Shown piece by piece: positions 1 through 64,000 of a stretch of 64,000 bases of DNA (positions are counted from its first letter, which is position 1; every line of letters starts with the position of its first letter). The notes under the pieces were generated by a model. That model was not told the DNA's origin, did no database searches, and saw only the letters and a list, made by a program, of their open reading frames with translations. The position numbers were made by a program, and so were the translations under genes. The stretch covers positions 310,001-374,000 of the forward strand of contig NZ_QGGP01000001.1 in the NCBI RefSeq assembly GCF_003148645.1, in the 5' to 3' direction. This stretch comes from Xanthomarina spongicola (GTDB taxonomy: Bacteria > Bacteroidota > Bacteroidia > Flavobacteriales > Flavobacteriaceae).

Positions 1-758
1 AGAACGCTTCAGAATTAGACATTACAAATCAAGAACAAATTAGAAACTTATTTGAATCTAATCATTTTGATTGGTGTATAAATTGTGCTGCATACACAGC
101 TGTAGATAAAGCAGAGGCTGAACCAGAATTAGCCTTCAAAATTAATGCTGAAGGCGCTAAATTTTTAGCAGAAGCTTCTAGAAAACACAAGGTTAAATTA
201 ATTCACATTTCAACAGATTTTGTTTTTGATGGAAATGAAACATATCCATACTCAGAACAAGACCGACCTAATCCTATAAATGTTTATGGTGCTTCAAAAT
301 TACAAGGAGAAAAACATATAGAATCTATATTAAAAGAACATTTTATCATTCGCACCTCATGGTTATATTCTAAACATGGGAATAATTTTGTAAAAACAAT
401 GCTAAAATTATCTCAAGATAGAGATAAAATTAATGTTGTAAACGATCAAATTGGATCACCAACACATGCTTTAGATTTAGCTCATGCCATATTAAAAATT
501 ATAAACAAAAACAACAATGCATTTGGCCTATATCATTTTAGCAATCAAGGAGAAATAAGTTGGTATCATTTTGCTACAGCCATCTTTAGTGTTTTTAATA
601 GAAAGATAAATGTTCAACCAATACCTTCCAGTAAATATAAAACATTAGCTAAAAGACCTAGATATTCTGTATTAGAAACTAATAAAATTGCGACAGAGTT
701 TCAAGTAGAAATTAAAGGTTGGAAAACGGCATTAGCTGAGTTTGTTCAACTCCAATAA
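1..758 (+). CDS. rfbD: dTDP-4-dehydrorhamnose reductase (5'-truncated by window edge)
   Basis: The frame is open from base 3 to the TAA at 756-758, so the gene begins before the window; a Met codon at 399 is internal. It reduces dTDP-4-keto-rhamnose to dTDP-L-rhamnose, the last step of the rhamnose donor pathway. The visible part has the short-chain reductase features of RfbD: NCAAYTAVDKAE, the strand HISTDFVFDG, the catalytic YGASK (Tyr-x3-Lys), the RTSWLYS segment, and the substrate-specificity region with DQIGSPTHA. About 250 of the usual 285-300 residues are seen. It suggests that more of the rhamnose and polysaccharide gene cluster lies to the left. A 172-base gap separates it from cysQ. 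Confidence 0.93.
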   Translation, partial: NASELDITNQEQIRNLFESNHFDWCINCAAYTAVDKAEAEPELAFKINAEGAKFLAEASRKHKVKLIHISTDFVFDGNETYPYSEQDRPNPINVYGASKLQGEKHIESILKEHFIIRTSWLYSKHGNNFVKTMLKLSQDRDKINVVNDQIGSPTHALDLAHAILKIINKNNNAFGLYHFSNQGEISWYHFATAIFSVFNRKINVQPIPSSKYKTLAKRPRYSVLETNKIATEFQVEIKGWKTALAEFVQLQ

Positions 759-930
759 ATTAATACATCATTATACTTTTTAAAGCGTTTTTTTTGTGGT
801 AATTTTACACGTTAAAAATATAGTAAAAGAACTTTGTTTTAGAAATTAATTCTAAAATTAAAGTAGCATTAATTTCATGAATATGGAATTATGATGAAGG
901 GTTTAAAATGTATTGCTTTAAATGTAAAAA

Positions 931-1731
931 ATGAATAAAAATCTACAAACAGCCATAGAAGCTTCTTTAAAAGCGGGTCAAGTTATTATGGAAGTTTATA
1001 ACACCCCTTTTAATGTCGAGTTAAAAGATGATAAATCTCCCTTAACAGAGGCAGATAAAAAAGCGAATGATATTATTAATTCTTTTTTAATTCCTACGCA
1101 AATTCCAATCATTAGCGAGGAAAATAAACAAACAGATTATTCAGTTAGAAAAGACTGGAAACTTTGTTGGGTTGTAGACCCTGTAGACGGAACTAAAGAA
1201 TTTATTAAACGTAATGGTGAGTTTACAGTAAATATAGCTTTAGTAAGTAACGGAAGACCAATATTAGGAGTCATTTATGTGCCTGCTACTAAAGTTTTAT
1301 ATTATGCAGATGTTACACTTCAAAAAGGATATAAAGTAAATTTAAAATCTCATGAAGTAAGTATCCAAAAAATTACAGAAAGCGCAACACCATTGAAACC
1401 TAAAGCAGGAAATACAGATCTTATTCAAGTTGTTGGAAGCCGTTCTCATATGAGTCAAGAAACATTAGATTTTATGGAGACACTAAAAGTAAACGGAACT
1501 CAAGTAGAAGTAGTTTCAAAAGGAAGTTCATTAAAATTTTGTTTGGTTTCAGAAGGGAACGCCGATATCTATCCTCGTTTTGCTCCAACTATGGAGTGGG
1601 ATACTGCAGCTGGTCAAGCTATATGTAATGCTGTTGGTATAGAAGTTATCTCTAAAGAAACTAATAAACCACTTTTATATAATAAAGAGAATCTCTTAAA
1701 CCCATGGTTTATAGTTTCTAAAATCAACTAA
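931..1731 (+). CDS. cysQ: 3'(2'),5'-bisphosphate nucleotidase CysQ
   Basis: A 266-residue enzyme of the inositol-monophosphatase superfamily that hydrolyses PAP (3'-phosphoadenosine 5'-phosphate) to AMP. PAP is left over after sulfotransferases or PAPS reductase use PAPS. The metal-binding signatures are present: EEN near residue 71, DPVDGTKEFI near 88-97 and WDTAAG near 218-223. It is the first gene of a tight run (1 base to the next gene) with cysC, cysD and cysN. Two PAPS-type sulfotransferases lie 12 kb downstream in the same orientation, so removal of PAP made during polysaccharide sulfation is its likely job here (inference). Confidence 0.93.
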   Translation: MNKNLQTAIEASLKAGQVIMEVYNTPFNVELKDDKSPLTEADKKANDIINSFLIPTQIPIISEENKQTDYSVRKDWKLCWVVDPVDGTKEFIKRNGEFTVNIALVSNGRPILGVIYVPATKVLYYADVTLQKGYKVNLKSHEVSIQKITESATPLKPKAGNTDLIQVVGSRSHMSQETLDFMETLKVNGTQVEVVSKGSSLKFCLVSEGNADIYPRFAPTMEWDTAAGQAICNAVGIEVISKETNKPLLYNKENLLNPWFIVSKIN

Positions 1732-1732
1732 T

Positions 1733-2185
1733 ATGTCTCCATATAAAAAAGAATCACATTTTCGGAGTATTATAAAAGGCATTTCTTGGAGAATCGTTGC
1801 TACTACAGACACTATTTTAGTTGTACTTTTAGTAACTTGTCTTACCGGAGAATGTAGCATAGAGAATGCCTTAAAGATTGGTTTATTTGAATTTATTATA
1901 AAACTAGCAATCTATTATTTCCACGAAAGAGTATGGTTAAACATATTAAAAAAACAAGCTACAACAAATAAAGAAATAGTTTATAAATCTATTTCTTGGA
2001 GATTTGTAGCTACTTCAACTACATTTATTATTTCGGGAATTGTATTAAAATCGTTTAACGAAGTAGCATTATATATTGCTCTTACAGAATTATTTACGAA
2101 ATTTGTACTTTATTATTTGCATGAAAAAGCTTGGTTAAAATTACCCTTAGGAAGAATTAGAAATTTTTTCTTAGGAAGAAAATAA
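1733..2185 (+). CDS. DUF2061 membrane protein, tandem duplication
   Basis: A 150-residue protein made of two copies of a DUF2061-like unit. Each starts with a Ser-Trp-Arg-x-Val-Ala-Thr segment (about residues 19-25 and 88-94) and ends with a Tyr-Tyr-x-His-Glu-(Arg/Lys) segment (about 62-67 and 128-133). Four hydrophobic stretches suggest an inner-membrane protein. It lies between cysQ and cysC with gaps of 1 and 4 bases, so it is very probably co-transcribed with sulfate activation. The family has no established function; a part in sulfate uptake is only a guess from position. Confidence 0.85.
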   Translation: MSPYKKESHFRSIIKGISWRIVATTDTILVVLLVTCLTGECSIENALKIGLFEFIIKLAIYYFHERVWLNILKKQATTNKEIVYKSISWRFVATSTTFIISGIVLKSFNEVALYIALTELFTKFVLYYLHEKAWLKLPLGRIRNFFLGRK

Positions 2186-2189
2186 AAAA

Positions 2190-2789
2190 ATGAAAGAGAA
2201 CATTATTCCACATTCATATCAAATTTCAAGACAAGATAGAAAAGAAGCAAATAATCACAACTCTTTTCTTATGTGGTTTACTGGACTTTCTGGTTCAGGA
2301 AAATCTACAATTGCAAATGTCGTTGAACAGGAACTATTTAAACTTGGAATTAAGACTTATATTTTAGATGGAGATAATATTAGAAAGGGTATAAATAGTG
2401 ATCTTACTTTTTCACCTGAAGATCGAACAGAAAACATTAGACGTATTGCAGAAGTAGCTAACTTATTGGTTGATTCAGGACTTGTAGTTTTAGCAGCTTT
2501 TGTTTCGCCTTATAAAAAAGATAGAGAGAATATCAAAAATATCGTTAAAGATGTTAATTTTGTTGAAATTTATGTGAATACCAGTGTTGAAGAATGCGAG
2601 CGTAGAGATGTAAAAGGTCTCTATAAAAAGGCAAGAGCTGGAGAAATAAAAAATATGACAGGAATTTCTGCTCCGTATGAAGCACCGGAAAATCCGGATG
2701 TTGAAATAAAAACAGAAAAAGAATCTGTTGAACAAGCTGTTAAACAGATTATAGAATATATAACACCAAAATTAAAACTCAAAAAATGA
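2190..2789 (+). CDS. cysC: adenylylsulfate (APS) kinase
   Basis: A 199-residue kinase that phosphorylates APS to PAPS, the universal sulfuryl donor. The P-loop GLSGSGKS is at residues 32-39, followed by LDGDNIRKGIN, the AAFVSPYKKDR segment that holds the family's phospho-serine, and the lid/substrate segment MTGISAPYEAPENPDVEI. Length is normal for a stand-alone CysC. The stop overlaps the cysD start by 4 bases (ATGA), indicating translational coupling. Where sulfur assimilation can proceed from APS, a dedicated APS kinase chiefly serves sulfation, which fits the sulfotransferases in this locus. Confidence 0.95.
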   Translation: MKENIIPHSYQISRQDRKEANNHNSFLMWFTGLSGSGKSTIANVVEQELFKLGIKTYILDGDNIRKGINSDLTFSPEDRTENIRRIAEVANLLVDSGLVVLAAFVSPYKKDRENIKNIVKDVNFVEIYVNTSVEECERRDVKGLYKKARAGEIKNMTGISAPYEAPENPDVEIKTEKESVEQAVKQIIEYITPKLKLKK

Positions 2790-3691
2790 GTAAATATTAT
2801 TTAAATTATTTAGACGAATTAGAAAGTGAAGCCATTTTTATTTTAAGAGAAGTTTGGGCACAGTTTCAAAATCCAGTTATCTTATTTTCTGGTGGAAAAG
2901 ATTCAATCTTAGTGACGCATCTAGCTAAAAAGGCATTTTATCCAGCTAAAATCCCTTTTCCTTTAATGCATGTAGACACTGGTCATAATTTTCCTGAAAC
3001 TATTCAATTTAGAGATAATATTATAAAAGAATTAGGTGTTAACCTTATTGTTGGTTCAGTACAGGAATCTATTAATGATGGACGTGTAGCCGAAGAAAAA
3101 GGTAAAAATGCCACAAGAAATGCGCTTCAAATAACTACATTATTAGATGCTATTGAGGCTAATAAAGTAGACTGTGCTATTGGAGGAGGAAGACGTGACG
3201 AAGAGAAAGCCAGAGCTAAAGAAAGATTTTTTTCACACAGAGATGATTTTGGTCAATGGGATCCAAAAAATCAACGCCCAGAACTATGGAATATTTTTAA
3301 TGGAAAACATTTTCAAGGCGAACATTTTAGAGCTTTCCCAATTAGTAATTGGACAGAAATGGATGTATGGAATTATATTAAAAGAGAAAATATAGCTATC
3401 CCATCATTATATTTTGCACATGAAAGAGAAGTGGTTTGGAGACAGGACACTTGGATACCAAATTCTGAATTTTTGATATTAGAAGACCACGAGGAGGTAG
3501 TAGTTAAAAAAATTCGATTTAGAACTTTAGGTGATATTACAATTACAGGTGGAGATGAGTCTGAAGCAGATACTTTAGAGAAAATTGCTGCAGAAGTTGC
3601 CGGAATGAGAAATACTGAACGAGGAAACAGAAGTGATGATAAACGTTCAGAATCTGCAATGGAAGACAGAAAAAGACAAGGGTATTTCTAA
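2786..3691 (+). CDS. cysD: sulfate adenylyltransferase subunit 2 (CysD)
   Basis: A 301-residue catalytic subunit of heterodimeric ATP sulfurylase, which makes APS and pyrophosphate from ATP and sulfate. The PP-loop SGGKDS is at residues 35-40. The MHVDTGHNFPET, GGGRRDEEKARAKER and FRAFPISNWTEMDVW segments typical of CysD follow, and the C-terminus RSDDKRSESAMEDRKRQGYF is the usual family ending. It needs the GTPase CysN encoded 56 bases downstream. The 3' end contains no sign of fusion. Confidence 0.97.
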   Translation: MSKYYLNYLDELESEAIFILREVWAQFQNPVILFSGGKDSILVTHLAKKAFYPAKIPFPLMHVDTGHNFPETIQFRDNIIKELGVNLIVGSVQESINDGRVAEEKGKNATRNALQITTLLDAIEANKVDCAIGGGRRDEEKARAKERFFSHRDDFGQWDPKNQRPELWNIFNGKHFQGEHFRAFPISNWTEMDVWNYIKRENIAIPSLYFAHEREVVWRQDTWIPNSEFLILEDHEEVVVKKIRFRTLGDITITGGDESEADTLEKIAAEVAGMRNTERGNRSDDKRSESAMEDRKRQGYF

Positions 3692-3747
3692 AAAATAAGT
3701 TTCAATTTTTTGCTTTTGCAAGAATTATAAAATAAAGAACAAAATAC

Positions 3748-5001
3748 ATGTTAGACAATAATCAATTATTACGCTTTACTACAGCAGGAAGTGTAGATGA
3801 TGGAAAAAGTACCTTGATTGGACGTTTACTTTACGATTCAAAATCTATTTTTGAAGACCAACTACAAGCTATTGAAAAAACCAGCAAGAAAAAAGGTCAT
3901 GATGGAGTAGATTTGGCTTTGTTTACAGATGGCCTTCGCGACGAAAGAGAACAAGGAATCACCATTGATGTAGCTTACAGATATTTTACAACACCAAAAA
4001 GAAAGTTTATTATAGCAGATACACCTGGACATATTCAATATACAAGGAATATGGTTACGGGAGCTTCAACAGCTAATGTTGCTACAATCTTAATTGATGC
4101 AAGACATGGTGTGATAGAACAAACCAAAAGACATGCTTTTATAGCCTCCTTATTGCAAATACCGCATATAATAGTTTGTATTAATAAAATGGATTTAGTG
4201 GATTATTCAGAAGAAGTATATAACAATATCGTTAGACAATTTGAAGATATATCGTCAAAAATGTTAGTAACAGATGTCCGTTTTATTCCTATGAGCGCAT
4301 TGAATGGAGATAATGTAGTAAATAAATCTGAAAACATGCCTTGGTATCAAGGAGCGCCAATGCTTCACACATTAGAGACTATGCATATTAGTAGCGATAT
4401 TAATAAAGTAGATGCTCGTTTCCCTGTACAAACTGTCTTAAGACCACAGAGGGAAGGCTTTATAGATTATAGAGGTTATGCTGGGCGAGTAGCAAGTGGG
4501 ATTTTTAGAAAAGGAGACGAAATTACGGTTATGCCATCTGGCTTTACAAGTAAAATAAAAACTATAGATACTTTAAAAGGAGAATTAGAAGAAGCTTATG
4601 CTCCTATGTCTGTTTCTATAACTCTTGAAGATGATATAGATATAAGCAGAGGCGACATGATTGTTCGTTCTAATAATAAACCAGAAGCACTACAGGATAT
4701 AGAAGTTATGCTATGTTGGTTGAATAATAATCCTGCCAAACCTAGAGCCAAATACACAATTAAACATACGTCTAACGAGCAAAAGGCCATGATTAAAGAA
4801 GTGGTATACAAATACAATATTAATACTCTAGATCGAATACATGATGATAACGAGCTTAATATGAATGATATTTGTAAAGTAAAAATTCGAACCACAAAAC
4901 CATTAATGGTTGACTCCTATAGAGAGAATAGAACCACTGGAAGTATTATTCTTGTAGATGACTCAACAAACGAAACTGTTGCAGCAGGAATGATAGTCTA
5001 A
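3748..5001 (+). CDS. cysN: sulfate adenylyltransferase subunit 1, GTPase (CysN)
   Basis: A 417-residue EF-Tu-like GTPase that drives APS synthesis by CysD. The G1 motif GSVDDGKS is at residues 14-21, DTPGH near 90 and NKMD near 147, followed by two beta-barrel domains. At 417 residues it is a stand-alone CysN; there is no C-terminal APS kinase as in CysNC, consistent with the separate cysC upstream. It is the last classical sulfate-activation gene of the run; a pyrophosphatase follows after 56 bases. No PAPS/APS reductase (cysH) gene is found within the window. Confidence 0.97.
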   Translation: MLDNNQLLRFTTAGSVDDGKSTLIGRLLYDSKSIFEDQLQAIEKTSKKKGHDGVDLALFTDGLRDEREQGITIDVAYRYFTTPKRKFIIADTPGHIQYTRNMVTGASTANVATILIDARHGVIEQTKRHAFIASLLQIPHIIVCINKMDLVDYSEEVYNNIVRQFEDISSKMLVTDVRFIPMSALNGDNVVNKSENMPWYQGAPMLHTLETMHISSDINKVDARFPVQTVLRPQREGFIDYRGYAGRVASGIFRKGDEITVMPSGFTSKIKTIDTLKGELEEAYAPMSVSITLEDDIDISRGDMIVRSNNKPEALQDIEVMLCWLNNNPAKPRAKYTIKHTSNEQKAMIKEVVYKYNINTLDRIHDDNELNMNDICKVKIRTTKPLMVDSYRENRTTGSIILVDDSTNETVAAGMIV

Positions 5002-5057
5002 GTATAGAAAACACATATAATATGTTAATTAATAATTTTTAGAATTTTGTAAAGATT

Positions 5058-5654
5058 ATGTATACAAAAGCAGACATATTATTTGTCATTTTCATGTGTT
5101 TATTTTCATGTAAACAAGCAGAAGACTATTACCATTTACCAACATATTCTTCAAACAATATACTTCAAGCTGTTATTGAAATTCCTGCAGGAACTAACAA
5201 AAAATTCGAATACAATAGCCAGACCAATACATTTGAGATTGACAAAAAAAATGGTGTAGAAAGAGTTATTCAATTTTTGCCTTACCCAGGGAATTATGGT
5301 TTTATTCCTTCAACATATTCTAATCCAGAAAAAGGAGGCGATGGTGATGCACTAGATGTATTAGTATTATCTGAAACTGTATCCACTGGAACTGTTATAG
5401 AAATTATTCCTATAGGTGTTTTAAAACTAATTGATGATGGCGAAATCGACTCTAAAATTATTGCTATTCCTGCAAACAGTTTAAAACAGATTATAAAAGT
5501 AAAAACTTATCAAGAATTTTTAATTAAATACCCAGAAGCTAAAAATATTATTGAAAGTTGGTTTTTAAATTATAATAAAGAAGATCTAGCTTCAATAAAT
5601 GGTTGGGGAACTGAACAGGAAGCTATTTTAGAAATTGAAAATAGCAAACTATAA
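5058..5654 (+). CDS. ppa: inorganic pyrophosphatase (family I), predicted lipoprotein
   Basis: A 198-residue family I pyrophosphatase. By comparison with the E. coli enzyme the active-site residues appear to be kept: E41, K49, R69, Y80 (YPGNYG), D95, D97, D100, D126, D131 and K133. In the signature the usual Pro is Ala98 (DGDALDVLVL). The first 18 residues are a hydrophobic segment ending LFSC, a lipobox, so the enzyme is probably a lipoprotein and not the cytosolic housekeeping form. Residues after the Cys read KQAED, resembling the surface-export signal described for flavobacterial lipoproteins (inference). It follows cysN by 56 bases. ATP sulfurylase releases pyrophosphate, but on the other side of the membrane from where this enzyme should sit. 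Confidence 0.88.
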   Translation: MYTKADILFVIFMCLFSCKQAEDYYHLPTYSSNNILQAVIEIPAGTNKKFEYNSQTNTFEIDKKNGVERVIQFLPYPGNYGFIPSTYSNPEKGGDGDALDVLVLSETVSTGTVIEIIPIGVLKLIDDGEIDSKIIAIPANSLKQIIKVKTYQEFLIKYPEAKNIIESWFLNYNKEDLASINGWGTEQEAILEIENSKL

Positions 5655-5708
5655 TGAGTATGCTTGTTACATTAATAAACCTAGTTTTTTAATTTTAAAT
5701 TAAAATAT

Positions 5709-6545
5709 ATGAATAAAGCCATATACTTTTTAATATTTGTATTAATATATTCATGTAATAATAACAGTAAATCACAGTTAAATCACAGCTCTGCTAAAAA
5801 ATACTTACATCTATCTCACACTAGAACGAATAAAAATCCAAAAATGGATAGTGTTATAGAAACTATTGATTATACAAAATATGATATGTTATGGCTTGGT
5901 GGAGATTTAGCTAAATCAACTTCTATAAGTAGAAATGCCATTACACATGTAGATTCAATTTTTAATTTGGGGAGTACAAATACATTATGGTCTTTAGGAA
6001 ACCACGATTATAGAAATTTAAGTTTAGTTAAAGAGCATACAAATAGATTACCATATTATTCCTATCATAAAAACGGTATTACTTTTTTAGTATTAGACAC
6101 ACAAGATAGTCTAAGCAATATTGTTGGCAAGCAGATGCAATTAGTAAGAAAAGTTGTAGACACCTTAAAGCATTCGTCACATTTATTAATTTTACACCAT
6201 AAACTAATCTGGATGTATAATAATCCAGAGCTAGAATCTAGGGTAAAGAAAACCTCAAATGGCAAGATAGGTGACTGTTTTCATTGTATAAATCCTAATA
6301 ATTTTTATTCAGATATATATCCATTACTATTAAAAACAAAGCAAAAGGGAATAGAAGTTATTTGTATTGGTGGAGATATTGGTTATAAAACAAAAGAGTT
6401 TGAATATGTAACTCCCGAAGGTGTTTATTTTCTTGCGTCTGGAATAAAATTTAATCATAATTCTGAGAATAAAGGGTTAGTGTTTGAACACGATATTCTT
6501 ACAAAGAAATTAAAATGGGATTTTGTGCTTCTTCCAATGCTTTAA
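5709..6545 (+). CDS. calcineurin-like metallophosphoesterase, predicted lipoprotein
   Basis: A 278-residue protein with a lipoprotein signal (LIYSC, Cys16). Core metallophosphoesterase motifs are visible: GGD at 64-66, GNHD at 97-100 and a His pair at 163-164. The first motif, normally Asp-x-His, reads SHTR at 36-39, and the last, normally Gly-His-x-His, reads GGDIG at 221-225. Four usual metal ligands are therefore missing, so metal use or substrate is likely altered. It lies between the lipoprotein pyrophosphatase (54 bases upstream) and the CotH/VTC genes, pointing to a periplasmic or surface job on a phosphate-containing polymer. The substrate is unknown. Confidence 0.78.
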   Translation: MNKAIYFLIFVLIYSCNNNSKSQLNHSSAKKYLHLSHTRTNKNPKMDSVIETIDYTKYDMLWLGGDLAKSTSISRNAITHVDSIFNLGSTNTLWSLGNHDYRNLSLVKEHTNRLPYYSYHKNGITFLVLDTQDSLSNIVGKQMQLVRKVVDTLKHSSHLLILHHKLIWMYNNPELESRVKKTSNGKIGDCFHCINPNNFYSDIYPLLLKTKQKGIEVICIGGDIGYKTKEFEYVTPEGVYFLASGIKFNHNSENKGLVFEHDILTKKLKWDFVLLPML

Positions 6546-6628
6546 TCCTTTTTTAAATAATGATAATTAACTTTAATTTCAATAAAAAGGAATAAGTTAG
6601 CTTGAAAAGAATGTTAGTAAAAATAACA

Positions 6629-6636
6629 TATATTTG
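6629..6636 (+). promoter_or_regulatory. candidate -7 element (TAnnTTTG) for the CotH/VTC genes
   Basis: TATATTTG matches the flavobacterial -7 consensus, 28 bases before the start codon at 6665 and inside a 119-base gap. The best -33 candidate (CTTG at 6601-6604) is 24 bases away, longer than the usual 17-23, so the assignment is tentative. If real, the CotH/VTC/export genes can be transcribed apart from the cys genes. Confidence 0.45.
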
Positions 6637-6664
6637 CAACTATTTTCAAGACTAATATAATAAT

Positions 6665-9220
6665 ATGTTAAGTAATTTTTTAAAGAAACATTCATTAATT
6701 CTTCTTGTTGGAATACCAATTATTTTATTACTTATCTTTTCTGTTTTTTCTAATTCTGAAGATGAAATTGAACAAGGTGATTTTGTTAAATATTATAACG
6801 AATTACCTCAAAAGTACACTGCTATTTTTAATAAAATAAAAAAAGATTCTACTAATTTTTTCTGTACAATTTTAGAAGAATACGGAAACAGAGAATTGAT
6901 AATTTTTAAAAAAGCTCCAGTTAATCAATTATTAAAAACAGATTTTATAATTACAGTTTTTCCAGAAACTGATAATTACTTATCAAAACCTTTAAGGCTT
7001 AATTTAGTTAATGATGCTGTAATTTTTAATTATGAAAATGTAACTTATGGCTTTCATAGAATTTCATTACCATTTATTAATACAGAAAAACTTGAAGTAA
7101 AAAGAAAAGTTTTAAATAAGCATCAAAAAAAGTGGGACACATTAATACAAACCCCTTTTAAAACAACTCTAAAGCCAGATATTTATATTGGAGAAAGTAA
7201 AGGGTTTGATAAACTATCAAACCCATATTTTTCATTATTTACAGATTTATTAAAATTAAGAGGTATTCGTTTTTTACCTTATTCATATGTATTTAAAAAC
7301 GACTCATTATATCAAACTAAACCAGAAGTAGAAAAATATTTTTTAGAAGAAAAGTTAACCCTAGGTAAAATTCAAAAACCAGTTTTATTTTGGGAAGCTT
7401 TAAATGCAAAAAACAAAAATTTATTAGAATTAATCCAATTTAGTGGAGAGAACAAAGGTCAGGCCATGACGTTAATTCAAGATTTAATTACTGAAGAAAA
7501 AGAGATTAGCGAGGTATTTAATCTTGAAAAAACAGCACAATATTTTGCAATAAAAGATTTATTTATTTCTAGATGTAACGAGTATGTATATTTTTTATAT
7601 AATTCAACTAATAAGTTGCTCGAACCATATTTTGTTCATTCTGAATGCTTAGGTAAAGTTTCTGATTTTATAGAGAAACCATTAATACATGACATTAACT
7701 TTATTGACTTTTATTTAAGCGAGTTAGACAAACTAACTAATCTAGATATTAAAACCGATTTACTAAACAACAATACAACTTTCGAAGAAGAGTTAAGCTT
7801 CATTAACTCTTATCATCCAGATTTAATATTCGACATTGATGTTTTAAACATTAATCAAAGAATAATTTTTCAAAATATAAATGACACCCAAGCCATAAAG
7901 CCTGAAGTAATAAGTGTTGATAAAAATAAAATGATACTATCGATACTTAATTTAAGTAAATATCCAGTAAATATTATTGGGCTTAATCATGAAAAGAAAA
8001 AATCCATAACACTTTTAAATTCCAATAAGCAGATTTTAAGTGGTAAAAAGGATACTATTATAATCAATTTACCAAGAAGTTTTGAAAACCTCTTTGTAAG
8101 TAAAAAGACTAAGGAAGTAGGCTTTAAACTTTATAAGCATATTTATGATTTATATATATCATATTCAATTGTAGGAATAAATAACACCCTTTATTCTTCA
8201 ATTTTACCATATCAGGAAAAAGAAGAAGTAACCCAGGATATATTTAGAGATTCCATAAATATCTCAGACAGAAATGATATTGTAATATATAATAAGAAAA
8301 ACATTATTACATTTAAAGAAAAAAACATAACAATTAGCACGCCTTTAATAATTCCAAACAACCATACATTTGTAATTAAAGAAGGCACTATAATTGATGT
8401 TGTTGAAGGAGGAAAAATAATTTCTCATTCTCCCATAAAATTTAATGGTACTAAAGAAAACCCAATTGTAATAAGATCTTCAGATAAAAAAGGGCAGGGC
8501 ATTTTAGTATTAAGTGAAGATCAACCCAATATTGTGAATTATACAATTTTTGATTACTTAACTAATCTGGAACATGGCTTTTGGAATGTTACTGGAGCTG
8601 TTACATTTTATGAGTCTCCAGTAACTTTAAATAACGTAACAGTTAGTAATAATAGATGTGAAGACGCTTTAAATATTATTAGAACCACTTTTGAAATGCG
8701 AAATTGTACACTATCTAATACACAATCTGATGCCTTTGATGGAGATTTTGTTGTTGGTACAATAAAAGATTCAAAATTTATAAACCTTGGTAATGACGCT
8801 ATAGATGTTTCGGGGTCCGACATTAATATTTTCAATGTTCAAATATCAGAAGCAGGAGATAAAGGTTTAAGCGCAGGAGAAGACAGTAAAATGACAGTAA
8901 AGAACGTATATATATCAACAAGTGAAATTGCAGTAGCAGGAAAAGATTTATCTGTAATTAATATAGATAAATTATTCATAGAAAATACCAAACTTGCTTT
9001 TACTGCATTCCAGAAAAAGCCAGAATTTGGACCTTCTAATATAACTGCAATAGATGTAAAAATGGAGAATGTTGAAATTAAGTACTTAGTAGAGAGCACT
9101 TCAAGTCTATTAATGGAAGGTGTAAAAGTAGAGACATCTCAAAATGTAAAAGATAGAATGTATGGAGCTGAATTTGGTATAAGTAGTGATGAAACTAGAA
9201 ATAAACAATATAATAACTAG
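6665..9220 (+). CDS. membrane-anchored CotH-like / parallel beta-helix protein
   Basis: An 851-residue protein with one N-terminal membrane segment (about residues 9-27) and a long extracytoplasmic part. The middle region (about 170-360) weakly resembles the core of CotH-kinase-like proteins, including a YFAIKDLFISRCNEYVYFLYN stretch whose flanks continue the similarity. From about residue 540 to the end, short repeated hydrophobic strands with Asn and Gly turns (for example NNVTVSNNR, MRNCTLSNTQSDAFDGD, FINLGNDAIDVSG) indicate a right-handed parallel beta-helix, a fold common in polysaccharide-binding or -cleaving proteins. It ends 12 bases before the VTC gene. The function is unknown, and the CotH resemblance is by eye only. 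Confidence 0.65.
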   Translation: MLSNFLKKHSLILLVGIPIILLLIFSVFSNSEDEIEQGDFVKYYNELPQKYTAIFNKIKKDSTNFFCTILEEYGNRELIIFKKAPVNQLLKTDFIITVFPETDNYLSKPLRLNLVNDAVIFNYENVTYGFHRISLPFINTEKLEVKRKVLNKHQKKWDTLIQTPFKTTLKPDIYIGESKGFDKLSNPYFSLFTDLLKLRGIRFLPYSYVFKNDSLYQTKPEVEKYFLEEKLTLGKIQKPVLFWEALNAKNKNLLELIQFSGENKGQAMTLIQDLITEEKEISEVFNLEKTAQYFAIKDLFISRCNEYVYFLYNSTNKLLEPYFVHSECLGKVSDFIEKPLIHDINFIDFYLSELDKLTNLDIKTDLLNNNTTFEEELSFINSYHPDLIFDIDVLNINQRIIFQNINDTQAIKPEVISVDKNKMILSILNLSKYPVNIIGLNHEKKKSITLLNSNKQILSGKKDTIIINLPRSFENLFVSKKTKEVGFKLYKHIYDLYISYSIVGINNTLYSSILPYQEKEEVTQDIFRDSINISDRNDIVIYNKKNIITFKEKNITISTPLIIPNNHTFVIKEGTIIDVVEGGKIISHSPIKFNGTKENPIVIRSSDKKGQGILVLSEDQPNIVNYTIFDYLTNLEHGFWNVTGAVTFYESPVTLNNVTVSNNRCEDALNIIRTTFEMRNCTLSNTQSDAFDGDFVVGTIKDSKFINLGNDAIDVSGSDINIFNVQISEAGDKGLSAGEDSKMTVKNVYISTSEIAVAGKDLSVINIDKLFIENTKLAFTAFQKKPEFGPSNITAIDVKMENVEIKYLVESTSSLLMEGVKVETSQNVKDRMYGAEFGISSDETRNKQYNN

Positions 9221-9232
9221 AATACTTTATAT

Positions 9233-9973
9233 ATGACTTTGCTAGACATAAAACAAGATAAAGATATTCATTTAATTGAAGCTAAAAACAATTATCGTTT
9301 TGAGCGTAAATTTACAGTGCCTACAAGTTATACTGTTAAAACCGTAGAGCAGTTTGTAAAGAGAAATACGCATCTATTTAGAGAGGTTTTTCACTTAAGA
9401 CAAGTCAATAATATCTATTTCGATACAGAAATATATAACGATTATTTTGATAATGTTTTAGGTGTATCAGACAGAAAAAAGATTAGAATTAGATGGTATG
9501 GAAACACTTTTGGCGTTATTCAAAACCCCGTTTTAGAAATTAAAATTAAAAAAGGTTTGGTTGGAGACAAATGGTCTTATAAGTTGAAGCCTTTTACACT
9601 AGATAATACGTTTACCAATAATTATATTCAAGATATTTTTAAAGACTCAAATTTACCTATTCCAATTTTGGAATCTGTTAAAATGGTAGCTCCTAAATTA
9701 TTAAATTCATACAATAGAAGATATTTTTTATCTGCTGATAATAAATTTAGAATTACAATTGATTTTGATTTAATTTATTATAAAATAGATAAGCGCTTCA
9801 ATAATTTTAGCGTGAAAAAGCCAGCACAAGATGAAAATAAAATAATAGAACTTAAATATGAATTGCAAGAAGATGATTTAGCAAATAAAATTTCAACAGA
9901 ATTTCCATTTAGATTAAATAAAAATTCTAAATATGTAAATGGTGTTAACACCATAAAACAATTTCCACAATAA
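9233..9973 (+). CDS. VTC-domain (polyphosphate polymerase-like) protein
   Basis: A 246-residue soluble protein with the VTC tunnel-domain motifs in order: ERKF (24-27), YFDT (62-65), RKKIRIR (81-87), LEIKIKKG (101-108), NRRYF (161-165), FRITIDFDL (172-180), IELKYEL (205-211) and SKYVNG (232-237). The Lys, Arg and Glu residues that in yeast Vtc4 bind phosphate, nucleotide and metal seem to be present, so polymerase chemistry from ATP is possible (inference). There is no signal peptide, so it should be cytoplasmic, probably docked on the DUF4956 membrane protein encoded 29 bases downstream. This gene pair plus CotH-like proteins recurs in bacteria, but I know of no established function. Confidence 0.87.
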   Translation: MTLLDIKQDKDIHLIEAKNNYRFERKFTVPTSYTVKTVEQFVKRNTHLFREVFHLRQVNNIYFDTEIYNDYFDNVLGVSDRKKIRIRWYGNTFGVIQNPVLEIKIKKGLVGDKWSYKLKPFTLDNTFTNNYIQDIFKDSNLPIPILESVKMVAPKLLNSYNRRYFLSADNKFRITIDFDLIYYKIDKRFNNFSVKKPAQDENKIIELKYELQEDDLANKISTEFPFRLNKNSKYVNGVNTIKQFPQ

Positions 9974-10002
9974 AAAAAATAACAATTTAAAGAGTAATTA
10001 TA

Positions 10003-10680
10003 ATGCAAGACAATTCAATTTTAAACGACATCGCCAACCAATTTGGTTCAGGAGAATCATCTATTCTAGATTTTATAATAAACATATTCATAACCATTAT
10101 TTTGGCTTACATTATTGGTTTAATATATTCTAGATATGGCAACTCCTTATCTAACCGAAAAAAATTAATACAAACATTCGTATTACTTGCTTTAACAGTT
10201 ATGCTGGTTATTTCAATTGTAAAATCTTCTTTAGCATTATCTTTAGGCTTGGTTGGTGCTTTGTCTATTGTAAGATTTAGAACCGCTATTAAAGAACCAG
10301 AGGAATTAGCCTATTTTTTTGTTGCGATAGCTATGGGTTTGGGTATGGGAGCAAACCAACGTATTGTAACTTTAATTGGAGCAATTATAATTATTCTATA
10401 TGTAGTTTTACAAAATTTTAATTCTGCTAAGAAACAAAAACTACAAAACTTAATCATTACAATTTCAAATACAACAGATAAAGGTTTAGACGAGAATAAA
10501 ATTTTAGAACTTTTAAAAAATCATACCACAAAATTAGATTTAAGAAGATTAGATAATATTAATAACAATACAGAACTATCCTTAAATGTAGAATTTAAAG
10601 ATCTAAAAAGCATTTTAAATGCTAAAAACGACCTTAAAGCATTAGGAGATATACAGTTTAGTTTTATAGAAAATTATTAA
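10003..10680 (+). CDS. DUF4956 integral membrane protein
   Basis: A 225-residue protein with about four hydrophobic helices between residues 22 and 135 and a soluble C-terminal domain of about 90 residues. The conserved DUF4956 core is visible: LVGALSIVRFRTAIKEPEEL followed by an AMGLGMGA helix. The charged motif inside the membrane region suggests a channel or scaffold for an anionic molecule (inference). It is coupled to the VTC gene (29 bases) and the CotH-like gene (3 bases). The usual genomic partner of DUF4956 is a VTC-domain protein, as here. Confidence 0.87.
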   Translation: MQDNSILNDIANQFGSGESSILDFIINIFITIILAYIIGLIYSRYGNSLSNRKKLIQTFVLLALTVMLVISIVKSSLALSLGLVGALSIVRFRTAIKEPEELAYFFVAIAMGLGMGANQRIVTLIGAIIIILYVVLQNFNSAKKQKLQNLIITISNTTDKGLDENKILELLKNHTTKLDLRRLDNINNNTELSLNVEFKDLKSILNAKNDLKALGDIQFSFIENY

Positions 10681-10683
10681 TTA

Positions 10684-12504
10684 ATGAAGCTTAAATCTTC
10701 AAATAAAAAAACATATCTATTTATAGGTGGTTTACTATTTTGTATTGTGTTTCTTTTTGCTTTCAAAGAAATATACACAAAGAAGCCAACTAAATACCCT
10801 TTACCACCATTAATTGAAAAAAAAACAGGATTAGATTTAATTCAAATTTCACTCAATGAAAAAAACTATCTTAAACTTAAGAAAAAAAGAGATAAGGCTT
10901 TAAGCGTAGGAATTTTAGAAACTAATGATTCAGATTATGTTCCTGCAACTATAACTTATCAAGATGAAAATTATAGAGCAGAGATAAGATTAAAAGGAGA
11001 TTGGACAGATCATTTAAAAGATGACAAATGGTCTTTTAGAATAAAATTAAAAGACAATAAAACCATAATGGGTATGCGTAAGTTTTCTGTGCATAGACCT
11101 GAATCTAGAGGCTTTATTAATGAATGGCTTTATCATAAAGCAATAAAAGCTGAAAAAATAATGGGTTTAAGATATGGGTTTCTAGAGGGAATGATTCATG
11201 TTAAAAAAAATCATTCATCAGAATACTTAACTAAAGAAGTAGGTATTTATGCTATTGAAGAATCTTTTGATAAACGAACTATTGAAAGTAATGCAAGGAA
11301 AGAAAGTGTTATATTAAAATTCTCTGAAGAAGATTTTTGGGCTAAAGTAAAAAGGAGTAAGGCTATAGGAGACCCATCTGGTATTTTTTGGCGAAACTTT
11401 ATGAGTTTAGATGTAGATTTTCCTATAACTACATTTGGTGAAGATAAAGTATTACAAAACGAAACTTTACATCAATATTTTAAGCTAAGTAAAAATTTGT
11501 TAAGTGATTTACGAAATGGCAATAAAACTATTGACCAGGTTTTTGATGTTAAAGAGTTAGCCATGCAAAATGCTATTCTAAATTTATTTGGGGCTACACA
11601 TGGTGTATATGCCATAAATGTTAGGTTTTATTATAATCCAATTACTAGCAAGTTAGAACCATTAGCATTTGATGGAAACGCTGGAAAAATCATTGACAAC
11701 TATATACATTTTGATTTTCTTAATTCACAAAAAGATTCAATTTATTTAAAAGAGCTGGCTTATGCTTTAGAAAAAGTTTCTAATCCTAGTTATCTAAATA
11801 ACATAGTACAAAAACATAAAGAAGAGCTTACATATTTTAAAAAAGAATTAAAAAATGAGTATAGATGGCCACTTATAAAAATTGAAAACTTTGAAAAAAA
11901 CCAAATGATTTTAAAAAATGAACTAATAAGGCTAAAAAATATATATAATATTGAAAACATTACTATACCAACAGAATTAAATGAACTGAATACCCTTGAC
12001 GAAATTAAAATTTCCGAACCAAATAAATGGCAAAATAAAAATATAAATATCAGTCAAGTTAAAAACACCAAGAATGTATATAAATTAGAAAGAAGCAACC
12101 CAAATCAAGCTGCATATGTTATTATAGATAGCTTAAAAACATATTTAAATACAACTTATAAAATATCTATGTTAATTAAAAAAGGCGATATTGGAAATGC
12201 TTTCGGGCTTAGGGTTCAAGGTGTTTTTCCAAATAGAATAGATGCTGTTTTTAATTTAGAGGAAGGAACTTTAAAAAATATTGCCAATACAGGAAGCTTT
12301 ATTAACGAAGGGGCAACAATAAAAAAACAAGATGATAATTGGTTTGAAATAACTGTTAAGGTAAAACCAAACACAAATATTATTAAACTTGTATTTGGAC
12401 CCACAAATATAGATAGCCAAATATTAAAGTGGGTTAGTCCAACTACTAATAAAGAAAGTTCTTTTATAAATTACTCAAGTTTAAAAATTGAAGAATTAAA
12501 ATAA
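10684..12504 (+). CDS. CotH-like protein with C-terminal beta-sandwich
   Basis: A 606-residue protein with an N-terminal membrane anchor (about residues 10-28), the rest extracytoplasmic. Residues about 95-340 show the CotH-type order: EIRLKGDW, WSFRIKL, then FSVHRPESRGFINEWLYHKA, GIYAIEESFDKRTIE and LEPLAFDGNAG, the last in the place of the WDxD metal motif of CotH kinases. Residues about 450-606 look like a jelly-roll carbohydrate-binding domain. CotH proteins are atypical kinases or phosphotransferases, so transfer of phosphate to a surface polymer or protein is possible but untested. It closes the VTC/DUF4956 set; a 56-base gap precedes wzx. Confidence 0.75.
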   Translation: MKLKSSNKKTYLFIGGLLFCIVFLFAFKEIYTKKPTKYPLPPLIEKKTGLDLIQISLNEKNYLKLKKKRDKALSVGILETNDSDYVPATITYQDENYRAEIRLKGDWTDHLKDDKWSFRIKLKDNKTIMGMRKFSVHRPESRGFINEWLYHKAIKAEKIMGLRYGFLEGMIHVKKNHSSEYLTKEVGIYAIEESFDKRTIESNARKESVILKFSEEDFWAKVKRSKAIGDPSGIFWRNFMSLDVDFPITTFGEDKVLQNETLHQYFKLSKNLLSDLRNGNKTIDQVFDVKELAMQNAILNLFGATHGVYAINVRFYYNPITSKLEPLAFDGNAGKIIDNYIHFDFLNSQKDSIYLKELAYALEKVSNPSYLNNIVQKHKEELTYFKKELKNEYRWPLIKIENFEKNQMILKNELIRLKNIYNIENITIPTELNELNTLDEIKISEPNKWQNKNINISQVKNTKNVYKLERSNPNQAAYVIIDSLKTYLNTTYKISMLIKKGDIGNAFGLRVQGVFPNRIDAVFNLEEGTLKNIANTGSFINEGATIKKQDDNWFEITVKVKPNTNIIKLVFGPTNIDSQILKWVSPTTNKESSFINYSSLKIEELK

Positions 12505-12560
12505 TTTTTTATAAAATAAGTGTTTGTGTACGTACATAATTATTGCATTGTATAATTTTT

Positions 12561-13865
12561 ATGCATAAAATAAAAAAAATAGTAATAGAGTTATATAATA
12601 ACGAGTTAATTAGTAAAAGCGTTAAGGTTCTGCTTTTAAGAGTTTTAGGGGTTTTACTGTTTTTTTCAACAACTCTTTTTATTACAAATTTCATTGACCC
12701 AATAACTGTTGGAAAGTATGATTTTACTAGATCTACACTTATTATCTTAGGAGGATTAAGTGTTATAGGTATGAATCAGTCTATAATTTATTATTCAGGG
12801 TATTTAGTTTCAAACAATGCATTCAATCACTTAAAGCAATTATATATAAAAATGATAATTATCATTTTTTGTATCTCTTTGATTTTAGGCTTTTTATACC
12901 TTTTAATTAATGATGACTTTATAAATTCTTTTTTTGAAAAGCAAGTTTCAAATTTAATCTTAAAGTCTGTAGTAACCATCTTTTTTTATGGCTTAACTAT
13001 GCTTAATATAGATGTATTTAGAGCTATTAACAAAATTTATATTTCAGAATTATTTAGAAATGTTTTTAGGTTTGTTTTCTTTTTTCTTGCAGTAATAGGT
13101 GTTTATTACACCAATAATAGTAATTGGTTGGTAGATGTGTTTTTATTGAACTTTTTACTATTAGCTATTGTCTCTACAGTAATTCTGTTGTTATATTTTA
13201 ATAAAATCAGATTAACAGAAAACTCGTTTAATTTTTCCTATAAAACAATAATTAAACGATCCTGGCCAATGGCAATAAGCACAATAGCATTAGTTTTAAT
13301 GCAAAGTGTCGATGTTATTCTATTAGGAAAATTTACTAATTTCGAAACAGTTGCATATTATTCAGCAGCAATAAAATTAACAACAATAATATCTTTAGTA
13401 CTTACTTCTGTAAATGCAGTCTTTGCTCCTAAAATCGCTGAATTATATAGTAACAAAGATTTTTTAAATCTGAATTTAAGTTTAAAAAAAGCAACGAGAC
13501 TTATTTTTATTTTAACTATTCCCGGAATCGTTTTGCTAGCAGTGTTTTCTACAGTATTTTTATCTTTTTTTGGAGAAGGATATATGCAGGCAAAAAATGC
13601 CTTGATTATATTATTATTAGGGCAAACAGTAAATGCATTATGTGGCTCTGTAGGTGTGTATATGAATATGACTGGAAAACAAAATATATTACAAATAATA
13701 TTAATAAGTTCATTTTTATTAAACCTAATATTAAACTGGCTATTTATTCCTTTATATGGCATGATTGGCGCAGCTAGTGCCACAAGTATTAGTATGGTTT
13801 TATGGAATATAACTGGAACTATTTATCTTTTTAAAACAGATAAAATAAAAACATTTTTAAATTAA
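12561..13865 (+). CDS. wzx: Wzx-type polysaccharide flippase
   Basis: A 434-residue protein of the MATE-like (MOP) flippase superfamily with about 12-14 membrane helices. It would flip undecaprenyl-diphosphate-linked repeat units to the periplasmic face. The ATG at 12561 (MHKIKKIVIELYN) is preferred to the TTG at 12543, since family members usually begin just before the first amphipathic Lys-rich segment. Residues around WPMAISTIALVLMQSVDVILLG match the conserved second-half entry of Wzx. It is followed after 6 bases by the first sulfotransferase. Sequence identity between flippases is low, so the substrate cannot be read. Confidence 0.88.
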   Translation: MHKIKKIVIELYNNELISKSVKVLLLRVLGVLLFFSTTLFITNFIDPITVGKYDFTRSTLIILGGLSVIGMNQSIIYYSGYLVSNNAFNHLKQLYIKMIIIIFCISLILGFLYLLINDDFINSFFEKQVSNLILKSVVTIFFYGLTMLNIDVFRAINKIYISELFRNVFRFVFFFLAVIGVYYTNNSNWLVDVFLLNFLLLAIVSTVILLLYFNKIRLTENSFNFSYKTIIKRSWPMAISTIALVLMQSVDVILLGKFTNFETVAYYSAAIKLTTIISLVLTSVNAVFAPKIAELYSNKDFLNLNLSLKKATRLIFILTIPGIVLLAVFSTVFLSFFGEGYMQAKNALIILLLGQTVNALCGSVGVYMNMTGKQNILQIILISSFLLNLILNWLFIPLYGMIGAASATSISMVLWNITGTIYLFKTDKIKTFLN

Positions 13866-13871
13866 TAATTA

Positions 13872-14789
13872 ATGGCATTACCTAATTTTATCATTGCAGG
13901 GTTCCCTAAATGTGGGTCAACGTCATTGCATTATTATTTAGAAGAGCACCCTGAAATCTTTATGCCAAAGCAAAAAGAACTTCACTATTTTACATATAAC
14001 ATTTTATCTAGCATGACTGCTGGCCCACAAGATAATGAAGTTAATAAATTTCATATTAATTCCTTTAGGGAATACCAAAAATGCTATAATGATGTAAAAA
14101 ATGAAATTGCTATTGGCGAAGCATCACCTTCTTATATAAATTATGATTCCTGTATTCCAGATTTAAAAGAAAAGTTAGGGGACAATGTTAAGATTGTAAT
14201 CCTGTTAAGAGATCCAATAAAAAGAGCTTATTCAAATTACCTACATTTAGTAAGAGAGCATAGAGAAAAATTAAATTTTAAGGATGCTATTTATGAAGAG
14301 CCAAATAGAGTGAAAGCAACTTATTCAGATTTTTGGTATTACACATTTAATTCCTTTTATTACAAGAAAATAAAAGCATATAAGGAAGCTTTTAAAAATG
14401 TATTACTAATTACAACCGAAGAATTAAATAATAACACCGAAGAAACTGTAAAGAAAGTCTATCGTTTTTTGGAAGTAGATACAGAGTTTTCACCTAATAA
14501 TATAGACAGGCGTTATAATCCTGGAGGAGTTTATAGCGATAATTTGATAACAAGATTAGTCTTTAAACAAAGTAGCTTTAGAGTTTTTATTAAAAAAATT
14601 ATGCCAATTACACCATGGATGAAACACCTAAAACATAAAGTAATTGGAAATTTTAAAAAAGAAACACCTCAAATAAACCAAGAAACGGAAGATTATTTAA
14701 TAAATCTATTTAAAGAAGACGTTATAATGCTGAAAAAGGATTTTAATGTTAAAACAGAATTATGGAATTCTAAATTTTCTGAGAATTAA
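13872..14789 (+). CDS. PAPS-dependent sulfotransferase 1
   Basis: A 305-residue cytosolic-type sulfotransferase. The 5'-phosphosulfate-binding loop GFPKCGSTSLHYYL is at residues 10-23, and the 3'-phosphate-binding motif is VILLRDPIKRAYSNYL, with Arg113-Asp-Pro and Ser121. These bind PAPS; the enzyme moves the sulfuryl group to an acceptor, presumably a sugar hydroxyl of the repeat unit made by neighbouring glycosyltransferases. Its start lies 6 bases after wzx, and sulfotransferase 2 follows after 3 bases. With cysQ, cysC, cysD and cysN in the same locus, the polymer is predicted to be sulfated. Confidence 0.92.
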   Translation: MALPNFIIAGFPKCGSTSLHYYLEEHPEIFMPKQKELHYFTYNILSSMTAGPQDNEVNKFHINSFREYQKCYNDVKNEIAIGEASPSYINYDSCIPDLKEKLGDNVKIVILLRDPIKRAYSNYLHLVREHREKLNFKDAIYEEPNRVKATYSDFWYYTFNSFYYKKIKAYKEAFKNVLLITTEELNNNTEETVKKVYRFLEVDTEFSPNNIDRRYNPGGVYSDNLITRLVFKQSSFRVFIKKIMPITPWMKHLKHKVIGNFKKETPQINQETEDYLINLFKEDVIMLKKDFNVKTELWNSKFSEN

Positions 14790-14792
14790 AAA

Positions 14793-15698
14793 ATGAAAGA
14801 CCTAACATTACCAAACACATTTTTAATAGGTGCACAAAAAGCTGCTACTACTTCTGTTTATAGCTGGTTAGCACAACATACAGAGATTTGCGCTCCTATG
14901 GCTGTTAAAGATTATGCGTTTTTTACAAGAGACGAATTTTACGCTAAAGGGTTAAGCCATCTTTCAAACTTTTATGAAGACGAGCATAAAAACGAAAAAA
15001 TAGTATTACAAGGAAGTGTTCATTATATATTTTTCGAAAAAGCATTAAAAAGAATCCAAGAATTTAATCCAAATTCTAAATTCATACTTATCGTTAGAAA
15101 TCCAATTGAAAGAGCTATTTCGGCTTATCAATATGCTCTTAAATTTAATTATGAAAACCTACCTATTAAAGAAGCTTTTGCTAAGGAGGAAGAACGATTA
15201 AAAGGTTGTGATGTACGTACATTATCTGAGTTAACATATAAGCATCATGGATTATACTATAAACAAATACAAACATTTTTAAAATATTTTAAAAAAGAAC
15301 AACTAAAGGTAGTATTGTATGATGATGTTTCAGAAAACTCTAATCAGGTAGTAAAAGATTTGTTTACTTTTTTAAACATTGATGATGGTTTTATTCCAGA
15401 ATTTAAGTCATTAAATAATACTGGAGATATTAAAAATAAAACATTTCAAAAAATCGTTTTTGGAGATGGAGCTTTTAGGAATTTTCTAGTAAAAAAGGTT
15501 TTTAAATCAATTATTTCAGATGCTTTAAAAGCAAAGTTAAGATGGAAAATTATTCATTTAAATACAAAAGAAAAGCAATCAACTTATTTAGATGCAATTG
15601 ATGTAGATTTAAAAAATGAATTAATTTCTTTTTTCAAACAAGATATAGAACATTTAGAAGTTTTTTTATCAAAAGATTTAAGTTCATGGAAAATATAA
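14793..15698 (+). CDS. PAPS-dependent sulfotransferase 2
   Basis: A 301-residue sulfotransferase of the same superfamily as its neighbour but clearly divergent from it. The 5' loop reads FLIGAQKAATTSVYSWL (residues 10-26) and the 3' motif FILIVRNPIERAISAYQ, with Arg102-Asn-Pro and Ser110. The Ala-Gln-Lys-Ala-Ala form of the loop is typical of heparan N-sulfotransferase-like bacterial members. Two different enzymes suggest sulfation at two positions or on two sugars. Gaps are 3 bases upstream and 1 base downstream, so it is in the same transcript as wzx and the Wzy-like gene. Confidence 0.91.
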   Translation: MKDLTLPNTFLIGAQKAATTSVYSWLAQHTEICAPMAVKDYAFFTRDEFYAKGLSHLSNFYEDEHKNEKIVLQGSVHYIFFEKALKRIQEFNPNSKFILIVRNPIERAISAYQYALKFNYENLPIKEAFAKEEERLKGCDVRTLSELTYKHHGLYYKQIQTFLKYFKKEQLKVVLYDDVSENSNQVVKDLFTFLNIDDGFIPEFKSLNNTGDIKNKTFQKIVFGDGAFRNFLVKKVFKSIISDALKAKLRWKIIHLNTKEKQSTYLDAIDVDLKNELISFFKQDIEHLEVFLSKDLSSWKI

Positions 15699-15699
15699 C

Positions 15700-17109
15700 A
15701 TGAAAATAAAATATAACTTAAAAAATATTGTTTCCTGGTTGGTATTCATAGGTATTTTCTTCCTGCCTTTCAACTCATATATGGGAATAAGTTTTTTAGG
15801 TGAGTTTGGTCAAGACTCTTGTACCATATTTTTTTTGCTAGCAGCAATGGTCTTAGCTTTTAGGGCTATATTAAAAGGGAAAATAGAAGTTCCTTATTCA
15901 AATCCTCTTTTTCATTTAATTCTGCTTTTAATTATTTGGGTGGTTATTTCTACAATTATAAACAGCATAAGTATTGCTGGATATTATTTTAAGCAAACAT
16001 CAGGAATAAGTAGAACGATTAGGCAGTACATTGTGCTTATTTTTTCAAGTATTGTTTTTTTAATTACATACTATAATGCGTTTATTCAATTTACTGCAAA
16101 AGAACTTTTTTTTAAAATCAGAAAAATATTATATTATTCTTTTGTAATAGTACTTATTTATGCCTTTTTAGAGATTTTAATTCTAAAATTAAACATGTTA
16201 TGGTTAAGTCCAGTAGTTGAGTTGTTTAATTATTTTCCATTTGTTGATGTTTATATAGACGATAGAAATTTTAGAATTTCATCTGTTACTTTTGAAACTC
16301 CAGCATTAGCCACTTACTTGTTTTTTATTTCAGGATGGATGTTTAGTTATGTCATAACAGAAAAAGGACTTAAGAAATATGTTCCAGGATTATTAACTAT
16401 AGTATTAACATTGTTTTCAGGTTCAAGAGCTGGGTTTTTAATAATTTTTATTCAAGCAATAGCTTTTGGATATTTTTTATTAAAAAGTAAAAAATATCAA
16501 ATTCTATTTGTTAGAATTGTAAAGTACTCGTTATTACTTTTTGCTGTAATATTTATTTTTAAAGGAAGAACAGTAACCACCTATATTTACGAAAAAGCAA
16601 CATCATTTGAGATAGAAGACGATACTCATGCCATTTCTAACAAATCTAGATTTGGAATACAGTACGCTCTTTACCAAGTGTTTTTGCAAAACCCAGTTTT
16701 TGGTGTTGGTTTAGGACAACAGACATTTGTATCTAAAGATTTTTATCCAGATTGGGCAACAGAAGACAATTGGGAATTTAGATTAAAATATTTAAATGAA
16801 GATGTTAAAAGCTTTCCACCTGGTTATAACATTTATCTAAGAATAATGGCTGAATTAGGGATTATTGGTTTAGTTATTTTTCTATTTCTTTTATTTGCCA
16901 TTTTATATGTAGCATACAAAATGTCCCGAAATAAAGACGAAGGCACCTCTCTAATAGCAATAGTGGTTTTTGTTTCTATACTAGGTGTCTTTTTTAATTG
17001 GTTAAAAATGGACACCTTTAGAACTTTTAATTTTTGGATTAACTTAGCATTATTATTAGCCATAACAAAAAACAGAATAAAGTTTAATTTAAATGCCGAA
17101 AAGTCTTAG
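15700..17109 (+). CDS. O-antigen polymerase/ligase-like membrane protein (Wzy/WaaL family) 1
   Basis: A 469-residue protein with about 11-12 hydrophobic helices and one large periplasmic loop (about residues 295-375) that contains the O-antigen ligase-like signature around NPVFGVGLGQ. A short motif GSRAGFLI near residue 250 is typical of the family. It either polymerises flipped repeat units (Wzy) or ligates them. The last 17 bases overlap the glycosyltransferase that follows, so expression is coupled. A second related gene lies at 17893, and which of the two is the polymerase cannot be decided here. Confidence 0.82.
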   Translation: MKIKYNLKNIVSWLVFIGIFFLPFNSYMGISFLGEFGQDSCTIFFLLAAMVLAFRAILKGKIEVPYSNPLFHLILLLIIWVVISTIINSISIAGYYFKQTSGISRTIRQYIVLIFSSIVFLITYYNAFIQFTAKELFFKIRKILYYSFVIVLIYAFLEILILKLNMLWLSPVVELFNYFPFVDVYIDDRNFRISSVTFETPALATYLFFISGWMFSYVITEKGLKKYVPGLLTIVLTLFSGSRAGFLIIFIQAIAFGYFLLKSKKYQILFVRIVKYSLLLFAVIFIFKGRTVTTYIYEKATSFEIEDDTHAISNKSRFGIQYALYQVFLQNPVFGVGLGQQTFVSKDFYPDWATEDNWEFRLKYLNEDVKSFPPGYNIYLRIMAELGIIGLVIFLFLLFAILYVAYKMSRNKDEGTSLIAIVVFVSILGVFFNWLKMDTFRTFNFWINLALLLAITKNRIKFNLNAEKS

Positions 17110-17896
17110 CAACATTGCTGTTTTAATACCACATTATAATAACCCAATAGATTTAGAAAAAACTATTTTATCTATTGTCGAACTCATTCCTATTGATGTA
17201 TTTATTGTTGATGATGGAAGTTACCAGAAACCAAACCAAACCAAATTAAAAGAAATCTTTACTCTTGGTGAGATTGAATTTATTGAATTACAACAAAATC
17301 AAGGAATAGAAAACGCTTTAAATGTTGGATTAAAAGAAATTAAAAAAAAAGATTACAAATATATAGGAAGGCTAGATTGCGGAGATTTTTGTAAACCTAA
17401 TAGATTTATTAAGCAAATAGAATATTTAAATAATAACGAAGACATATACTTATTAGGAACTTGGGTTAATATACTCAATGAAAAGGGTAATTTATTATAT
17501 GTTTTAGAACACCCAGTAACTTATAATGAATTAAAGAAAAAAATGTATTTAAACAGTATGTTTGTGCATCCATCAGTAGTATTTAGAACTAGTATTGTTG
17601 ATTCTGTTGGTTATTATCCAACCAATTTTAAAGCAGCAGAAGATTATGCTTATTTCTTTAATATTATAAAAAAATATAAATCTGAAAATCTCCCAGAAAT
17701 ATTGTTAGATTATATTGTTGATGAAAATTCTATTTCCTCAACAAAACGAAAACTTCAGGTAAAAAGTAGAATTAGAATTATTTTAAAGCATTTTTATTTA
17801 GGATATTATCCAATAATTGGTTTGTTTCGAAGTATTATTTTATATTTTGTTTCGAGAGACTTAAGTAATAAAATAAAAAAACTTTTTAATAAATGA
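17093..17896 (+). CDS. glycosyltransferase family 2
   Basis: A 267-residue GT-A enzyme. The N-terminus IAVLIPHYNNPIDLEKTILSI, the VFIVDDGSYQKP segment (residues about 38-49) and the GRLDCGD motif in the DxD position mark family GT2. The C-terminal part has VHPSVVFR and AEDYAYFFNI. It adds one sugar of the repeat unit on the cytoplasmic face. The start overlaps the end of the Wzy-like gene by 17 bases and the stop overlaps the next gene by 4. Donor and linkage cannot be inferred. Confidence 0.9.
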   Translation: MPKSLSNIAVLIPHYNNPIDLEKTILSIVELIPIDVFIVDDGSYQKPNQTKLKEIFTLGEIEFIELQQNQGIENALNVGLKEIKKKDYKYIGRLDCGDFCKPNRFIKQIEYLNNNEDIYLLGTWVNILNEKGNLLYVLEHPVTYNELKKKMYLNSMFVHPSVVFRTSIVDSVGYYPTNFKAAEDYAYFFNIIKKYKSENLPEILLDYIVDENSISSTKRKLQVKSRIRIILKHFYLGYYPIIGLFRSIILYFVSRDLSNKIKKLFNK

Positions 17897-19107
17897 AATT
17901 GCATATAAAACAGATATACCATTATCTATTTTGCTTGCTAGTATTTACTTTTCCAATAATTGATTTAGTTAAGGCAATACCAAACATAACACTTGGAGTG
18001 CTAGCTGTATTATTACCTTTTGTTGTAAAGAGTAACGATTTTATTAAGTTAAAAGACACAAAATATTTACTTGCATTTCTATTAATTATTTTTATTCTCT
18101 TAAAAGCCATATTATATAATGATTTCTTAGAAGATTTTTATGTTATAAAAAAGCTTTTAATAATAGTTGCAATGGCAATCCTTTCTTTGCCTATTAAAAA
18201 CTACAAACAAATTTTCATTTCTTTTATAATTGCTGTATTTATAAGTATTCTAATTTCTTCCTTTAGTATTATAAATCTTATTGTAGAACAAGGATCTTTT
18301 GATTTTTCTAGAGGAGATGGTATAAATTCAATTTTAATTAACGAAAGGTTGTATTTTGGATTACTGTGTTGTTTAAGTATTGTTTTTTCATTAAAACTAT
18401 TTAATGAAACAACTAATATCAAATATAAAAGAGCACTAATTATAAGTATAATTATTTGTGTATTATTTACGCTTACCATCGTAGCTAGAATGGCCATTTT
18501 AACATTGATGATTGTGTTTTTAATTAGAGCTTTTTCAAGATTAAATATAAAAAAAGCCATTGTCTCTATTTTAGCATCATTTGTAATAATAGTCATATTT
18601 TTTTCTGTAAATAAAAATTTATCTCAGAGGTTCTTTTATTCAGACCAGAAAAATGAATTTATTGAAAATATAAAAATTTGGGAACCTAGATATGTTATCT
18701 GGAATTGCTGTCTAAATATTTTAAACGCTCCAAATAGTAACATACTTTTAGGACATGGTTTTAAGCACACAACACAAAAGCTTATTAAGTGTTATTCTGA
18801 AGTGGTTACTAAAGAAAAGCGAAAAAATTGGTTTATTACTAAAGGCTTCAATACCCATAATCAATATTTAGATTTATTATTGAGTTATGGTATAATTGCC
18901 CTTTTAATTTTCAACATATTACTTGTATACTTGATTATTGTTTCTAGAAAAAACATTGAAAGCTTATCAATGGTATTAATATTACTATTCTTTTGTACCA
19001 TAGAAAATTTATTACACAGGCAGTTAGGTGTATTCTTATTTTCAATAGTTTTGATTTTTTATAACTCTGAATATTTTCAAACAGAAAAATCAATAAAACA
19101 TCAATGA
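17893..19107 (+). CDS. O-antigen polymerase/ligase-like membrane protein 2
   Basis: A 404-residue protein with about 10-11 hydrophobic helices. A periplasmic loop at about residues 240-320 holds LLGHGFKHTTQK and THNQYLDLLLSYGI, the latter typical of O-antigen ligase domains (NQYL after a His). Overlaps of 4 bases on both sides (ATGA) tie it to the GT2 and GT4 genes. Together with the gene at 15700 the locus has two such proteins; one may polymerise and the other attach or terminate chains. Confidence 0.82.
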   Translation: MKLHIKQIYHYLFCLLVFTFPIIDLVKAIPNITLGVLAVLLPFVVKSNDFIKLKDTKYLLAFLLIIFILLKAILYNDFLEDFYVIKKLLIIVAMAILSLPIKNYKQIFISFIIAVFISILISSFSIINLIVEQGSFDFSRGDGINSILINERLYFGLLCCLSIVFSLKLFNETTNIKYKRALIISIIICVLFTLTIVARMAILTLMIVFLIRAFSRLNIKKAIVSILASFVIIVIFFSVNKNLSQRFFYSDQKNEFIENIKIWEPRYVIWNCCLNILNAPNSNILLGHGFKHTTQKLIKCYSEVVTKEKRKNWFITKGFNTHNQYLDLLLSYGIIALLIFNILLVYLIIVSRKNIESLSMVLILLFFCTIENLLHRQLGVFLFSIVLIFYNSEYFQTEKSIKHQ

Positions 19108-20234
19108 AAGTAAAAGTTGCACATATATTACATTCAGTTGGAGGTGTTGATGTTTATTTAAGGCTAGTAACTAATAACATAGACCCTAATAAAGTTCAAA
19201 GTATTATTATTCATCAAGATGATAAAGATAAAAAGCCGTATACTGATAAAAATAACAATCCAATAGCTGAATATAAAATTCCTATTCAAAGAGAAATTAG
19301 TTTTATTCAAGATTTAAAGTCTATTATTTCTACAGTAAAGATTTTAAAAAAAGAACGCCCAAACATTATCCATGCTCATAGCGCTAAAGGAGGGATTATT
19401 GCTAGAGCTGCTTCATTATTTTATAAAGTAAATGTGTTGCATACACCTCATGCGTATTCTTTCTTAAGTGCAGAATCTAATTTCAAAAAAAGTTTTTTTT
19501 TAATAATTGAGAAAATTTTTAAACATGCTAATTCGTATTTATTGGCTACTTCAGAATCGGAATTAAATCAAGGAATTGAGAAAGTAGGATACAAAAAGAA
19601 TAAAGCCTTACTATTTAATAATTCAATTTTACCAGTAAAAAGCATTGAGCCTTTAAGTATTGAAAAAACATGGCCGGAACAATATATATGCTCCGTAGGA
19701 AGACCATCTTTTCAAAAAAATATTGAGTTTATGGTTGATGTTGTTTATGAGCTAAAAAAAACAAATAGTAGTATTCATTTGGTATTAATGGGAGTTGGTT
19801 TTCATGCGCCTAATTTAGAGGCAGTTAAACAAAAAATAATGAGTTTAGACTTAGATAAAAATATTACCTTATTAGACTGGACATCCAGACAGGATATATT
19901 TCATATAATAACAAATAGTCAGTTATATATTTCTACTTCACGATATGAGGGCTTACCATATTCAGTTATAGAAAGCTTAGCCATTGGCAAACCAATTGTG
20001 GCTACAAATTGCGATGGGAATAGAGATTTGGTTAAGCATGAATTTAATGGCTACCTTGTTAAAAATAATAATGTTAAAGAAATGTCAAGTTATATTTTAA
20101 GGATTTTAGGAAACAAAGAATTGAGTTTGCAATTCTCAAAAAATGCAGTTCAACTATTTTTAGATAACTTTGACCTAAGTAAGAATATTTTTAAGTTAGA
20201 AAAAGTATATTTCGAGTATAATAAAATTAAATAA
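19104..20234 (+). CDS. glycosyltransferase family 4
   Basis: A 376-residue GT-B enzyme. The N-terminal domain has VAHILHSVGGVDVYL and the acceptor segment IIHAHSAKGGIIARAAS. The C-terminal donor domain has ICSVGRPSFQKNIEFMV and STSRYEGLPYSVIESLAIGKPIVATNCDGNRDLV, the retaining GT4 signature with an Asp-Gly in the usual Glu-x7-Glu region. It adds one sugar of the repeat unit. It overlaps the upstream gene by 4 bases, and its stop is directly followed by the UDP-glucose dehydrogenase start. Confidence 0.9.
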   Translation: MKVKVAHILHSVGGVDVYLRLVTNNIDPNKVQSIIIHQDDKDKKPYTDKNNNPIAEYKIPIQREISFIQDLKSIISTVKILKKERPNIIHAHSAKGGIIARAASLFYKVNVLHTPHAYSFLSAESNFKKSFFLIIEKIFKHANSYLLATSESELNQGIEKVGYKKNKALLFNNSILPVKSIEPLSIEKTWPEQYICSVGRPSFQKNIEFMVDVVYELKKTNSSIHLVLMGVGFHAPNLEAVKQKIMSLDLDKNITLLDWTSRQDIFHIITNSQLYISTSRYEGLPYSVIESLAIGKPIVATNCDGNRDLVKHEFNGYLVKNNNVKEMSSYILRILGNKELSLQFSKNAVQLFLDNFDLSKNIFKLEKVYFEYNKIK

Positions 20235-21632
20235 ATGAAAATAAAAAATATTTGCTGTATAGGCGCAGGCTATGTTGGAGGTCCAACTATGGCTGTTATT
20301 GCACAAAAATGCCCACATATAAATGTAACAGTTGTTGATATAAACGAAGATCGAATTGCAGCATGGAATGACGAAAATTTAGATAACCTTCCAGTTTTCG
20401 AACCGGGTCTAGACAGTATAGTAAAAGAAGCAAGAGGGAGAAATTTATTTTTTTCAACAGAAGTAGATAAAGCGATTGATAATTCTGAAATTATTTTTAT
20501 TTCTGTAAACACGCCTACTAAGACTTATGGAAAAGGTAAAGGAATGGCTGCAGATTTAAAATATATTGAGCTTTGTGCTCGCCAAATTGCTAGAGTTTCA
20601 AAACAAGATAAAATAGTTGTTGAAAAATCGACACTTCCAGTTAGAACTGCAGCTGCAATAAAAAGTATTTTAAACAATACAGGTCATCATGTACATTTCG
20701 AAATATTATCTAATCCGGAATTTTTAGCCGAAGGAACAGCAGTTAACGATCTACTAATGCCAGATCGCGTTTTAATAGGAGGAGAATCTACTCCTAAAGG
20801 CAAGGAGGCTTTAAAAGCCTTAACCGACATTTATGCTAATTGGGTTCCTAGAGAGAAAATATTGACTACAAACGTTTGGTCGTCAGAACTTTCTAAACTA
20901 ACTGCAAATGCATTTTTAGCACAACGTGTTTCTTCAATAAATGCCATGTCAGAAATTTGTGAAAAAACAGGAGCAGACATAAACGAAGTAGCAAAAGCTA
21001 TAGGAATGGATAGTAGAATAGGCCCAAAATTTTTAAAAGCTTCAGTAGGTTTTGGAGGCTCATGTTTTCAAAAAGACATTTTAAATTTAGTATATATAGC
21101 AAAAAGCTATGGACTAGATGAGGTTGCAGATTATTGGGAACAAGTAATACTAATAAATGAACATCAAAAACAGCGTTTCTCAGATCTTATTGTAAGCACA
21201 TTATACAATACAGTTTCAGGTAAAAAAATAACATTCTTAGGCTGGGCATTTAAAAAAGACACGAATGATACTCGTGAATCAGCAGCAATAAAAGTAGCAG
21301 ATAGCTTATTAAGCGAACAAGCTAAAATTTCTGTTTACGATCCTAAAGTAGTTGCTAAACAAATATATTCAGACTTAGATTATTTAAAAACCAGATCTTC
21401 TGAAGAAAATAGAAATTTGTTACAAGTACACAAAGATCCTTATGAAGCTTGCAATCAATCTCATAGCGTAGCTATTCTTACTGAATGGGATGAATTTGTA
21501 AGCTATGATTGGCAGAGAATTTATGATAATATGCAAAAACCAGCTTTTGTTTTTGACGGAAGAGGTATATTAAACAAAACAGAATTAGAAAGAATTGGCT
21601 TTGTGTATTATAAAATAGGGAGTGGTGCCTAA
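20235..21632 (+). CDS. ugd: UDP-glucose 6-dehydrogenase, animal-type
   Basis: A 465-residue NAD-dependent enzyme that oxidises UDP-glucose twice to UDP-glucuronate. The Rossmann motif IGAGYVGG is at 9-16, the catalytic Cys277 lies in [10 protein letters not shown], and [20 protein letters not shown] and [13 protein letters not shown]-type segments follow. From memory these segments are nearly those of the animal enzyme, and the length matches it better than the roughly 390-450 residue E. coli/Bacillus types. It begins directly at the stop of the GT4 gene. With the next gene it supplies UDP-glucuronate and UDP-xylose. Confidence 0.95.
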
Positions 21633-21728
21633 TAAATTCATTTATCTAATTTATTAAACTATCTATAGCTAAAATTTGGCTATTAAATAATATTAAATAA
21701 TATTTAAGCTTAGTTATATATTGAAATA

Positions 21729-22715
21729 ATGGAAAAAGTATTAATAACAGGTGCAGCAGGATTTTTAGGTTCGCATTTATGCGATAAATTTATTAAAGAA
21801 GGATTCCAAGTTATTGGGATGGATAATTTTATAACAGGCGACAAAAAAAATATAAGCCATTTATTAGATAATCCTCTATTTCAATTTATCGAACATGATG
21901 TTACAGAATTCATTAAAATTGAAGGAGAACTAGATTATATACTTCATTTTGCATCACCTGCAAGTCCAATTGATTATTTAAAAATTCCTATTCAAACACT
22001 TAAAGTTGGTTCTTTAGGGACACATAATTTATTAGGTCTTGCTAAAGCTAAAAATGCACGACTTCTAATAGCATCAACATCTGAAGTTTATGGCGACCCA
22101 TTAGTTCATCCACAAACCGAAGAATATTATGGAAATGTAAACACTATTGGACCGAGAGGTGTTTATGATGAGGCTAAAAGATTTCAAGAATCTATAACAA
22201 TGGCCTATCATAGATTTCATGGATTAGAAACTAGAATTGTACGTATTTTTAATACCTATGGTCCAAGAATGAGATTAAACGACGGAAGGGTTATTCCTGC
22301 TTTTATGGGTCAAGCTTTAAGAGGTGAAGATTTGACGGTATTTGGAGACGGCATGCAAACTAGATCGTTTTGTTATGTTAGCGACCAAGTAGATGGAATT
22401 TATAAGCTTTTATTTAGCGACTATTCTAATCCAGTAAATATTGGGAATCCTCATGAAATTACAATTAAAGATTTTGCCGAAGAAATAATTAAATTAACAG
22501 GAACAGACCAAAAGATAACCTATAAAGAACTTCCAAAAGATGACCCATTACAGAGACAACCAGATATTACACTGGCAAAAAAACTATTAGGCTGGGAGCC
22601 TAAAGTTGGAAGAGAAGAAGGTATGCTTAAAACATTTAATTATTTTAAAAGCCTTACAAAAGACGAATTATATAAAAGCGAACACAAAGACTTTTCAAAG
22701 CATATTAGAAAATAA
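21729..22715 (+). CDS. uxs: UDP-glucuronate decarboxylase (UDP-xylose synthase)
   Basis: A 328-residue extended short-chain dehydrogenase. The NAD motif GAAGFLG is at 8-14, with [11 protein letters not shown] near 73-83, STSEVYGDP near 116-124 and the catalytic Tyr146-x3-Lys150 (YDEAK). [10 protein letters not shown] and [10 protein letters not shown] follow. These residues are those of UDP-xylose synthases, which decarboxylate UDP-glucuronate. A 96-base gap separates it from ugd, and its stop touches the GTG start of the sugar transferase. The pair predicts glucuronate or xylose in the polymer. Confidence 0.94.
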
Positions 22716-24074
22716 GTGACAACATTTAAACAAGGTAGATACTCTGGTTATTTAAAGCATATAGCTTACATTATTGATTTAAGTATCATTAATGTATTGG
22801 CTGTCTTGTATTTTTTTAAAATGGTAGAGCCAATAAAGTTTGTATTTATTGTTTCTATTTGTTGGGTAGTACTCTCTATTTATTCAAAATTTTACGAAGT
22901 TTATAGATATTCAAGAGAAATTACAATTGCATCATTATTAATTAAACAATTGGCTTTGTTTACATTATTAATGTTTGCCTTTTCTGGTTTCAACCATGAA
23001 TTAAACATTCAACCTTTAACCATTATAAAATATTCTTTATTAGTTTTCTTATTAATAGGGCTTTTTAAATTTACCTTATATTATTTACTACAAAAATATA
23101 GAACAGTATTTGGTGGAAATTACAGAACTACAGCCATTATAGGTAAGAACAAACAAACTATGGCTCTAGAGAGTTTTTTTAATAAAAATCCAGAATATGG
23201 CTATATGCATAAGAAAACATTTAATATTAAAGATAAAGACAACTTTAGCTTAGAAGCATGTTTTAATTTTATTAAAAGGGAGTCAATTGATGAAATATAT
23301 TGCTCTATCTCAGAACTATCAAACACTCAAATGTATAGGGTTATTGATTTTGCAGATAATAATTTAAAAATACTAAAGTTTTTACCTGATAATAAAGACA
23401 TATATTCTAAAAAACTTAAATACGAGTATTATGATTATATTCCAATTTTATCTTTAAGAAATATTCCTCTGGAAGACTCAGTTAATTTGTTTTTAAAAAG
23501 AACATTTGATATTTTGTTTTCTTCTTTGGTCATTATTTTTTTATTATCATGGCTTACACCTTTGATAGCGATTCTTATAAAAATTGAATCTAAAGGGCCA
23601 ATATTTTTCAAACAATCAAGAAACGGTTTTAATTATAAAGAATTTGATTGTTATAAATTTCGATCTATGATGCCTAATAAAGATGCACATTTATATCAAG
23701 CAACAAGAGGAGATCAACGAATCACAAAAATTGGAAAGTTTATAAGAAAAACCAGTATAGATGAATTACCTCAGTTCTTTAATGTACTATTTGGGGATAT
23801 GTCTGTAGTTGGGCCAAGACCTCATATGGTTAGCCATACAAATATGTATGCAAAAAGAATTGATAAATTCATGGTAAGACATTTTGTAAAACCAGGCATA
23901 ACAGGATTGGCGCAAATAAGTGGTTTTAGAGGTGAAGTTGAAACAGATAAAGACATTATTGGACGTGTTAAGTACGATATATTTTATATTGAAAGCTGGT
24001 CTCTTTTATTAGATATTAAAATTATTTTCAAAACGTTTTTAAATGCTATAAAAGGAGAAGAAAAAGCTTATTAA
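22716..24074 (+). CDS. undecaprenyl-phosphate sugar phosphotransferase (priming enzyme)
   Basis: A 452-residue polyisoprenyl-phosphate hexose-1-phosphate transferase of the WcaJ/WbaP type. Four hydrophobic helices lie in the first 130 residues and a Rossmann-like middle domain follows. After a further membrane segment (about 262-288) comes the catalytic bacterial sugar transferase domain with KRTFDILFS, GPIFFKQSRNG, YKFRSM, RITKIGKFIRKTSIDELPQ, DMSVVGPRPHM and KPGITGLAQ. It starts repeat-unit synthesis by moving a sugar-1-phosphate to undecaprenyl phosphate. The start is GTG at 22716, one base after the uxs stop; no closer ATG preserves the first helix. Confidence 0.94.
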   Translation: MTTFKQGRYSGYLKHIAYIIDLSIINVLAVLYFFKMVEPIKFVFIVSICWVVLSIYSKFYEVYRYSREITIASLLIKQLALFTLLMFAFSGFNHELNIQPLTIIKYSLLVFLLIGLFKFTLYYLLQKYRTVFGGNYRTTAIIGKNKQTMALESFFNKNPEYGYMHKKTFNIKDKDNFSLEACFNFIKRESIDEIYCSISELSNTQMYRVIDFADNNLKILKFLPDNKDIYSKKLKYEYYDYIPILSLRNIPLEDSVNLFLKRTFDILFSSLVIIFLLSWLTPLIAILIKIESKGPIFFKQSRNGFNYKEFDCYKFRSMMPNKDAHLYQATRGDQRITKIGKFIRKTSIDELPQFFNVLFGDMSVVGPRPHMVSHTNMYAKRIDKFMVRHFVKPGITGLAQISGFRGEVETDKDIIGRVKYDIFYIESWSLLLDIKIIFKTFLNAIKGEEKAY

Positions 24075-24086
24075 ATAAGCTTTTTT
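24061..24086. terminator. bidirectional terminator between convergent polysaccharide genes
   Basis: An inverted repeat, aagcttatt/aataagctt, is flanked by A-runs on the left and T-runs on the right, so it can act on both strands. It spans the stop codons of the sugar transferase (plus) and the GT4 gene (minus) and marks the end of the long plus-strand operon. Confidence 0.75.
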
Positions 24087-25234
24087 ATGGTTTTAAATTG
24101 GGTTTTAAAATCAAAATTTTCTAACGCAGTCTTTCTTATATTTTTTTTAAATTCTAAAGTTAATTCTGATTTTTTGATACACGAAATCACTTTATTTAAA
24201 GCCTCGTAATCACCAGCCTTTGCAGTCCAACCTAAACTATTTTTTTTAACAATACTTTCACCTTCTCCTCCTCCAAAATAAAGTATCGGCAATCCTAATC
24301 TAGCATATTCAAAAATTTTTGATGGAACAGAGCCATATATTCTATTAAGCAAAGGGATAATAGTTATATCATAATTTAAAAGCTCTGAATGGAGTTTAGT
24401 TCTTAATATCTCTCCATGATATACAATTGGTAATTCTGGATGATTCAGAATAAATGTTTCAATTTTTTTCTGCTCTGCTCCAGCGCCATAAATATGAAAC
24501 TCTAAGTAAGAATAATCTAGTTGTTTACATAATTTAAAAATACCTTGAGCCATTCCTAATAAGCCAGCATAAACTAATTTTATTTTTCCTTCAGAAGGAT
24601 AAGGTAATACTAATTCAGCCACCTCAAAATCTGGGTAATTTCTATATAAGTAAGACGTTTTGTTTGGAATAAGTGATCTTACGTGAGTTAAAATTTCGTC
24701 ACTTTGCCCTAAAACAATATCTGCCTTTTTATAGTTAAAACGTTCAATTTTCTCTAGTAATCTATAGCTATAATTCTTTTTAAAAGCTCCCAATTCCAAT
24801 CCAGCAATTGGCCATAAATCGCTTACATTTAAAATAAGTTTTCTGTTTTTAGATCTTAAAAAAATCATGTTAGTAAAAGCCACTATTAAAGGAGGTGATT
24901 GCACAATAACTGTTTGAGGAATCTTATTCCAAATAAAAAACCAAATCAAGCTAAAACTATAAGAAAACATTGCGAATAAGCGTAAAAATTTGTTTTTAGA
25001 GTTGCTAGCATAAAGCCAAAGTCTATGGATGGTTATGTTGTTTTCAATTGTGGTACACTTAAATTTACCTTTATATTCTGGAAAAATTTCACCTGTTGGG
25101 TAATTAGGTAATGGTGTAATTACTGAAACTTTATAATTTTGATTTTGTAAGCCATTAGCTAAATGGAACATCCTATTTGAGGCAGCTCCAGTTTCTGGAG
25201 GAAAATAACTTGTAATTATTAGTATGCTTTTCAT
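24071..25234 (-). CDS. glycosyltransferase family 4 (WbuB-like)
   Basis: A 387-residue GT-B enzyme. The N-terminus ILIITSYFPPETGAASNRM and the segment SVITPLPNYPTGEIFPEY resemble WbuB-type transferases of capsule and O-antigen loci. The C-terminal half has LVYAGLLGMAQG and PSKIFEYARLGLPILYFGGGEGE, the donor-binding Glu region. It is on the minus strand, facing the main operon, and lies 3 bases downstream of the CapK-like gene, so the two form a separate two-gene unit. It may add a side-branch sugar or act on another polymer. Confidence 0.88.
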   Translation of the reverse strand: MKSILIITSYFPPETGAASNRMFHLANGLQNQNYKVSVITPLPNYPTGEIFPEYKGKFKCTTIENNITIHRLWLYASNSKNKFLRLFAMFSYSFSLIWFFIWNKIPQTVIVQSPPLIVAFTNMIFLRSKNRKLILNVSDLWPIAGLELGAFKKNYSYRLLEKIERFNYKKADIVLGQSDEILTHVRSLIPNKTSYLYRNYPDFEVAELVLPYPSEGKIKLVYAGLLGMAQGIFKLCKQLDYSYLEFHIYGAGAEQKKIETFILNHPELPIVYHGEILRTKLHSELLNYDITIIPLLNRIYGSVPSKIFEYARLGLPILYFGGGEGESIVKKNSLGWTAKAGDYEALNKVISCIKKSELTLEFKKNIRKTALENFDFKTQFKTIKKLI

Positions 25235-25237
25235 CTT

Positions 25238-26587
25238 TTAAGGTTCCTGAATTAAAGACGAAAACTGTTTCAGTTTACCACTCTTCGAACGTTCTAATTG
25301 ATGTTTTCGTTCAAAATCAATATGAAGCCCTTTTTCTAAATACTGTTCCATTTCTTTTGAAATTAGTTTCATTTTTTCAACAGAAAGTTCATATAAACTC
25401 ACATATTTTATGATGAAAGTATTTTTTTTATGTTGTTCTATAACAAATTCCTTCACGTTTCCATCGTCCTCAATGATACTTTTTGTGATATAATAAAATG
25501 TTAAACCTGCTGCTTTTTTTCCACTTGGTAAAATAGCAATATCATTAGTTCGTCCTATTAATTTTTCTAAAATGGGTTTTTTAAATGTACTTTGTGTTGA
25601 AAGTATTCCAATATCTCCAATATCGTATCTTATAAAAGGGTGAGCCTTGTTGTAAAGTGAGGTTATAACGACTCGTCCTTCCTGTCCAAGTGGAAGTACA
25701 TTGTTGTTTTTATCTAATATTTCCACTAATAACGTTTCACTATTTACTAGCCAATTATTATTAGGGTCTTGGAAAGCTATTAAATCAAGTTCTGACGCTC
25801 CATATTCGTTAATTACTGGAATTCCAAACTGAGTTTCCATGAGTACCTTATCGTTTTCAAAAAGCATTTCAGAAGTTACAATACATGCTTTTAACGTTGG
25901 ACAAATGGTTTTTAGATTTAGGTTTTGTCGTTCTAAAAATTTGGCAAATTGAATAATAGAACTGGTGTAACCATTTATATAATCAAACTTACTAGATTTA
26001 AAAACAGTTAAATATTTATGAAAAGCCTTATCACTTAAATCAAACACAGAAAATCTATAACGTTTACTTAATACGTCTTTAAACCGCTCTTTATAATAAC
26101 TTTTTTTATCTAATGGGATACCATAAAATCGAGCTTGTTTTGAGCTATTAAAATCTAAACCATACCAACCAAATCTATTTTTAATTAGAGCCCAAGTTAA
26201 AGCATGACAAAATTTATCTTTTGCAAAAACAAAAGGGTCTCCTGAAGAGCCAGAGGTTTTATTTATATAAACGTTTTTGCGTGTGAAACCTTTCGATAAA
26301 CGTTTATCTAAAGTCTGTTGTAAATCGCGTTTTGTCATAACAGGAATTGAATTCCAGTCTAAAGAAATTGCGTCTTTTGCTAGTTCTTTGTAAAAGGAGT
26401 TGTTTTTTAAATGAAAATCAACAATAGCCTGCTTTTTTTCGTTGATATATACCTCAAATACATCCTCATTTATTTGTTGAATTCCTTCTAAAGCAATTTC
26501 AGCCTTCTTAATTGGAAAGCCATTAAATTTTAAAGTAAGATCGAATAAATTCAAAATATAAAAACATAATTTCTGTAAAGTAAACAA
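25238..26587 (-). CDS. CapK/PaaK-like adenylate-forming protein
   Basis: A 449-residue protein of the phenylacetate-CoA-ligase/CapK family. The ATP-binding loop TSGSSGDP is at 111-118 in this frame, YGASELDLIAFQ is the second adenylate motif, and FIRYDIGDIG and KLIGRTNDIAILPSGKKAAG follow. Members in polysaccharide clusters may activate acyl groups for sugar decoration, but the substrate is unknown. No Met codon occurs near the N-terminus; a TTG at 26587 is the most upstream start and an internal non-ATG start is also possible. The first bases lie back to back with the purD promoter. Confidence 0.83.
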   Translation of the reverse strand: MFTLQKLCFYILNLFDLTLKFNGFPIKKAEIALEGIQQINEDVFEVYINEKKQAIVDFHLKNNSFYKELAKDAISLDWNSIPVMTKRDLQQTLDKRLSKGFTRKNVYINKTSGSSGDPFVFAKDKFCHALTWALIKNRFGWYGLDFNSSKQARFYGIPLDKKSYYKERFKDVLSKRYRFSVFDLSDKAFHKYLTVFKSSKFDYINGYTSSIIQFAKFLERQNLNLKTICPTLKACIVTSEMLFENDKVLMETQFGIPVINEYGASELDLIAFQDPNNNWLVNSETLLVEILDKNNNVLPLGQEGRVVITSLYNKAHPFIRYDIGDIGILSTQSTFKKPILEKLIGRTNDIAILPSGKKAAGLTFYYITKSIIEDDGNVKEFVIEQHKKNTFIIKYVSLYELSVEKMKLISKEMEQYLEKGLHIDFERKHQLERSKSGKLKQFSSLIQEP

Positions 26588-26593
26588 AAATTA

Positions 26594-26625
26594 TTCGTGT
26601 ATTCGAAGCATTAGTTTTATTTTTG
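26594..26625 (+). promoter_or_regulatory. promoter of purD
   Basis: TATTTTTG (26618-26625) fits the flavobacterial -7 element TAnnTTTG, with TTCG at 26594-26597 as a -33-like element after a 20-base spacer. A TTG start candidate of purD at 26623 falls inside this element, so the ATG at 26644 is the true start. Confidence 0.6.
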
Positions 26626-26643
26626 CGACAAACAACACACAAC

Positions 26644-27915
26644 ATGAACATTTTAATTCTTGGCTCTGGTGGAAGAGAGCATACTTTTGCTTGGAAAATG
26701 GCACAAAGCCCTTTATGTAAGTCACTTTTTGTGGCTCCTGGGAATTCTGGGACCAATCAAATTGCAAAAAATTTAGATATTAAAGTAACAGATTTTCTAG
26801 CCATTAAAGAAGCTGTTTTAGAATATAAAATAAATATGGTTGTCGTTGGACCAGAAGATCCTTTGGTACAAGGTATTCACGATTTCTTTTTAAATGATGA
26901 GGATATTAAGCACGTTTCTGTTATTGGACCTCAAAAAGCAGCAGCCGAATTAGAAGGAAGTAAAGAGTTTGCAAAAGAATTTTTAGTGCGTCATAACATT
27001 CCAACAGCAGCTTATAAAAGCTTTAACGCTTCTAACGTTGAAGAAGGCTATGCTTTTTTAGAAACTTTAAACCCACCTTATGTTTTAAAAGCAGATGGTC
27101 TTGCAGCCGGAAAAGGTGTTTTGATTTTAAACAATTTAAACGAAGCAAAAGCCGAATTAAAAAGCATGTTAATTGACGCTAAATTTGGTGAAGCAAGCAC
27201 GAAAGTAGTTATTGAAGAGTTCCTTGACGGAATTGAGTTAAGTTGTTTTGTTTTAACAGACGGAAAAAACTATAAAGTACTACCAACAGCTAAAGATTAT
27301 AAACGTATAGGTGAAGGCGATACAGGTTTAAATACAGGAGGTATGGGAGCAGTTTCTCCAGTTCCCTTTGCTACAGATGACTTTTTAAATAAAATTGAAG
27401 AGCGTATAGTAAAACCAACAATTGAAGGACTTAAAAAAGACAATCTGCCATACAAAGGGTTTGTTTTTATTGGATTGATTAAAGTAGGAGATGATCCGAA
27501 AGTAATCGAGTACAATGTTAGAATGGGAGACCCAGAAACTGAAGTTGTTTTACCAAGACTAAAAACCGATTTGGTTGAAATTTTCCAAGCAATAGCCAAT
27601 CAAACATTAGATAAAATTAATTTAGAAATTGATGAACGTGCTGCAACAACAGTCATGCTAGTTTCTGGTGGTTATCCTGAAGCTTACGAAAAGGGAAAGG
27701 TAATTACAGGTCTAGAACAGATTATAGATTCAATACCTTTTCATGCTGGAGCAATTAATAAAGACGGAAAAATTGTAACTTCTGGAGGACGAGTTATGGC
27801 AATAACATCTTTTGGGAATACGTACCAAGAAGCCATAAAAAAATCTTATCAAAATATAGAAAAACTACATTTTGATAAGATGAATTATCGAAAAGATATT
27901 GGATTCGATTTATAA
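26644..27915 (+). CDS. purD: phosphoribosylamine-glycine ligase (GAR synthetase)
   Basis: A 423-residue ATP-grasp enzyme, the second step of de novo purine synthesis. The N-terminus MNILILGSGGREHTFAWKMAQ is the family's N-domain, with VVGPEDPL, KADGLAAGKGV, NTGGMGAVSPVP and YNVRMGDPETEVVLPRL further on. The start is the ATG at 26644; an in-frame TTG 21 bases upstream lies inside the promoter -7 element. The 3' end overlaps the convergent DUF6341 gene by 6 bases. It marks the return to housekeeping genes after the polysaccharide locus. Confidence 0.97.
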   Translation: MNILILGSGGREHTFAWKMAQSPLCKSLFVAPGNSGTNQIAKNLDIKVTDFLAIKEAVLEYKINMVVVGPEDPLVQGIHDFFLNDEDIKHVSVIGPQKAAAELEGSKEFAKEFLVRHNIPTAAYKSFNASNVEEGYAFLETLNPPYVLKADGLAAGKGVLILNNLNEAKAELKSMLIDAKFGEASTKVVIEEFLDGIELSCFVLTDGKNYKVLPTAKDYKRIGEGDTGLNTGGMGAVSPVPFATDDFLNKIEERIVKPTIEGLKKDNLPYKGFVFIGLIKVGDDPKVIEYNVRMGDPETEVVLPRLKTDLVEIFQAIANQTLDKINLEIDERAATTVMLVSGGYPEAYEKGKVITGLEQIIDSIPFHAGAINKDGKIVTSGGRVMAITSFGNTYQEAIKKSYQNIEKLHFDKMNYRKDIGFDL

Positions 27916-28137
27916 GTATGAATGCGATGTAATACTTTTATCATCATCATTAACATCGTTATATCCTTTTAATTGTTTCATCCAATATAAAAAAGCAACA
28001 AAACCAATAATAACAAATAACCAAGAAACTATATTTGCTGCAAACCAATTTTCTAGTTCTAGTTTAGCTAATGCATCATAAGGAGCAAATAATACGTTTA
28101 CAAATAAATCCTGGATTGCGTAAAAAAAGTCTTTCAT
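27910..28137 (-). CDS. DUF6341-like small membrane protein
   Basis: A 75-residue protein with one clear hydrophobic helix (about residues 35-52, SWLFVIIGFVAFLYWM) preceded by an amphipathic part (FVNVLFAPYDALAKLELENWFAAN) and followed by an acidic tail. It fits the DUF6341 family, which in Flavobacteriaceae lies between purD and upp. The position and composition are conserved in the group as far as I recall; function unknown. Its stop overlaps the 3' end of purD on the other strand. Confidence 0.75.
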   Translation of the reverse strand: MKDFFYAIQDLFVNVLFAPYDALAKLELENWFAANIVSWLFVIIGFVAFLYWMKQLKGYNDVNDDDKSITSHSYL

Positions 28138-28278
28138 TATATATAAAATTTAATGCTCAAAGAGAGCCAAAAGGGATTATCAATATATTTACATAGCAAT
28201 ATTACATTTTTTTCATTTTAAATTTTAATAAATTGTAAAGAATATTAAAATAACTACTACAAACAAATATTTTTTTAA

Positions 28279-29205
28279 ATGATATCTAGTTTCTTTAGCA
28301 AAGCCAAACCCATACATTTTGTTGTTGTAAGTACTTTGTTGATGATTGCTTTTATTTCAACTAAAGTTTTTAAAACTACAGTAGCATATAATGCACTTAA
28401 TGTTGGTAAACAAATAGTATTGTTTGGTGTTTGTATCTTTTCAGTATTTGTTTTCGATTTTTTATCAGGTAAAAACGATTTGACCAAAAGCAATAGCTAC
28501 AAAATTTTATTTTTTAGCTTATTCATGGTCATGATGCCACAAACTTTTATAAACTCTAAGATTTTAGTCGCAAACCTTTTTATTCTGTTTGCTTTAAGAC
28601 GAATTATTAGTATTAGGACAAAAAAGCAGATAAATAAAAAAGTTTTTGATGCAGCCTTTTGGATAAGCCTTGCAACACTATTATGTTTTTGGTCATCTCT
28701 TTTTTATATTTTAATTTTCGCAGCTCTTTTATTATTTACTGTTGCCGATGTAAAAAATTGGATTATACCTTTTATTGGTATATTAACTGTTGGTGTAATC
28801 AGCATTTGCTATTTATTGCTTACAAATACAGATATTATAAGTTATTTTTCTAATATTAATACAGATATTAGTTTCGATTTTAGCATGTTAAACGAAACTC
28901 AAATCGTGCTCTCTTCTACAGTTATATTATCCTATTTTGTATGGGCAGTCTTCTTCTATATAATCAATATAAAAACTAAATCTAAAAGCTATAAACCTTC
29001 ATATTTATTAATACTTTTAGCAGCTATAATTGCTGTTACAATCATTATAATTTCACCACAAAAAACTGGTGCAGAATTTATATTTCTCTTTGCTCCATTA
29101 TCTATAATAATGGCAAGCTATTTTGAAATAGTTAAAGAAAAATGGTTTAAAGAAGCATTAATTTGGATTCTTATCCTTGTTCCAATAATCAATTTATTGC
29201 TGTAG
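28279..29205 (+). CDS. DUF6427-like integral membrane protein
   Basis: A 308-residue protein with about nine hydrophobic helices and little soluble sequence. The opening MISSFFSKAKPIHFVVV and the middle QTFINSKILVANLFILFALRRIISIRTKKQ are typical of the DUF6427 family encoded beside upp in flavobacteria. The RTKKQ segment gives a positive cytoplasmic loop after helix 4. Function unknown. Its 3' end overlaps the end of the convergent upp gene by 12 bases. Confidence 0.75.
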   Translation: MISSFFSKAKPIHFVVVSTLLMIAFISTKVFKTTVAYNALNVGKQIVLFGVCIFSVFVFDFLSGKNDLTKSNSYKILFFSLFMVMMPQTFINSKILVANLFILFALRRIISIRTKKQINKKVFDAAFWISLATLLCFWSSLFYILIFAALLLFTVADVKNWIIPFIGILTVGVISICYLLLTNTDIISYFSNINTDISFDFSMLNETQIVLSSTVILSYFVWAVFFYIINIKTKSKSYKPSYLLILLAAIIAVTIIIISPQKTGAEFIFLFAPLSIIMASYFEIVKEKWFKEALIWILILVPIINLLL

Positions 29206-29853
29206 TTTTTCACCAAAGGCTAAGTCACCTGCATCACCTAATCCAGGAACAATATATCCTTTTTCATTCAGTTTTTCATCTACAGTTGCAACCCATAAAT
29301 GGGTGTCTTTATCAAAATGATTTTCAATAAAGTCAATCCCTTCTTGTGCAGCAATAACACTAACTAAATGAATATTTTTAGGCGTTCCAAATGGTTTTAA
29401 AGCCTCAAAAGTAGCAACCATAGATTGTCCAGTCGCTAACATTGGATCAGCTAAAATTAAAGTTTTATTTTCCAAACTAGGACACGCTAAATATTCGACG
29501 ATTATTTCAAAACTCTCAGGCTTTTCTTTATGATGTCTGTAGGCAGAAATAAAAGCATTTTCTGCTTTATCAAAATAATTCAATAAGCCATCGTGTAACG
29601 GAACTCCTGCTCTTAAAATAGAGCAAAGCACGATGTCATTATCTATTTTTTCAATTTCGCAAACTCCTAGAGGCGTCTTAATGGTTGTGGGTTTATAACT
29701 TAATTTTTTGCTTAATTCGTAACCCAAAATTTCACCAATACGTTCTATGTTTCTTCGAAAGCGCATGCTGTCTTTTTGAATACTAACATCTCTCATTTCA
29801 GAGACAAATGTATTTAAGATGGTATTTTGTTTTGAAAAATTATGAATGTGCAT
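29194..29853 (-). CDS. upp: uracil phosphoribosyltransferase
   Basis: A 219-residue salvage enzyme making UMP from uracil and PRPP. The LCSILRAGVPLHDGL and LILADPMLATGQSMVATFEAL (PRPP loop) segments and the C-terminal VPGLGDAGDLAFG that closes over uracil are all present. The start ATG at 29853 gives the usual MHIHNFSKQNTIL beginning. It is transcribed towards the DUF6427 gene and overlaps it by 12 bases. Confidence 0.95.
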   Translation of the reverse strand: MHIHNFSKQNTILNTFVSEMRDVSIQKDSMRFRRNIERIGEILGYELSKKLSYKPTTIKTPLGVCEIEKIDNDIVLCSILRAGVPLHDGLLNYFDKAENAFISAYRHHKEKPESFEIIVEYLACPSLENKTLILADPMLATGQSMVATFEALKPFGTPKNIHLVSVIAAQEGIDFIENHFDKDTHLWVATVDEKLNEKGYIVPGLGDAGDLAFGEKLQQ

Positions 29854-29988
29854 GTTTGTGCTAATTTTGTTGAGTGGTAAAGTTAATTAATTAGGCTTAT
29901 ATTTACGTTTGTAATTTTTATTTTAATAGAAAAGTAAACGTGAATCTACTTTCTTAAGGCTTTAAAAACCTTTTAGCTAAAAAATATG

Positions 29989-29996
29989 TAGATTTG
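29989..29996 (+). promoter_or_regulatory. candidate -7 element for the DUF4254 gene
   Basis: TAGATTTG matches TAnnTTTG and lies 18 bases before the ATG at 30015. The in-frame TTG at 29994 is part of this element, which argues against using it as a start codon. A good -33 element was not found. Confidence 0.45.
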
Positions 29997-30014
29997 TGTC
30001 TTAAATTTGAAATC

Positions 30015-30623
30015 ATGTTTACAGACAAAGCCAATAAAATTTTTCAGGACGTAATTGAAAAATATCATGTTATAAATACAGTCGATCAATCTTTTGAAAA
30101 CCCATATAACAAAGAATCACATTTATTAGAACATTTGCTTTACAGAAAAAGTTGGATAGATACAGTTCAATGGCATTACGAAGATATTATTCGCGATCCA
30201 CAAATAGATCCAGTTGCTGCTTTAAAACTAAAACGCCAGATAGATGCTTCTAACCAAGATAGAACAGATATGGTGGAATATATTGATAGTTATTTTCTTG
30301 AAAAATATAAACATGTAACACCAAAAACTGGCGCTACAATTAACACTGAAAGTCCAGCTTGGGGAATTGATAGATTGTCTATTTTAGCACTAAAAGTGTA
30401 TCATATGAACGAAGAAGCAACAAGAACAGATGCTTCCGAAGCACATTTAGCAGCATGTAAAAAGAAATTGGACGTTTTGTTAGAACAAAGAGTAGATTTA
30501 TCTACTGCAATTGACACTTTGTTAAGCGATATTGAAAAAGGCGATAAGTACATGAAAGTGTATAAGCAAATGAAAATGTACAACGACGACGAGTTGAATC
30601 CTGTATTGCGTTCCCAAAAATAA
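30015..30623 (+). CDS. DUF4254 domain protein
   Basis: A 202-residue, highly charged, apparently all-helical cytoplasmic protein without a signal or membrane segment. The pattern HLLYRKSWIDTVQWHYEDIIRDP, LKLKRQIDASNQDRTDMVEYID and the closing VYKQMKMYNDDELNPVLR is that of DUF4254, a Bacteroidota family usually next to a GT9 heptosyltransferase gene, as here. Function unknown; a link to lipopolysaccharide core synthesis is suggested by position only. The start at 30015 is preferred over the TTG at 29994. Confidence 0.85.
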   Translation: MFTDKANKIFQDVIEKYHVINTVDQSFENPYNKESHLLEHLLYRKSWIDTVQWHYEDIIRDPQIDPVAALKLKRQIDASNQDRTDMVEYIDSYFLEKYKHVTPKTGATINTESPAWGIDRLSILALKVYHMNEEATRTDASEAHLAACKKKLDVLLEQRVDLSTAIDTLLSDIEKGDKYMKVYKQMKMYNDDELNPVLRSQK

Positions 30624-30624
30624 A

Positions 30625-30646
30625 ATTCTTGCAAAAGCAGGAATCT
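30625..30646. repeat. palindromic intergenic repeat, copy 1 (degenerate)
   Basis: Arms attcttgc and gcaggaat around aaaa, followed by ctcat. It lies between the DUF4254 stop and the GT9 start and belongs to the same repeat type as the copies near 43.1, 46.8, 47.9, 51.5 and 56.9 kb. Confidence 0.7.
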
Positions 30647-30659
30647 CATCTTAATTAAG

Positions 30660-31715
30660 ATGTCAAAACCAAAACACATCCTAGTCATTCGTCTTTCAGC
30701 TATGGGAGACGTTGCCATGACTGTTCCTGTTATAAAGGCACTCACTACACAATACCCAGAAGCAAAGCTAACTGTTTTAACTAGAGAATTTTTCACACCT
30801 TTCTTTAGAGATTTAGAAAACGTAACTGTTTATCCTGCAGATTTAAAAGGAAATCATCAAGGTATTTTTGGGCTTTATAAATTATCTAAAGAGTTAAAAA
30901 AGCTGAATATTGACGCTGTTGCAGATTTACATAATGTATTGCGCACAAATATTTTAAAATGCTTTTTCTTCGGAAAATCTTTTGTTCAAATAGATAAAGG
31001 AAGAGCAGAAAAAAAAGGGTTGATTACAGGAAAAACATTCCAACAACTTAAAACAACGCACGAACGATATACTGATGTTTTTAGAAAATTAGGATTTCCT
31101 TTAGATTTAGCAAACCCTAAATTTCCAAATCGTGTAGCGTTGAATTCCAAATTGCAGGATTTAGTAGGAGCAGACACTAAAAAATGGATTGGTATTGCTC
31201 CTTTCGCAGCTCATGAAAGCAAAATGTATCCTTTAGATTTGATGGAAAAAGTAATCGATTCGCTTTCAAAAACAAACAAAATTTTACTTTTTGGTGGTGG
31301 AAAAAAAGAAATTGATATTCTTAATTCGTATCAAAATAAGTACGAACATCTTGTCAATCTAGCTGGAAAACTAACGTTAGGTGAAGAATTAGATGTTATT
31401 TCCAATCTAGATGTTATGCTTTCTATGGACTCTGGAAATGCACACATGGCAGCTATGTTAGGTGTAAAAGTAATTACCATTTGGGGAGTGACGCATCCTT
31501 TTGCTGGCTTTGCGCCTTTTAACCAACCAGAAGATTTTGCCTTACTTTCAGACAGAGAACAATTTCCTTCAATTCCAACATCTATCTACGGAAATAAATA
31601 TCCCGAAGGTTATGAAGAAGCTTCAAGAAGTATAACTCCAGAAACTGTTGTAGGGAAAATAAAGGACGTTTTAACAACTAAAATTAAATATCATCATAAT
31701 CCACTTTCACAGTAG
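30660..31715 (+). CDS. glycosyltransferase family 9 (heptosyltransferase-like)
   Basis: A 351-residue GT-B enzyme related to ADP-heptose:LPS heptosyltransferases. It shows ILVIRLSAMGDVAMTVPVIKAL at the N-terminus, GIAPFAAHESKMYPLDLM near the domain border, and LSMDSGNAHMAAMLGVKVITIWGVTHPFAGFAP at the donor site. It probably adds an inner-core sugar to lipopolysaccharide. It follows the DUF4254 gene by 36 bases and overlaps the convergent reductase gene by 32 bases at its 3' end. Confidence 0.92.
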   Translation: MSKPKHILVIRLSAMGDVAMTVPVIKALTTQYPEAKLTVLTREFFTPFFRDLENVTVYPADLKGNHQGIFGLYKLSKELKKLNIDAVADLHNVLRTNILKCFFFGKSFVQIDKGRAEKKGLITGKTFQQLKTTHERYTDVFRKLGFPLDLANPKFPNRVALNSKLQDLVGADTKKWIGIAPFAAHESKMYPLDLMEKVIDSLSKTNKILLFGGGKKEIDILNSYQNKYEHLVNLAGKLTLGEELDVISNLDVMLSMDSGNAHMAAMLGVKVITIWGVTHPFAGFAPFNQPEDFALLSDREQFPSIPTSIYGNKYPEGYEEASRSITPETVVGKIKDVLTTKIKYHHNPLSQ

Positions 31716-32739
31716 GCGTTGTTGGATGTGCTTGACAAGTTAAAATCAATCCTTCGGCCACTTCACCATCAGTTAAAATGTTGTTTTGTCTCATGGTTAC
31801 TTCACCTTCAGTCACTCTCGCCAAACAACTGCTGCAAATACCACCTTGGCAAGAATAAGGTGCATCTAAATCTTCATCTAAAGCAGCTTCAAGAATAGAT
31901 TGTTTTTGAGACATTTCAAACGTGGTTTCTTCTTCATCAACAACAACAGTAATTTTAGTTTTCCCACTAGCTATTTCATCTTCATTAACATCTGCAGGTT
32001 TTGCTGCTTTAAAAAGCTCGTAATGAATATTGTCTTCAGGGATATTGTGTTCGGTTAACACATCTTTAACCGTATGAATCATGGCTTCTGGACCACATAA
32101 ATAGAAGGCATCTACAACTACGTGCTTATGCGTATTTTTCATAACAAAATTAACCGTACTTTTTTCAATGCGTCCAAAAATGGCATCATCTTCATCTGTT
32201 TGACTAAACACAAATTGTATAGAAAAACGGTCCTTATATTGATGTTGTAAATCTAGAAGTTCTTGCAGAAACATGGTATTTTTAGTCGATTTGTTACCAT
32301 AAACCAGAATCACTTTGCTATAAACTTCTTCTTCTAAAGCACATTTAATAATACTTAGAATTGGCGTAATACCACTACCAGCAGCAAAAAGCGCAATGTT
32401 TTTTGTTTTAGAATCGTTAGGTTCAAAAAGAAAGCGTCCTTTTGGTGGAGCTACTTCTAATGTGTCTCCAGCTTTCAACGTATTATTAGCATAAGCCGAA
32501 AATGTGCCATCTGTAACTTCTTTAACAGCTACTGTTAAATCACCACTTTTTGGCGAGGAACACAACGAATAATCTCTACGTACTTCGTGGTTATTAATAT
32601 TAGTTTTTAAAGTAATATATTGACCAGCTTTAAAAGCATAAGTCGATTTTAAATTTTCTGGGACATCGAAACTTATAACAACAGATTTATCTGTTTCTCT
32701 TCTAATTTCTTTTATAGTAAGCTTATGAAAATGTGACAT
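31684..32739 (-). CDS. PaaE-type flavin and 2Fe-2S reductase
   Basis: A 351-residue NAD(P)H-dependent electron transfer protein. The flavin part has RRDYSLCSSP (FAD binding) and GRFLFEP. The NAD domain has LFAAGSGITPILSII, with CGPEAM near its end. The C-terminal plant-type ferredoxin domain has CQGGICSSCLARV plus a later Cys in ILTCQAHP, the four cluster ligands. It resembles the reductase of phenylacetyl-CoA epoxidase, but no oxygenase genes lie here, so its partner is unknown. The ATG at 32739 is chosen; an upstream GTG at 32754 lies inside a promoter element. Confidence 0.9.
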   Translation of the reverse strand: MSHFHKLTIKEIRRETDKSVVISFDVPENLKSTYAFKAGQYITLKTNINNHEVRRDYSLCSSPKSGDLTVAVKEVTDGTFSAYANNTLKAGDTLEVAPPKGRFLFEPNDSKTKNIALFAAGSGITPILSIIKCALEEEVYSKVILVYGNKSTKNTMFLQELLDLQHQYKDRFSIQFVFSQTDEDDAIFGRIEKSTVNFVMKNTHKHVVVDAFYLCGPEAMIHTVKDVLTEHNIPEDNIHYELFKAAKPADVNEDEIASGKTKITVVVDEEETTFEMSQKQSILEAALDEDLDAPYSCQGGICSSCLARVTEGEVTMRQNNILTDGEVAEGLILTCQAHPTTPTVKVDYDDI

Positions 32740-32753
32740 ATTATAATTTTTCA

Positions 32754-32761
32754 CAAAAATA
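32754..32761 (-). promoter_or_regulatory. candidate -7 element of the reductase gene
   Basis: On the minus strand TATTTTTG fits TAnnTTTG, ending 15 bases before the ATG at 32739. The -33 element is not evident. The short distance implies a leader of only a few bases. Confidence 0.45.
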
Positions 32762-32842
32762 AGAAATACAGTTATTAATTAAGTTTTGATTGTAACAAAA
32801 TGTGTATTAATATTACTAATAGAAGAAACCAACTCGAAGCGT

Positions 32843-34324
32843 ATGAAAATTAAACACTTTATTAACTTAGAATGGAAACAATATTTTAGGTCTGCTTATT
32901 GGCAAAAAAGCATGGCTCTTAATGTTTTGCTTGTTTTTGTTGCCTTGTATTTTGTAGTAACATTCTTAGCATTAGGGATTGCATTATATCCAATTTTAAA
33001 AGAAACATTTCCAGAACAAGATCCATTAGTAATAGTAAATAGTTATTTATTTTACTGGTTTTTGGCTGATGTAATCATGCGATTTTTCTTTCAAAAATTG
33101 CCAGTTATGAGCGTAAAACCCTTATTAACACTCCCAATAAAACGATCTAAAGTGGTTCATTATGTGTTAGGGAAATCGGGTTTTTCTTTTTTTAATTTCT
33201 TACCACTTTTCGCGTTTGTGCCTTTTGGAGTTATGCTAATAATAAATGGGTATCCAATAACCTCAGTTATTTTTTGGGTAATAGCCATATTTGTTATAAC
33301 CTTAGTTATTAACTTTTTAAATTTTATTATTGAAAGCCTTTCTTCTGAAACAGAGTTATCTTATTTACCAATAATATTATTTGCTGGAGGCTTATTTGCT
33401 ATCAATTATTTCGACTTAATCTCTTTTACAAATTTAGTTTCAAATGCTGTTTCATCAATTTATGAAACGCCATTGCTTATTGCTATTCCTGTATTAGTTT
33501 TAATAGGGTTATATCTTGTTAATTTTGGCAAATTAAAAAAGCAATTGTATTTAGATAGTTCTTTAAAAGCTAAAGCTCAAGAAGTAAAAGCTTCAAATCT
33601 AGAATGGACTAGAAAATTTGGAGATGCAGCTCCTTTTATGCAATTAGATTTAAAATTAATTTGGCGTAATAAACGCCCAAGATCTTCTGTTTTTATTTTA
33701 GTTATTGGTTTGCTTTATGGCTTGTTTTTCTATCCGAATCCAGTATATCAAGACATGCCTTGGATGTTTGCTTTTGTAGGCATATTTGTTACAGGAATCT
33801 TTTTAATTAATTTCGGACAGTTTATTCCAGCTTGGGATAGTGGTTACTACAAAATGCTTATGAGCCAAAATATTAAATACAAACAGTATTTAAAATCTAA
33901 ATATACCTTGATGGCTGTTAGTGTTGTTATCTTATTTATTTTAAGTATTCCGTATGTATATTTTGGATGGAAAATTTTATTAGCGCATTTTGCAGCAGCA
34001 GTATATAATATTGGAGTTAATACACATGTTATGTTACTTGGTGGTTCTTTTAATAGAAAGAAGATAGACCTAAACCAACGTGCAGCTTTTAATTACCAAG
34101 GTACTGGAGCAGTACAATGGCTTATTGGTATTCCATTAATGGCACTTCCACTGGCTATTTTTGGAGCTTCGTATTACTTTTTTAGTTTCGAAATAGGCTG
34201 TCTAGTATTAACAATTCTTGGAGTAATAGGAATTGTTTTCCATCAAAAACTAATGAATCTTATTACCGAAAAATATTTAGATTCAAAATATAAAATGATT
34301 CAAGCATTTAGTCAAGACAATTAA
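32843..34324 (+). CDS. DUF5687-like ABC transporter permease
   Basis: A 493-residue membrane protein with about 12 hydrophobic segments and a soluble stretch near residues 225-270. Its opening MKIKHFINLEWKQYFRSAYW and the pattern LMSVKPLLTLPIKRSKVVHYVLGKSG-type segment fit the DUF5687 family of Bacteroidota, which pairs with an ABC ATPase encoded directly downstream, as here (12-base gap). The ATG at 32843 is preferred over a TTG at 32786. Substrate unknown. Confidence 0.85.
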   Translation: MKIKHFINLEWKQYFRSAYWQKSMALNVLLVFVALYFVVTFLALGIALYPILKETFPEQDPLVIVNSYLFYWFLADVIMRFFFQKLPVMSVKPLLTLPIKRSKVVHYVLGKSGFSFFNFLPLFAFVPFGVMLIINGYPITSVIFWVIAIFVITLVINFLNFIIESLSSETELSYLPIILFAGGLFAINYFDLISFTNLVSNAVSSIYETPLLIAIPVLVLIGLYLVNFGKLKKQLYLDSSLKAKAQEVKASNLEWTRKFGDAAPFMQLDLKLIWRNKRPRSSVFILVIGLLYGLFFYPNPVYQDMPWMFAFVGIFVTGIFLINFGQFIPAWDSGYYKMLMSQNIKYKQYLKSKYTLMAVSVVILFILSIPYVYFGWKILLAHFAAAVYNIGVNTHVMLLGGSFNRKKIDLNQRAAFNYQGTGAVQWLIGIPLMALPLAIFGASYYFFSFEIGCLVLTILGVIGIVFHQKLMNLITEKYLDSKYKMIQAFSQDN

Positions 34325-34336
34325 TAAAAATAGATT

Positions 34337-35044
34337 ATGATACATACATCAAACCTTACAAAAACATACGGAAGTAAAACCGTTTTAGATATAGAGCATT
34401 TAGATATTCCTAAAGGGCAAAGTTTTGGCTTGGTTGGAAATAATGGAGCAGGAAAAACTACTTTTTTCAGTTTATTATTAGACTTAATTAGACCTTCAAA
34501 AGGAGAGATAAGAAGCAATGACATTTTAGTAAAAGAAAGCGAAGATTGGAAACCTTTTACATCTGCTTTTATAGACGAAAGCTTTTTAATTGGTTACCTA
34601 ACACCAGAAGAATACTTCTATTTTATAGGAGAACTTCGTGGACAAAATAAAGCAGATGTTGATGCTTTATTATCTCAATTTGAAGACTTTTTCCATGGAG
34701 AAATATTAAATCAGAAAAAATATTTAAGAGACTTGAGTAAAGGAAATCAGAAAAAAGCAGGTATCGTTGCGGCTTTAATAGGAAATCCAGAAGTTATTAT
34801 TCTAGATGAACCTTTTGCAAATTTAGATCCAACAACGCAAATTCGTTTAAAAGGGATTATTAAAAATCTTGCTGAAACTAAAGGTGTTACAGTTTTAATT
34901 TCAAGTCACGATTTAATGCATGTAACAGACGTTTGCGAGCGTATTGTAGTTTTAGAAAAAGGAAAAATTATTAAGGATTTAGCCACTAGTGAAGCTACTT
35001 TAAAAGATTTAGAAGCTCATTTTGCAGGAACTGAAACTGTTTAA
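34337..35044 (+). CDS. ABC transporter ATP-binding protein
   Basis: A 235-residue nucleotide-binding subunit. Walker A is GNNGAGKTT (residues about 35-43), the signature is LSKGNQKK, Walker B is VIILDEPFANLDP, and the switch His is in SSHD. The signature lacks the usual Ser-Gly-Gly (SKGN instead), a form common in ABC-2 type exporters. It follows the DUF5687 permease by 12 bases and presumably powers it. A 184-base gap follows, in which I see no clear terminator. Confidence 0.95.
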   Translation: MIHTSNLTKTYGSKTVLDIEHLDIPKGQSFGLVGNNGAGKTTFFSLLLDLIRPSKGEIRSNDILVKESEDWKPFTSAFIDESFLIGYLTPEEYFYFIGELRGQNKADVDALLSQFEDFFHGEILNQKKYLRDLSKGNQKKAGIVAALIGNPEVIILDEPFANLDPTTQIRLKGIIKNLAETKGVTVLISSHDLMHVTDVCERIVVLEKGKIIKDLATSEATLKDLEAHFAGTETV

Positions 35045-35228
35045 TGTTTTCAAAATAAACAAGTTGGTTTTTATACAAAAAAGCGATTGAGAGAATTCGA
35101 TATATTTCTCATACATTCATATTTGATATATTTCTTTACAAATAATTCAAAAAGATGCCTTATTTTTACGGCTATACATAATATATGTAGCTTATTTTAG
35201 TTTATACTTAAACCAAATACTGTCAACG

Positions 35229-37799
35229 TTGCGTACATCTTTTAGAATCATATTGTTCTTGTTCTGTATCACTCTTTTTATATCGAGTTGTTCTCGAAAA
35301 AAAGACTCCTTTATTAACAGAAATTATCATGCTTTATCTGCGAAGGATAACACCTTGTATAACGGTTATATTTCTTTAGAAGAAGGAAGGCTGGATTTGA
35401 ACGAATCTTACCAAGATAATTATTGGGATATTCTTCCAATAGAAAGAATGCAAATTCAAGACGAGGTAACACTTCCAGGACAAAACAAAAACGAAAGGTT
35501 TAGTAGAGCTGAAGAAAAAGCTGTTAAAGCCATTCAAAAGCACAGTATGAATATTCAAGGCAAAGAAGTAAATCCTCAAATGGATGAAGCGTATTTGCTT
35601 TTAGGAAAATCTAGATACTTCGATCAAAGATTTGTACCAGCGTTAGAAGCTTTTAATTATATTCTTTATAAATATGCAGCTAGCGATAAAATTAATCAAG
35701 CTAGAATCTGGCGTGAAAAAACAAATTTACGATTAGAAAACGATGAGCTTGCAATAGAAAACCTTAAACGCTTGCTAAAACTTGAAGCTTTAGAAGACCA
35801 AGATTTAGCCGATGCAACTTCAACATTAGCACAAGCATACATTAATACAAAATCATTAGATAGTGCTGTAACCCAATTAGAAATAGCTAGTATAAATACG
35901 AAAAATCACGACGAAAGAGGTCGTTATCGTTACATTCAAGGACAGCTTTATAACCGACTTGGTTATAAGGATAGCGCAAATCTAGCTTTTGAGGAAGTTA
36001 TAAAATTAAACAGAAAAACCCCTCGTATATATTTAATTGCAGCTCATTTAGAGCAAGCTAATAATTATAGTATTGCAGAAGATAATAAGGATATAATCTT
36101 AGAAACTCTAACAGATTTAGAAGAAAACAGAGAAAACAGACCTTATCTAGACAAAATATACCATCAGAAAGGGGATTTTTATCGTTCTATTGAGTCTGAT
36201 TCTTTAGCTGTTGAATATTATAATAAATCCTTAAGAACCAATTCAGGAGATAAAAAATTAAAAGCTATAAATTACGAGATTTTAGGCGATTATTTTTTCG
36301 ATTACTCTCAATACAAAATAGCAGGAGCTTATTACGACAGCACAATGACCAATATGGTTACAAACAGTAAGCCGTTTAGGATTATAAAGCGAAAAAGAGA
36401 TAATTTAGATGATGTAATTTATTATGAAGATATAGCATTCGTTAACGATAGTATTATATCGCTTACAGCTTTGTCACACGATGAGCAATTAGCTTACTTT
36501 GAAGATTATACAGATCAATTAAAAATTCAAGCCGAAAAAGAAAAAGAGTTAAAAGAAATTCAAGAAAGAAACAAAGAGTTTGACAACCAAAACATTTCTA
36601 AAAATAATTTTGGTGGGAAAGATCAAAATATGAAAACCTCTAGAGGACCAATAAATGGACCTCCAGCTTCTAGTTTCTATTTCTATAATCCAACTACTGT
36701 TGCTTATGGTAAGAATGATTTTATTAAAAACTGGGGAAACAGAGAATTAGCTGACGATTGGAGGTGGTCTACAAAAAGTAAATCTATAATCAACGAAAAT
36801 GCTAAAAGTCAGGAAACTGCTGTAGTTGCTGAAAACGAATTATTCAATCCAAAATATTATATAGATAGAATCCCAACAGAACAAAAAGAAATTGACAGCA
36901 TTATAAAAGAGCGAAATTTTGCTTATTACCAATTAGCTGTTATTTATAAAGAAAAGTTTAAAGAATATGAACTTTCTAAAGAAACTTTTCAAGACCTATT
37001 AAGCAAAGAACCAGAACATAAACTAGTGTTACCATCTGAATATAATCTATATAAGCTATATATTTTATTGGGAGAAAACGACGAAGCTGAAATTGCTAAA
37101 AACAATATTATTGCTAATTATCCAGACTCGCGTTATGCATCTATTTTAATGAATCCAGAAGCAGGAGCAGCAAAAGATGAAAATAGTCCAGATTATATTT
37201 ATAAAATATTATACGATAAGTTAGAAAATCAGGAATACAGTGTAGTAATCACTCAAAGCGAAGAATATATTACAACATTTGAAGGCGATCCAATGGTGGC
37301 AAAATTCGAATTACTAAAAGCAACTGCAACAGGTAGGCTATATGGTTTTGAAGCCTACAGTAGTGCCTTAAATTTTGTAGCTTTAAATTACGCGAATACT
37401 CCTGAAGGAGTAAGAGCTCAAGAAATAACTGATAATGTTTTACCTAAATTAGCTAACAAAGAGTTTATAGATAGTGATGAAGACAGAAACTTTAAAATAG
37501 TTTATTACTTCACTAATTCATCTAATGAAGAAATTGATAAATTTAAAAAAGCTTTAGATAAGGAAATAGAAAAAGTGAACGTTTACGAGCTTTCTGTTTC
37601 AGAGGATATTTATAATTCAACTACAACTTTTGTTATAGTACATGGATTAAAAAGTAAAGATGGAGCCATTGGATATGCGCAATCTCTTCAAGAGAAAAAG
37701 AAAGATAGAATTGTGCATGATTTTTTTGCAATTTCTTCATCTAACTACAGAATCATTCAAATTCACAAGAATTTTGATGAGTATTTAAATTTTGAATAA
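35229..37799 (+). CDS. sprE: type IX secretion lipoprotein PorW/SprE
   Basis: An 856-residue lipoprotein: a signal ending LFISSC, then RKKDSFINRNYHALSAKDNTLYNG, the hallmark beginning of SprE/PorW. Helical TPR-like repeats fill residues about 100-340 and 560-760; the central part is charged (ERNKEFDNQN) with a poorly structured linker. PorW is needed for the type IX secretion motor and gliding in flavobacteria. The start is TTG at 35229, since no ATG is available before the signal peptide. It precedes bactofilin and the ATP synthase genes, an arrangement seen in relatives. Confidence 0.9.
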   Translation: MRTSFRIILFLFCITLFISSCSRKKDSFINRNYHALSAKDNTLYNGYISLEEGRLDLNESYQDNYWDILPIERMQIQDEVTLPGQNKNERFSRAEEKAVKAIQKHSMNIQGKEVNPQMDEAYLLLGKSRYFDQRFVPALEAFNYILYKYAASDKINQARIWREKTNLRLENDELAIENLKRLLKLEALEDQDLADATSTLAQAYINTKSLDSAVTQLEIASINTKNHDERGRYRYIQGQLYNRLGYKDSANLAFEEVIKLNRKTPRIYLIAAHLEQANNYSIAEDNKDIILETLTDLEENRENRPYLDKIYHQKGDFYRSIESDSLAVEYYNKSLRTNSGDKKLKAINYEILGDYFFDYSQYKIAGAYYDSTMTNMVTNSKPFRIIKRKRDNLDDVIYYEDIAFVNDSIISLTALSHDEQLAYFEDYTDQLKIQAEKEKELKEIQERNKEFDNQNISKNNFGGKDQNMKTSRGPINGPPASSFYFYNPTTVAYGKNDFIKNWGNRELADDWRWSTKSKSIINENAKSQETAVVAENELFNPKYYIDRIPTEQKEIDSIIKERNFAYYQLAVIYKEKFKEYELSKETFQDLLSKEPEHKLVLPSEYNLYKLYILLGENDEAEIAKNNIIANYPDSRYASILMNPEAGAAKDENSPDYIYKILYDKLENQEYSVVITQSEEYITTFEGDPMVAKFELLKATATGRLYGFEAYSSALNFVALNYANTPEGVRAQEITDNVLPKLANKEFIDSDEDRNFKIVYYFTNSSNEEIDKFKKALDKEIEKVNVYELSVSEDIYNSTTTFVIVHGLKSKDGAIGYAQSLQEKKKDRIVHDFFAISSSNYRIIQIHKNFDEYLNFE

Positions 37800-37817
37800 C
37801 CATTAAAACAGTTCATT

Positions 37818-38243
37818 ATGTTTTCTGAAAATAAAAAAGACAAAACAAGCCTTGAACTAACTTCAAGTCAGAATGTTATCTCTAAAGGCACAAAAATTGT
37901 TGGAGATTTAACAAGTGAAGGCGATTTAAGAATAGATGGAACTATTGAAGGGAATTTAAGAACTCCTGGAAAAGTAGTAGTTGGAAAAACAGGTTATATT
38001 AAAGGGACGTTAAGTGGTACAGATGCACATTTTGAAGGTAAATTTTCTGGTAAATTATCTTTATCTGGAACCTTAACTTTAAAATCTACAGCACATATTG
38101 AAGGAGAAGTTGTATTAGGTAAACTAGAAGTAGAGCCAGGAGCAACATTTAATGTAACTTGTGCTATGAAAGGCGCTGTAAAAGATTTTAATTCTAGAAG
38201 TGAACAAAAAGAACTCCCAAAATCTGGACAAGAAACAGCTTAA
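37818..38243 (+). CDS. bactofilin (polymer-forming cytoskeletal protein)
   Basis: A 141-residue bactofilin. The central domain, about residues 20-115, is a run of short strands with Gly turns (ISKGTKIVGDLTSEGDLRID, GKVVVGKTGYIKG, GKLSLSGTLTLKSTAHIEGEV), the right-handed beta-helix that polymerises without nucleotides. Short charged tails lie at both ends. It starts 18 bases after sprE and its 3' end overlaps atpZ by 44 bases. Bactofilins act in cell shape and in placing envelope machines. Confidence 0.93.
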   Translation: MFSENKKDKTSLELTSSQNVISKGTKIVGDLTSEGDLRIDGTIEGNLRTPGKVVVGKTGYIKGTLSGTDAHFEGKFSGKLSLSGTLTLKSTAHIEGEVVLGKLEVEPGATFNVTCAMKGAVKDFNSRSEQKELPKSGQETA

Positions 38244-38442
38244 TACTTACGCTCGTTATTCCAGTATTGCTTTTCAAATGTTTGCTATTATTGGCATAGG
38301 GGCTTTTGTTGGTGTAAAATTAGACAATGCGTTTCCAAATAAACACAACCTCTATACCATTATTCTATCTTTAGTGTTTGTAATTTTTGCTATTGTTTTT
38401 GTAATAAGACGTATTATTGCAATCTCAAAAGAAGACAATTAA
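38200..38442 (+). CDS. atpZ: AtpZ/AtpI-family protein
   Basis: An 80-residue membrane protein with two helices (about 24-42 and 52-72). The loop between them (GVKLDNAFPNKH) is typical of AtpZ/AtpI, which help assemble the c-ring and the F0 sector. The start is GTG at 38200, inside the bactofilin gene (44-base overlap in another frame). It ends directly before the next ATG at 38443. Confidence 0.85.
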   Translation: MNKKNSQNLDKKQLNTYARYSSIAFQMFAIIGIGAFVGVKLDNAFPNKHNLYTIILSLVFVIFAIVFVIRRIIAISKEDN

Positions 38443-38844
38443 ATGAATCCAGCTTTTAAATCTAGACAACTTTCGTTTTTAATTCAAAATATAGCAGTAA
38501 CCCTTATTTTATTTGGGATACACAGTTATTTGCTATATCATTTTGCTGAAAACATCAACTATATTATTCCTTTATGGCAAGTGTATGTCTTTCATTTTGT
38601 GGTTACCACCTTATTATATTCAGTCATTAATTTTCAATATTCTAGAGGGAAAACCGAGATTTTCAACATATTTATGGGGTTTACATTCTTAAAAATGATT
38701 TTAGCTATCGTTTTTTTACTCCCAGTTTTATTGTCGGATACAGAACATAAGCAGCCAGATGTATTCAACTTTTTTATCCCTTACTTTTTATACTTGTTTT
38801 TTGAAGTCTTTTCTTTAACAAGTTTCCTTCAAAAAAAGCCTTGA
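38443..38844 (+). CDS. DUF6168-like membrane protein
   Basis: A 133-residue protein with four hydrophobic helices. Flavobacteria carry a protein of this size and layout (DUF6168 family, from memory) between atpZ and atpB. It starts right after the atpZ stop. A role in ATP synthase assembly, like AtpI, is suggested by place only. Its stop lies inside a hairpin terminator, so it probably ends the sprE/bactofilin/atpZ transcript. Confidence 0.65.
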   Translation: MNPAFKSRQLSFLIQNIAVTLILFGIHSYLLYHFAENINYIIPLWQVYVFHFVVTTLLYSVINFQYSRGKTEIFNIFMGFTFLKMILAIVFLLPVLLSDTEHKQPDVFNFFIPYFLYLFFEVFSLTSFLQKKP

Positions 38845-38867
38845 AAACCCTCTAAAAACAAGGCTTT
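38835..38867 (+). terminator. hairpin terminator before the atp operon
   Basis: Perfect 9-base arms aaagccttg and caaggcttt surround a 15-base loop. The stop codon of the DUF6168-like gene (38842-38844) lies in the left arm. There is no long T-run, so it may be partial. Confidence 0.6.
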
Positions 38868-38887
38868 AAATAATCATTAAAAAAGTG

Positions 38888-38918
38888 TTTGACATTTAAT
38901 ATAATGTACGTACATTTG
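38888..38918 (+). promoter_or_regulatory. consensus promoter of the atp operon
   Basis: TTTG (38888-38891) and TACATTTG (38911-38918) match both flavobacterial sigma-A elements, with an ideal 19-base spacer. Transcription should start near 38924, about 33 bases before the atpB ATG. A perfect palindrome ATGTACGTACAT (38904-38915) overlaps the -7 element. Confidence 0.85.
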
Positions 38919-38956
38919 CACGGAATTTAAAGCAAGGTATTTTTAATCAATATAGA

Positions 38957-40042
38957 ATGACATTAAACACCTTTAAAAACGTATTTTTTTCTGTATTATT
39001 TTTAGCAATTTCATTTGTTGGATATGCAACAGAAAGCCCAGAGAACGAGAACGATAAAGAGTTCAATGCCAAAGAAATGATTATGCATCACGTTAAGGAT
39101 GCGCATGAGTTTCATGTTGTTGATTGGAATGGTAAACCAATTACTATTGCTTTACCTATTATTCTATGGACAGATCAAGGACTAACAACCTTTATGTCTA
39201 GCGAGTTTCATCATGACGATTCAGGTTCTCATATTGTTGAGAAAGATGGTATGAGATTTGTAAAATATCATGAGAAAATTTATCAGTTAGATGCTAATGC
39301 TCAGGAAGTTGCTTTCGACGCAGAACATCATCCAACCAACGCAAGCTTGCCAACAGACTTGTCAATTACACGAAATGTGTTTATGATGTGGATTTCGGTA
39401 ATTGCTTTATTACTTGTTTTTATATCTACAGCTAGAGTTTATAAAAAATCTAATAACAAGGTTCCAACCGGAATCGCTGGGTTTATGGAGCCATTAATTG
39501 TTTTTGTACGCGACGAGATTGCAAAACCAATGATAGGAGAGCATAAGTACAATAAATACATGCCATATTTATTAACCGTATTTTTCTTTATATGGATTAA
39601 TAATATTTTTGGATTGATTCCAATTATTAATGGAGCAAACGTAAGTGGTAACATTGCCTTTACTTTAACGTTAGCTGTATTTACGTTTATCATTACAACC
39701 ATAAGTGGTAATAAAAATTATTGGAAACATATTTTCTGGATGCCAGGAGTTCCTGTTCCAATGAAAATATTTTTAATGCCTATAGAAATAGTTGGAATGT
39801 TTGTTAAACCAATCTCTTTAATGATTCGTTTGTTTGCAAACATTACAGCAGGACATATTATTATTTTAGCTTTAATGTCCTTAATATTTATTTTTGAGAC
39901 TATTGCTGTAGCACCAGTTTCAGTAGCGTTCGCATTATTTATCGGATTAATAGAAATTGTAGTAACTGCAATTCAAGCATATATATTTACAGTGTTGTCT
40001 GCCTTGTATATTGGCATGGCAACTGAAGAAGCACATCATTAA
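38957..40042 (+). CDS. atpB: F0F1 ATP synthase subunit a
   Basis: A 361-residue proton channel subunit. The first 24 residues look like a signal peptide (VFFSVLFLAISFVGYATESP), then about 110 residues rich in His and acidic residues, an N-terminal extension common in Bacteroidota and absent from the 271-residue E. coli protein. Core motifs follow: NIFGLIP, the essential Arg in LMIRLFANITAGH, and IEIVVTAIQAYIFTVLSALYI. It is the first gene of a six-gene run atpB-E-F-H-A-G. Confidence 0.97.
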   Translation: MTLNTFKNVFFSVLFLAISFVGYATESPENENDKEFNAKEMIMHHVKDAHEFHVVDWNGKPITIALPIILWTDQGLTTFMSSEFHHDDSGSHIVEKDGMRFVKYHEKIYQLDANAQEVAFDAEHHPTNASLPTDLSITRNVFMMWISVIALLLVFISTARVYKKSNNKVPTGIAGFMEPLIVFVRDEIAKPMIGEHKYNKYMPYLLTVFFFIWINNIFGLIPIINGANVSGNIAFTLTLAVFTFIITTISGNKNYWKHIFWMPGVPVPMKIFLMPIEIVGMFVKPISLMIRLFANITAGHIIILALMSLIFIFETIAVAPVSVAFALFIGLIEIVVTAIQAYIFTVLSALYIGMATEEAHH

Positions 40043-40062
40043 TTAATTTAAATTTTATAACT

Positions 40063-40269
40063 ATGACTATTACAGGAATCGCAGCAATCGGAGCTGGTTT
40101 AGCAGCAATTGGAGCTGGAATGGGAATTGGAAGAATCGGTGGTTCTGCTATGGATGCCATGGCACGTCAACCGGAAATCCAAGGAAAAATCCAAACTTCA
40201 GCGCTTATTTTAGCAGCTTTCGTAGAAGCAGTAGCACTATTTGGTGTTGTTGCTGCATTAATCGTTTAA
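40063..40269 (+). CDS. atpE: F0F1 ATP synthase subunit c
   Basis: A 68-residue hairpin of two membrane helices. The first has the Gly-rich packing motif (IGAGLAAIGAGMGIGRIGG), the loop has ARQPE, and the second has the ion-carrying Glu in AAFVEAVALFG. No sodium-type Gln/Ser-Thr set is evident, so it is likely proton-coupled. Three hairpins follow in the 175-base gap before atpF. Confidence 0.97.
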   Translation: MTITGIAAIGAGLAAIGAGMGIGRIGGSAMDAMARQPEIQGKIQTSALILAAFVEAVALFGVVAALIV

Positions 40270-40283
40270 TTATGATTACAAAG

Positions 40284-40312
40284 TACAGAGGTAACGGTTG
40301 GTTGCCTCTGTA
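40284..40312 (+). promoter_or_regulatory. hairpin 1 between atpE and atpF
   Basis: Perfect 8-base arms tacagagg and cctctgta with a 13-base loop, followed by ttttaatt. It could act as a weak attenuator or as a 3' protector of atpBE mRNA. Confidence 0.6.
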
Positions 40313-40331
40313 TTTTAATTGAAGTTCAAGA

Positions 40332-40361
40332 AAAACCTTACGATTTAAACATTAAGGTTTT
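40332..40361 (+). promoter_or_regulatory. hairpin 2 between atpE and atpF
   Basis: Perfect 9-base arms aaaacctta and taaggtttt with a 12-base loop, ending in a short T-run. It has the shape of an intrinsic attenuator on either strand. Confidence 0.6.
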
Positions 40362-40398
40362 AACATAGGAAATAATTTTAAATTTGAGGCAAGCCTCA

Positions 40399-40425
40399 TA
40401 CAATTGGCCCATTTGTGGGATTGTA
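40399..40425 (+). promoter_or_regulatory. hairpin 3 just upstream of atpF
   Basis: Stem tacaat/attgta with an inner ccca/tggg around a tttg loop and a small internal bulge. It ends 19 bases before the atpF ATG, where it could affect translation start or mark a processed 5' end. Confidence 0.5.
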
Positions 40426-40444
40426 AAACTAAATATATTAAGAA

Positions 40445-40939
40445 ATGGATTTAATTACACCAGGTTTAGGACTTGTCTTTTGGACAGTAATTACATTTTT
40501 GTTTTTGCTTATTATCTTAAAAAAGTTTGCTTGGAAACCTATTCTAGGAGCTGTAAGCGATAGAGAAGAAGGTATTAAAAAAGCATTGGCATCTGCAGAA
40601 AATGCTCGTAAGGAAATGGAAAACCTTCATGCAGATAATGAGCGTATTTTAAAAGAGGCAAGAGCTGAACGCGAATCTTTACTTAAAGAAGCACGTGATA
40701 TTAAAAATAAAATGATTGATGATGCTAAAGGTGAAGCACAAACTCAAGCAAATGCAATTATAGAACAAGCACAAGCTGCTATTGAAAGCGAAAAGAAAGC
40801 TGCTATGGCAGAACTTAAAAATCATGTAGCAGGTTTATCTATAGAAATAGCAGAAAAAGTAGTACGTGCAGAATTATCTAATAAAGACAAGCAAATTCAA
40901 TTGGTTGAGTCTATGTTAGGTGAAGCAAAATTAAACTAA
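40445..40939 (+). CDS. atpF: F0F1 ATP synthase subunit b
   Basis: A 164-residue peripheral-stalk subunit. One membrane helix (about residues 7-26, LGLVFWTVITFLFLLIILKKF) is followed by a long charged helix with Ala and acidic/basic heptads (ENARKEMENLHADNERILKE) to the C-terminus. It is separated from atpE by a 175-base structured gap and from atpH by 6 bases. Confidence 0.97.
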   Translation: MDLITPGLGLVFWTVITFLFLLIILKKFAWKPILGAVSDREEGIKKALASAENARKEMENLHADNERILKEARAERESLLKEARDIKNKMIDDAKGEAQTQANAIIEQAQAAIESEKKAAMAELKNHVAGLSIEIAEKVVRAELSNKDKQIQLVESMLGEAKLN

Positions 40940-40945
40940 TATATA

Positions 40946-41482
40946 ATGGCAGGAGCAAGAGCAGCAATACGTTACGCAAAAGCAGTTTTAAGTTTAGCAT
41001 CAGATAAAAATACAACAGATGTTGTAAATAACGATATGAAGCTAATAGCTAATACTATTGCAGAAAGCAAAGACTTAAGCGATATGCTTCAAAGTCCTGT
41101 AGTTAGTTCATCAATTAAAAAAACGGTTATATTAGATGTGTTTAAAGACTCTAATGAAATAACTAGAAATTTAATAGATACGTTAATTACAAATAAAAGA
41201 TTACCACTTTTAGGCGAAGTAGCTTTAAAGTATAATATATTATTTGACGAATTAACAGGAACTCAGATTGCTCAAGTTACTACAGCTGTACCTTTAACAG
41301 ACGATTTAAAAGTAAAGGTGTTAGCTAAAGTTAAAGAGCTTACAGGAAAAGATGTTGAAGTTAAAAGCACGATAGACGAAAGCATTCTTGGAGGCTTCAT
41401 ATTACGTGTTGGAGATATTCAATATAATGCAAGTATTGCAAATAAATTAAATAAGTTAAAAAGAGAATTTACATTAAACTAA
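40946..41482 (+). CDS. atpH: F0F1 ATP synthase subunit delta
   Basis: A 178-residue stalk subunit. The N-terminus RAAIRYAKAVLSLA and the C-terminal DESILGGFILRVGDIQYNASIANKLNKLKREF are the two conserved ends of the family. It links the alpha/beta head to subunit b. It lies 6 bases after atpF and 26 bases before atpA. Confidence 0.97.
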   Translation: MAGARAAIRYAKAVLSLASDKNTTDVVNNDMKLIANTIAESKDLSDMLQSPVVSSSIKKTVILDVFKDSNEITRNLIDTLITNKRLPLLGEVALKYNILFDELTGTQIAQVTTAVPLTDDLKVKVLAKVKELTGKDVEVKSTIDESILGGFILRVGDIQYNASIANKLNKLKREFTLN

Positions 41483-41508
41483 GATATTTTATCTAAATAT
41501 ATAATAAG

Positions 41509-43089
41509 ATGGGAGAAGTAAAACCAGCTGAAATATCAGCAATCTTAAAACAACAACTTTCAGGATTTGAAGCAGGAGCTACATTAGACGAAGTTGGAAC
41601 AGTATTAACTGTAGGTGATGGTATTGTACGTGCTTACGGATTAGCTAACGCTCAATATGGTGAGTTAGTCGAATTCGAAGGTGGATTAGAAGGTATTGTA
41701 CTTAACCTTGAAGAAGATAATGTTGGTATTGTATTATTAGGAACATCCATTGGAGTTAAAGAAGGTTCTACAGTAAAACGTACAGAACGTATCGCATCTA
41801 TTAATGTAGGTGAAGGTATTGTTGGTCGTGTTGTAGATACTTTAGGAAACCCTATTGATGGTAAAGGACCTATTACTGGAGAAACTTACCAAATGCCTCT
41901 AGAGCGTAAAGCTCCAGGTGTAATTTTTAGAGAGCCAGTTACAGAACCATTACAAACAGGTATTAAGGCAATTGATGCAATGATTCCTGTCGGTAGAGGT
42001 CAACGTGAGTTGGTAATTGGAGATAGACAAACTGGTAAAACAGCAGTTTGTATTGATACCATTTTAAATCAAAAAGAATTTTTCGATGCAGGAGAACCTG
42101 TATATTGTATTTATGTTGCAGTTGGACAAAAAGCTTCAACAGTAGCATTAATTGCTAAAACATTAGAAGAAAGAGGAGCTTTAGCATACACAACTATAGT
42201 TGCTGCAAATGCATCAGATCCTGCAGCAATGCAAGTATATGCACCAATGACTGGAGCATCTATTGGAGAGTATTTTAGAGATACTGGTCGTCCAGCTTTA
42301 ATTGTATTTGATGATTTATCAAAACAAGCAGTAGCTTACCGTGAAGTATCTTTATTATTACGTCGTCCACCAGGACGTGAGGCGTATCCTGGAGATGTTT
42401 TCTACTTACACTCAAGATTATTAGAGCGTTCTGCAAAAATTATCAATAACGATGATATTGCTAAAGAAATGAATGACCTTCCAGATTCATTAAAACCAAT
42501 CGTAAAAGGAGGTGGTTCTTTAACAGCATTACCAATTATTGAAACACAAGCAGGAGACGTTTCAGCATATATTCCAACTAACGTAATTTCTATTACAGAT
42601 GGACAAATTTTCTTAGATGGAGATTTATTTAACTCTGGTGTACGTCCAGCTATTAACGTAGGTATTTCGGTATCTCGTGTTGGTGGTAATGCACAAATTA
42701 AATCTATGAAAAAAGTAGCAGGTACTTTAAAATTAGACCAAGCACAATATCGCGAATTAGAAGCGTTTGCTAAGTTTGGATCAGATTTAGATGCTGTAAC
42801 TTTAAATGTAATTGAGAAAGGAAAACGTAACGTTGAAATCTTAAAACAAGCACAAAACGATCCGTTTACAGTTGAAGATCAGATTGCAATTATTTATGCA
42901 GGATCTAAAAACTTATTAAGAGACGTACCTGTTGAAAAAGTTAAAGAATTTGAAAGAGATTTTATAGAATTCTTAAAAGCAAAACATGCTGATGTATTAA
43001 GTACATTAAAAGCAGGGAAATTAACTGATGAGGTTACAGATACTTTAATGGCTGTAGCTAAAGATTTATCAGGAAAGTATAAAGCTTAA
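41509..43089 (+). CDS. atpA: F0F1 ATP synthase subunit alpha
   Basis: A 526-residue head subunit with the nucleotide-binding P-loop GDRQTGKTA (about residues 167-175) and the [41 protein letters not shown] region carrying the catalytic-site Arg. Length is slightly above the E. coli subunit. A palindromic repeat separates it from atpG. Confidence 0.98.
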
Positions 43090-43094
43090 TTAAT

Positions 43095-43117
43095 ATTCCC
43101 ACGAAAGTGGGAATCTT
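43095..43117. repeat. palindromic intergenic repeat, copy 2
   Basis: Perfect arms attcccac and gtgggaat around gaaa, followed by ctt. It fills the 45-base gap between atpA and atpG, so it is transcribed within the operon and can form a stable hairpin. Confidence 0.85.
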
Positions 43118-43134
43118 ATTTCATATTTTAAAAT

Positions 43135-43995
43135 ATGGCAAATTTAAAAGAAATACGTAACAGAATATCATCGGTATCTTCAACCATGCAGATTACCAGT
43201 GCCATGAAAATGGTATCTGCTGCAAAGTTAAAGAAAGCTCAAGATGCTATTACAGCAATGCGTCCTTATGCAGATAAGTTAACTGAACTTTTACAGAGTT
43301 TAAGTGCTACTTTAGATGAAGATTCAGGAAGCAAATATTCTGTACAACGCGAAGTTAATAATGTATTAGTTGTTGCTATTACTTCTAATAGAGGGTTATG
43401 TGGTGCATTTAATTCAAACATTATTAAGCAAACGCAAAACCTAATTAGTAATACGTATGCTGGTAAAAAAGTATCTGTTTTAGCTATTGGAAAGAAAGCT
43501 AATGACGCATTTTCTAAAAAGCAAATAGTTGTTGGTAATTACAGTGAATTGTTTGATGATTTAACGTTTGATAACGTCGCAAATGTTGCTAAACGTTTAA
43601 TGGATATGTTTACAGAAGGCGATTACGATAAAATTGTAATTGTTTACAATAAATTTAAAAATGCTGCCACTCAAGAAGTAATGACTGAACAATTTTTACC
43701 AATTGTGCCAGTAGAAGCAGATACAAATGTAAACCTAGACTATATTTTTGAACCTTCAAAAATTGAAATCGTAGAGCAATTAATCCCTAAGTCCTTAAAA
43801 ACACAATTGTTTAAAGGCATTAGAGATTCTTTTGCAAGCGAACATGGAGCTCGTATGACTGCTATGCATAAAGCAACAGACAACGCAACAGAGTTAAGAG
43901 ATCAATTAAAATTAACTTACAACAAAGCACGTCAAGCAGCTATTACTAACGAAATTTTAGAAATTGTTGGAGGTGCTGAGGCACTTAATAATTAG
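43135..43995 (+). CDS. atpG: F0F1 ATP synthase subunit gamma
   Basis: A 286-residue rotor subunit. The N-terminal helix NLKEIRNRISSVSSTMQITSAMKMVSAAKLKKAQ, the SNRGLCGAFNSNI segment and the C-terminal helix ASEHGARMTAMHKATDNATE are the standard family marks. It ends the operon; atpD (beta) and atpC (epsilon) are not in the window and, as in other Bacteroidota, are expected elsewhere. A terminator lies 78 bases downstream. Confidence 0.98.
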   Translation: MANLKEIRNRISSVSSTMQITSAMKMVSAAKLKKAQDAITAMRPYADKLTELLQSLSATLDEDSGSKYSVQREVNNVLVVAITSNRGLCGAFNSNIIKQTQNLISNTYAGKKVSVLAIGKKANDAFSKKQIVVGNYSELFDDLTFDNVANVAKRLMDMFTEGDYDKIVIVYNKFKNAATQEVMTEQFLPIVPVEADTNVNLDYIFEPSKIEIVEQLIPKSLKTQLFKGIRDSFASEHGARMTAMHKATDNATELRDQLKLTYNKARQAAITNEILEIVGGAEALNN

Positions 43996-44073
43996 GCAAA
44001 GCCAAATTATTAAAAGTGCAGAAGCATTGAACAGTTAGATATCGAAAACGAAGAATCTTAAATTTAAATATAT

Positions 44074-44104
44074 TAAGCCTCACTTTATAAGTGAGGCTTT
44101 TTTA
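44074..44104 (+). terminator. intrinsic terminator of the atp operon
   Basis: Arms aagcctcact and agtgaggctt surround a short ttata loop and are followed by a T-rich tail. It lies 78 bases after the atpG stop and matches a rho-independent terminator. Confidence 0.9.
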
Positions 44105-44153
44105 TGGAACACTATTTGATTTAGTATCTTTATAACATGAAAAACAGCATACA

Positions 44154-44660
44154 ATGAAAATACAGAATCAGGTTTTAAGCTTCATTTTTATATCAGTAAT
44201 TATATTAAGCTTTACACAATGTTCTAGTGCTCAAAAACTAGAAGAAAAAGCATCTTTTGAGTTAGGTCAAGTTATGTTTCAAAATTGGGTGGCTGGTGTT
44301 CAAGGAGGAGGTTCTGGAATTCATATGTTAATTCATGTTGTTTCAAATAAAAATAATGTGGTTTTCGATTCTATTTATTTTAGAGGTTATAAAGCTGAAA
44401 TTGAAATAGGTAAAATGGGCTATGTAGCAAATATAAAAACAGAAATCAATCAACGAGAGGACATTATTATGAGTAATAATGGTCAAGATGAATTTGGCAA
44501 CAAACCACCATTAAAAGATAGCAATTTTCCTTTTAATTTAGCCGAAAATGAATGTGTTATCAGTTATATTGAGAAAGATATAACTAAATATCTTAAAGTA
44601 AATAACCTAGTTGAAAAGCCTCGAGAGGAGTATCCATCTGCACCACCAAAGCAACCATAA
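44154..44660 (+). CDS. hypothetical lipoprotein
   Basis: A 168-residue protein with a lipoprotein signal ending SFTQCSS, so it should be exported and lipid-anchored. The mature part has alternating strand-like segments (IHMLIHVVSNKNNVVFDSIYFRGYKAEIEI) and a Pro-rich tail. I recognise no family beyond a flavobacterial conserved protein. An ATG at 44138 is closed by a stop after six codons and is not used. It stands alone between the atp terminator and a flippase gene. Confidence 0.7.
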   Translation: MKIQNQVLSFIFISVIILSFTQCSSAQKLEEKASFELGQVMFQNWVAGVQGGGSGIHMLIHVVSNKNNVVFDSIYFRGYKAEIEIGKMGYVANIKTEINQREDIIMSNNGQDEFGNKPPLKDSNFPFNLAENECVISYIEKDITKYLKVNNLVEKPREEYPSAPPKQP

Positions 44661-44719
44661 ATTAATACATTGTAAATAGATTTTTAAAACTGTATATTTA
44701 GCAGACCAAAAACCAACTC

Positions 44720-46150
44720 TTGAGCACATTAAAAAAGTTCTTTAAAGACACCATAATTTATGGATTGGCAACCGTTTTGCCAAGGCTCATGAATTTTGTT
44801 TTAGTGCCTCTACATACAGATAAATTAGAAACCTCTAGCTATTCAGACAATACAACTTTCTACGTATATGCTGCTTTTTTTAATGTATTATTGACCTATG
44901 GAATGGAAACAGCATTCTTTAGGTTTTTTAGCAAAAGCGAAGAAAAAAGTAAGATATTTTCAACTGCACTAATTAGCTTAACAATTACAGCTTTATTGTT
45001 CTTATTAGTTGTTATATCTTTTAATTCGCAATTAGCAGATTTAGTAAATTTAAAACAATCTTATTTTAATTTATTAATAGGTGTTTTAGTTTTAGATGCC
45101 ATTGTAGTAATTCCTTTTGCATATTTAAGAGCTACAGGAAGACCTATAAAATTCACTGCTATAAAACTTTCCAATATCGCTATTTATGTAGCTTTAAACT
45201 TTTTCTTCCTTTGGGCCATTCCAAAGTTTGGTATAAATTTTCCAAACTATGATAAAAACGATTTAGTTCAATATATTTTTATAGCCAACTTAGTAGCAAG
45301 TATGGTTACTTTTTTATTGTTAACACCATATTTCTTTAAGTTTAAACTTCATTTTAATAAAGTAATTTTCAGGCAACTTTTAAATTATGGATGGCCAATT
45401 ATGGTTGCTGGATTAGCCTATGTTATTAACGAGAATTTTGATAAATGGCTCTTGCCAAGTGTTCTAGGAAAAGATATTAATGGAGCTTATAGTGGTTGTT
45501 ATAAAATTGCGATGTTTATGACTATTTTTATTCAAGCTTTCAGACTAGGAGCCGAACCATTTTTCTTTAATCATTCTAAAGAAAAAAATGCTCAGCAAAC
45601 TTATGCTACTATAATGAAGTATTTTGTCATTTTTGGTAGTTTCATGCTTGTTTTTATAATTGCTTATTTAGATGTTTTTAAATCTCTAATTGTTAAAGAT
45701 GAGAGTTACTGGATTGCAATAAATATCGTTCCAATTGTGTTGTTAGCGAATCTTTGTTTAGGCATTTATTTTAATTTAGCTATTTGGTATAAGTTAACAG
45801 ATAAAACACGTTATGGTATGTATTTATCGATAGTTGGAGCAATCATAACTATTGTATTTAATTTAATAATGATAGAAAAAATAGGCTTTATAGCAGCTGC
45901 TTGGGCAACATTAGCAGCTTATGGGATGATGATGATGCTTTCATATTATTTCGGACAAAAACATTATCCTGTGCCTTATAATTTGAAACGAATTTTAGGG
46001 TATTTATTTTCATCAATTGTATTGTCAATAATTGTGTTAAACACTAATAATAACTATTATATTAATACAGCTTTAGTTTTAGTATTTTTAGGTCTTGTTT
46101 ATCTATTAGAAAAGAAAGAATTAAAACGCATGCTTATCAAAAATAGTTAA
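44720..46150 (+). CDS. polysaccharide flippase (MOP superfamily)
   Basis: A 476-residue protein with about 14 helices of the oligosaccharide flippase family, unlike the Wzx at 12.5 kb in sequence. The beginning MSTLKKFFKDTIIYGLATVLPRLMNF is characteristic of a conserved flavobacterial flippase encoded just before dut and a nucleotidyltransferase. The start is TTG at 44720; the first in-frame ATG would remove the first helix. The stop overlaps the next small frame by one base. Substrate unknown. Confidence 0.88.
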   Translation: MSTLKKFFKDTIIYGLATVLPRLMNFVLVPLHTDKLETSSYSDNTTFYVYAAFFNVLLTYGMETAFFRFFSKSEEKSKIFSTALISLTITALLFLLVVISFNSQLADLVNLKQSYFNLLIGVLVLDAIVVIPFAYLRATGRPIKFTAIKLSNIAIYVALNFFFLWAIPKFGINFPNYDKNDLVQYIFIANLVASMVTFLLLTPYFFKFKLHFNKVIFRQLLNYGWPIMVAGLAYVINENFDKWLLPSVLGKDINGAYSGCYKIAMFMTIFIQAFRLGAEPFFFNHSKEKNAQQTYATIMKYFVIFGSFMLVFIIAYLDVFKSLIVKDESYWIAINIVPIVLLANLCLGIYFNLAIWYKLTDKTRYGMYLSIVGAIITIVFNLIMIEKIGFIAAAWATLAAYGMMMMLSYYFGQKHYPVPYNLKRILGYLFSSIVLSIIVLNTNNNYYINTALVLVFLGLVYLLEKKELKRMLIKNS

Positions 46151-46302
46151 TGATAAAGTTCTTTAATAAAATACTGAAACAACTTTTGGACGAGAATAAA
46201 ACTGGACGTTATTTAAAATTCACTATTGGTGAGATTATTCTGTTAATAGTTGGTGTTTTATTGGCATTACAGGTAAATAATTGGAATAATAATCGAGAAT
46301 AA
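46150..46302 (+). pseudogene. DUF6090-like N-terminal remnant (50 residues)
   Basis: A reading frame starting one base before the end of the flippase stop (TAATG). It encodes a Lys-rich start, then KTGRYLKFTIGEIILLIVG and [15 protein letters not shown] followed by a stop. This is close to the first 50 residues of DUF6090 membrane proteins, whose usual length is about 240. Only the membrane anchor remains; I see no continuation in the bases before dut. It may be a decayed gene or a surviving micro-protein; its frame is intact and translationally coupled. Confidence 0.7.
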
Positions 46303-46319
46303 AAGAGAAAAAAAATAAG

Positions 46320-46754
46320 ATGAAAATAAAAATAATCAACAAATCCAGTCACGGATTACCACACTATGAAACTATAGCTTCAGCAGGAATGGATTTAAGA
46401 GCGAATTTATCAGAGTCAAGAGTTTTAAAACCTTTAGAAAGAAGCATTGTTGGTACTGGTCTTTTTATTGAATTACCAGTTGGGATTGAAGCGCAAGTAC
46501 GTCCACGAAGTGGTTTGGCAGCCAAAAAAGGAATAACCGTTTTAAACGCACCAGGAACCATAGATGCAGATTATAGAGGTGAGATTGGTGTGATTCTTGT
46601 AAACCTTTCTAACGAAGATTTTACCATTCAAAATGGCGAACGTATTGCGCAATTAGTTATTGCAAAACACGAACGTGCAGATTGGGTTGAAGTTGAATCA
46701 CTTTCTGAAACCTCAAGAGGCGAAGGTGGTTTTGGAAGTACAGGAGTGAAATAA
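46320..46754 (+). CDS. dut: dUTP diphosphatase (dUTPase)
   Basis: A 144-residue trimeric dUTPase that makes dUMP and keeps uracil out of DNA. All five motifs are visible: [40 protein letters not shown] and [10 protein letters not shown] at the C-terminus. The start ATG is at 46320. It lies 17 bases after the DUF6090-like remnant. Confidence 0.96.
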
Positions 46755-46760
46755 AGGAAG

Positions 46761-46787
46761 TGTCATTCAGAACAAAGTGAAGAATCT
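46761..46787. repeat. short intergenic repeat of a second type
   Basis: The segment begins tgtcattcag and ends gaagaatcta. It resembles a repeat common in Bacteroidota intergenic regions (tcattc/gaatct ends). A similar right end, gaagaatctta, is at 44050-44060. The palindromic repeat copy 3 follows after about 25 bases. Confidence 0.5.
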
Positions 46788-46811
46788 AATACTAGATAAT
46801 TAATATAATAA

Positions 46812-46832
46812 GATTCCCTCCTTCGAGGGAAT
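46812..46832. repeat. palindromic intergenic repeat, copy 3 (inverted orientation)
   Basis: Arms attccctc and gagggaat around ctt or similar; the leading ag-ga marks the opposite orientation to copies 1, 2, 4, 5 and 6. It runs into an ATG at 46831, so the better start of the next gene is 46849, which leaves the hairpin in the leader. Confidence 0.8.
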
Positions 46833-46848
46833 GAAAATAAAATTTTCA

Positions 46849-47868
46849 ATGAAAATAATAGTACCAATGGCAGGACGAGGATCTCGTCTTCGTCCACATA
46901 GTTTAACAGTTCCAAAACCTTTAATTCCAGTTGCTGGCCAACCTATTGTTCATAGGCTGGTAAATGATATTGTAAAAGTGTTAAATCAACCCATAGAAGA
47001 GATAGCCTTTGTTCTAGGAGATCCAGCATGGTTTGGAGACGATGTTGTTTCTAGTCTTCAGGATTTAGCAAAAAGCTTAAATGCAAAAGCAACCATCTAT
47101 CGTCAAGACCAACCTTTAGGTACAGGTCATGCCATTATGTGTGCTAAAGAATCTCTTTCTGGTCCTGCAGTTATTGCTTACGCAGACACCTTAATTAGAG
47201 CCGATTTCAACTTAGATCCAGAAGCAGATGCTGTTATTTGGGTCAAGCAAGTCGATAAACCTGAAGCTTTTGGAGTCGTTAAATTAAACGACAAAAATGA
47301 AATTATAGAACTGGTTGAAAAACCAAAAACTTTTGTAAGTGATTTAGCTGTTATTGGCATTTACTACTTTAAAGATGTGGCTGTTTTAAAAGAAGAGCTA
47401 CAACACGTGTTGGATAACAACATTATTAATGGAGGAGAATACCAAATTAATGATGGTATTAAAGGTATGATGGCAAAAGGAAAAGTTTTTAAAACAGGAA
47501 CTGTAAATGAGTGGATGGATTGTGGTAATAAACCAGTAACCATCGAAACCAATTCAAGAATGTTAGGCTTTTTAAAGGCTGATGGAGACGAGCAATTAAT
47601 TGCTTCAACAGTTAAAAACAATAACTCTACCATTATAGAACCATGTTTTATTGGCGAGAATGTCGTTCTAAATAATGCTACTATTGGTCCAAATGTATCT
47701 ATTGGAAACAATTGTAAGATTGAAGCTTCAACCGTTAAAAATAGCTTAATACAAAGCCATACTACTATTAAAAATGCTAATTTAGACGACGCAATGATAG
47801 GTAATCATGTGAGTTTCGATGGCAATTTCACAAAAGTTAGTATTGGCGATTATTCAGTTTTAGAATAA
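46849..47868 (+). CDS. sugar-1-phosphate nucleotidyltransferase
   Basis: A 339-residue enzyme of the NTP transferase family. The N-terminal signature MAGRGSRLRPHSLTVPKPLIPVAG (nucleotide and metal binding) is followed by GTGHAIM, AYADTLIR and VEKPK. The C-terminal part, from about residue 250, has left-handed beta-helix hexapeptides (IGENVVLNNATIGPNVSIG). Members make NDP-sugars such as NDP-glucose or UDP-GlcNAc; the specific donor is not clear. The ATG at 46849 is preferred over 46831, which is part of the palindromic repeat. Confidence 0.9.
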   Translation: MKIIVPMAGRGSRLRPHSLTVPKPLIPVAGQPIVHRLVNDIVKVLNQPIEEIAFVLGDPAWFGDDVVSSLQDLAKSLNAKATIYRQDQPLGTGHAIMCAKESLSGPAVIAYADTLIRADFNLDPEADAVIWVKQVDKPEAFGVVKLNDKNEIIELVEKPKTFVSDLAVIGIYYFKDVAVLKEELQHVLDNNIINGGEYQINDGIKGMMAKGKVFKTGTVNEWMDCGNKPVTIETNSRMLGFLKADGDEQLIASTVKNNNSTIIEPCFIGENVVLNNATIGPNVSIGNNCKIEASTVKNSLIQSHTTIKNANLDDAMIGNHVSFDGNFTKVSIGDYSVLE

Positions 47869-47869
47869 T

Positions 47870-47892
47870 ATTCCTGAAAAGACAAGAATCTC
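47870..47892. repeat. palindromic intergenic repeat, copy 4 (degenerate)
   Basis: Arms attcctg and caagaat around a short purine-rich loop, then ctc. It starts just after the stop of the nucleotidyltransferase gene in the 178-base gap before the TPR gene. Confidence 0.6.
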
Positions 47893-48046
47893 TTAATAAT
47901 AAAAAAAGTACATTTGAATCTGATCGAAATGATATACAATTGGAGCGTTGATTTTCATATAGTTTAGCTAATAGTATTGACAATTGATCTCTAAATGAAA
48001 ATAATTTAAAAGTCAACACTAAAATACCTGCTAACACAGGCATGTT

Positions 48047-49408
48047 ATGAAACAAAAAATCTACATATTCATTTTTTTCTTCGGAATGATTTTCACTCCA
48101 CAGATAAACTATGCGCAAATAGATTTTAATAAAACGCCAGACGACGATTTAGGAGATGTTGAAGATAGAACCCAAGAATTATTTTTTGAAGCCTTAAAAC
48201 AAAAGGCAATAGAAAATTACGATCGTGCAGTTACAGCTCTTTTACAATGTATAGAAATCGATAAATCGCAATCGGTTTTTTATTACGAATTAGGAAAAAA
48301 TTACAACCTGTTAAAAAACTTTGGCGAAGCAGAAGATGCTTTAAAAAAAGCCGTTAAAGAACAACCAGATAACGAATGGTATTTGGACGAACTTTACGAA
48401 GTATATGCACAACAAAACGATTACGATAAAGCTATTAAAACGGTTAAACAACTTGTTAAATACCATCCAGATTATAAAGAAGACTTAGCAAACCTTTATT
48501 ATAGAACTAAAAAATATAACGATGCTCTTGAGATTCTTGACGAATTAGATAAAGAACAAGGAATTACTCTTTCAAGAGACATGTTAAGGAATCAAATTTA
48601 TGCTGCAACAGGTAGAAAAAAAGATCAGATTGAAAACCTAGAAGAACGTGTTGAAGACAATCCAGACGAAGAATCAAATTACTTGGCACTAATCTATAGG
48701 TATAGCGAAAACAACGAAAACGAAAAGGCTTTCGAAACTGCTAAAAAATTACTTGAAATTAAACCGAACTCTCAACTGGTTCATTTAGCTTTATATAAGT
48801 TTTACTTAGAAGAAAACAATCCAGAGCAAGCCATAGAATCTATGAAAATTGTGCTTCAAAGCCCACAAATTAAGGCAGAAGCTAAAATGATGGTTCTGTC
48901 GGATTTTGTAAAATTTGTTGGCGATAATCCTCAATATGAAGAAGATTTAGTTGAAGCTACCAGTTTCACATTAGATGACACCAACGAAAAAAGTCTTGTT
49001 GAATTAGCGCAATACTATTTAACCAAAGGAGATAAAGCAAAAGCTTTAGAATATTATAATGAAGCTTTAAAATTAGATGGAGATAATTTTAATATTTTAA
49101 GAAATGTTTTATTACTTCAAATAGATTTACAAAATTATGAAGCAGCTGCATCTAAAAGCGAAGAAGCCTTATTAAAATTCCCATCACAGCCATTACTTTA
49201 TTTAGTAAATGGCGTTGCATTAAATAAATTAAATCGTGCTAACCAGGCTATTGAAACACTTGAAATAGGATTAGATTATATTATAGACGACCCAAAAATG
49301 GAAGCAGATTTTTATAAACAATTAAGTTTAGCTTACACCACATTAAACAATACAGTTAAAGCTAAAACGTTTAGTGATAAAGCAAAACAGTTAGAATCTA
49401 CAAATTAA
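48047..49408 (+). CDS. secreted TPR protein
   Basis: A 453-residue protein with a cleavable signal peptide (ending about INYAQ) and about ten TPR units: repeated pairs of helices with Ala/Gly and Tyr/Pro at the usual places (for example KAIETVKQLVKYHPDYKEDLANLYYRTKKY). TPR proteins scaffold complexes in the periplasm. The stop overlaps the next start, ATG at 49408. It is part of a gene set (nucleotidyltransferase, TPR, DUF4292, LytM) kept together in Flavobacteriaceae as far as I know. Confidence 0.88.
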   Translation: MKQKIYIFIFFFGMIFTPQINYAQIDFNKTPDDDLGDVEDRTQELFFEALKQKAIENYDRAVTALLQCIEIDKSQSVFYYELGKNYNLLKNFGEAEDALKKAVKEQPDNEWYLDELYEVYAQQNDYDKAIKTVKQLVKYHPDYKEDLANLYYRTKKYNDALEILDELDKEQGITLSRDMLRNQIYAATGRKKDQIENLEERVEDNPDEESNYLALIYRYSENNENEKAFETAKKLLEIKPNSQLVHLALYKFYLEENNPEQAIESMKIVLQSPQIKAEAKMMVLSDFVKFVGDNPQYEEDLVEATSFTLDDTNEKSLVELAQYYLTKGDKAKALEYYNEALKLDGDNFNILRNVLLLQIDLQNYEAAASKSEEALLKFPSQPLLYLVNGVALNKLNRANQAIETLEIGLDYIIDDPKMEADFYKQLSLAYTTLNNTVKAKTFSDKAKQLESTN

Positions 49409-50187
49409 TGAGTATATCTTTTTTTAAAAAATCCACCATTATTGGATGCCTCTTATTCGTTTTTTTTGGCTGTAAATCCACAAAAAATATTTCAAATGGA
49501 GTTGCTAATTTAAACCTATCTTCAAAAGAAGTAATAAAAGAAAACCTTAAAACATCTCCTAATTTTACAACGTTACAAGCAAAAGTTAGAGTTGCTTATA
49601 CACAAGGAAACGATTCGCAAACACATACAGTTACTATGCGTATGCTAAAAGATCAGATTATCTGGTTAAGCTCTTCATTTAACATTATTAGAGTCATGAT
49701 TACTCCTGAAAAAGTTAGCTATTATAACAAATTAGATAACACTTTTTTTGATGGAGATTTTAGTTTATTAAGCGACATTTTGGGTACTGATTTAGATTTC
49801 GAAAAAGTTCAGAATTTACTTCTTGGAAATCCATTGTTTAAATTAAATAAAACAGATTATAGTATGTCTGTAAATAACAATGCATACTTGTTTCAACCAA
49901 ATGAACAATTAGCACTTTTCGAGTTGTTTTATATTATAAATCCAACTCATTTTAAAATAGATTCTCAGCAACTATCTCAAACTATTGAAGCTAGATTTCT
50001 ACAAATAGATTATTTAAATTATCAAAAAGTTGACAAGGAAAGTTTACCAGAAAACATAAAAATAATTGTTTTAGAAGGAGATAAAGAAACTACTATAGAA
50101 ATGGAATTCAAATCGGTATCTTTGGACCAAGAATTACGATATCCTTTTAATATGCCATCAGGATTTGAAGAAATAGTTCTTAAATAA
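49408..50187 (+). CDS. DUF4292 lipoprotein
   Basis: A 259-residue protein with a lipoprotein signal ending FFGCKS. The mature part has many alternating strands (LQAKVRVAYTQGNDSQTHTVTMRMLKDQIIWLS), typical of the DUF4292 family of Bacteroidota and reminiscent of a LolA/LolB-like half-barrel (inference). It starts inside the stop of the TPR gene and ends directly before the LytM gene, so the three genes are coupled. A role in outer-membrane or peptidoglycan assembly is suggested by its neighbours. Confidence 0.83.
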   Translation: MSISFFKKSTIIGCLLFVFFGCKSTKNISNGVANLNLSSKEVIKENLKTSPNFTTLQAKVRVAYTQGNDSQTHTVTMRMLKDQIIWLSSSFNIIRVMITPEKVSYYNKLDNTFFDGDFSLLSDILGTDLDFEKVQNLLLGNPLFKLNKTDYSMSVNNNAYLFQPNEQLALFELFYIINPTHFKIDSQQLSQTIEARFLQIDYLNYQKVDKESLPENIKIIVLEGDKETTIEMEFKSVSLDQELRYPFNMPSGFEEIVLK

Positions 50188-51417
50188 ATGATGCACAAGA
50201 ACACATATACTTATTTACTCCTACTTGTTTTTTTATTAAGTAGCATCGTTGGATTTTCGCAAAGTAAGAAACAACAAGAATTAGAAGAACGTCGTCAAGA
50301 ATTACGTCTCGAAATACAACGTATCAATAATTTACTATTTAAAAATAAATCTGAAAAAAAATCACAAACGTCTTTAATCGAAGACTTAAATTATAAAGTA
50401 AGTGTTCGTCAAAACTTGATTAAGGTTACCAATCAACAAGCTAATTTGTTGACTAGAGAAATTAATACAAATCAGAAGAAAATAACAGAATTAAGAGACG
50501 AATTGCAGACTCTTAAAGACAATTATGCCAAAATGATTGTTACTTCTTATAAGAGTAAAAGCGAACAGAGCAGAGTCATGTTTTTATTGTCGTCTAGTAA
50601 TTTTCAACAAGCCTATAAACGTGTTCAATACATAAATCAGTATGCCGAATACCAGAAAGAACAAGCAGAAACCATAAAAATAAAAACAGAAGAACTACAG
50701 GAAACAAATGCAGCACTATTAAAACAGAAAGAAGATAAACAAAAGCTTATAGATGAAAATAGAATCGCTCAAAGAGAACTTGAAGTTGAGTTAAAACAGC
50801 AAGAAAGCTTGATGGCTTCTATTAATAAGAATTTAAATAATTACACAGCTCAAATAAGAGAAAAACAACGAGAAGCAGACAAAATAGATAGAGAAATTGA
50901 AAAAATTATTCGTGAAGCCATTGCTAGTTCTAACAAAAGTGCAGGGAAAACAACCACAGCATCTAGTGGATTTGCACTAACTCCAGAAGATAAATTGTTA
51001 GCAGATAATTTTGTGTCTAGTAAAGGAAAATTACCTTGGCCAGTTGAAAAAGGTGTGGTAAAACTTCGTTACGGAAAGCAACCACATCCAGTGGTAAGAA
51101 CAGTTATGATACAAAGTAATGGTGTACGTATTGCAACCGAAGAAAGCGCTCCAGTTCGTGCTGTTTTTAATGGAAAAGTACTAGCTGTCCAAGCCATAAA
51201 ACATGGAAATCTCTCAGTCTTAATTCAACATGGTAACTACGTTACAGTTTATAAAAACTTATCGAAAGTGTATGTTAAAAAAGGTGATAATGTAACTACC
51301 AAACAAGAAATTGGACAAGTATTTACAAACCCTTCCAACAAAGAAACTATTTTAAGTTTTAGCATTTTTAAAGAAAGCGCGACTCAAAATCCAGCAGATT
51401 GGATTTACAAAATGTGA
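50188..51417 (+). CDS. EnvC-like coiled-coil protein with degenerate LytM domain
   Basis: A 409-residue exported protein: a signal peptide (to about GFSQ), a long coiled coil (residues about 25-245) and a C-terminal M23/LytM domain (about 290-409). The zinc ligands of active M23 peptidases are replaced: the His-x3-Asp position reads NGVRIATE, the Tyr-x-His region reads TVYKNLS and the final His-x-His region reads LSFSI. It is therefore probably not a peptidase but an amidase activator like E. coli EnvC, which acts in cell separation. It directly follows the DUF4292 lipoprotein gene. Confidence 0.87.
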   Translation: MMHKNTYTYLLLLVFLLSSIVGFSQSKKQQELEERRQELRLEIQRINNLLFKNKSEKKSQTSLIEDLNYKVSVRQNLIKVTNQQANLLTREINTNQKKITELRDELQTLKDNYAKMIVTSYKSKSEQSRVMFLLSSSNFQQAYKRVQYINQYAEYQKEQAETIKIKTEELQETNAALLKQKEDKQKLIDENRIAQRELEVELKQQESLMASINKNLNNYTAQIREKQREADKIDREIEKIIREAIASSNKSAGKTTTASSGFALTPEDKLLADNFVSSKGKLPWPVEKGVVKLRYGKQPHPVVRTVMIQSNGVRIATEESAPVRAVFNGKVLAVQAIKHGNLSVLIQHGNYVTVYKNLSKVYVKKGDNVTTKQEIGQVFTNPSNKETILSFSIFKESATQNPADWIYKM

Positions 51418-51459
51418 TAACATTTTGAAACACTTTTGTGGATTTACAAGATGTAACAA

Positions 51460-51482
51460 ATTCCTGCGAAGGCAGGAATCTT
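51460..51482. repeat. palindromic intergenic repeat, copy 5
   Basis: Arms attcctgc and gcaggaat around a gaag-type loop, followed by ctt. It lies between the EnvC-like gene and the convergent thioesterase gene and could serve as a shared 3' hairpin. Confidence 0.8.
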
Positions 51483-51497
51483 ATTAAAAAGGAATAA

Positions 51498-52007
51498 TTA
51501 TATAAACAAAGCCTTTAATTCAGTAGCATCAGCAGGCTTCATTTTTCCAGCAAGTACCAAACTTAATTGCTTACGTCTTAAAGCACCTTTAAAGCGTTCT
51601 TTTTCCAAGTCGGTTTCAGGGGTAATTTCAGGAACTTCCACAGGACGTCCAGTTTCATCTACAGCTACAAAGGTATAAATAGCTTCGTTGGCTTTGGTTT
51701 TTAATCCAGATTCTCTGTCTTCTATCCAAACATCCAAATATATTTCCATCGAGCTTCTAAATGCACGAGATACTTTTGCTTCAACCGTTACTACAGATCC
51801 AACAGGAACTGAACGAGTAAATTCTACATGGTTTACCGAAGCCGTCACTACAATACGTCTGCTATGTCTTCTAGCAGCAATACTTGCAGCACGATCCATC
51901 CTAGCCAGTAATTCGCCACCAAATAAATTATTTAATGGGTTTGTTTCACTTGGCAGCACTAAGTCTGTCATGATGGTTTTAGATTGCTCAGGTGTTTTTA
52001 ATTGCAT
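51498..52007 (-). CDS. acyl-CoA thioesterase (hotdog fold)
   Basis: A 169-residue single-hotdog thioesterase that hydrolyses acyl-CoA. The NPLNNLFGGELLARMDRAASIAARRHS segment carries the active-site Asp/Asn region, and the TASVNHVEFTRSVPVGSVVTVEAKV strand pair is standard. The C-terminal helix is basic and ends with MKPADATELKALF. It is transcribed alone from a promoter at 52028-52035. Confidence 0.9.
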   Translation of the reverse strand: MQLKTPEQSKTIMTDLVLPSETNPLNNLFGGELLARMDRAASIAARRHSRRIVVTASVNHVEFTRSVPVGSVVTVEAKVSRAFRSSMEIYLDVWIEDRESGLKTKANEAIYTFVAVDETGRPVEVPEITPETDLEKERFKGALRRKQLSLVLAGKMKPADATELKALFI

Positions 52008-52027
52008 GGCTTAGATAATTTAAAGTG

Positions 52028-52035
52028 CAAAGGTA
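52028..52035 (-). promoter_or_regulatory. candidate -7 element of the thioesterase gene
   Basis: TACCTTTG on the minus strand matches TAnnTTTG, about 20 bases before the ATG at 52007. The -33 element is not clear. Confidence 0.5.
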
Positions 52036-52127
52036 AAGCCATTTTAGATTTTAAAGGGAATTTAAAATGAAAAAATAATTAGAATTAAAAGAGGAATAAA
52101 AAGAAATTAAATTCTAAAAAGCGTTGA

Positions 52128-53066
52128 TTAATCCACCTCTTTTACTAATAACCAAGCAGCAGAATTATGAGCACGTTTTACCTCTCTTAAAGCACTTAAT
52201 GCTTCTAATCTGTCTTCGTAACTAGCATAAACAACCTCATGTAAACCGTATTTGTTGACACCAATTTTTCTAGCATCATAACCTAAGGCTTTAAGTTGAT
52301 CTACTTTTTTATCGCTGTTTTCTTCAATTCTAAAAGCACCAGCAATTATATGGTAGTTGCCAGTTTTCTTAGTAACATGAAGTGTCACAGCAGGAAGTGG
52401 ATTCTCTATAATAAAAGTAGCCTCTTGTATTTTGCTTTCAAGTTGTTGGTTGGCTTCTTCTTGAGCTATTTGATTTTGTGTGTTTATGTTATTTACATAA
52501 TAATTTGAAGCCACAAATCCACCTATAGTAAGTGCAATAACAGCTACTGCAGCATATTTTAAATAACCTCTAGATTTGCGTCTTTCAGGAGTAATGGCAA
52601 TTGGAATAACTTTTTCAATTTCTTGAACTTCTTCTTTGTAAACTTCTCTACTTACAGAAGGTGATACAAATTGAGATAATCCAAAAGCATCAGTTAAATA
52701 GTTTAAATGATATGAAGGTTCAAAAACAATTCTCCCTTCGTTATTTAATAAAAGATCTCCAATGTTTTCAAAAGAAATGGTTTCACCTTCTGTTAAATAA
52801 GACTTTAAAGCTTTAACTCGTTTTTCAATCTTTTTTGAAGCCTCTTCAAAAGGAATCTTTTCTACATCAGCAATATAATGAGTTAAAATACCATCATTCT
52901 TCTGAATTTGCTCGTTAAACGAAAGCATTTTCTTTGGAGGATAGAAGGCGTTTGTAGATTCGTGAATGGTTGCCGAAACACGTTGCGTTAAAAAAGCGCC
53001 AAATTCAGGAACTGTAACACATTCATATCTATATAATAAATCGCTTATGTAAGATTCTAATTGCAT
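52128..53066 (-). CDS. HU/CCDC81-SPOR membrane protein
   Basis: A 312-residue protein. The first about 150 residues match the HU-CCDC81 domain pair (ISDLLYRYECVTVPEFGAFL, KRVKALKSYLTEGETISFENIGDLLLN). A membrane helix follows at about 165-187 (YLKYAAVAVIALTIGGFVAS), and a SPOR domain at about 240-312 binds denuded peptidoglycan. The layout ties a cytoplasmic, HU-like domain to septal cell wall. It has its own promoter and a nearly leaderless start. Confidence 0.88.
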   Translation of the reverse strand: MQLESYISDLLYRYECVTVPEFGAFLTQRVSATIHESTNAFYPPKKMLSFNEQIQKNDGILTHYIADVEKIPFEEASKKIEKRVKALKSYLTEGETISFENIGDLLLNNEGRIVFEPSYHLNYLTDAFGLSQFVSPSVSREVYKEEVQEIEKVIPIAITPERRKSRGYLKYAAVAVIALTIGGFVASNYYVNNINTQNQIAQEEANQQLESKIQEATFIIENPLPAVTLHVTKKTGNYHIIAGAFRIEENSDKKVDQLKALGYDARKIGVNKYGLHEVVYASYEDRLEALSALREVKRAHNSAAWLLVKEVD

Positions 53067-53071
53067 AAAAA

Positions 53072-53101
53072 CAAAGTTACTAATTTTTAAAAGCGAACAA
53101 A
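53072..53101 (-). promoter_or_regulatory. promoter of the HU/SPOR gene
   Basis: Minus-strand TTTG (53101-53098) and TAACTTTG (53079-53072) with an 18-base spacer fit the flavobacterial consensus. The -7 element ends 5 bases before the ATG at 53066, so transcription should begin at or just before the start codon. Confidence 0.75.
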
Positions 53102-53170
53102 AATTCAGCTTAACTATTTATTAACATGATAAAAATTCTTTTCTTGTAGTCTCTAAATCAAAAATTTAAG

Positions 53171-54274
53171 ATGACAGAAAATAGCTTACTTCATATTTTA
53201 GCTTTGCAACATGTGCCAAATATTGGTGATATTACTGCTAAAAAGCTGATTTCACATTGTAGTTCTGTAGAAGCTGTTTTTAACGAGAAAAAACAAAACT
53301 TACTTAAGATTGATGGTATAGGTAGTTTAGTTATTAGCGACTTATTTAATAAAAGTCATTTTACAGCTGCCGAAGAAGAACTAAAGTATATTCAAGAGAA
53401 TAATATAACTACATTATATTTTGCTGAATCAGATTATCCTGAAAAACTAAAACACTGTATCGATAGTCCTATTCTATTGTTTCAATCTGGAAATATTAAT
53501 TTAAAAAAGCAACGCATTATTAGTGTGGTTGGCACTCGAAAAATTACGACTTATGGTATTGCTTTTTGTAATAAACTTATTGAAGAACTAACTGTTTTTA
53601 ATCCAGTTATTGTGTCTGGATTTGCGTATGGAACAGATATAACTGCTCAAAAAGCTGCAATTAAAAGCAACCTGCAAACTATAGGATGTTTGGCTCATGG
53701 TTTAAACCAGATTTATCCTAAAACACATAAAAAATATGTGGCTGAGGTTGAAAAACATGGAGGATTTTTTACCGATTTTTGGAGTAGCGACCCATTTGAT
53801 AGAAACAATTTTTTAAAACGAAATCGAGTTATTGCTGGTTTAAGCGAAGCAACCATAGTTATAGAATCTGCCGAAAAAGGAGGTAGTCTGGTAACTGCAG
53901 ATATTGCAAATTCTTATAACAGAGATGTGTTTGCTGTTCCAGGAAGAGTAACTGATAGTCAGAGTTTGGGTTGTAACAATTTAATTAAATTTCAAAAAGC
54001 TCATGTGCTATCTAATCCTTTAGATATTCCATATATGTTAAATTGGGAACTGGAAGACAATAAAAAAGTTCCTGTTCAAAAACAACTTTTTGTGGAGTTG
54101 GACGACGACGAAAAAATAGTTTATAACTATCTGAAAGTGAAGAATAAACAATTATTAGATGTTATAGCTTTAGAATGTAACATGCCTATTTATAAAATGG
54201 CTGGCGTTTTGTTGAATATGGAACTTAAAGGGGTTATAAGACCTTTGCCTGGAAAATTATTTGAAGTAATCTAA
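53171..54274 (+). CDS. dprA: DNA-processing protein DprA
   Basis: A 367-residue protein that binds incoming single-stranded DNA and loads RecA in transformation. A helix-hairpin-helix part lies at the N-terminus (LQHVPNIGDITAKKLI, IDGIGSLVISDL). The Rossmann-like core has VVGTRKITTYG, VSGFAYGTDITAQKAAI, FLKRNRVIAGLSEATIVIESAEKGGSLVTADIA and DVFAVPGRVTDSQSLGCNNLI. A winged-helix segment ends the protein (about 310-367). The stop overlaps the convergent SPOR gene by 4 bases. Confidence 0.94.
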   Translation: MTENSLLHILALQHVPNIGDITAKKLISHCSSVEAVFNEKKQNLLKIDGIGSLVISDLFNKSHFTAAEEELKYIQENNITTLYFAESDYPEKLKHCIDSPILLFQSGNINLKKQRIISVVGTRKITTYGIAFCNKLIEELTVFNPVIVSGFAYGTDITAQKAAIKSNLQTIGCLAHGLNQIYPKTHKKYVAEVEKHGGFFTDFWSSDPFDRNNFLKRNRVIAGLSEATIVIESAEKGGSLVTADIANSYNRDVFAVPGRVTDSQSLGCNNLIKFQKAHVLSNPLDIPYMLNWELEDNKKVPVQKQLFVELDDDEKIVYNYLKVKNKQLLDVIALECNMPIYKMAGVLLNMELKGVIRPLPGKLFEVI

Positions 54275-55818
54275 AAGTTTATTTTAAGAATCCAGATATC
54301 TTGAAAATAATCTAGTTTGGAAAGTTCCTTTTGTCTTTGATAAATAACGCTTGCATCTTCATTGTTATCTAAATAAATATAATTCCAATTATTTTTAGGA
54401 TTGATGTAAGATTTTGGTAAATGACCTTTTTCTTCTAAAGTTTTTATCCAATTGTCAGCATTTTCTTTTACGGAAAACACATTAGTTACTAAATAATAAC
54501 CTTTTGCTAGGTTAGGAATGTTAATAGATTTTAAACTTTCAATACGTTCTAAACCACTTTTCTTTTTTGGTTTTGGAGTTTCAGTTTTTATAGTTTTAAC
54601 TGGTTCTGAAACTTCAGGTTTACCCACAATTATTTCTTCCTCTTTTTCTACCTCTATAGTATCTGTTGATTCTTCATTTTCAAAAACAGCTAAGGTATCT
54701 TCATTGCTTTTACCTTCCATATAAATAGGACTTATTTCTGTTTCAAAAGCCACAAAAAACAAGTAAAATCCGTCAGCACGAGTTTTAAATCTAATGGTTG
54801 TTTCAGAAGAATTATTAGATAGAATGTTATTGTTTTCATTTGGAATAGACATTTTCAAGACATCAAATCCTAAGGTGTTAGAACTGTTAGGGTTTCGGTC
54901 TAAAAAAGTTTCGTCTTCAATAGTAATTTTGCTATTAAAAAAATTATTTCCTGGTCGTTGTTTGTTAGACAGTAAGACAAACGATTTTTTTTCAGCATCT
55001 AAAATGGCACAATTATCAGTCTTATATTTCTGGTCACCTTCTAGAGTTCCAATTAAAAGTGAGGTTTTGATGTTACCAACTTCATCTGTTTTAAAATTTT
55101 TAAATTGAATATCTGTAGCTGTTTTATCAACGCCTACAAATCCATTGTAAGTAGTAAAATATTTTGCAGTTTCTGCTTCATCTTCATAAATCACATAAAG
55201 CAGCCAACCACCAGCAACTCCTCCAGAAACGTAACCTTCGGTAGCTTTTATGTTAGCAACAGTATAAATTCCATTTATGGTATTAGCATTTTTTAATAAA
55301 GAGGTTACATCTGCATAACAAACATATGGTTTTGTGTCTTCGAATAACTCGGTTTTATAACTATCAAAAATAATGGATCCTGTTAGTGTATTATAATTAC
55401 CATTTGGTTGTTTAAATAAGATAGAATTTACGTTTGTAGAGCGTTCGTCTTTACCATCGTAAACCAATTTTTCGAAGTTTATTATTTTTCGAACACCTTT
55501 GTCGTATTTATAAACTGCACTCCAATACAAGGCTGCATATTTAATATTTGATGCATCTTCAGAAAGTTTTAAAGTAGCTTGACTGGAGCTAAAGGTTGAT
55601 GCATCATCATCCACATCAACATATTCCATTTTTAGGACATCGTTAATTTCAGAAGCATCATTAAATGGTTTAGTTGCATCTGTACTTACAATGCTGTTAC
55701 CAATAATAGTAGAATTCCCTTTTAAATAGAATTTTTTATTTGAAGAGAATTTTTTTCCTTCTTGAGAATAGCCCAAAATAGTTGAAATAACAAAAAGGAT
55801 AAGGAATAAATACTTCAT
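54271..55818 (-). CDS. secreted protein with adhesin-type N-domain and SPOR C-domain
   Basis: A 515-residue protein with a signal peptide (ending GYSQ). Residues about 30-290 resemble the N-terminal domain of large type IX-secreted adhesins of flavobacteria: MEYVDVDDDASTFSSSQATL, AALYWSAVYKY, YVCYADVTSLL, GYVSGGVAGGWLLYVIYEDE, YNGFVGV. An acidic linker (about 370-420) leads to a C-terminal SPOR domain (GYYLVTNVFSVKENADNW). No type IX sorting tail is visible. It may be a periplasmic peptidoglycan-bound protein; function unknown. Confidence 0.72.
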   Translation of the reverse strand: MKYLFLILFVISTILGYSQEGKKFSSNKKFYLKGNSTIIGNSIVSTDATKPFNDASEINDVLKMEYVDVDDDASTFSSSQATLKLSEDASNIKYAALYWSAVYKYDKGVRKIINFEKLVYDGKDERSTNVNSILFKQPNGNYNTLTGSIIFDSYKTELFEDTKPYVCYADVTSLLKNANTINGIYTVANIKATEGYVSGGVAGGWLLYVIYEDEAETAKYFTTYNGFVGVDKTATDIQFKNFKTDEVGNIKTSLLIGTLEGDQKYKTDNCAILDAEKKSFVLLSNKQRPGNNFFNSKITIEDETFLDRNPNSSNTLGFDVLKMSIPNENNNILSNNSSETTIRFKTRADGFYLFFVAFETEISPIYMEGKSNEDTLAVFENEESTDTIEVEKEEEIIVGKPEVSEPVKTIKTETPKPKKKSGLERIESLKSINIPNLAKGYYLVTNVFSVKENADNWIKTLEEKGHLPKSYINPKNNWNYIYLDNNEDASVIYQRQKELSKLDYFQDIWILKINF

Positions 55819-55878
55819 TAAATAGCAATTTGAGAAACTAAATATACTATTAAAATATTACCTATAAAATTTTGAAAG

Positions 55879-56847
55879 TTAGTAGCCTACTTTTTCACGA
55901 ACACGTTTTAAAACATTATTAGCAACCACTTTAGCTTTTTCTGCTCCAATGGCTAAAAGCCTATCTATTTCAGGAAGGTTATCCATGTAATAATTATATT
56001 GTTCACGTTCTGTAGCAAAAGTTTCAACTATTAATTCGAAAAGCGCTTGCTTGGCATGTCCATAACCATAACCACCTTTTTCGTAATTGGCTTTCATGCT
56101 TTCTATTTGAGTTTCTGAAGCTAATAATTTATAAAGAGCGAAACAATTACATGTACTCCAATCTTTAGGCTCTTCTAATGGCGTACTATCTGTTTCTATA
56201 GTCATAATTTGCTTACGCAGCTTTTTGTCATCCAGAAATATATTGATTATATTCCCTCTACTTTTACTCATTTTTCCTCCATCGGTTCCAGGAACGAGCA
56301 TGGTGTTTTCTTGGACTTTTCCTTCTGGCAAGACAAAAGTGTCTCCCATTTTAGTATGAAATCGAGAAGCCACGTCACGTGTCATTTCTATATGTTGTAA
56401 TTGATCTTTTCCAACAGGAACCTGTTCGGCATCATATAATAAAATATCTGCAGCCATTAACATTGGGTAGAAAAACAAACCAGAATTAACGTCTTCTAAT
56501 CTATCTGCTTTATCTTTAAAACTATGAGCCAATGTTAAACGTTGATATGGAAAAAAGCAGCTTAAATACCATGACAGCTCTGTTACTTGAGGAATATCGC
56601 TTTGTCTGTAAAATACGGTTTTTTCTACATCCAAACCAAAAGCTAGCCAAGTAGCAGCTGTAGAATACGTATTACTTCTCAAAAGTTCTGCATCTTTAAT
56701 TTGAGTTAGTGTATGTAGATTAGCAATAAACAAAAAAGAGTCGTTTTTAGGATTGTTAGCCATATTAATGGCTGGAATTAATGCGCCTAAAATATTTCCT
56801 AAATGTGGTGTTCCTGTACTTTGAATGCCTGTTAAAATTCTTGCCAT
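55879..56847 (-). CDS. trpS: tryptophanyl-tRNA synthetase
   Basis: A 322-residue class I synthetase that charges tRNA-Trp. The TGTPHLGN (HIGH-type) motif near residues 10-17 and GGKMSKSRGN (KMSKS) near 190 are intact, and DKDQLQHIEMTRDVA-like segments lie between. The ATG at 56847 (MARILTGIQST) is chosen; a GTG at 56859 is inside a palindromic repeat. The promoter is in the gap shared with plsC. Confidence 0.96.
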   Translation of the reverse strand: MARILTGIQSTGTPHLGNILGALIPAINMANNPKNDSFLFIANLHTLTQIKDAELLRSNTYSTAATWLAFGLDVEKTVFYRQSDIPQVTELSWYLSCFFPYQRLTLAHSFKDKADRLEDVNSGLFFYPMLMAADILLYDAEQVPVGKDQLQHIEMTRDVASRFHTKMGDTFVLPEGKVQENTMLVPGTDGGKMSKSRGNIINIFLDDKKLRKQIMTIETDSTPLEEPKDWSTCNCFALYKLLASETQIESMKANYEKGGYGYGHAKQALFELIVETFATEREQYNYYMDNLPEIDRLLAIGAEKAKVVANNVLKRVREKVGY

Positions 56848-56851
56848 AGTA

Positions 56852-56876
56852 TTTCCCACGAAAGAGGGAATCTCAT
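56852..56876. repeat. palindromic intergenic repeat, copy 6
   Basis: Arms tttccc(ac) and (ga)gggaat around gaaa, followed by ctcat. It lies 5 bases upstream of the trpS start codon, inside its leader, so it can form a hairpin next to the ribosome-binding region. Confidence 0.8.
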
Positions 56877-56906
56877 TAAATTAAACTTAATCTCTATTTA
56901 AAAGCA

Positions 56907-56938
56907 CAAAGGTAATTTTTTTGAAGTAATAGCTCAAT
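56907..56938 (-). promoter_or_regulatory. promoter of trpS
   Basis: On the minus strand TACCTTTG (56914-56907) fits the -7 element, and ATTG (56938-56935) is a -33-like element with a 20-base spacer. The resulting leader of about 50 bases contains the palindromic repeat. Confidence 0.6.
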
Positions 56939-56955
56939 AAAATTAAGTAGTTTTG
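56920..56955 (+). promoter_or_regulatory. candidate promoter of plsC
   Basis: TAGTTTTG (56948-56955) fits TAnnTTTG; TTTG at 56920-56923 is 24 bases away, longer than usual. The in-frame TTG at 56953 belongs to this element. The ATG at 56962 would then be close to the transcription start, so the mRNA may be leaderless. Confidence 0.5.
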
Positions 56956-56961
56956 ACCTCT

Positions 56962-57702
56962 ATGAGACTATTTAAGTGTTTGTTTTGGATTTTATATCGC
57001 ATCTGGTTCTATATACTTGTAGCCTTGCCAATTATAGTTCTTTTTCCATTTCTCTTTGTTTCTATTTTAAAAGAATCTTGGTATCCTTTCTTTTTTAAAT
57101 TAGCTCGATTGTGGGCTAAATTTATTTTAGCAGGAATGGGTTTTGTATGGAAAATTGAACATAAACAAGCTCTTGATTCTAGTAAAAGCTACATGTTTAT
57201 TGCCAATCATACCTCTATGGCAGATATCATGCTTATGTTGGTGTCAGCCAAAAACCCGTTTGTTTTTGTTGGTAAAAAGGAGTTGGTTAAAATTCCATTA
57301 TTTGGGTTTTTCTATAAGCGAACTTGTATTTTAGTCGATAGAAGTTCAGAAAGAAGTAGAAAAGCTGTTTTCTTAAGAGCGCAGAGAAGATTGAAACAAG
57401 GGTTAAGTATTTGTATTTTTCCTGAAGGAGGTGTTCCAGAAGATGAAAGCGTTGTTTTAGACACGTTTAAAGATGGCGCTTTTAGATTGGCAATTAATCA
57501 TCAAATACCAATTGTCCCAATGACATTTTTAGATAACAAAAAACGATTTTCTTATACTTTTTGTAGTGGTGGACCTGGAAGCATGCGTGTTAAAGTACAT
57601 CCATTTATTGAGACAGAAGGTTTAACTATAAAAGACACAAAGAGCTTAAATAGTAGAGCGAGAGAGGTTATTTATAATGAGCTTATCAAATCTGATAAAT
57701 AA
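56962..57702 (+). CDS. plsC: 1-acyl-sn-glycerol-3-phosphate acyltransferase
   Basis: A 246-residue membrane acyltransferase that makes phosphatidic acid. Two N-terminal hydrophobic segments (about 5-45) precede the catalytic NHTSMAD (His-x4-Asp), the KKELVKIPLFGFFYKR segment, VDRSSERSRK and the FPEGGVPED substrate motif. The ATG at 56962 is chosen over TTG at 56953. Its 3' end overlaps an upstream ATG of the next reading frame, but the better start for that gene is 57737. Confidence 0.92.
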   Translation: MRLFKCLFWILYRIWFYILVALPIIVLFPFLFVSILKESWYPFFFKLARLWAKFILAGMGFVWKIEHKQALDSSKSYMFIANHTSMADIMLMLVSAKNPFVFVGKKELVKIPLFGFFYKRTCILVDRSSERSRKAVFLRAQRRLKQGLSICIFPEGGVPEDESVVLDTFKDGAFRLAINHQIPIVPMTFLDNKKRFSYTFCSGGPGSMRVKVHPFIETEGLTIKDTKSLNSRAREVIYNELIKSDK

Positions 57703-57736
57703 TTTTATTACCTTGAAAAGGTCAAAAAACACAATA

Positions 57737-58813
57737 ATGAAGTATTTTGTTTTATTTCTATCAATTCTACTTTTTAACTGTCAACATAAAAGCACGTCAG
57801 ACAATGTTATAAATACATACAATGCAAAAGTAAATTCCTATGATAAAATTGAATACCATATTAGACGAATAGATACCTTTTCTCAAGACAATACATGGAA
57901 TAAAACTGGTCAGGTTCTGATAGAAAAAAACAAGAAAGACACACTTTTTGGAATGTCTTTCTTTACAAATTCATACACACATAGCAATAATTATTTATAC
58001 GATAATTATAATGGTTTTGAGATATCTATCAAAAACAATACCTATGAAATAATCTACTCTAAGGGTTTTCTTGGAAGTCCTGGAGGTCAATTGGTTTCAG
58101 ATATTTTTTTTGGGCTAGATAATATTTATAAAACCGTAGAAATAGTTGAGACCAAAAATAAATTTCAATTAGAATATACTTTTGAAAATGATACTGTTTA
58201 TGATATTAGAAACATTAAAAAAACCATTGACATTGATAAAACCACTTTTTTACCCATTAAAATAGTTAAGACTTTTGAAAGAGGAGGAGAACGAGCTGCT
58301 GAAATTTTTCAGTTCGATAGTGTTTTAGTAAATGATAAAGTTAAAAACTCTATTGAAAACCAGAAAAAGAAACTTCAAGCTATAAGGCTTATTAAAGAGG
58401 AAGCACCAATAATTACGTCTTTAATTGGAACAGAATTTAATACAGAAAGCCTTCCTAATTTGTGGGATGATAAGCCAGTAGAAATTTCAAATAATTTTCC
58501 TTTATTAATAAGTTTTTGGGAGTTTTGGTGTAGTCCATGCATAAATTCTTTACCAAAACTTAAGTTGCTTCAAAACACGTATAAAAGCAAAATTACTGTT
58601 ATTGGAGTTTCAACGCAAAGTCCTGAAAAAGCAAAGCATATTCTTTTAAGTAAAAACATAGAATATATAAATTTAAAAGGCTCGGAAACATTACTTGAAA
58701 AATATCAAATAAATAGTTTTCCAACGTATTTTCTTGTAGATAAGAATGGTATAATCATCAAGAAATATTCAAATTTCTCAGAGGACATAGAAAAAGACAT
58801 CAAAACTTTATAG
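57737..58813 (+). CDS. TlpA-like thioredoxin-fold lipoprotein
   Basis: A 358-residue lipoprotein (signal ending LLFNCQH). An N-terminal part of about 210 residues has strands without a known motif; a C-terminal TlpA/ResA-like thioredoxin domain has LISFWEFWCSPCINSLPKL with the redox pair Cys-Ser-Pro-Cys, VIGVSTQSPEKAK and the cis-Pro region NSFPTYFLVDKNG. It probably reduces or isomerises disulfides, or senses redox state, in the periplasm. An earlier ATG at 57677 lies inside plsC and would spoil the signal peptide. A strong terminator follows. Confidence 0.87.
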   Translation: MKYFVLFLSILLFNCQHKSTSDNVINTYNAKVNSYDKIEYHIRRIDTFSQDNTWNKTGQVLIEKNKKDTLFGMSFFTNSYTHSNNYLYDNYNGFEISIKNNTYEIIYSKGFLGSPGGQLVSDIFFGLDNIYKTVEIVETKNKFQLEYTFENDTVYDIRNIKKTIDIDKTTFLPIKIVKTFERGGERAAEIFQFDSVLVNDKVKNSIENQKKKLQAIRLIKEEAPIITSLIGTEFNTESLPNLWDDKPVEISNNFPLLISFWEFWCSPCINSLPKLKLLQNTYKSKITVIGVSTQSPEKAKHILLSKNIEYINLKGSETLLEKYQINSFPTYFLVDKNGIIIKKYSNFSEDIEKDIKTL

Positions 58814-58816
58814 AAT

Positions 58817-58852
58817 AAAAAGCTGCTCTTGGCACAGAGCAGCTTTTTTTTT
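58817..58852 (+). terminator. intrinsic terminator after the TlpA-like gene
   Basis: Arms agctgctct and agagcagct around a tggcac loop, flanked by A-runs on the left and followed by nine T residues. It can also stop minus-strand transcripts from the outer-membrane protein gene. Confidence 0.92.
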
Positions 58853-58907
58853 AAGATTGTCATTGTTTTTCAAAAAGGAATAACAAATAAATCTAACCAA
58901 CCAAAAA

Positions 58908-60503
58908 CTAAAATTTATAACTTAATCCTGTATAAATACCAATAATGTATGGATTGAAATTACCTGATGTATTTTCAAACGCATTGATTTGATATTTAAA
59001 AGTAGGCTCTAAGTTAAACTTAACTTTTTCTGAAAATTTATAGTCTAGCCCAACACCAAAATTGGTACTAAAACTAAAACTCTTAATATTATTTGCTTCT
59101 CCTATATAGGTTTTTTCATCTTTTAATTCGGAGAAAACTTCGTTGTCATCTAAAATAAATGAACTAAATCCTGCAATTACATTTAAGCCTAGTTTTCTAT
59201 TTCCTATTCTATAATTCACTTCCATTGGAATTTCGTAATAACTAATACGTTGACTTATGGCAGCATTGGATTGTGGACTTAAGGCATTATCTACCTGAAA
59301 AACACCAATATTATCTGCACTTAAGGCTGTAAGGGATTCGTTTCCACTTGATAAATTAATATTTTTTAAAGGATTAGTAGCAGGAATACTACCAGAAATA
59401 TTTTCATATAAAATAACATCGTTAGTGTCATAACTCAAGTTTAAAGAACTTATTCCAGTACGTATAGATAACTTTTTATTTAAATTATAGCTTACATTAA
59501 CACCATAACTTGTATTTACTTCGCCAGTTTTAGAGTTGTTTGAAAATTGACCATCAATATGCGAGCCCTTTCCCATCGAATTATAATAAACAGGCGCAAC
59601 ATTTGCGTAAACTTGCCACCTGTTTATTAGTTCTTCTTCTTCCTTTTCAATAATATCTTCGTTTGCTGCAATAGCTTCTTCAATGGTAAGATCTGTTTTG
59701 TTTAGTTCTTCTTCAACAGTTTCTTCTATTTCAGCTTCTGTATTTTCTTCTTCAGCAACTCCATTTTCAGTTGCGTTATTTTGTAATTGTTGTATTTGGT
59801 CTACAGCCTTTTCATCATCAAATTCAGGAATAGAATTTGATTCGTTAATTATTTCGGTATTTTGGGTTTCTGCTATTCTATTACTGTTTTCAATGTTTTT
59901 CTTCTTATCTATTTTAGTAGGACTAGCATTGGTATCCAAATTATTTTTTGAATCTATATTTTGTGTAATTCTGGTATCATTAGAATTATTTAGAGACGTC
60001 TTGTTTTCTAATTGCGTAGTGTTTGAATTGTTTTTAGAAGCATTTATATTTTTTAGCGAATGGATGCTTTCTGTAGTATTTTCTGAAGCTATCTGAGTAT
60101 TATTTGAAGATTCTAGTGGATTGTTTAAGTTGCTGTTTAATTGGGAATTTGAATCAGTTTCTAAATTGTTATCAGTGTTATTAGAGTTTACAATTGTTGA
60201 ATTTATATCTGTTTCTAAAGATGGACTTGTTGTGTCTTTTGTGCTTTTTTCAGTATCTACTACTTTGGTGTTATTTGATTTTTCTGTAGTGTTATTGAAA
60301 ACCAAACTACCAACTGTAAACATTAAAAGCAACAAAGCTGCAACTCCAGCAAGTCTAAGCCATAATGGGAAGATTTTCTTGTTGTCTTTTTCTTGTTGGT
60401 TTAGTTTATTTTGAATGCCATTCCAAACTTCTGGTTTAGGTGAAACTTCAAAATCTTTGAATTTTTCTTGAAAAATTCTATCTATATGTTTTTTATCACT
60501 CAT
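58908..60503 (-). CDS. anti-sigma-like N-terminus fused to an outer-membrane beta-barrel
   Basis: A 531-residue protein. Residues 1-45 (IDRIFQEKFKDFEVSPKPEVW) look like the cytoplasmic part of an anti-sigma factor. A membrane helix spans about 46-69. Residues about 72-290 are a low-complexity linker rich in Asn, Ser, Thr, then Glu. Residues about 291-531 consist of amphipathic strands ending GLSYKF with a C-terminal Phe, as in outer-membrane barrels. It overlaps the upstream ECF sigma gene by one base. I infer it controls that sigma factor from the envelope; this is not tested. Confidence 0.82.
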   Translation of the reverse strand: MSDKKHIDRIFQEKFKDFEVSPKPEVWNGIQNKLNQQEKDNKKIFPLWLRLAGVAALLLLMFTVGSLVFNNTTEKSNNTKVVDTEKSTKDTTSPSLETDINSTIVNSNNTDNNLETDSNSQLNSNLNNPLESSNNTQIASENTTESIHSLKNINASKNNSNTTQLENKTSLNNSNDTRITQNIDSKNNLDTNASPTKIDKKKNIENSNRIAETQNTEIINESNSIPEFDDEKAVDQIQQLQNNATENGVAEEENTEAEIEETVEEELNKTDLTIEEAIAANEDIIEKEEEELINRWQVYANVAPVYYNSMGKGSHIDGQFSNNSKTGEVNTSYGVNVSYNLNKKLSIRTGISSLNLSYDTNDVILYENISGSIPATNPLKNINLSSGNESLTALSADNIGVFQVDNALSPQSNAAISQRISYYEIPMEVNYRIGNRKLGLNVIAGFSSFILDDNEVFSELKDEKTYIGEANNIKSFSFSTNFGVGLDYKFSEKVKFNLEPTFKYQINAFENTSGNFNPYIIGIYTGLSYKF

Positions 60504-61045
60504 TATAATGATTGTGATTTTAAGCTTGTTTTATAATCTTCAATTCTATCTTTTAAAATCTTTCTAGCTCTAGCCAAATTAGATTTAGATGTTCCTGTTG
60601 TTATAGAAAGCATCTCTGCAATATCTTTATGCGAAAAACCATCTAACACATACAAGTTAAAAACCAATCTGTATCTATCTGGTAATTCTTGAATTATTTG
60701 GAGAAGAAATTCTAAAGAGATATCATCTTCTTCAACAGTTAATTCAACATCTTCAATATTACTGTCGTCAATAATTTCGAAAACACCTTGTTTTCTATAA
60801 CGCTGTAATGCTGTATTAATAGTAATTCTCTTAAGCCAGCCTTCAAAAGAACCTTTGTTATTAAACTGAGATATTTTGCTAAAAATAGTCACAAAACTAT
60901 CTTGCAGATTATCTTCTGCCTCAGCATAGTTTTTACAATACTTTAAGCAAACAGAAAACAATTTACTCGAAAAGAGTTGATATAATTCACTTTGTGCTTG
61001 AGTATCATTATTACTACATTTTTGTATGAGTTGTTTTAAACCCAA
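60503..61045 (-). CDS. ECF-type RNA polymerase sigma factor
   Basis: A 180-residue extracytoplasmic-function sigma factor. Region 2 (about 20-85) has FSVCLKYCKNYAEAEDNLQDSFVTIFSKI and WLKRITINTALQRYR; region 4 (about 120-170) has LPDRYRLVFNLYVLDGFSHKDIAEMLSITTGTSKSNLARARKIL. The start is TTG at 61045, since a stop lies five codons upstream and no ATG is present. Its stop overlaps the start of the barrel/anti-sigma gene, a typical sigma and anti-sigma pair. Confidence 0.93.
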   Translation of the reverse strand: MGLKQLIQKCSNNDTQAQSELYQLFSSKLFSVCLKYCKNYAEAEDNLQDSFVTIFSKISQFNNKGSFEGWLKRITINTALQRYRKQGVFEIIDDSNIEDVELTVEEDDISLEFLLQIIQELPDRYRLVFNLYVLDGFSHKDIAEMLSITTGTSKSNLARARKILKDRIEDYKTSLKSQSL

Positions 61046-61072
61046 ATGAAATACGTATTAATTTAACTTAAT

Positions 61073-61480
61073 TTAATCTACTACTGGAACTTCAATAACC
61101 AAATAGTTATCTCCACCTTGCCAAAATTTAAAAACATAAGATCCACTATCTTCAGCTTTAAAATCAAACGAGGCTTCTGCTTCAATATCTGTTGGTTGAC
61201 AGTTACCATTTCCAGAAATTACATATGCTACTACAGCAACAGTACGCTCGTTTAATTCTTCTAAATAATACATATTATTAAAAGCATGACAAGTCGATGG
61301 TCTAATATAGGTTAAAGTAATTTCATAGACTTCACCTAATTGGAATTCATCTGGTAAAACAGCACTTTCTACAGGTAAAATTTCGTAATAAATATCTTGA
61401 GTACTATCATCGTTAGTGCTGCAAGAAAAAAATAAAAATACGAATAGACAGGCTATTAATTTTTTCATTAAAAAACACAT
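61073..61480 (-). CDS. hypothetical lipoprotein
   Basis: A 135-residue (or 131, from the ATG at 61468) protein with a lipoprotein signal ending FFSCSTNDD. The mature part has strand-like segments and two Cys (STCHAF and NGNCQP) that could form a disulfide. I recognise no family; such proteins are common in Flavobacteriia. It lies 27 bases upstream of the sigma factor in the same orientation, so it may be co-transcribed with it. Confidence 0.72.
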   Translation of the reverse strand: MCFLMKKLIACLFVFLFFSCSTNDDSTQDIYYEILPVESAVLPDEFQLGEVYEITLTYIRPSTCHAFNNMYYLEELNERTVAVVAYVISGNGNCQPTDIEAEASFDFKAEDSGSYVFKFWQGGDNYLVIEVPVVD

Positions 61481-61528
61481 ATTTAACTTGTAGATGCAGA
61501 AAGTATAAAAAGGTTGCGTGAGATATTA

Positions 61529-61555
61529 AAAAATCCCGAAAATTTCGGGATTTTA
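61529..61555. terminator. terminator between recA and the lipoprotein gene
   Basis: Arms aaaatcccgaaa and tttcgggatttt, nearly a perfect inverted repeat with almost no loop, flanked by A- and T-runs. It lies 13 bases downstream of the recA stop on the minus strand and would end recA mRNA. Confidence 0.85.
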
Positions 61556-61567
61556 AGGTTTAAAAGT

Positions 61568-62575
61568 TTATTCTTTATTTGCTTTTAGTTGCTCTTTGAT
61601 TTTAAGTTCCAGTTCATCTTGTAATTCTGGATTGTCTTTAATTAATGCTTTAACAGCATCTCTACCTTGACCCAATTTGGTGTCACCATAACTAAACCAA
61701 GAGCCAGCTTTTTTAATAATTTCAAACTCGACAGCAATATCTAAAATCTCACCTACCTTCGAAATACCTTCACCATACATGATGTCAAATTCTGCCATTT
61801 TAAAAGGTGGAGCTACTTTGTTTTTAACTACTTTAACTCTGGTTTTGTTTCCAGTAACATTCCCATCTGTCTCCTTTATTTGTGTAGAACGTCTAATATC
61901 TAAACGAACAGAAGCATAGAATTTTAATGCGTTTCCACCAGTTGTAGTCTCTGGGTTTCCAAACATCACACCAATTTTTTCACGTAATTGGTTAATAAAT
62001 ATTACTGTACAATTTGTTTTGCTAATTGAGGCTGTTAGCTTTCTTAAAGCTTGAGACATTAAACGTGCATGTAAACCCATTTTCGAGTCTCCCATTTCGC
62101 CTTCAATTTCACTTTTTGGAGTTAAAGCAGCAACAGAATCGATAACTACTATATCTATAGCACCAGATCGAATTAAATTATCTGCAATTTCAAGCGCTTG
62201 TTCACCATTATCGGGTTGAGAAATAATTAAATTATCAATATCAACGCCTAATTTTTCGGCATAAAACCTATCGAAAGCGTGTTCAGCATCAATAAATGCT
62301 GCTATACCACCAGCTTTTTGAGCTTCGGCAATGGCATGTAAAGTTAATGTAGTTTTTCCTGAGGATTCAGGCCCATAAATTTCTATAACTCTTCCTCTTG
62401 GGTAGCCACCAACTCCTAAAGCGATATCTAGACCTAATGAACCAGATGAAATGGCATCAACATCAACTACTGCTTGATCGCTCATTTTCATAACTGTTCC
62501 TTTGCCGTATGCTTTATCTAATTTATCTAAAGTAAGTTTAAGTGCTTTTAATTTTGCTTCTTTTTCGTTGCTCAT
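61568..62575 (-). CDS. recA: recombinase RecA
   Basis: A 335-residue recombinase. The Walker [10 protein letters not shown] is near residue 69-77, with the MAW-like [38 protein letters not shown] (Walker B and L1 start) and [37 protein letters not shown] (L2) segments. Length is slightly short of E. coli RecA, with a compact acidic/basic C-terminus. A weak -7-like element (TATTTTAG, minus strand, 62613-62606) lies about 30 bases upstream. Confidence 0.98.
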
Positions 62576-62719
62576 TTCTCTATATTTTATCTTGTGAAAG
62601 TGATGCTAAAATACTACTTCTTTTTTCACTTTACAATTTTATGACGCAACCTTTTTATACTTTTTGCATCTACTATATAAAGTGGGGAAAATTTAGCTGT
62701 GAAAAAGAAAAAAACAACT

Positions 62720-62756
62720 CACTTTTAAACAAATTAATAGTTTTAACTTAAAAGTG
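62720..62756 (+). promoter_or_regulatory. leader hairpin before the 28-codon frame
   Basis: Perfect 9-base arms cacttttaa (62720-62728) and ttaaaagtg (62748-62756) with a 19-base loop. The right arm ends 8 bases before the ATG at 62765, where it could control translation. Confidence 0.5.
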
Positions 62757-62764
62757 TATAGGCT

Positions 62765-62851
62765 ATGAAATTTTTTAAAAAATGTATTAATGCACTAGGT
62801 GTTTCAGTGGCTATATTTATAAATAGCAACTGTAAAGCCGATGGAGGTTAA
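62765..62851 (+). CDS. possible 28-residue peptide
   Basis: ATG at 62765, TAA at 62849-62851. The peptide starts MKFFKKC, has a hydrophobic middle (ALGVSVAIFI) and ends NCKADGG. It could be a small membrane peptide or signal-like fragment. It lies between a leader hairpin and a terminator, which supports a real small transcript, but a frame of this length can arise by chance. No function can be named. Confidence 0.4.
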   Translation: MKFFKKCINALGVSVAIFINSNCKADGG

Positions 62852-62917
62852 CTCGTAAAAATGTTTTTTCGATTTAGAAAATAAATTAAAAAATATTAAT
62901 AACGAGTTAGTCTACTT

Positions 62918-62949
62918 AAAGCACTTTATAAATTTTATAAAGTGCTTTT
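62918..62949 (+). terminator. intrinsic terminator downstream of the small frame
   Basis: Arms aaagcactttat and ataaagtgcttt around an aaatttt-type loop, followed by T residues. It ends whatever transcript passes the 28-codon frame, and is 36 bases upstream of the trhO -7 element. Confidence 0.85.
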
Positions 62950-62984
62950 TGATTTATACAAATTCATAAACTCATAAAAAACAC

Positions 62985-62992
62985 TACATTTG
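62985..62992 (+). promoter_or_regulatory. -7 element of trhO
   Basis: TACATTTG is identical to the -7 element of the atp promoter and is followed by gca as there. It lies 48 bases before the trhO ATG. A good -33 element is not seen at the expected distance. Confidence 0.6.
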
Positions 62993-63040
62993 CATCAAAT
63001 TATATTAGAATAATCTTTAACCTTAAATAATTAGTATAGC

Positions 63041-64000
63041 ATGCAACTGTACAATACCTTAAGCGCTAAAGAAAGAGCAGAACTTATTGAGCAAGCTGGA
63101 AAAGAACGCTTGACCATCTCTTTCTACAAATACGCCAAAATTGACAACCCAGACATTTTTAGAGATCACCTATTTCTTACTTGGGATAAATTTGATGTTT
63201 TAGGCAGAATTTATGTCGCTCACGAAGGCATAAATGCCCAACTTTCTCTGCCTGCAGATAACTTTAATCTGTTTAAAAATCATTTAGACACTATTTCGTT
63301 TTTAGAAAATGTAAGATTAAATATTGCCATTGAACATGATAATTTTTCTTTTTTAAAGCTGAAAGTAAAAGTGCGCGATAAAATTGTAGCTGATGGTTTA
63401 AACGATGACACTTTTGATGTAACCAATAAAGGCATTCATGTAGAAGCTGAACAATTTAATAAGCTTATTGAAGATCCAAATGTGGTTTTGGTAGATATGA
63501 GAAATCATTACGAAAGTGAAATAGGCCATTTTAAAAATGCTGTGACTCCAGATGTGGATACCTTTCGTGAATCTTTAGACATTATTGAAGCCGATTTAAA
63601 AGAACACAAAGAAGATAAAAAACTAGTCATGTACTGCACTGGTGGAATCCGTTGCGAAAAAGCAAGTGCTTACTATAAACATAAAGGATTTAAAAACGTG
63701 TATCAACTTGAAGGAGGTATCATCAATTATGTGAGACAAGTAGAAGCTAAAGGCCTTGAAAATAAATTTATAGGCAAAAATTTTGTGTTCGATGAACGTC
63801 GTTCAGAACGTATTTCCGATGATGTAATTGCACATTGCCATCAATGTGGAGAACCAGCCGATTTGCATACTAATTGTGCAAACGAAGCTTGTCATTTATT
63901 ATTTATTCAATGTGATGCTTGTAAGGAAAAAATGGAGAACTGCTGTTCTACAAATTGTCAAGAAATAACTCATTTATCTTACGAAGAGCAGAAAGCCTTA
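63041..64000 (+). CDS. trhO: tRNA uridine(34) hydroxylase TrhO (3'-truncated by window edge)
   Basis: The frame is open from ATG 63041 to the window end (320 codons seen). It belongs to the rhodanese-like TrhO/YceA family, which hydroxylates uridine 34 of some tRNAs using oxygen. The N-terminal part has VLGRIYVAHEGINAQLSLP, the rhodanese domain has VLVDMRNHYESEIGHFKNA, and the active-site loop is CTGGIRCEKA with Cys199 and Cys205. A Cys-rich region follows (CHQCGEP, NCANEACH, CDACKEKMENCC), as in the family's zinc-binding-like C-terminus. Only the last residues are missing. Confidence 0.94.
   Translation, partial: MQLYNTLSAKERAELIEQAGKERLTISFYKYAKIDNPDIFRDHLFLTWDKFDVLGRIYVAHEGINAQLSLPADNFNLFKNHLDTISFLENVRLNIAIEHDNFSFLKLKVKVRDKIVADGLNDDTFDVTNKGIHVEAEQFNKLIEDPNVVLVDMRNHYESEIGHFKNAVTPDVDTFRESLDIIEADLKEHKEDKKLVMYCTGGIRCEKASAYYKHKGFKNVYQLEGGIINYVRQVEAKGLENKFIGKNFVFDERRSERISDDVIAHCHQCGEPADLHTNCANEACHLLFIQCDACKEKMENCCSTNCQEITHLSYEEQKAL

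Follow-up and report, generated by a model that had tools for sequence, protein, structure and literature searches.

Sets of CotH, poly-phosphate polymerase and DUF4956 genes adjoin the pelDEADAFG operons of Gram-positive bacteria, in some cases together with DUF4832 or DGC/PDE genes, and no function has been established for them (PMC7112168). The NELoc-2 locus of C. perfringens, also of no established function, contains two VTC genes, a CotH gene and a GT2 'chitin synthase' gene (PMC2879425). Our literature search for a function of the VTC-DUF4956-CotH combination gave genomic mentions only, bioRxiv and most subscription journals being outside its coverage. We analysed a window of 64,000 nucleotides from Xanthomarina spongicola, in which a sequence-only reading had proposed that six consecutive genes form an envelope module of a make-up not described before; this was too strong a statement in view of the two loci above. 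Comparison with the Pel accessory group showed the same three families, contiguous and adjoining exopolysaccharide synthesis genes. The cassette studied here differs from that group in that its CotH protein belongs to another subfamily and is fused or paired with a beta-helix, in its PPase/phosphoesterase accessories, and in its occurrence in Bacteroidota, within a sulfated capsule locus or free-standing. In the cassette a histidine also replaces the catalytic aspartate of CotH, a possible further difference from the Gram-positive Pel CotH proteins. No pel genes were found in the flanks examined, and the cassette is not contiguous with pelDEADAFG. NELoc-2 is similar in that VTC and CotH genes adjoin a polysaccharide synthase, but it has two VTC copies, no beta-helix is reported in it and DUF4956 is not named (the genes next to VTC go under the name tubulin/FtsZ GTPase).

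The six ORFs were found where they had been placed, co-directional and closely spaced, with intergenic gaps of 54, 119, 12, 29 and 3 nt, in order (Table 1). They are located inside a sulfated-capsule gene cluster, among genes for PAPS synthesis, a flippase, sulfotransferases and GTs. A scan for promoters and terminators gave counts modestly higher than in shuffled sequence and did not find a clear operon boundary.

Table 1. Features of the cassette and of its surroundings, in positions of the window.
Feature	Position	Strand	Evidence	Role
Exported family I inorganic pyrophosphatase (PPase, lipoprotein-type)	5058..5654	+	PF00719 1.4e-35, alignment, genome distribution	Accessory, not dedicated
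Exported divergent calcineurin-like phosphoesterase (lipoprotein-type)	5709..6545	+	PF00149 0.0012, alignment	Accessory
CotA, membrane-anchored: degenerate CotH-like remnant and right-handed beta-helix	6665..9220	+	AF2, Foldseek, HMM, motif table	Core (beta-helix half)
Cytoplasmic VTC-domain protein without TM, 246 aa	9233..9973	+	Pfam PF09359, profile match, alignment	Core
DUF4956 membrane protein, 225 aa	10003..10680	+	Pfam PF16316, alignment, hhalign	Core
CotB, CotH-fold extracytoplasmic protein	10684..12504	+	AF2, Foldseek, hhalign, motif table	Core (catalytic half)
PAPS-synthesis set cysQ, DUF2061, cysC, cysD, cysN	931..5001	+	ORF list, Pfam	Context, outside module
Capsule-locus flippase	12543-13865	+	Pfam	Context
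Capsule-locus sulfotransferases, two	13872-14789 and 14793-15698	+	Pfam	Context

We then looked at the co-occurrence of these genes in 299 Flavobacteriaceae genomes. The beta-helix protein was encoded in 15 of them, and contiguous VTC and DUF4956 genes were present in all 15; for the 14 beta-helix genomes found by a single-sequence search, the hypergeometric value was 4e-23. Of the six-gene association that had been put up for checking in other genomes, that of the core was thus beyond chance. Since the three genes are also contiguous in two lineages outside the class (L151 and L152), the three-protein core of VTC, DUF4956 and CotH-fold/beta-helix proteins is a true module and not a coincidence of the capsule cluster. 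The wider view, that all six genes came together by chance or travel along with a capsule cluster, draws on the facultative presence of the PPase and the phosphoesterase; it is very improbable given the contiguity of the core, kept in distant classes, and the free-standing cassettes, and for the three-gene core chance clustering is refuted by the co-occurrence. Close relatives of the cassette occupy PAPS capsule loci and many loci have capsule or glycosyltransferase neighbours, as expected from the proposed polysaccharide context, but several other cassettes are free-standing among housekeeping genes. Many VTC-DUF4956 pairs were found without a CotH/beta-helix partner. A single-sequence search of genome contigs gave three near relatives, and a search of the plasmid collection with the DUF4956 protein and a fused CotH/beta-helix protein gave no match.

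The proposed module of six genes was therefore reduced to the three-gene core, because the PPase accompanies 8 of the 15 flavobacterial modules and is not dedicated to them, 13 of the 21 PPase-bearing genomes being without the module. The phosphoesterase was detected at 6 of 15 flavobacterial loci and at 11 of 13 other loci of the class. Both hydrolases have lipobox-type N-termini (...LFSC and ...IYSC), which fits the export claimed for them. The active-site set of the PPase (EIPAG..K.E, R, Y..NYG, GGDGD..D and D.GE.D.K) is present and conserved in 12 homologues. The assignment of the second protein as a phosphate hydrolase is less firm, its Pfam match being weak and below the cut-off. It keeps the GGD, GNHD and H motifs of the calcineurin-like family, but its first motif is SHTR or AGHxxG rather than DxH, and the C-terminal GHxH is replaced by GGD, AGD or SGS, so that the metal-motif set of the family (DxH, GD, GNHD, H and GHxH) is incomplete. 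A service of the PPase to PAPS synthesis, by removal of the PPi from the adjacent CysD/CysN, was also considered; it was ruled out by the lipoprotein signal, by the same exported PPase accompanying cassettes outside PAPS loci (L038, L039, L041, L043 and L058), and by the exported PPase standing alone at other conserved loci.

The VTC-domain protein matched PF09359 (1.3e-25, 90.7 bits against a cut-off of 23), and its profile matched the yeast VTC4 structure 3g3q (1.9e-12). Alignment of 32 sequences showed that the tunnel residues K26, R85, R87, K104, K113, R162, R173, E206, K208 and K233 are invariant, which bears out the description of the catalytic residues as intact and extends it to the relatives. 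In the register of the 3g3q match, K26, R85, R87, K104, K113 and E206 correspond to VTC4 K200, R264, R266, K281, K294 and E426, respectively. Yeast VTC4 R264A/R266A/E426N is catalytically impaired (PMC9911596), and all three positions are invariant in our protein. The TTM catalytic domain and the tunnel residues are shared with the eukaryotic VTC complex (Vtc1/3/4), whereas the protein studied here has neither an SPX domain nor a TM domain of its own and is accompanied by a separate MgtC-like DUF4956 membrane protein. The literature search found no demonstration of polymerase activity for a VTC protein of the same bacterial group. Since the host genome encodes its own PPK, the VTC-domain protein is dispensable for bulk polyphosphate.

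The DUF4956 protein matched PF16316 (1.3e-22, 80.8 bits against a cut-off of 30.6) and consists of hydrophobic stretches followed by a soluble C-terminal part, with Y42, G82, I89, R91 and R93 invariant in the alignment. Comparison with MgtC by hhalign gave a P of 92% and an E of 6e-7 over 200 columns, when controls remained below 1% and the Pfam MgtC match was only 0.2. Judged from its sequence, it is probably a remote homologue of the MgtC/SapB family (PF02308), with which its TM region and C-terminal domain are co-linear, although the identity is very low (13%) and the protein keeps the VGALSIVRFRTAIKEPEEL signature and not the MgtC signature. The MgtC family is known for the regulation of ATP synthase and phosphate uptake. 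A passage of polymer through DUF4956, as first suggested, found no support beyond the position of the gene. The full-length alignment with MgtC fits instead a phosphate- or ATP-sensing or regulatory pair that would control the CotH/beta-helix enzyme, with VTC as a triphosphate binder or hydrolase, DUF4956 acting in the manner of MgtC, and no export. TTM-fold proteins are typically phosphatases (PMC8233210), the analysis identified no polymer channel, and the pairs lacking CotH agree with such a role. We consider this alternative rather unlikely, as the complete polymerase residue set, E206 included, is invariant and a regulatory role leaves unexplained why VTC is inseparable from an extracytoplasmic kinase fold.

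Both large proteins had been described as membrane-anchored and CotH-like, one with a beta-helix and the other with a sugar-binding-like domain. One N-terminal TM helix is present in each, which fits export. CotB has its TM anchor at residues 12-30, a kinase-like domain at about 50-420 and a C-terminal domain at about 450-606 that resembles CBM4/16/22 in Foldseek. Its AF2 model (pLDDT 89) gave as best PDB matches 5jd9 (B. cereus CotH) and 5jda (E 1.5e-13, TMt 0.66), and its profile aligned with CotH by hhalign (9e-14). CotB itself had no match to Pfam CotH (PF08757), but relatives of its subfamily exceed the cut-off, for example G020:C18:28621-29505 (1.2e-9). Neither the CotB profile nor a genuine CotH protein found anything useful when searched directly against PDB sequences, so that structure and profile-profile comparison were needed. 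CotA (AF2 model, pLDDT 83) combines a degenerate CotH-like remnant at about 210-401 with a right-handed beta-helix at about 540-825, which carries invariant acidic residues and matched beta-helices of the GH87, PL6 and AlgG types. CotH was absent from its top 50 Foldseek hits, its CotH-like region gave a partial HMM match only and no Pfam CotH match, and the motif table showed no Lys, Glu, His or Asp motifs in the remnant. An intact CotH fold was thus found in CotB only, and the two are a split pair of which the CotA half is probably non-catalytic.

CotB shares with the spore coat kinase CotH (PF08757; 5jd9), a Fam20C-like atypical kinase, the fold and the Lys, Glu and metal Asn/Asp positions; it differs in H306, in the beta-helix and CBM-like additions and in the membrane anchor. 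Among 25 CotB-family sequences, K115 is present in 24, E192/E193 in all 25 and N or D at position 312 in 24 (N312 in CotB), and position 330 is Asp or Glu (D330 in CotB). H306 aligns to the NxD position of CotH, the Asp of which is D228 in B. subtilis, and a histidine is found there in 24 of the 25 sequences. The D228Q substitution inactivates B. subtilis CotH (PMC7821199). Kinase chemistry cannot be assumed for CotB because of this replacement. A pseudokinase, acting as a glycan-modifying enzyme or scaffold with no phosphate involved outside the cell, would account for the loss of the Asp, for the Glu that replaces the metal-site Asp in one group, and for a beta-helix that carries invariant acidic residues and has lyases, epimerases and glycanases among its fold relatives. 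It is nonetheless a doubtful explanation, since the Lys, the Glu-Glu pair and the metal-site acid are near-invariant, the His is itself near-invariant and not decayed, and the VTC partner is a member of an ATP/polyphosphate enzyme family.

We tentatively favour an envelope phosphotransfer system putting phosphate on a surface glycan, and give it somewhat less than an even chance. Its basis is what was observed: the order of the genes, the fold families, the complete set of VTC tunnel residues, the obligatory co-occurrence and the topology signals. That a polymer is made, that a donor is delivered and that phosphate passes to a glycan acceptor are inferred from these. The VTC-domain protein would use ATP in the cytoplasm to build inorganic polyphosphate or another phosphoryl donor of this kind, and the MgtC-like DUF4956 protein would be the docking and delivery partner for this product. 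Outside the membrane, the CotH-fold protein, with its beta-helix and CBM-like glycan-binding parts, would move phosphoryl groups onto the glycan, in X. spongicola possibly the sulfated capsule built by the surrounding genes; a capsule cannot be the general acceptor, given the several cassettes with housekeeping neighbours. The exported PPase and phosphoesterase, where present, may clear phosphate by-products. The invariant VTC4 tunnel residues, the CotH kinase fold of CotB with its conserved Lys, Glu, Asn and Asp, the polysaccharide-acting folds nearest to the beta-helix, the CBM-like domain, the core co-occurrence and the frequent capsule or glycosyltransferase neighbours speak for phosphotransfer. 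The His at the place of the CotH catalytic Asp, the resemblance of DUF4956 to MgtC, which is not a known polymer exporter, the host PPK and the many VTC-DUF4956 pairs without CotH/beta-helix speak against it.

Polyphosphate could itself be the surface product, extruded by VTC-DUF4956 and anchored or ligated to the glycan by the CotH/beta-helix protein to form a coat. Synthesis and translocation are coupled in eukaryotic VTC (PMC9911596), and a phospho-histidine intermediate could be formed on H306, which stands where CotH has its catalytic Asp. This is improbable, as no ligase of CotH fold is known and the sequence does not identify the polymer. Family I PPases are not known to degrade long polyphosphate, which also argues against such a coat. 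A bolder form of the phosphotransfer proposal, which we regard as unlikely, is an ATP-independent extracytoplasmic kinase fuelled by polyphosphate, which VTC-DUF4956 would hand across the inner membrane to the CotH-fold enzyme; the conserved His would carry the phospho-intermediate, and the surface glycan would be phosphorylated where no ATP exists.

The source of the phosphoryl donor for extracytoplasmic kinase-fold proteins in an ATP-poor space is an old question. A cassette in which an extracytoplasmic CotH-fold protein is always accompanied by a membrane protein and an intracellular enzyme of the polyphosphate polymerase type makes this question testable with three genes. DUF4956 and bacterial VTC proteins recur beside exopolysaccharide genes of Gram-positives and Bacteroidota without explanation, and phosphotransfer, if true, would be the first function for DUF4956 and for the bacterial VTC branch.

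The six ORFs predicted by the sequence-only reading were recovered in the window, with short spacing. Pfam confirmed the PPase, VTC and DUF4956 families, but matched the phosphoesterase only below threshold, and neither of the large proteins, CotA and CotB, matched CotH. Both hydrolases have lipobox-type N-termini, CotA and CotB each have a single N-terminal transmembrane stretch, the DUF4956 protein has multiple hydrophobic stretches, and the VTC protein has no transmembrane stretch. Because PAPS-synthesis genes flank the set on one side, and the genes for a flippase and then two sulfotransferases on the other, we infer that the window is a sulfated-capsule locus; from these genes, its capsule is probably sulfated. 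The small ORF preceding the PPase gene in the related loci L034 and L035 is missing in the window, and its L034 copy had no Pfam match.

Coordinates of features in the window and in compared loci (L numbers)
Sequence	Feature	Coordinates	Strand
Window	PAPS-synthesis set: cysQ, DUF2061, cysC, cysD, cysN	931-5001	
Window	PPase	5058-5654	+
Window	phosphoesterase	5709-6545	+
Window	CotA	6665-9220	+
Window	VTC	9233-9973	+
Window	DUF4956	10003-10680	+
Window	CotB	10684-12504	+
Window	two sulfotransferases, after flippase	within 13872-15698	
L034	174-176 aa ORF between cysN and PPase gene	5313-5837	
L035	174-176 aa ORF between cysN and PPase gene	14312-14842	
L045	CotH-like part, apparently a separate ORF, below HMM detection	6336-7883	
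L091	CotH-like part, apparently a separate ORF, below HMM detection	6908-8419	
L048	short, distant VTC-DUF4956 type, then DUF2490 (outer-membrane beta-barrel-like)	10963-11655	
L065	short, distant VTC-DUF4956 type, then DUF2490 (outer-membrane beta-barrel-like)	4745-5581	
L068	short, distant VTC-DUF4956 type, then DUF2490 (outer-membrane beta-barrel-like)	1901-2626	

The proposed co-occurrence of six genes held for the core (VTC, DUF4956 and CotH-like/beta-helix proteins), linked in 15/15 beta-helix genomes, but not for the PPase, which is accessory only. The beta-helix domain was present in 15 of 299 Flavobacteriaceae genomes, 14 of which were independently recovered with the VTC sequence (chance 4e-23, relatedness ignored); in the fifteenth, G346, DUF4956 and VTC likewise lie side by side. 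At 13 further loci of close VTC type in the class sample, the CotH-like domain was present in all 13, the beta-helix in 12, DUF4956 in 12 and the phosphoesterase in 11. Three genomes of the phylum sample had the CotH-like subfamily, each time beside the best VTC of that genome, and DUF4956 was contiguous in both genomes from outside the class. The distribution is patchy, since two further species in the window's genus lack the module. Ten loci of distant VTC type kept DUF4956 and lacked the CotH-like subfamily, and three of their checked neighbours were DUF2490 genes, so that the partners of VTC-DUF4956 pairs are not all of one kind; the DUF2490 gene following the distant, short-type pair suggests a second, different VTC-DUF4956 system.

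The AlphaFold2 model of CotB, built with 25 aligned sequences, reached pLDDT 89; its top PDB matches are 5jd9 and 5jda, both structures of the CotH kinase from B. cereus (E 1.5e-13). When profiles were compared, CotB aligned over 294 columns with a set of 20 CotH proteins, taken as the ORFs at Pfam CotH matches (P 98%, E 9e-14). Some relatives of the CotB subfamily themselves pass the Pfam CotH cut-off. The anticipated sugar-binding-like domain is its C-terminal domain, which matches CBM4/16/22 modules. The CotH-like assignment of CotB stood for the fold and for the Lys, Glu and metal positions (K115, E192/E193, N312 and D330 in the profile-profile alignment), but not for the catalytic Asp, where H306 aligns; we take this position to be D228 of B. 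subtilis CotH. The B. subtilis D228Q mutant is inactive (PMC7821199). This His occurs in 24 of 25 sequences, and L151 and L152, distant proteins from outside the class, have it too. It is no sign of decay but a specific substitution. In the most divergent cassettes, L045 and L091, an H is still present, judged by eye, in the HHIQGDNNKY / NPHQITGNNDKW stretch.

Most relatives carry the CotH-like domain and the beta-helix in a single protein of about 680-1170 residues, whereas the window and its nearest kin have two genes in its place: CotB matches the CotH half, and CotA matches the beta-helix together with the last part of the CotH half. CotA, also read as CotH-like with a beta-helix, has lost the catalytic CotH motifs, and its model (pLDDT 83) resembles glycan enzymes built on a right-handed beta-helix (GH87 glucanase, PL6 alginate lyase, AlgG epimerase) and not CotH. 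Since acidic and basic residues are invariant in the family alignment, the beta-helix likely binds or acts on a glycan. Between VTC and the CotH/beta-helix gene, the class relatives L051-L057, L059 and L060 encode an additional protein of genuine CotH type (about 485-589 aa, D-x-D motif intact), which in most of them is followed by a polymerase-sized membrane ORF.

A VTC profile of 32 relatives matched yeast VTC4 structures (1.9e-12). The catalytic residues are intact, as had been claimed: K26, R85, R87, K104, K113 and E206 are invariant and register on K200, R264, R266, K281, K294 and E426 of VTC4 (full-length chain 8i6v numbering). The R264A/R266A/E426N triple mutant serves as a catalytically impaired form of VTC4 (PMC9911596), and this register makes polymerase activity plausible. 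The same genome also encodes a separate PPK. The DUF4956 profile (38 sequences) aligned with MgtC-family proteins over 200 columns (P 92%, E 6e-7), while the controls, a flippase, Wzy and DUF2061, stayed at P <1%; from its position, the protein could be a delivery channel.

The exported PPase type, with active-site residues present, was found in 21 of the 299 genomes, and its association with the module was strong (8/15 with the module vs 13/284 without; Fisher 7e-7, relatedness ignored). When the module is lacking, it often adjoins a topoisomerase-sized ORF of about 840 aa, a setting shared by the L041 and L043 cassettes. Many cassette-less Flavobacteriaceae have a conserved PPase locus between ORFs of 478-485 aa and about 840 aa, and at L140, L142 and L144-L147, where the cassette is absent, an exported family I PPase ORF lies near 7-9 kb. 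The phosphoesterase keeps the GD, GNHD and H motifs; its predicted activity is uncertain because the last motif, GHxH, is absent.

PAPS/sulfation loci house the nearest relatives L032-L036, but not L037; the PAPS set follows the module in L032 and L033 and precedes it in the window. Cassettes L038, L040 and L047 have glycosyltransferase, sugar-transferase or Wzy genes around them, and L039, L041-L043 and L046 stand free, with topoisomerase, glutamate synthase, TatC or glmS-type genes on either side. Because several thus stand outside glycan loci, the cassette is self-contained, and the capsule, likely the acceptor here, is not a general one.

CotH, a poly-phosphate polymerase and DUF4956 form a reported accessory group of Gram-positive pel operons, for which the authors speculate on regulation via protein phosphorylation (PMC7112168), and VTC genes occur with CotH, adjoining a GT2 gene, in NELoc-2 of C. 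perfringens (PMC2879425). New is the Bacteroidota form, in which the CotH subfamily is of His type and goes with a beta-helix. Its linkage to VTC-DUF4956 in 15/15 and the existence of cassettes that stand free are new as well, as are the probable relation of DUF4956 to MgtC and the finding that the PPase is only an accessory. The family assignments of VTC, DUF4956, PPase and the CotH fold are strong and the module is real; we infer its mechanism, and phosphotransfer to a glycan is tentatively its likeliest function.
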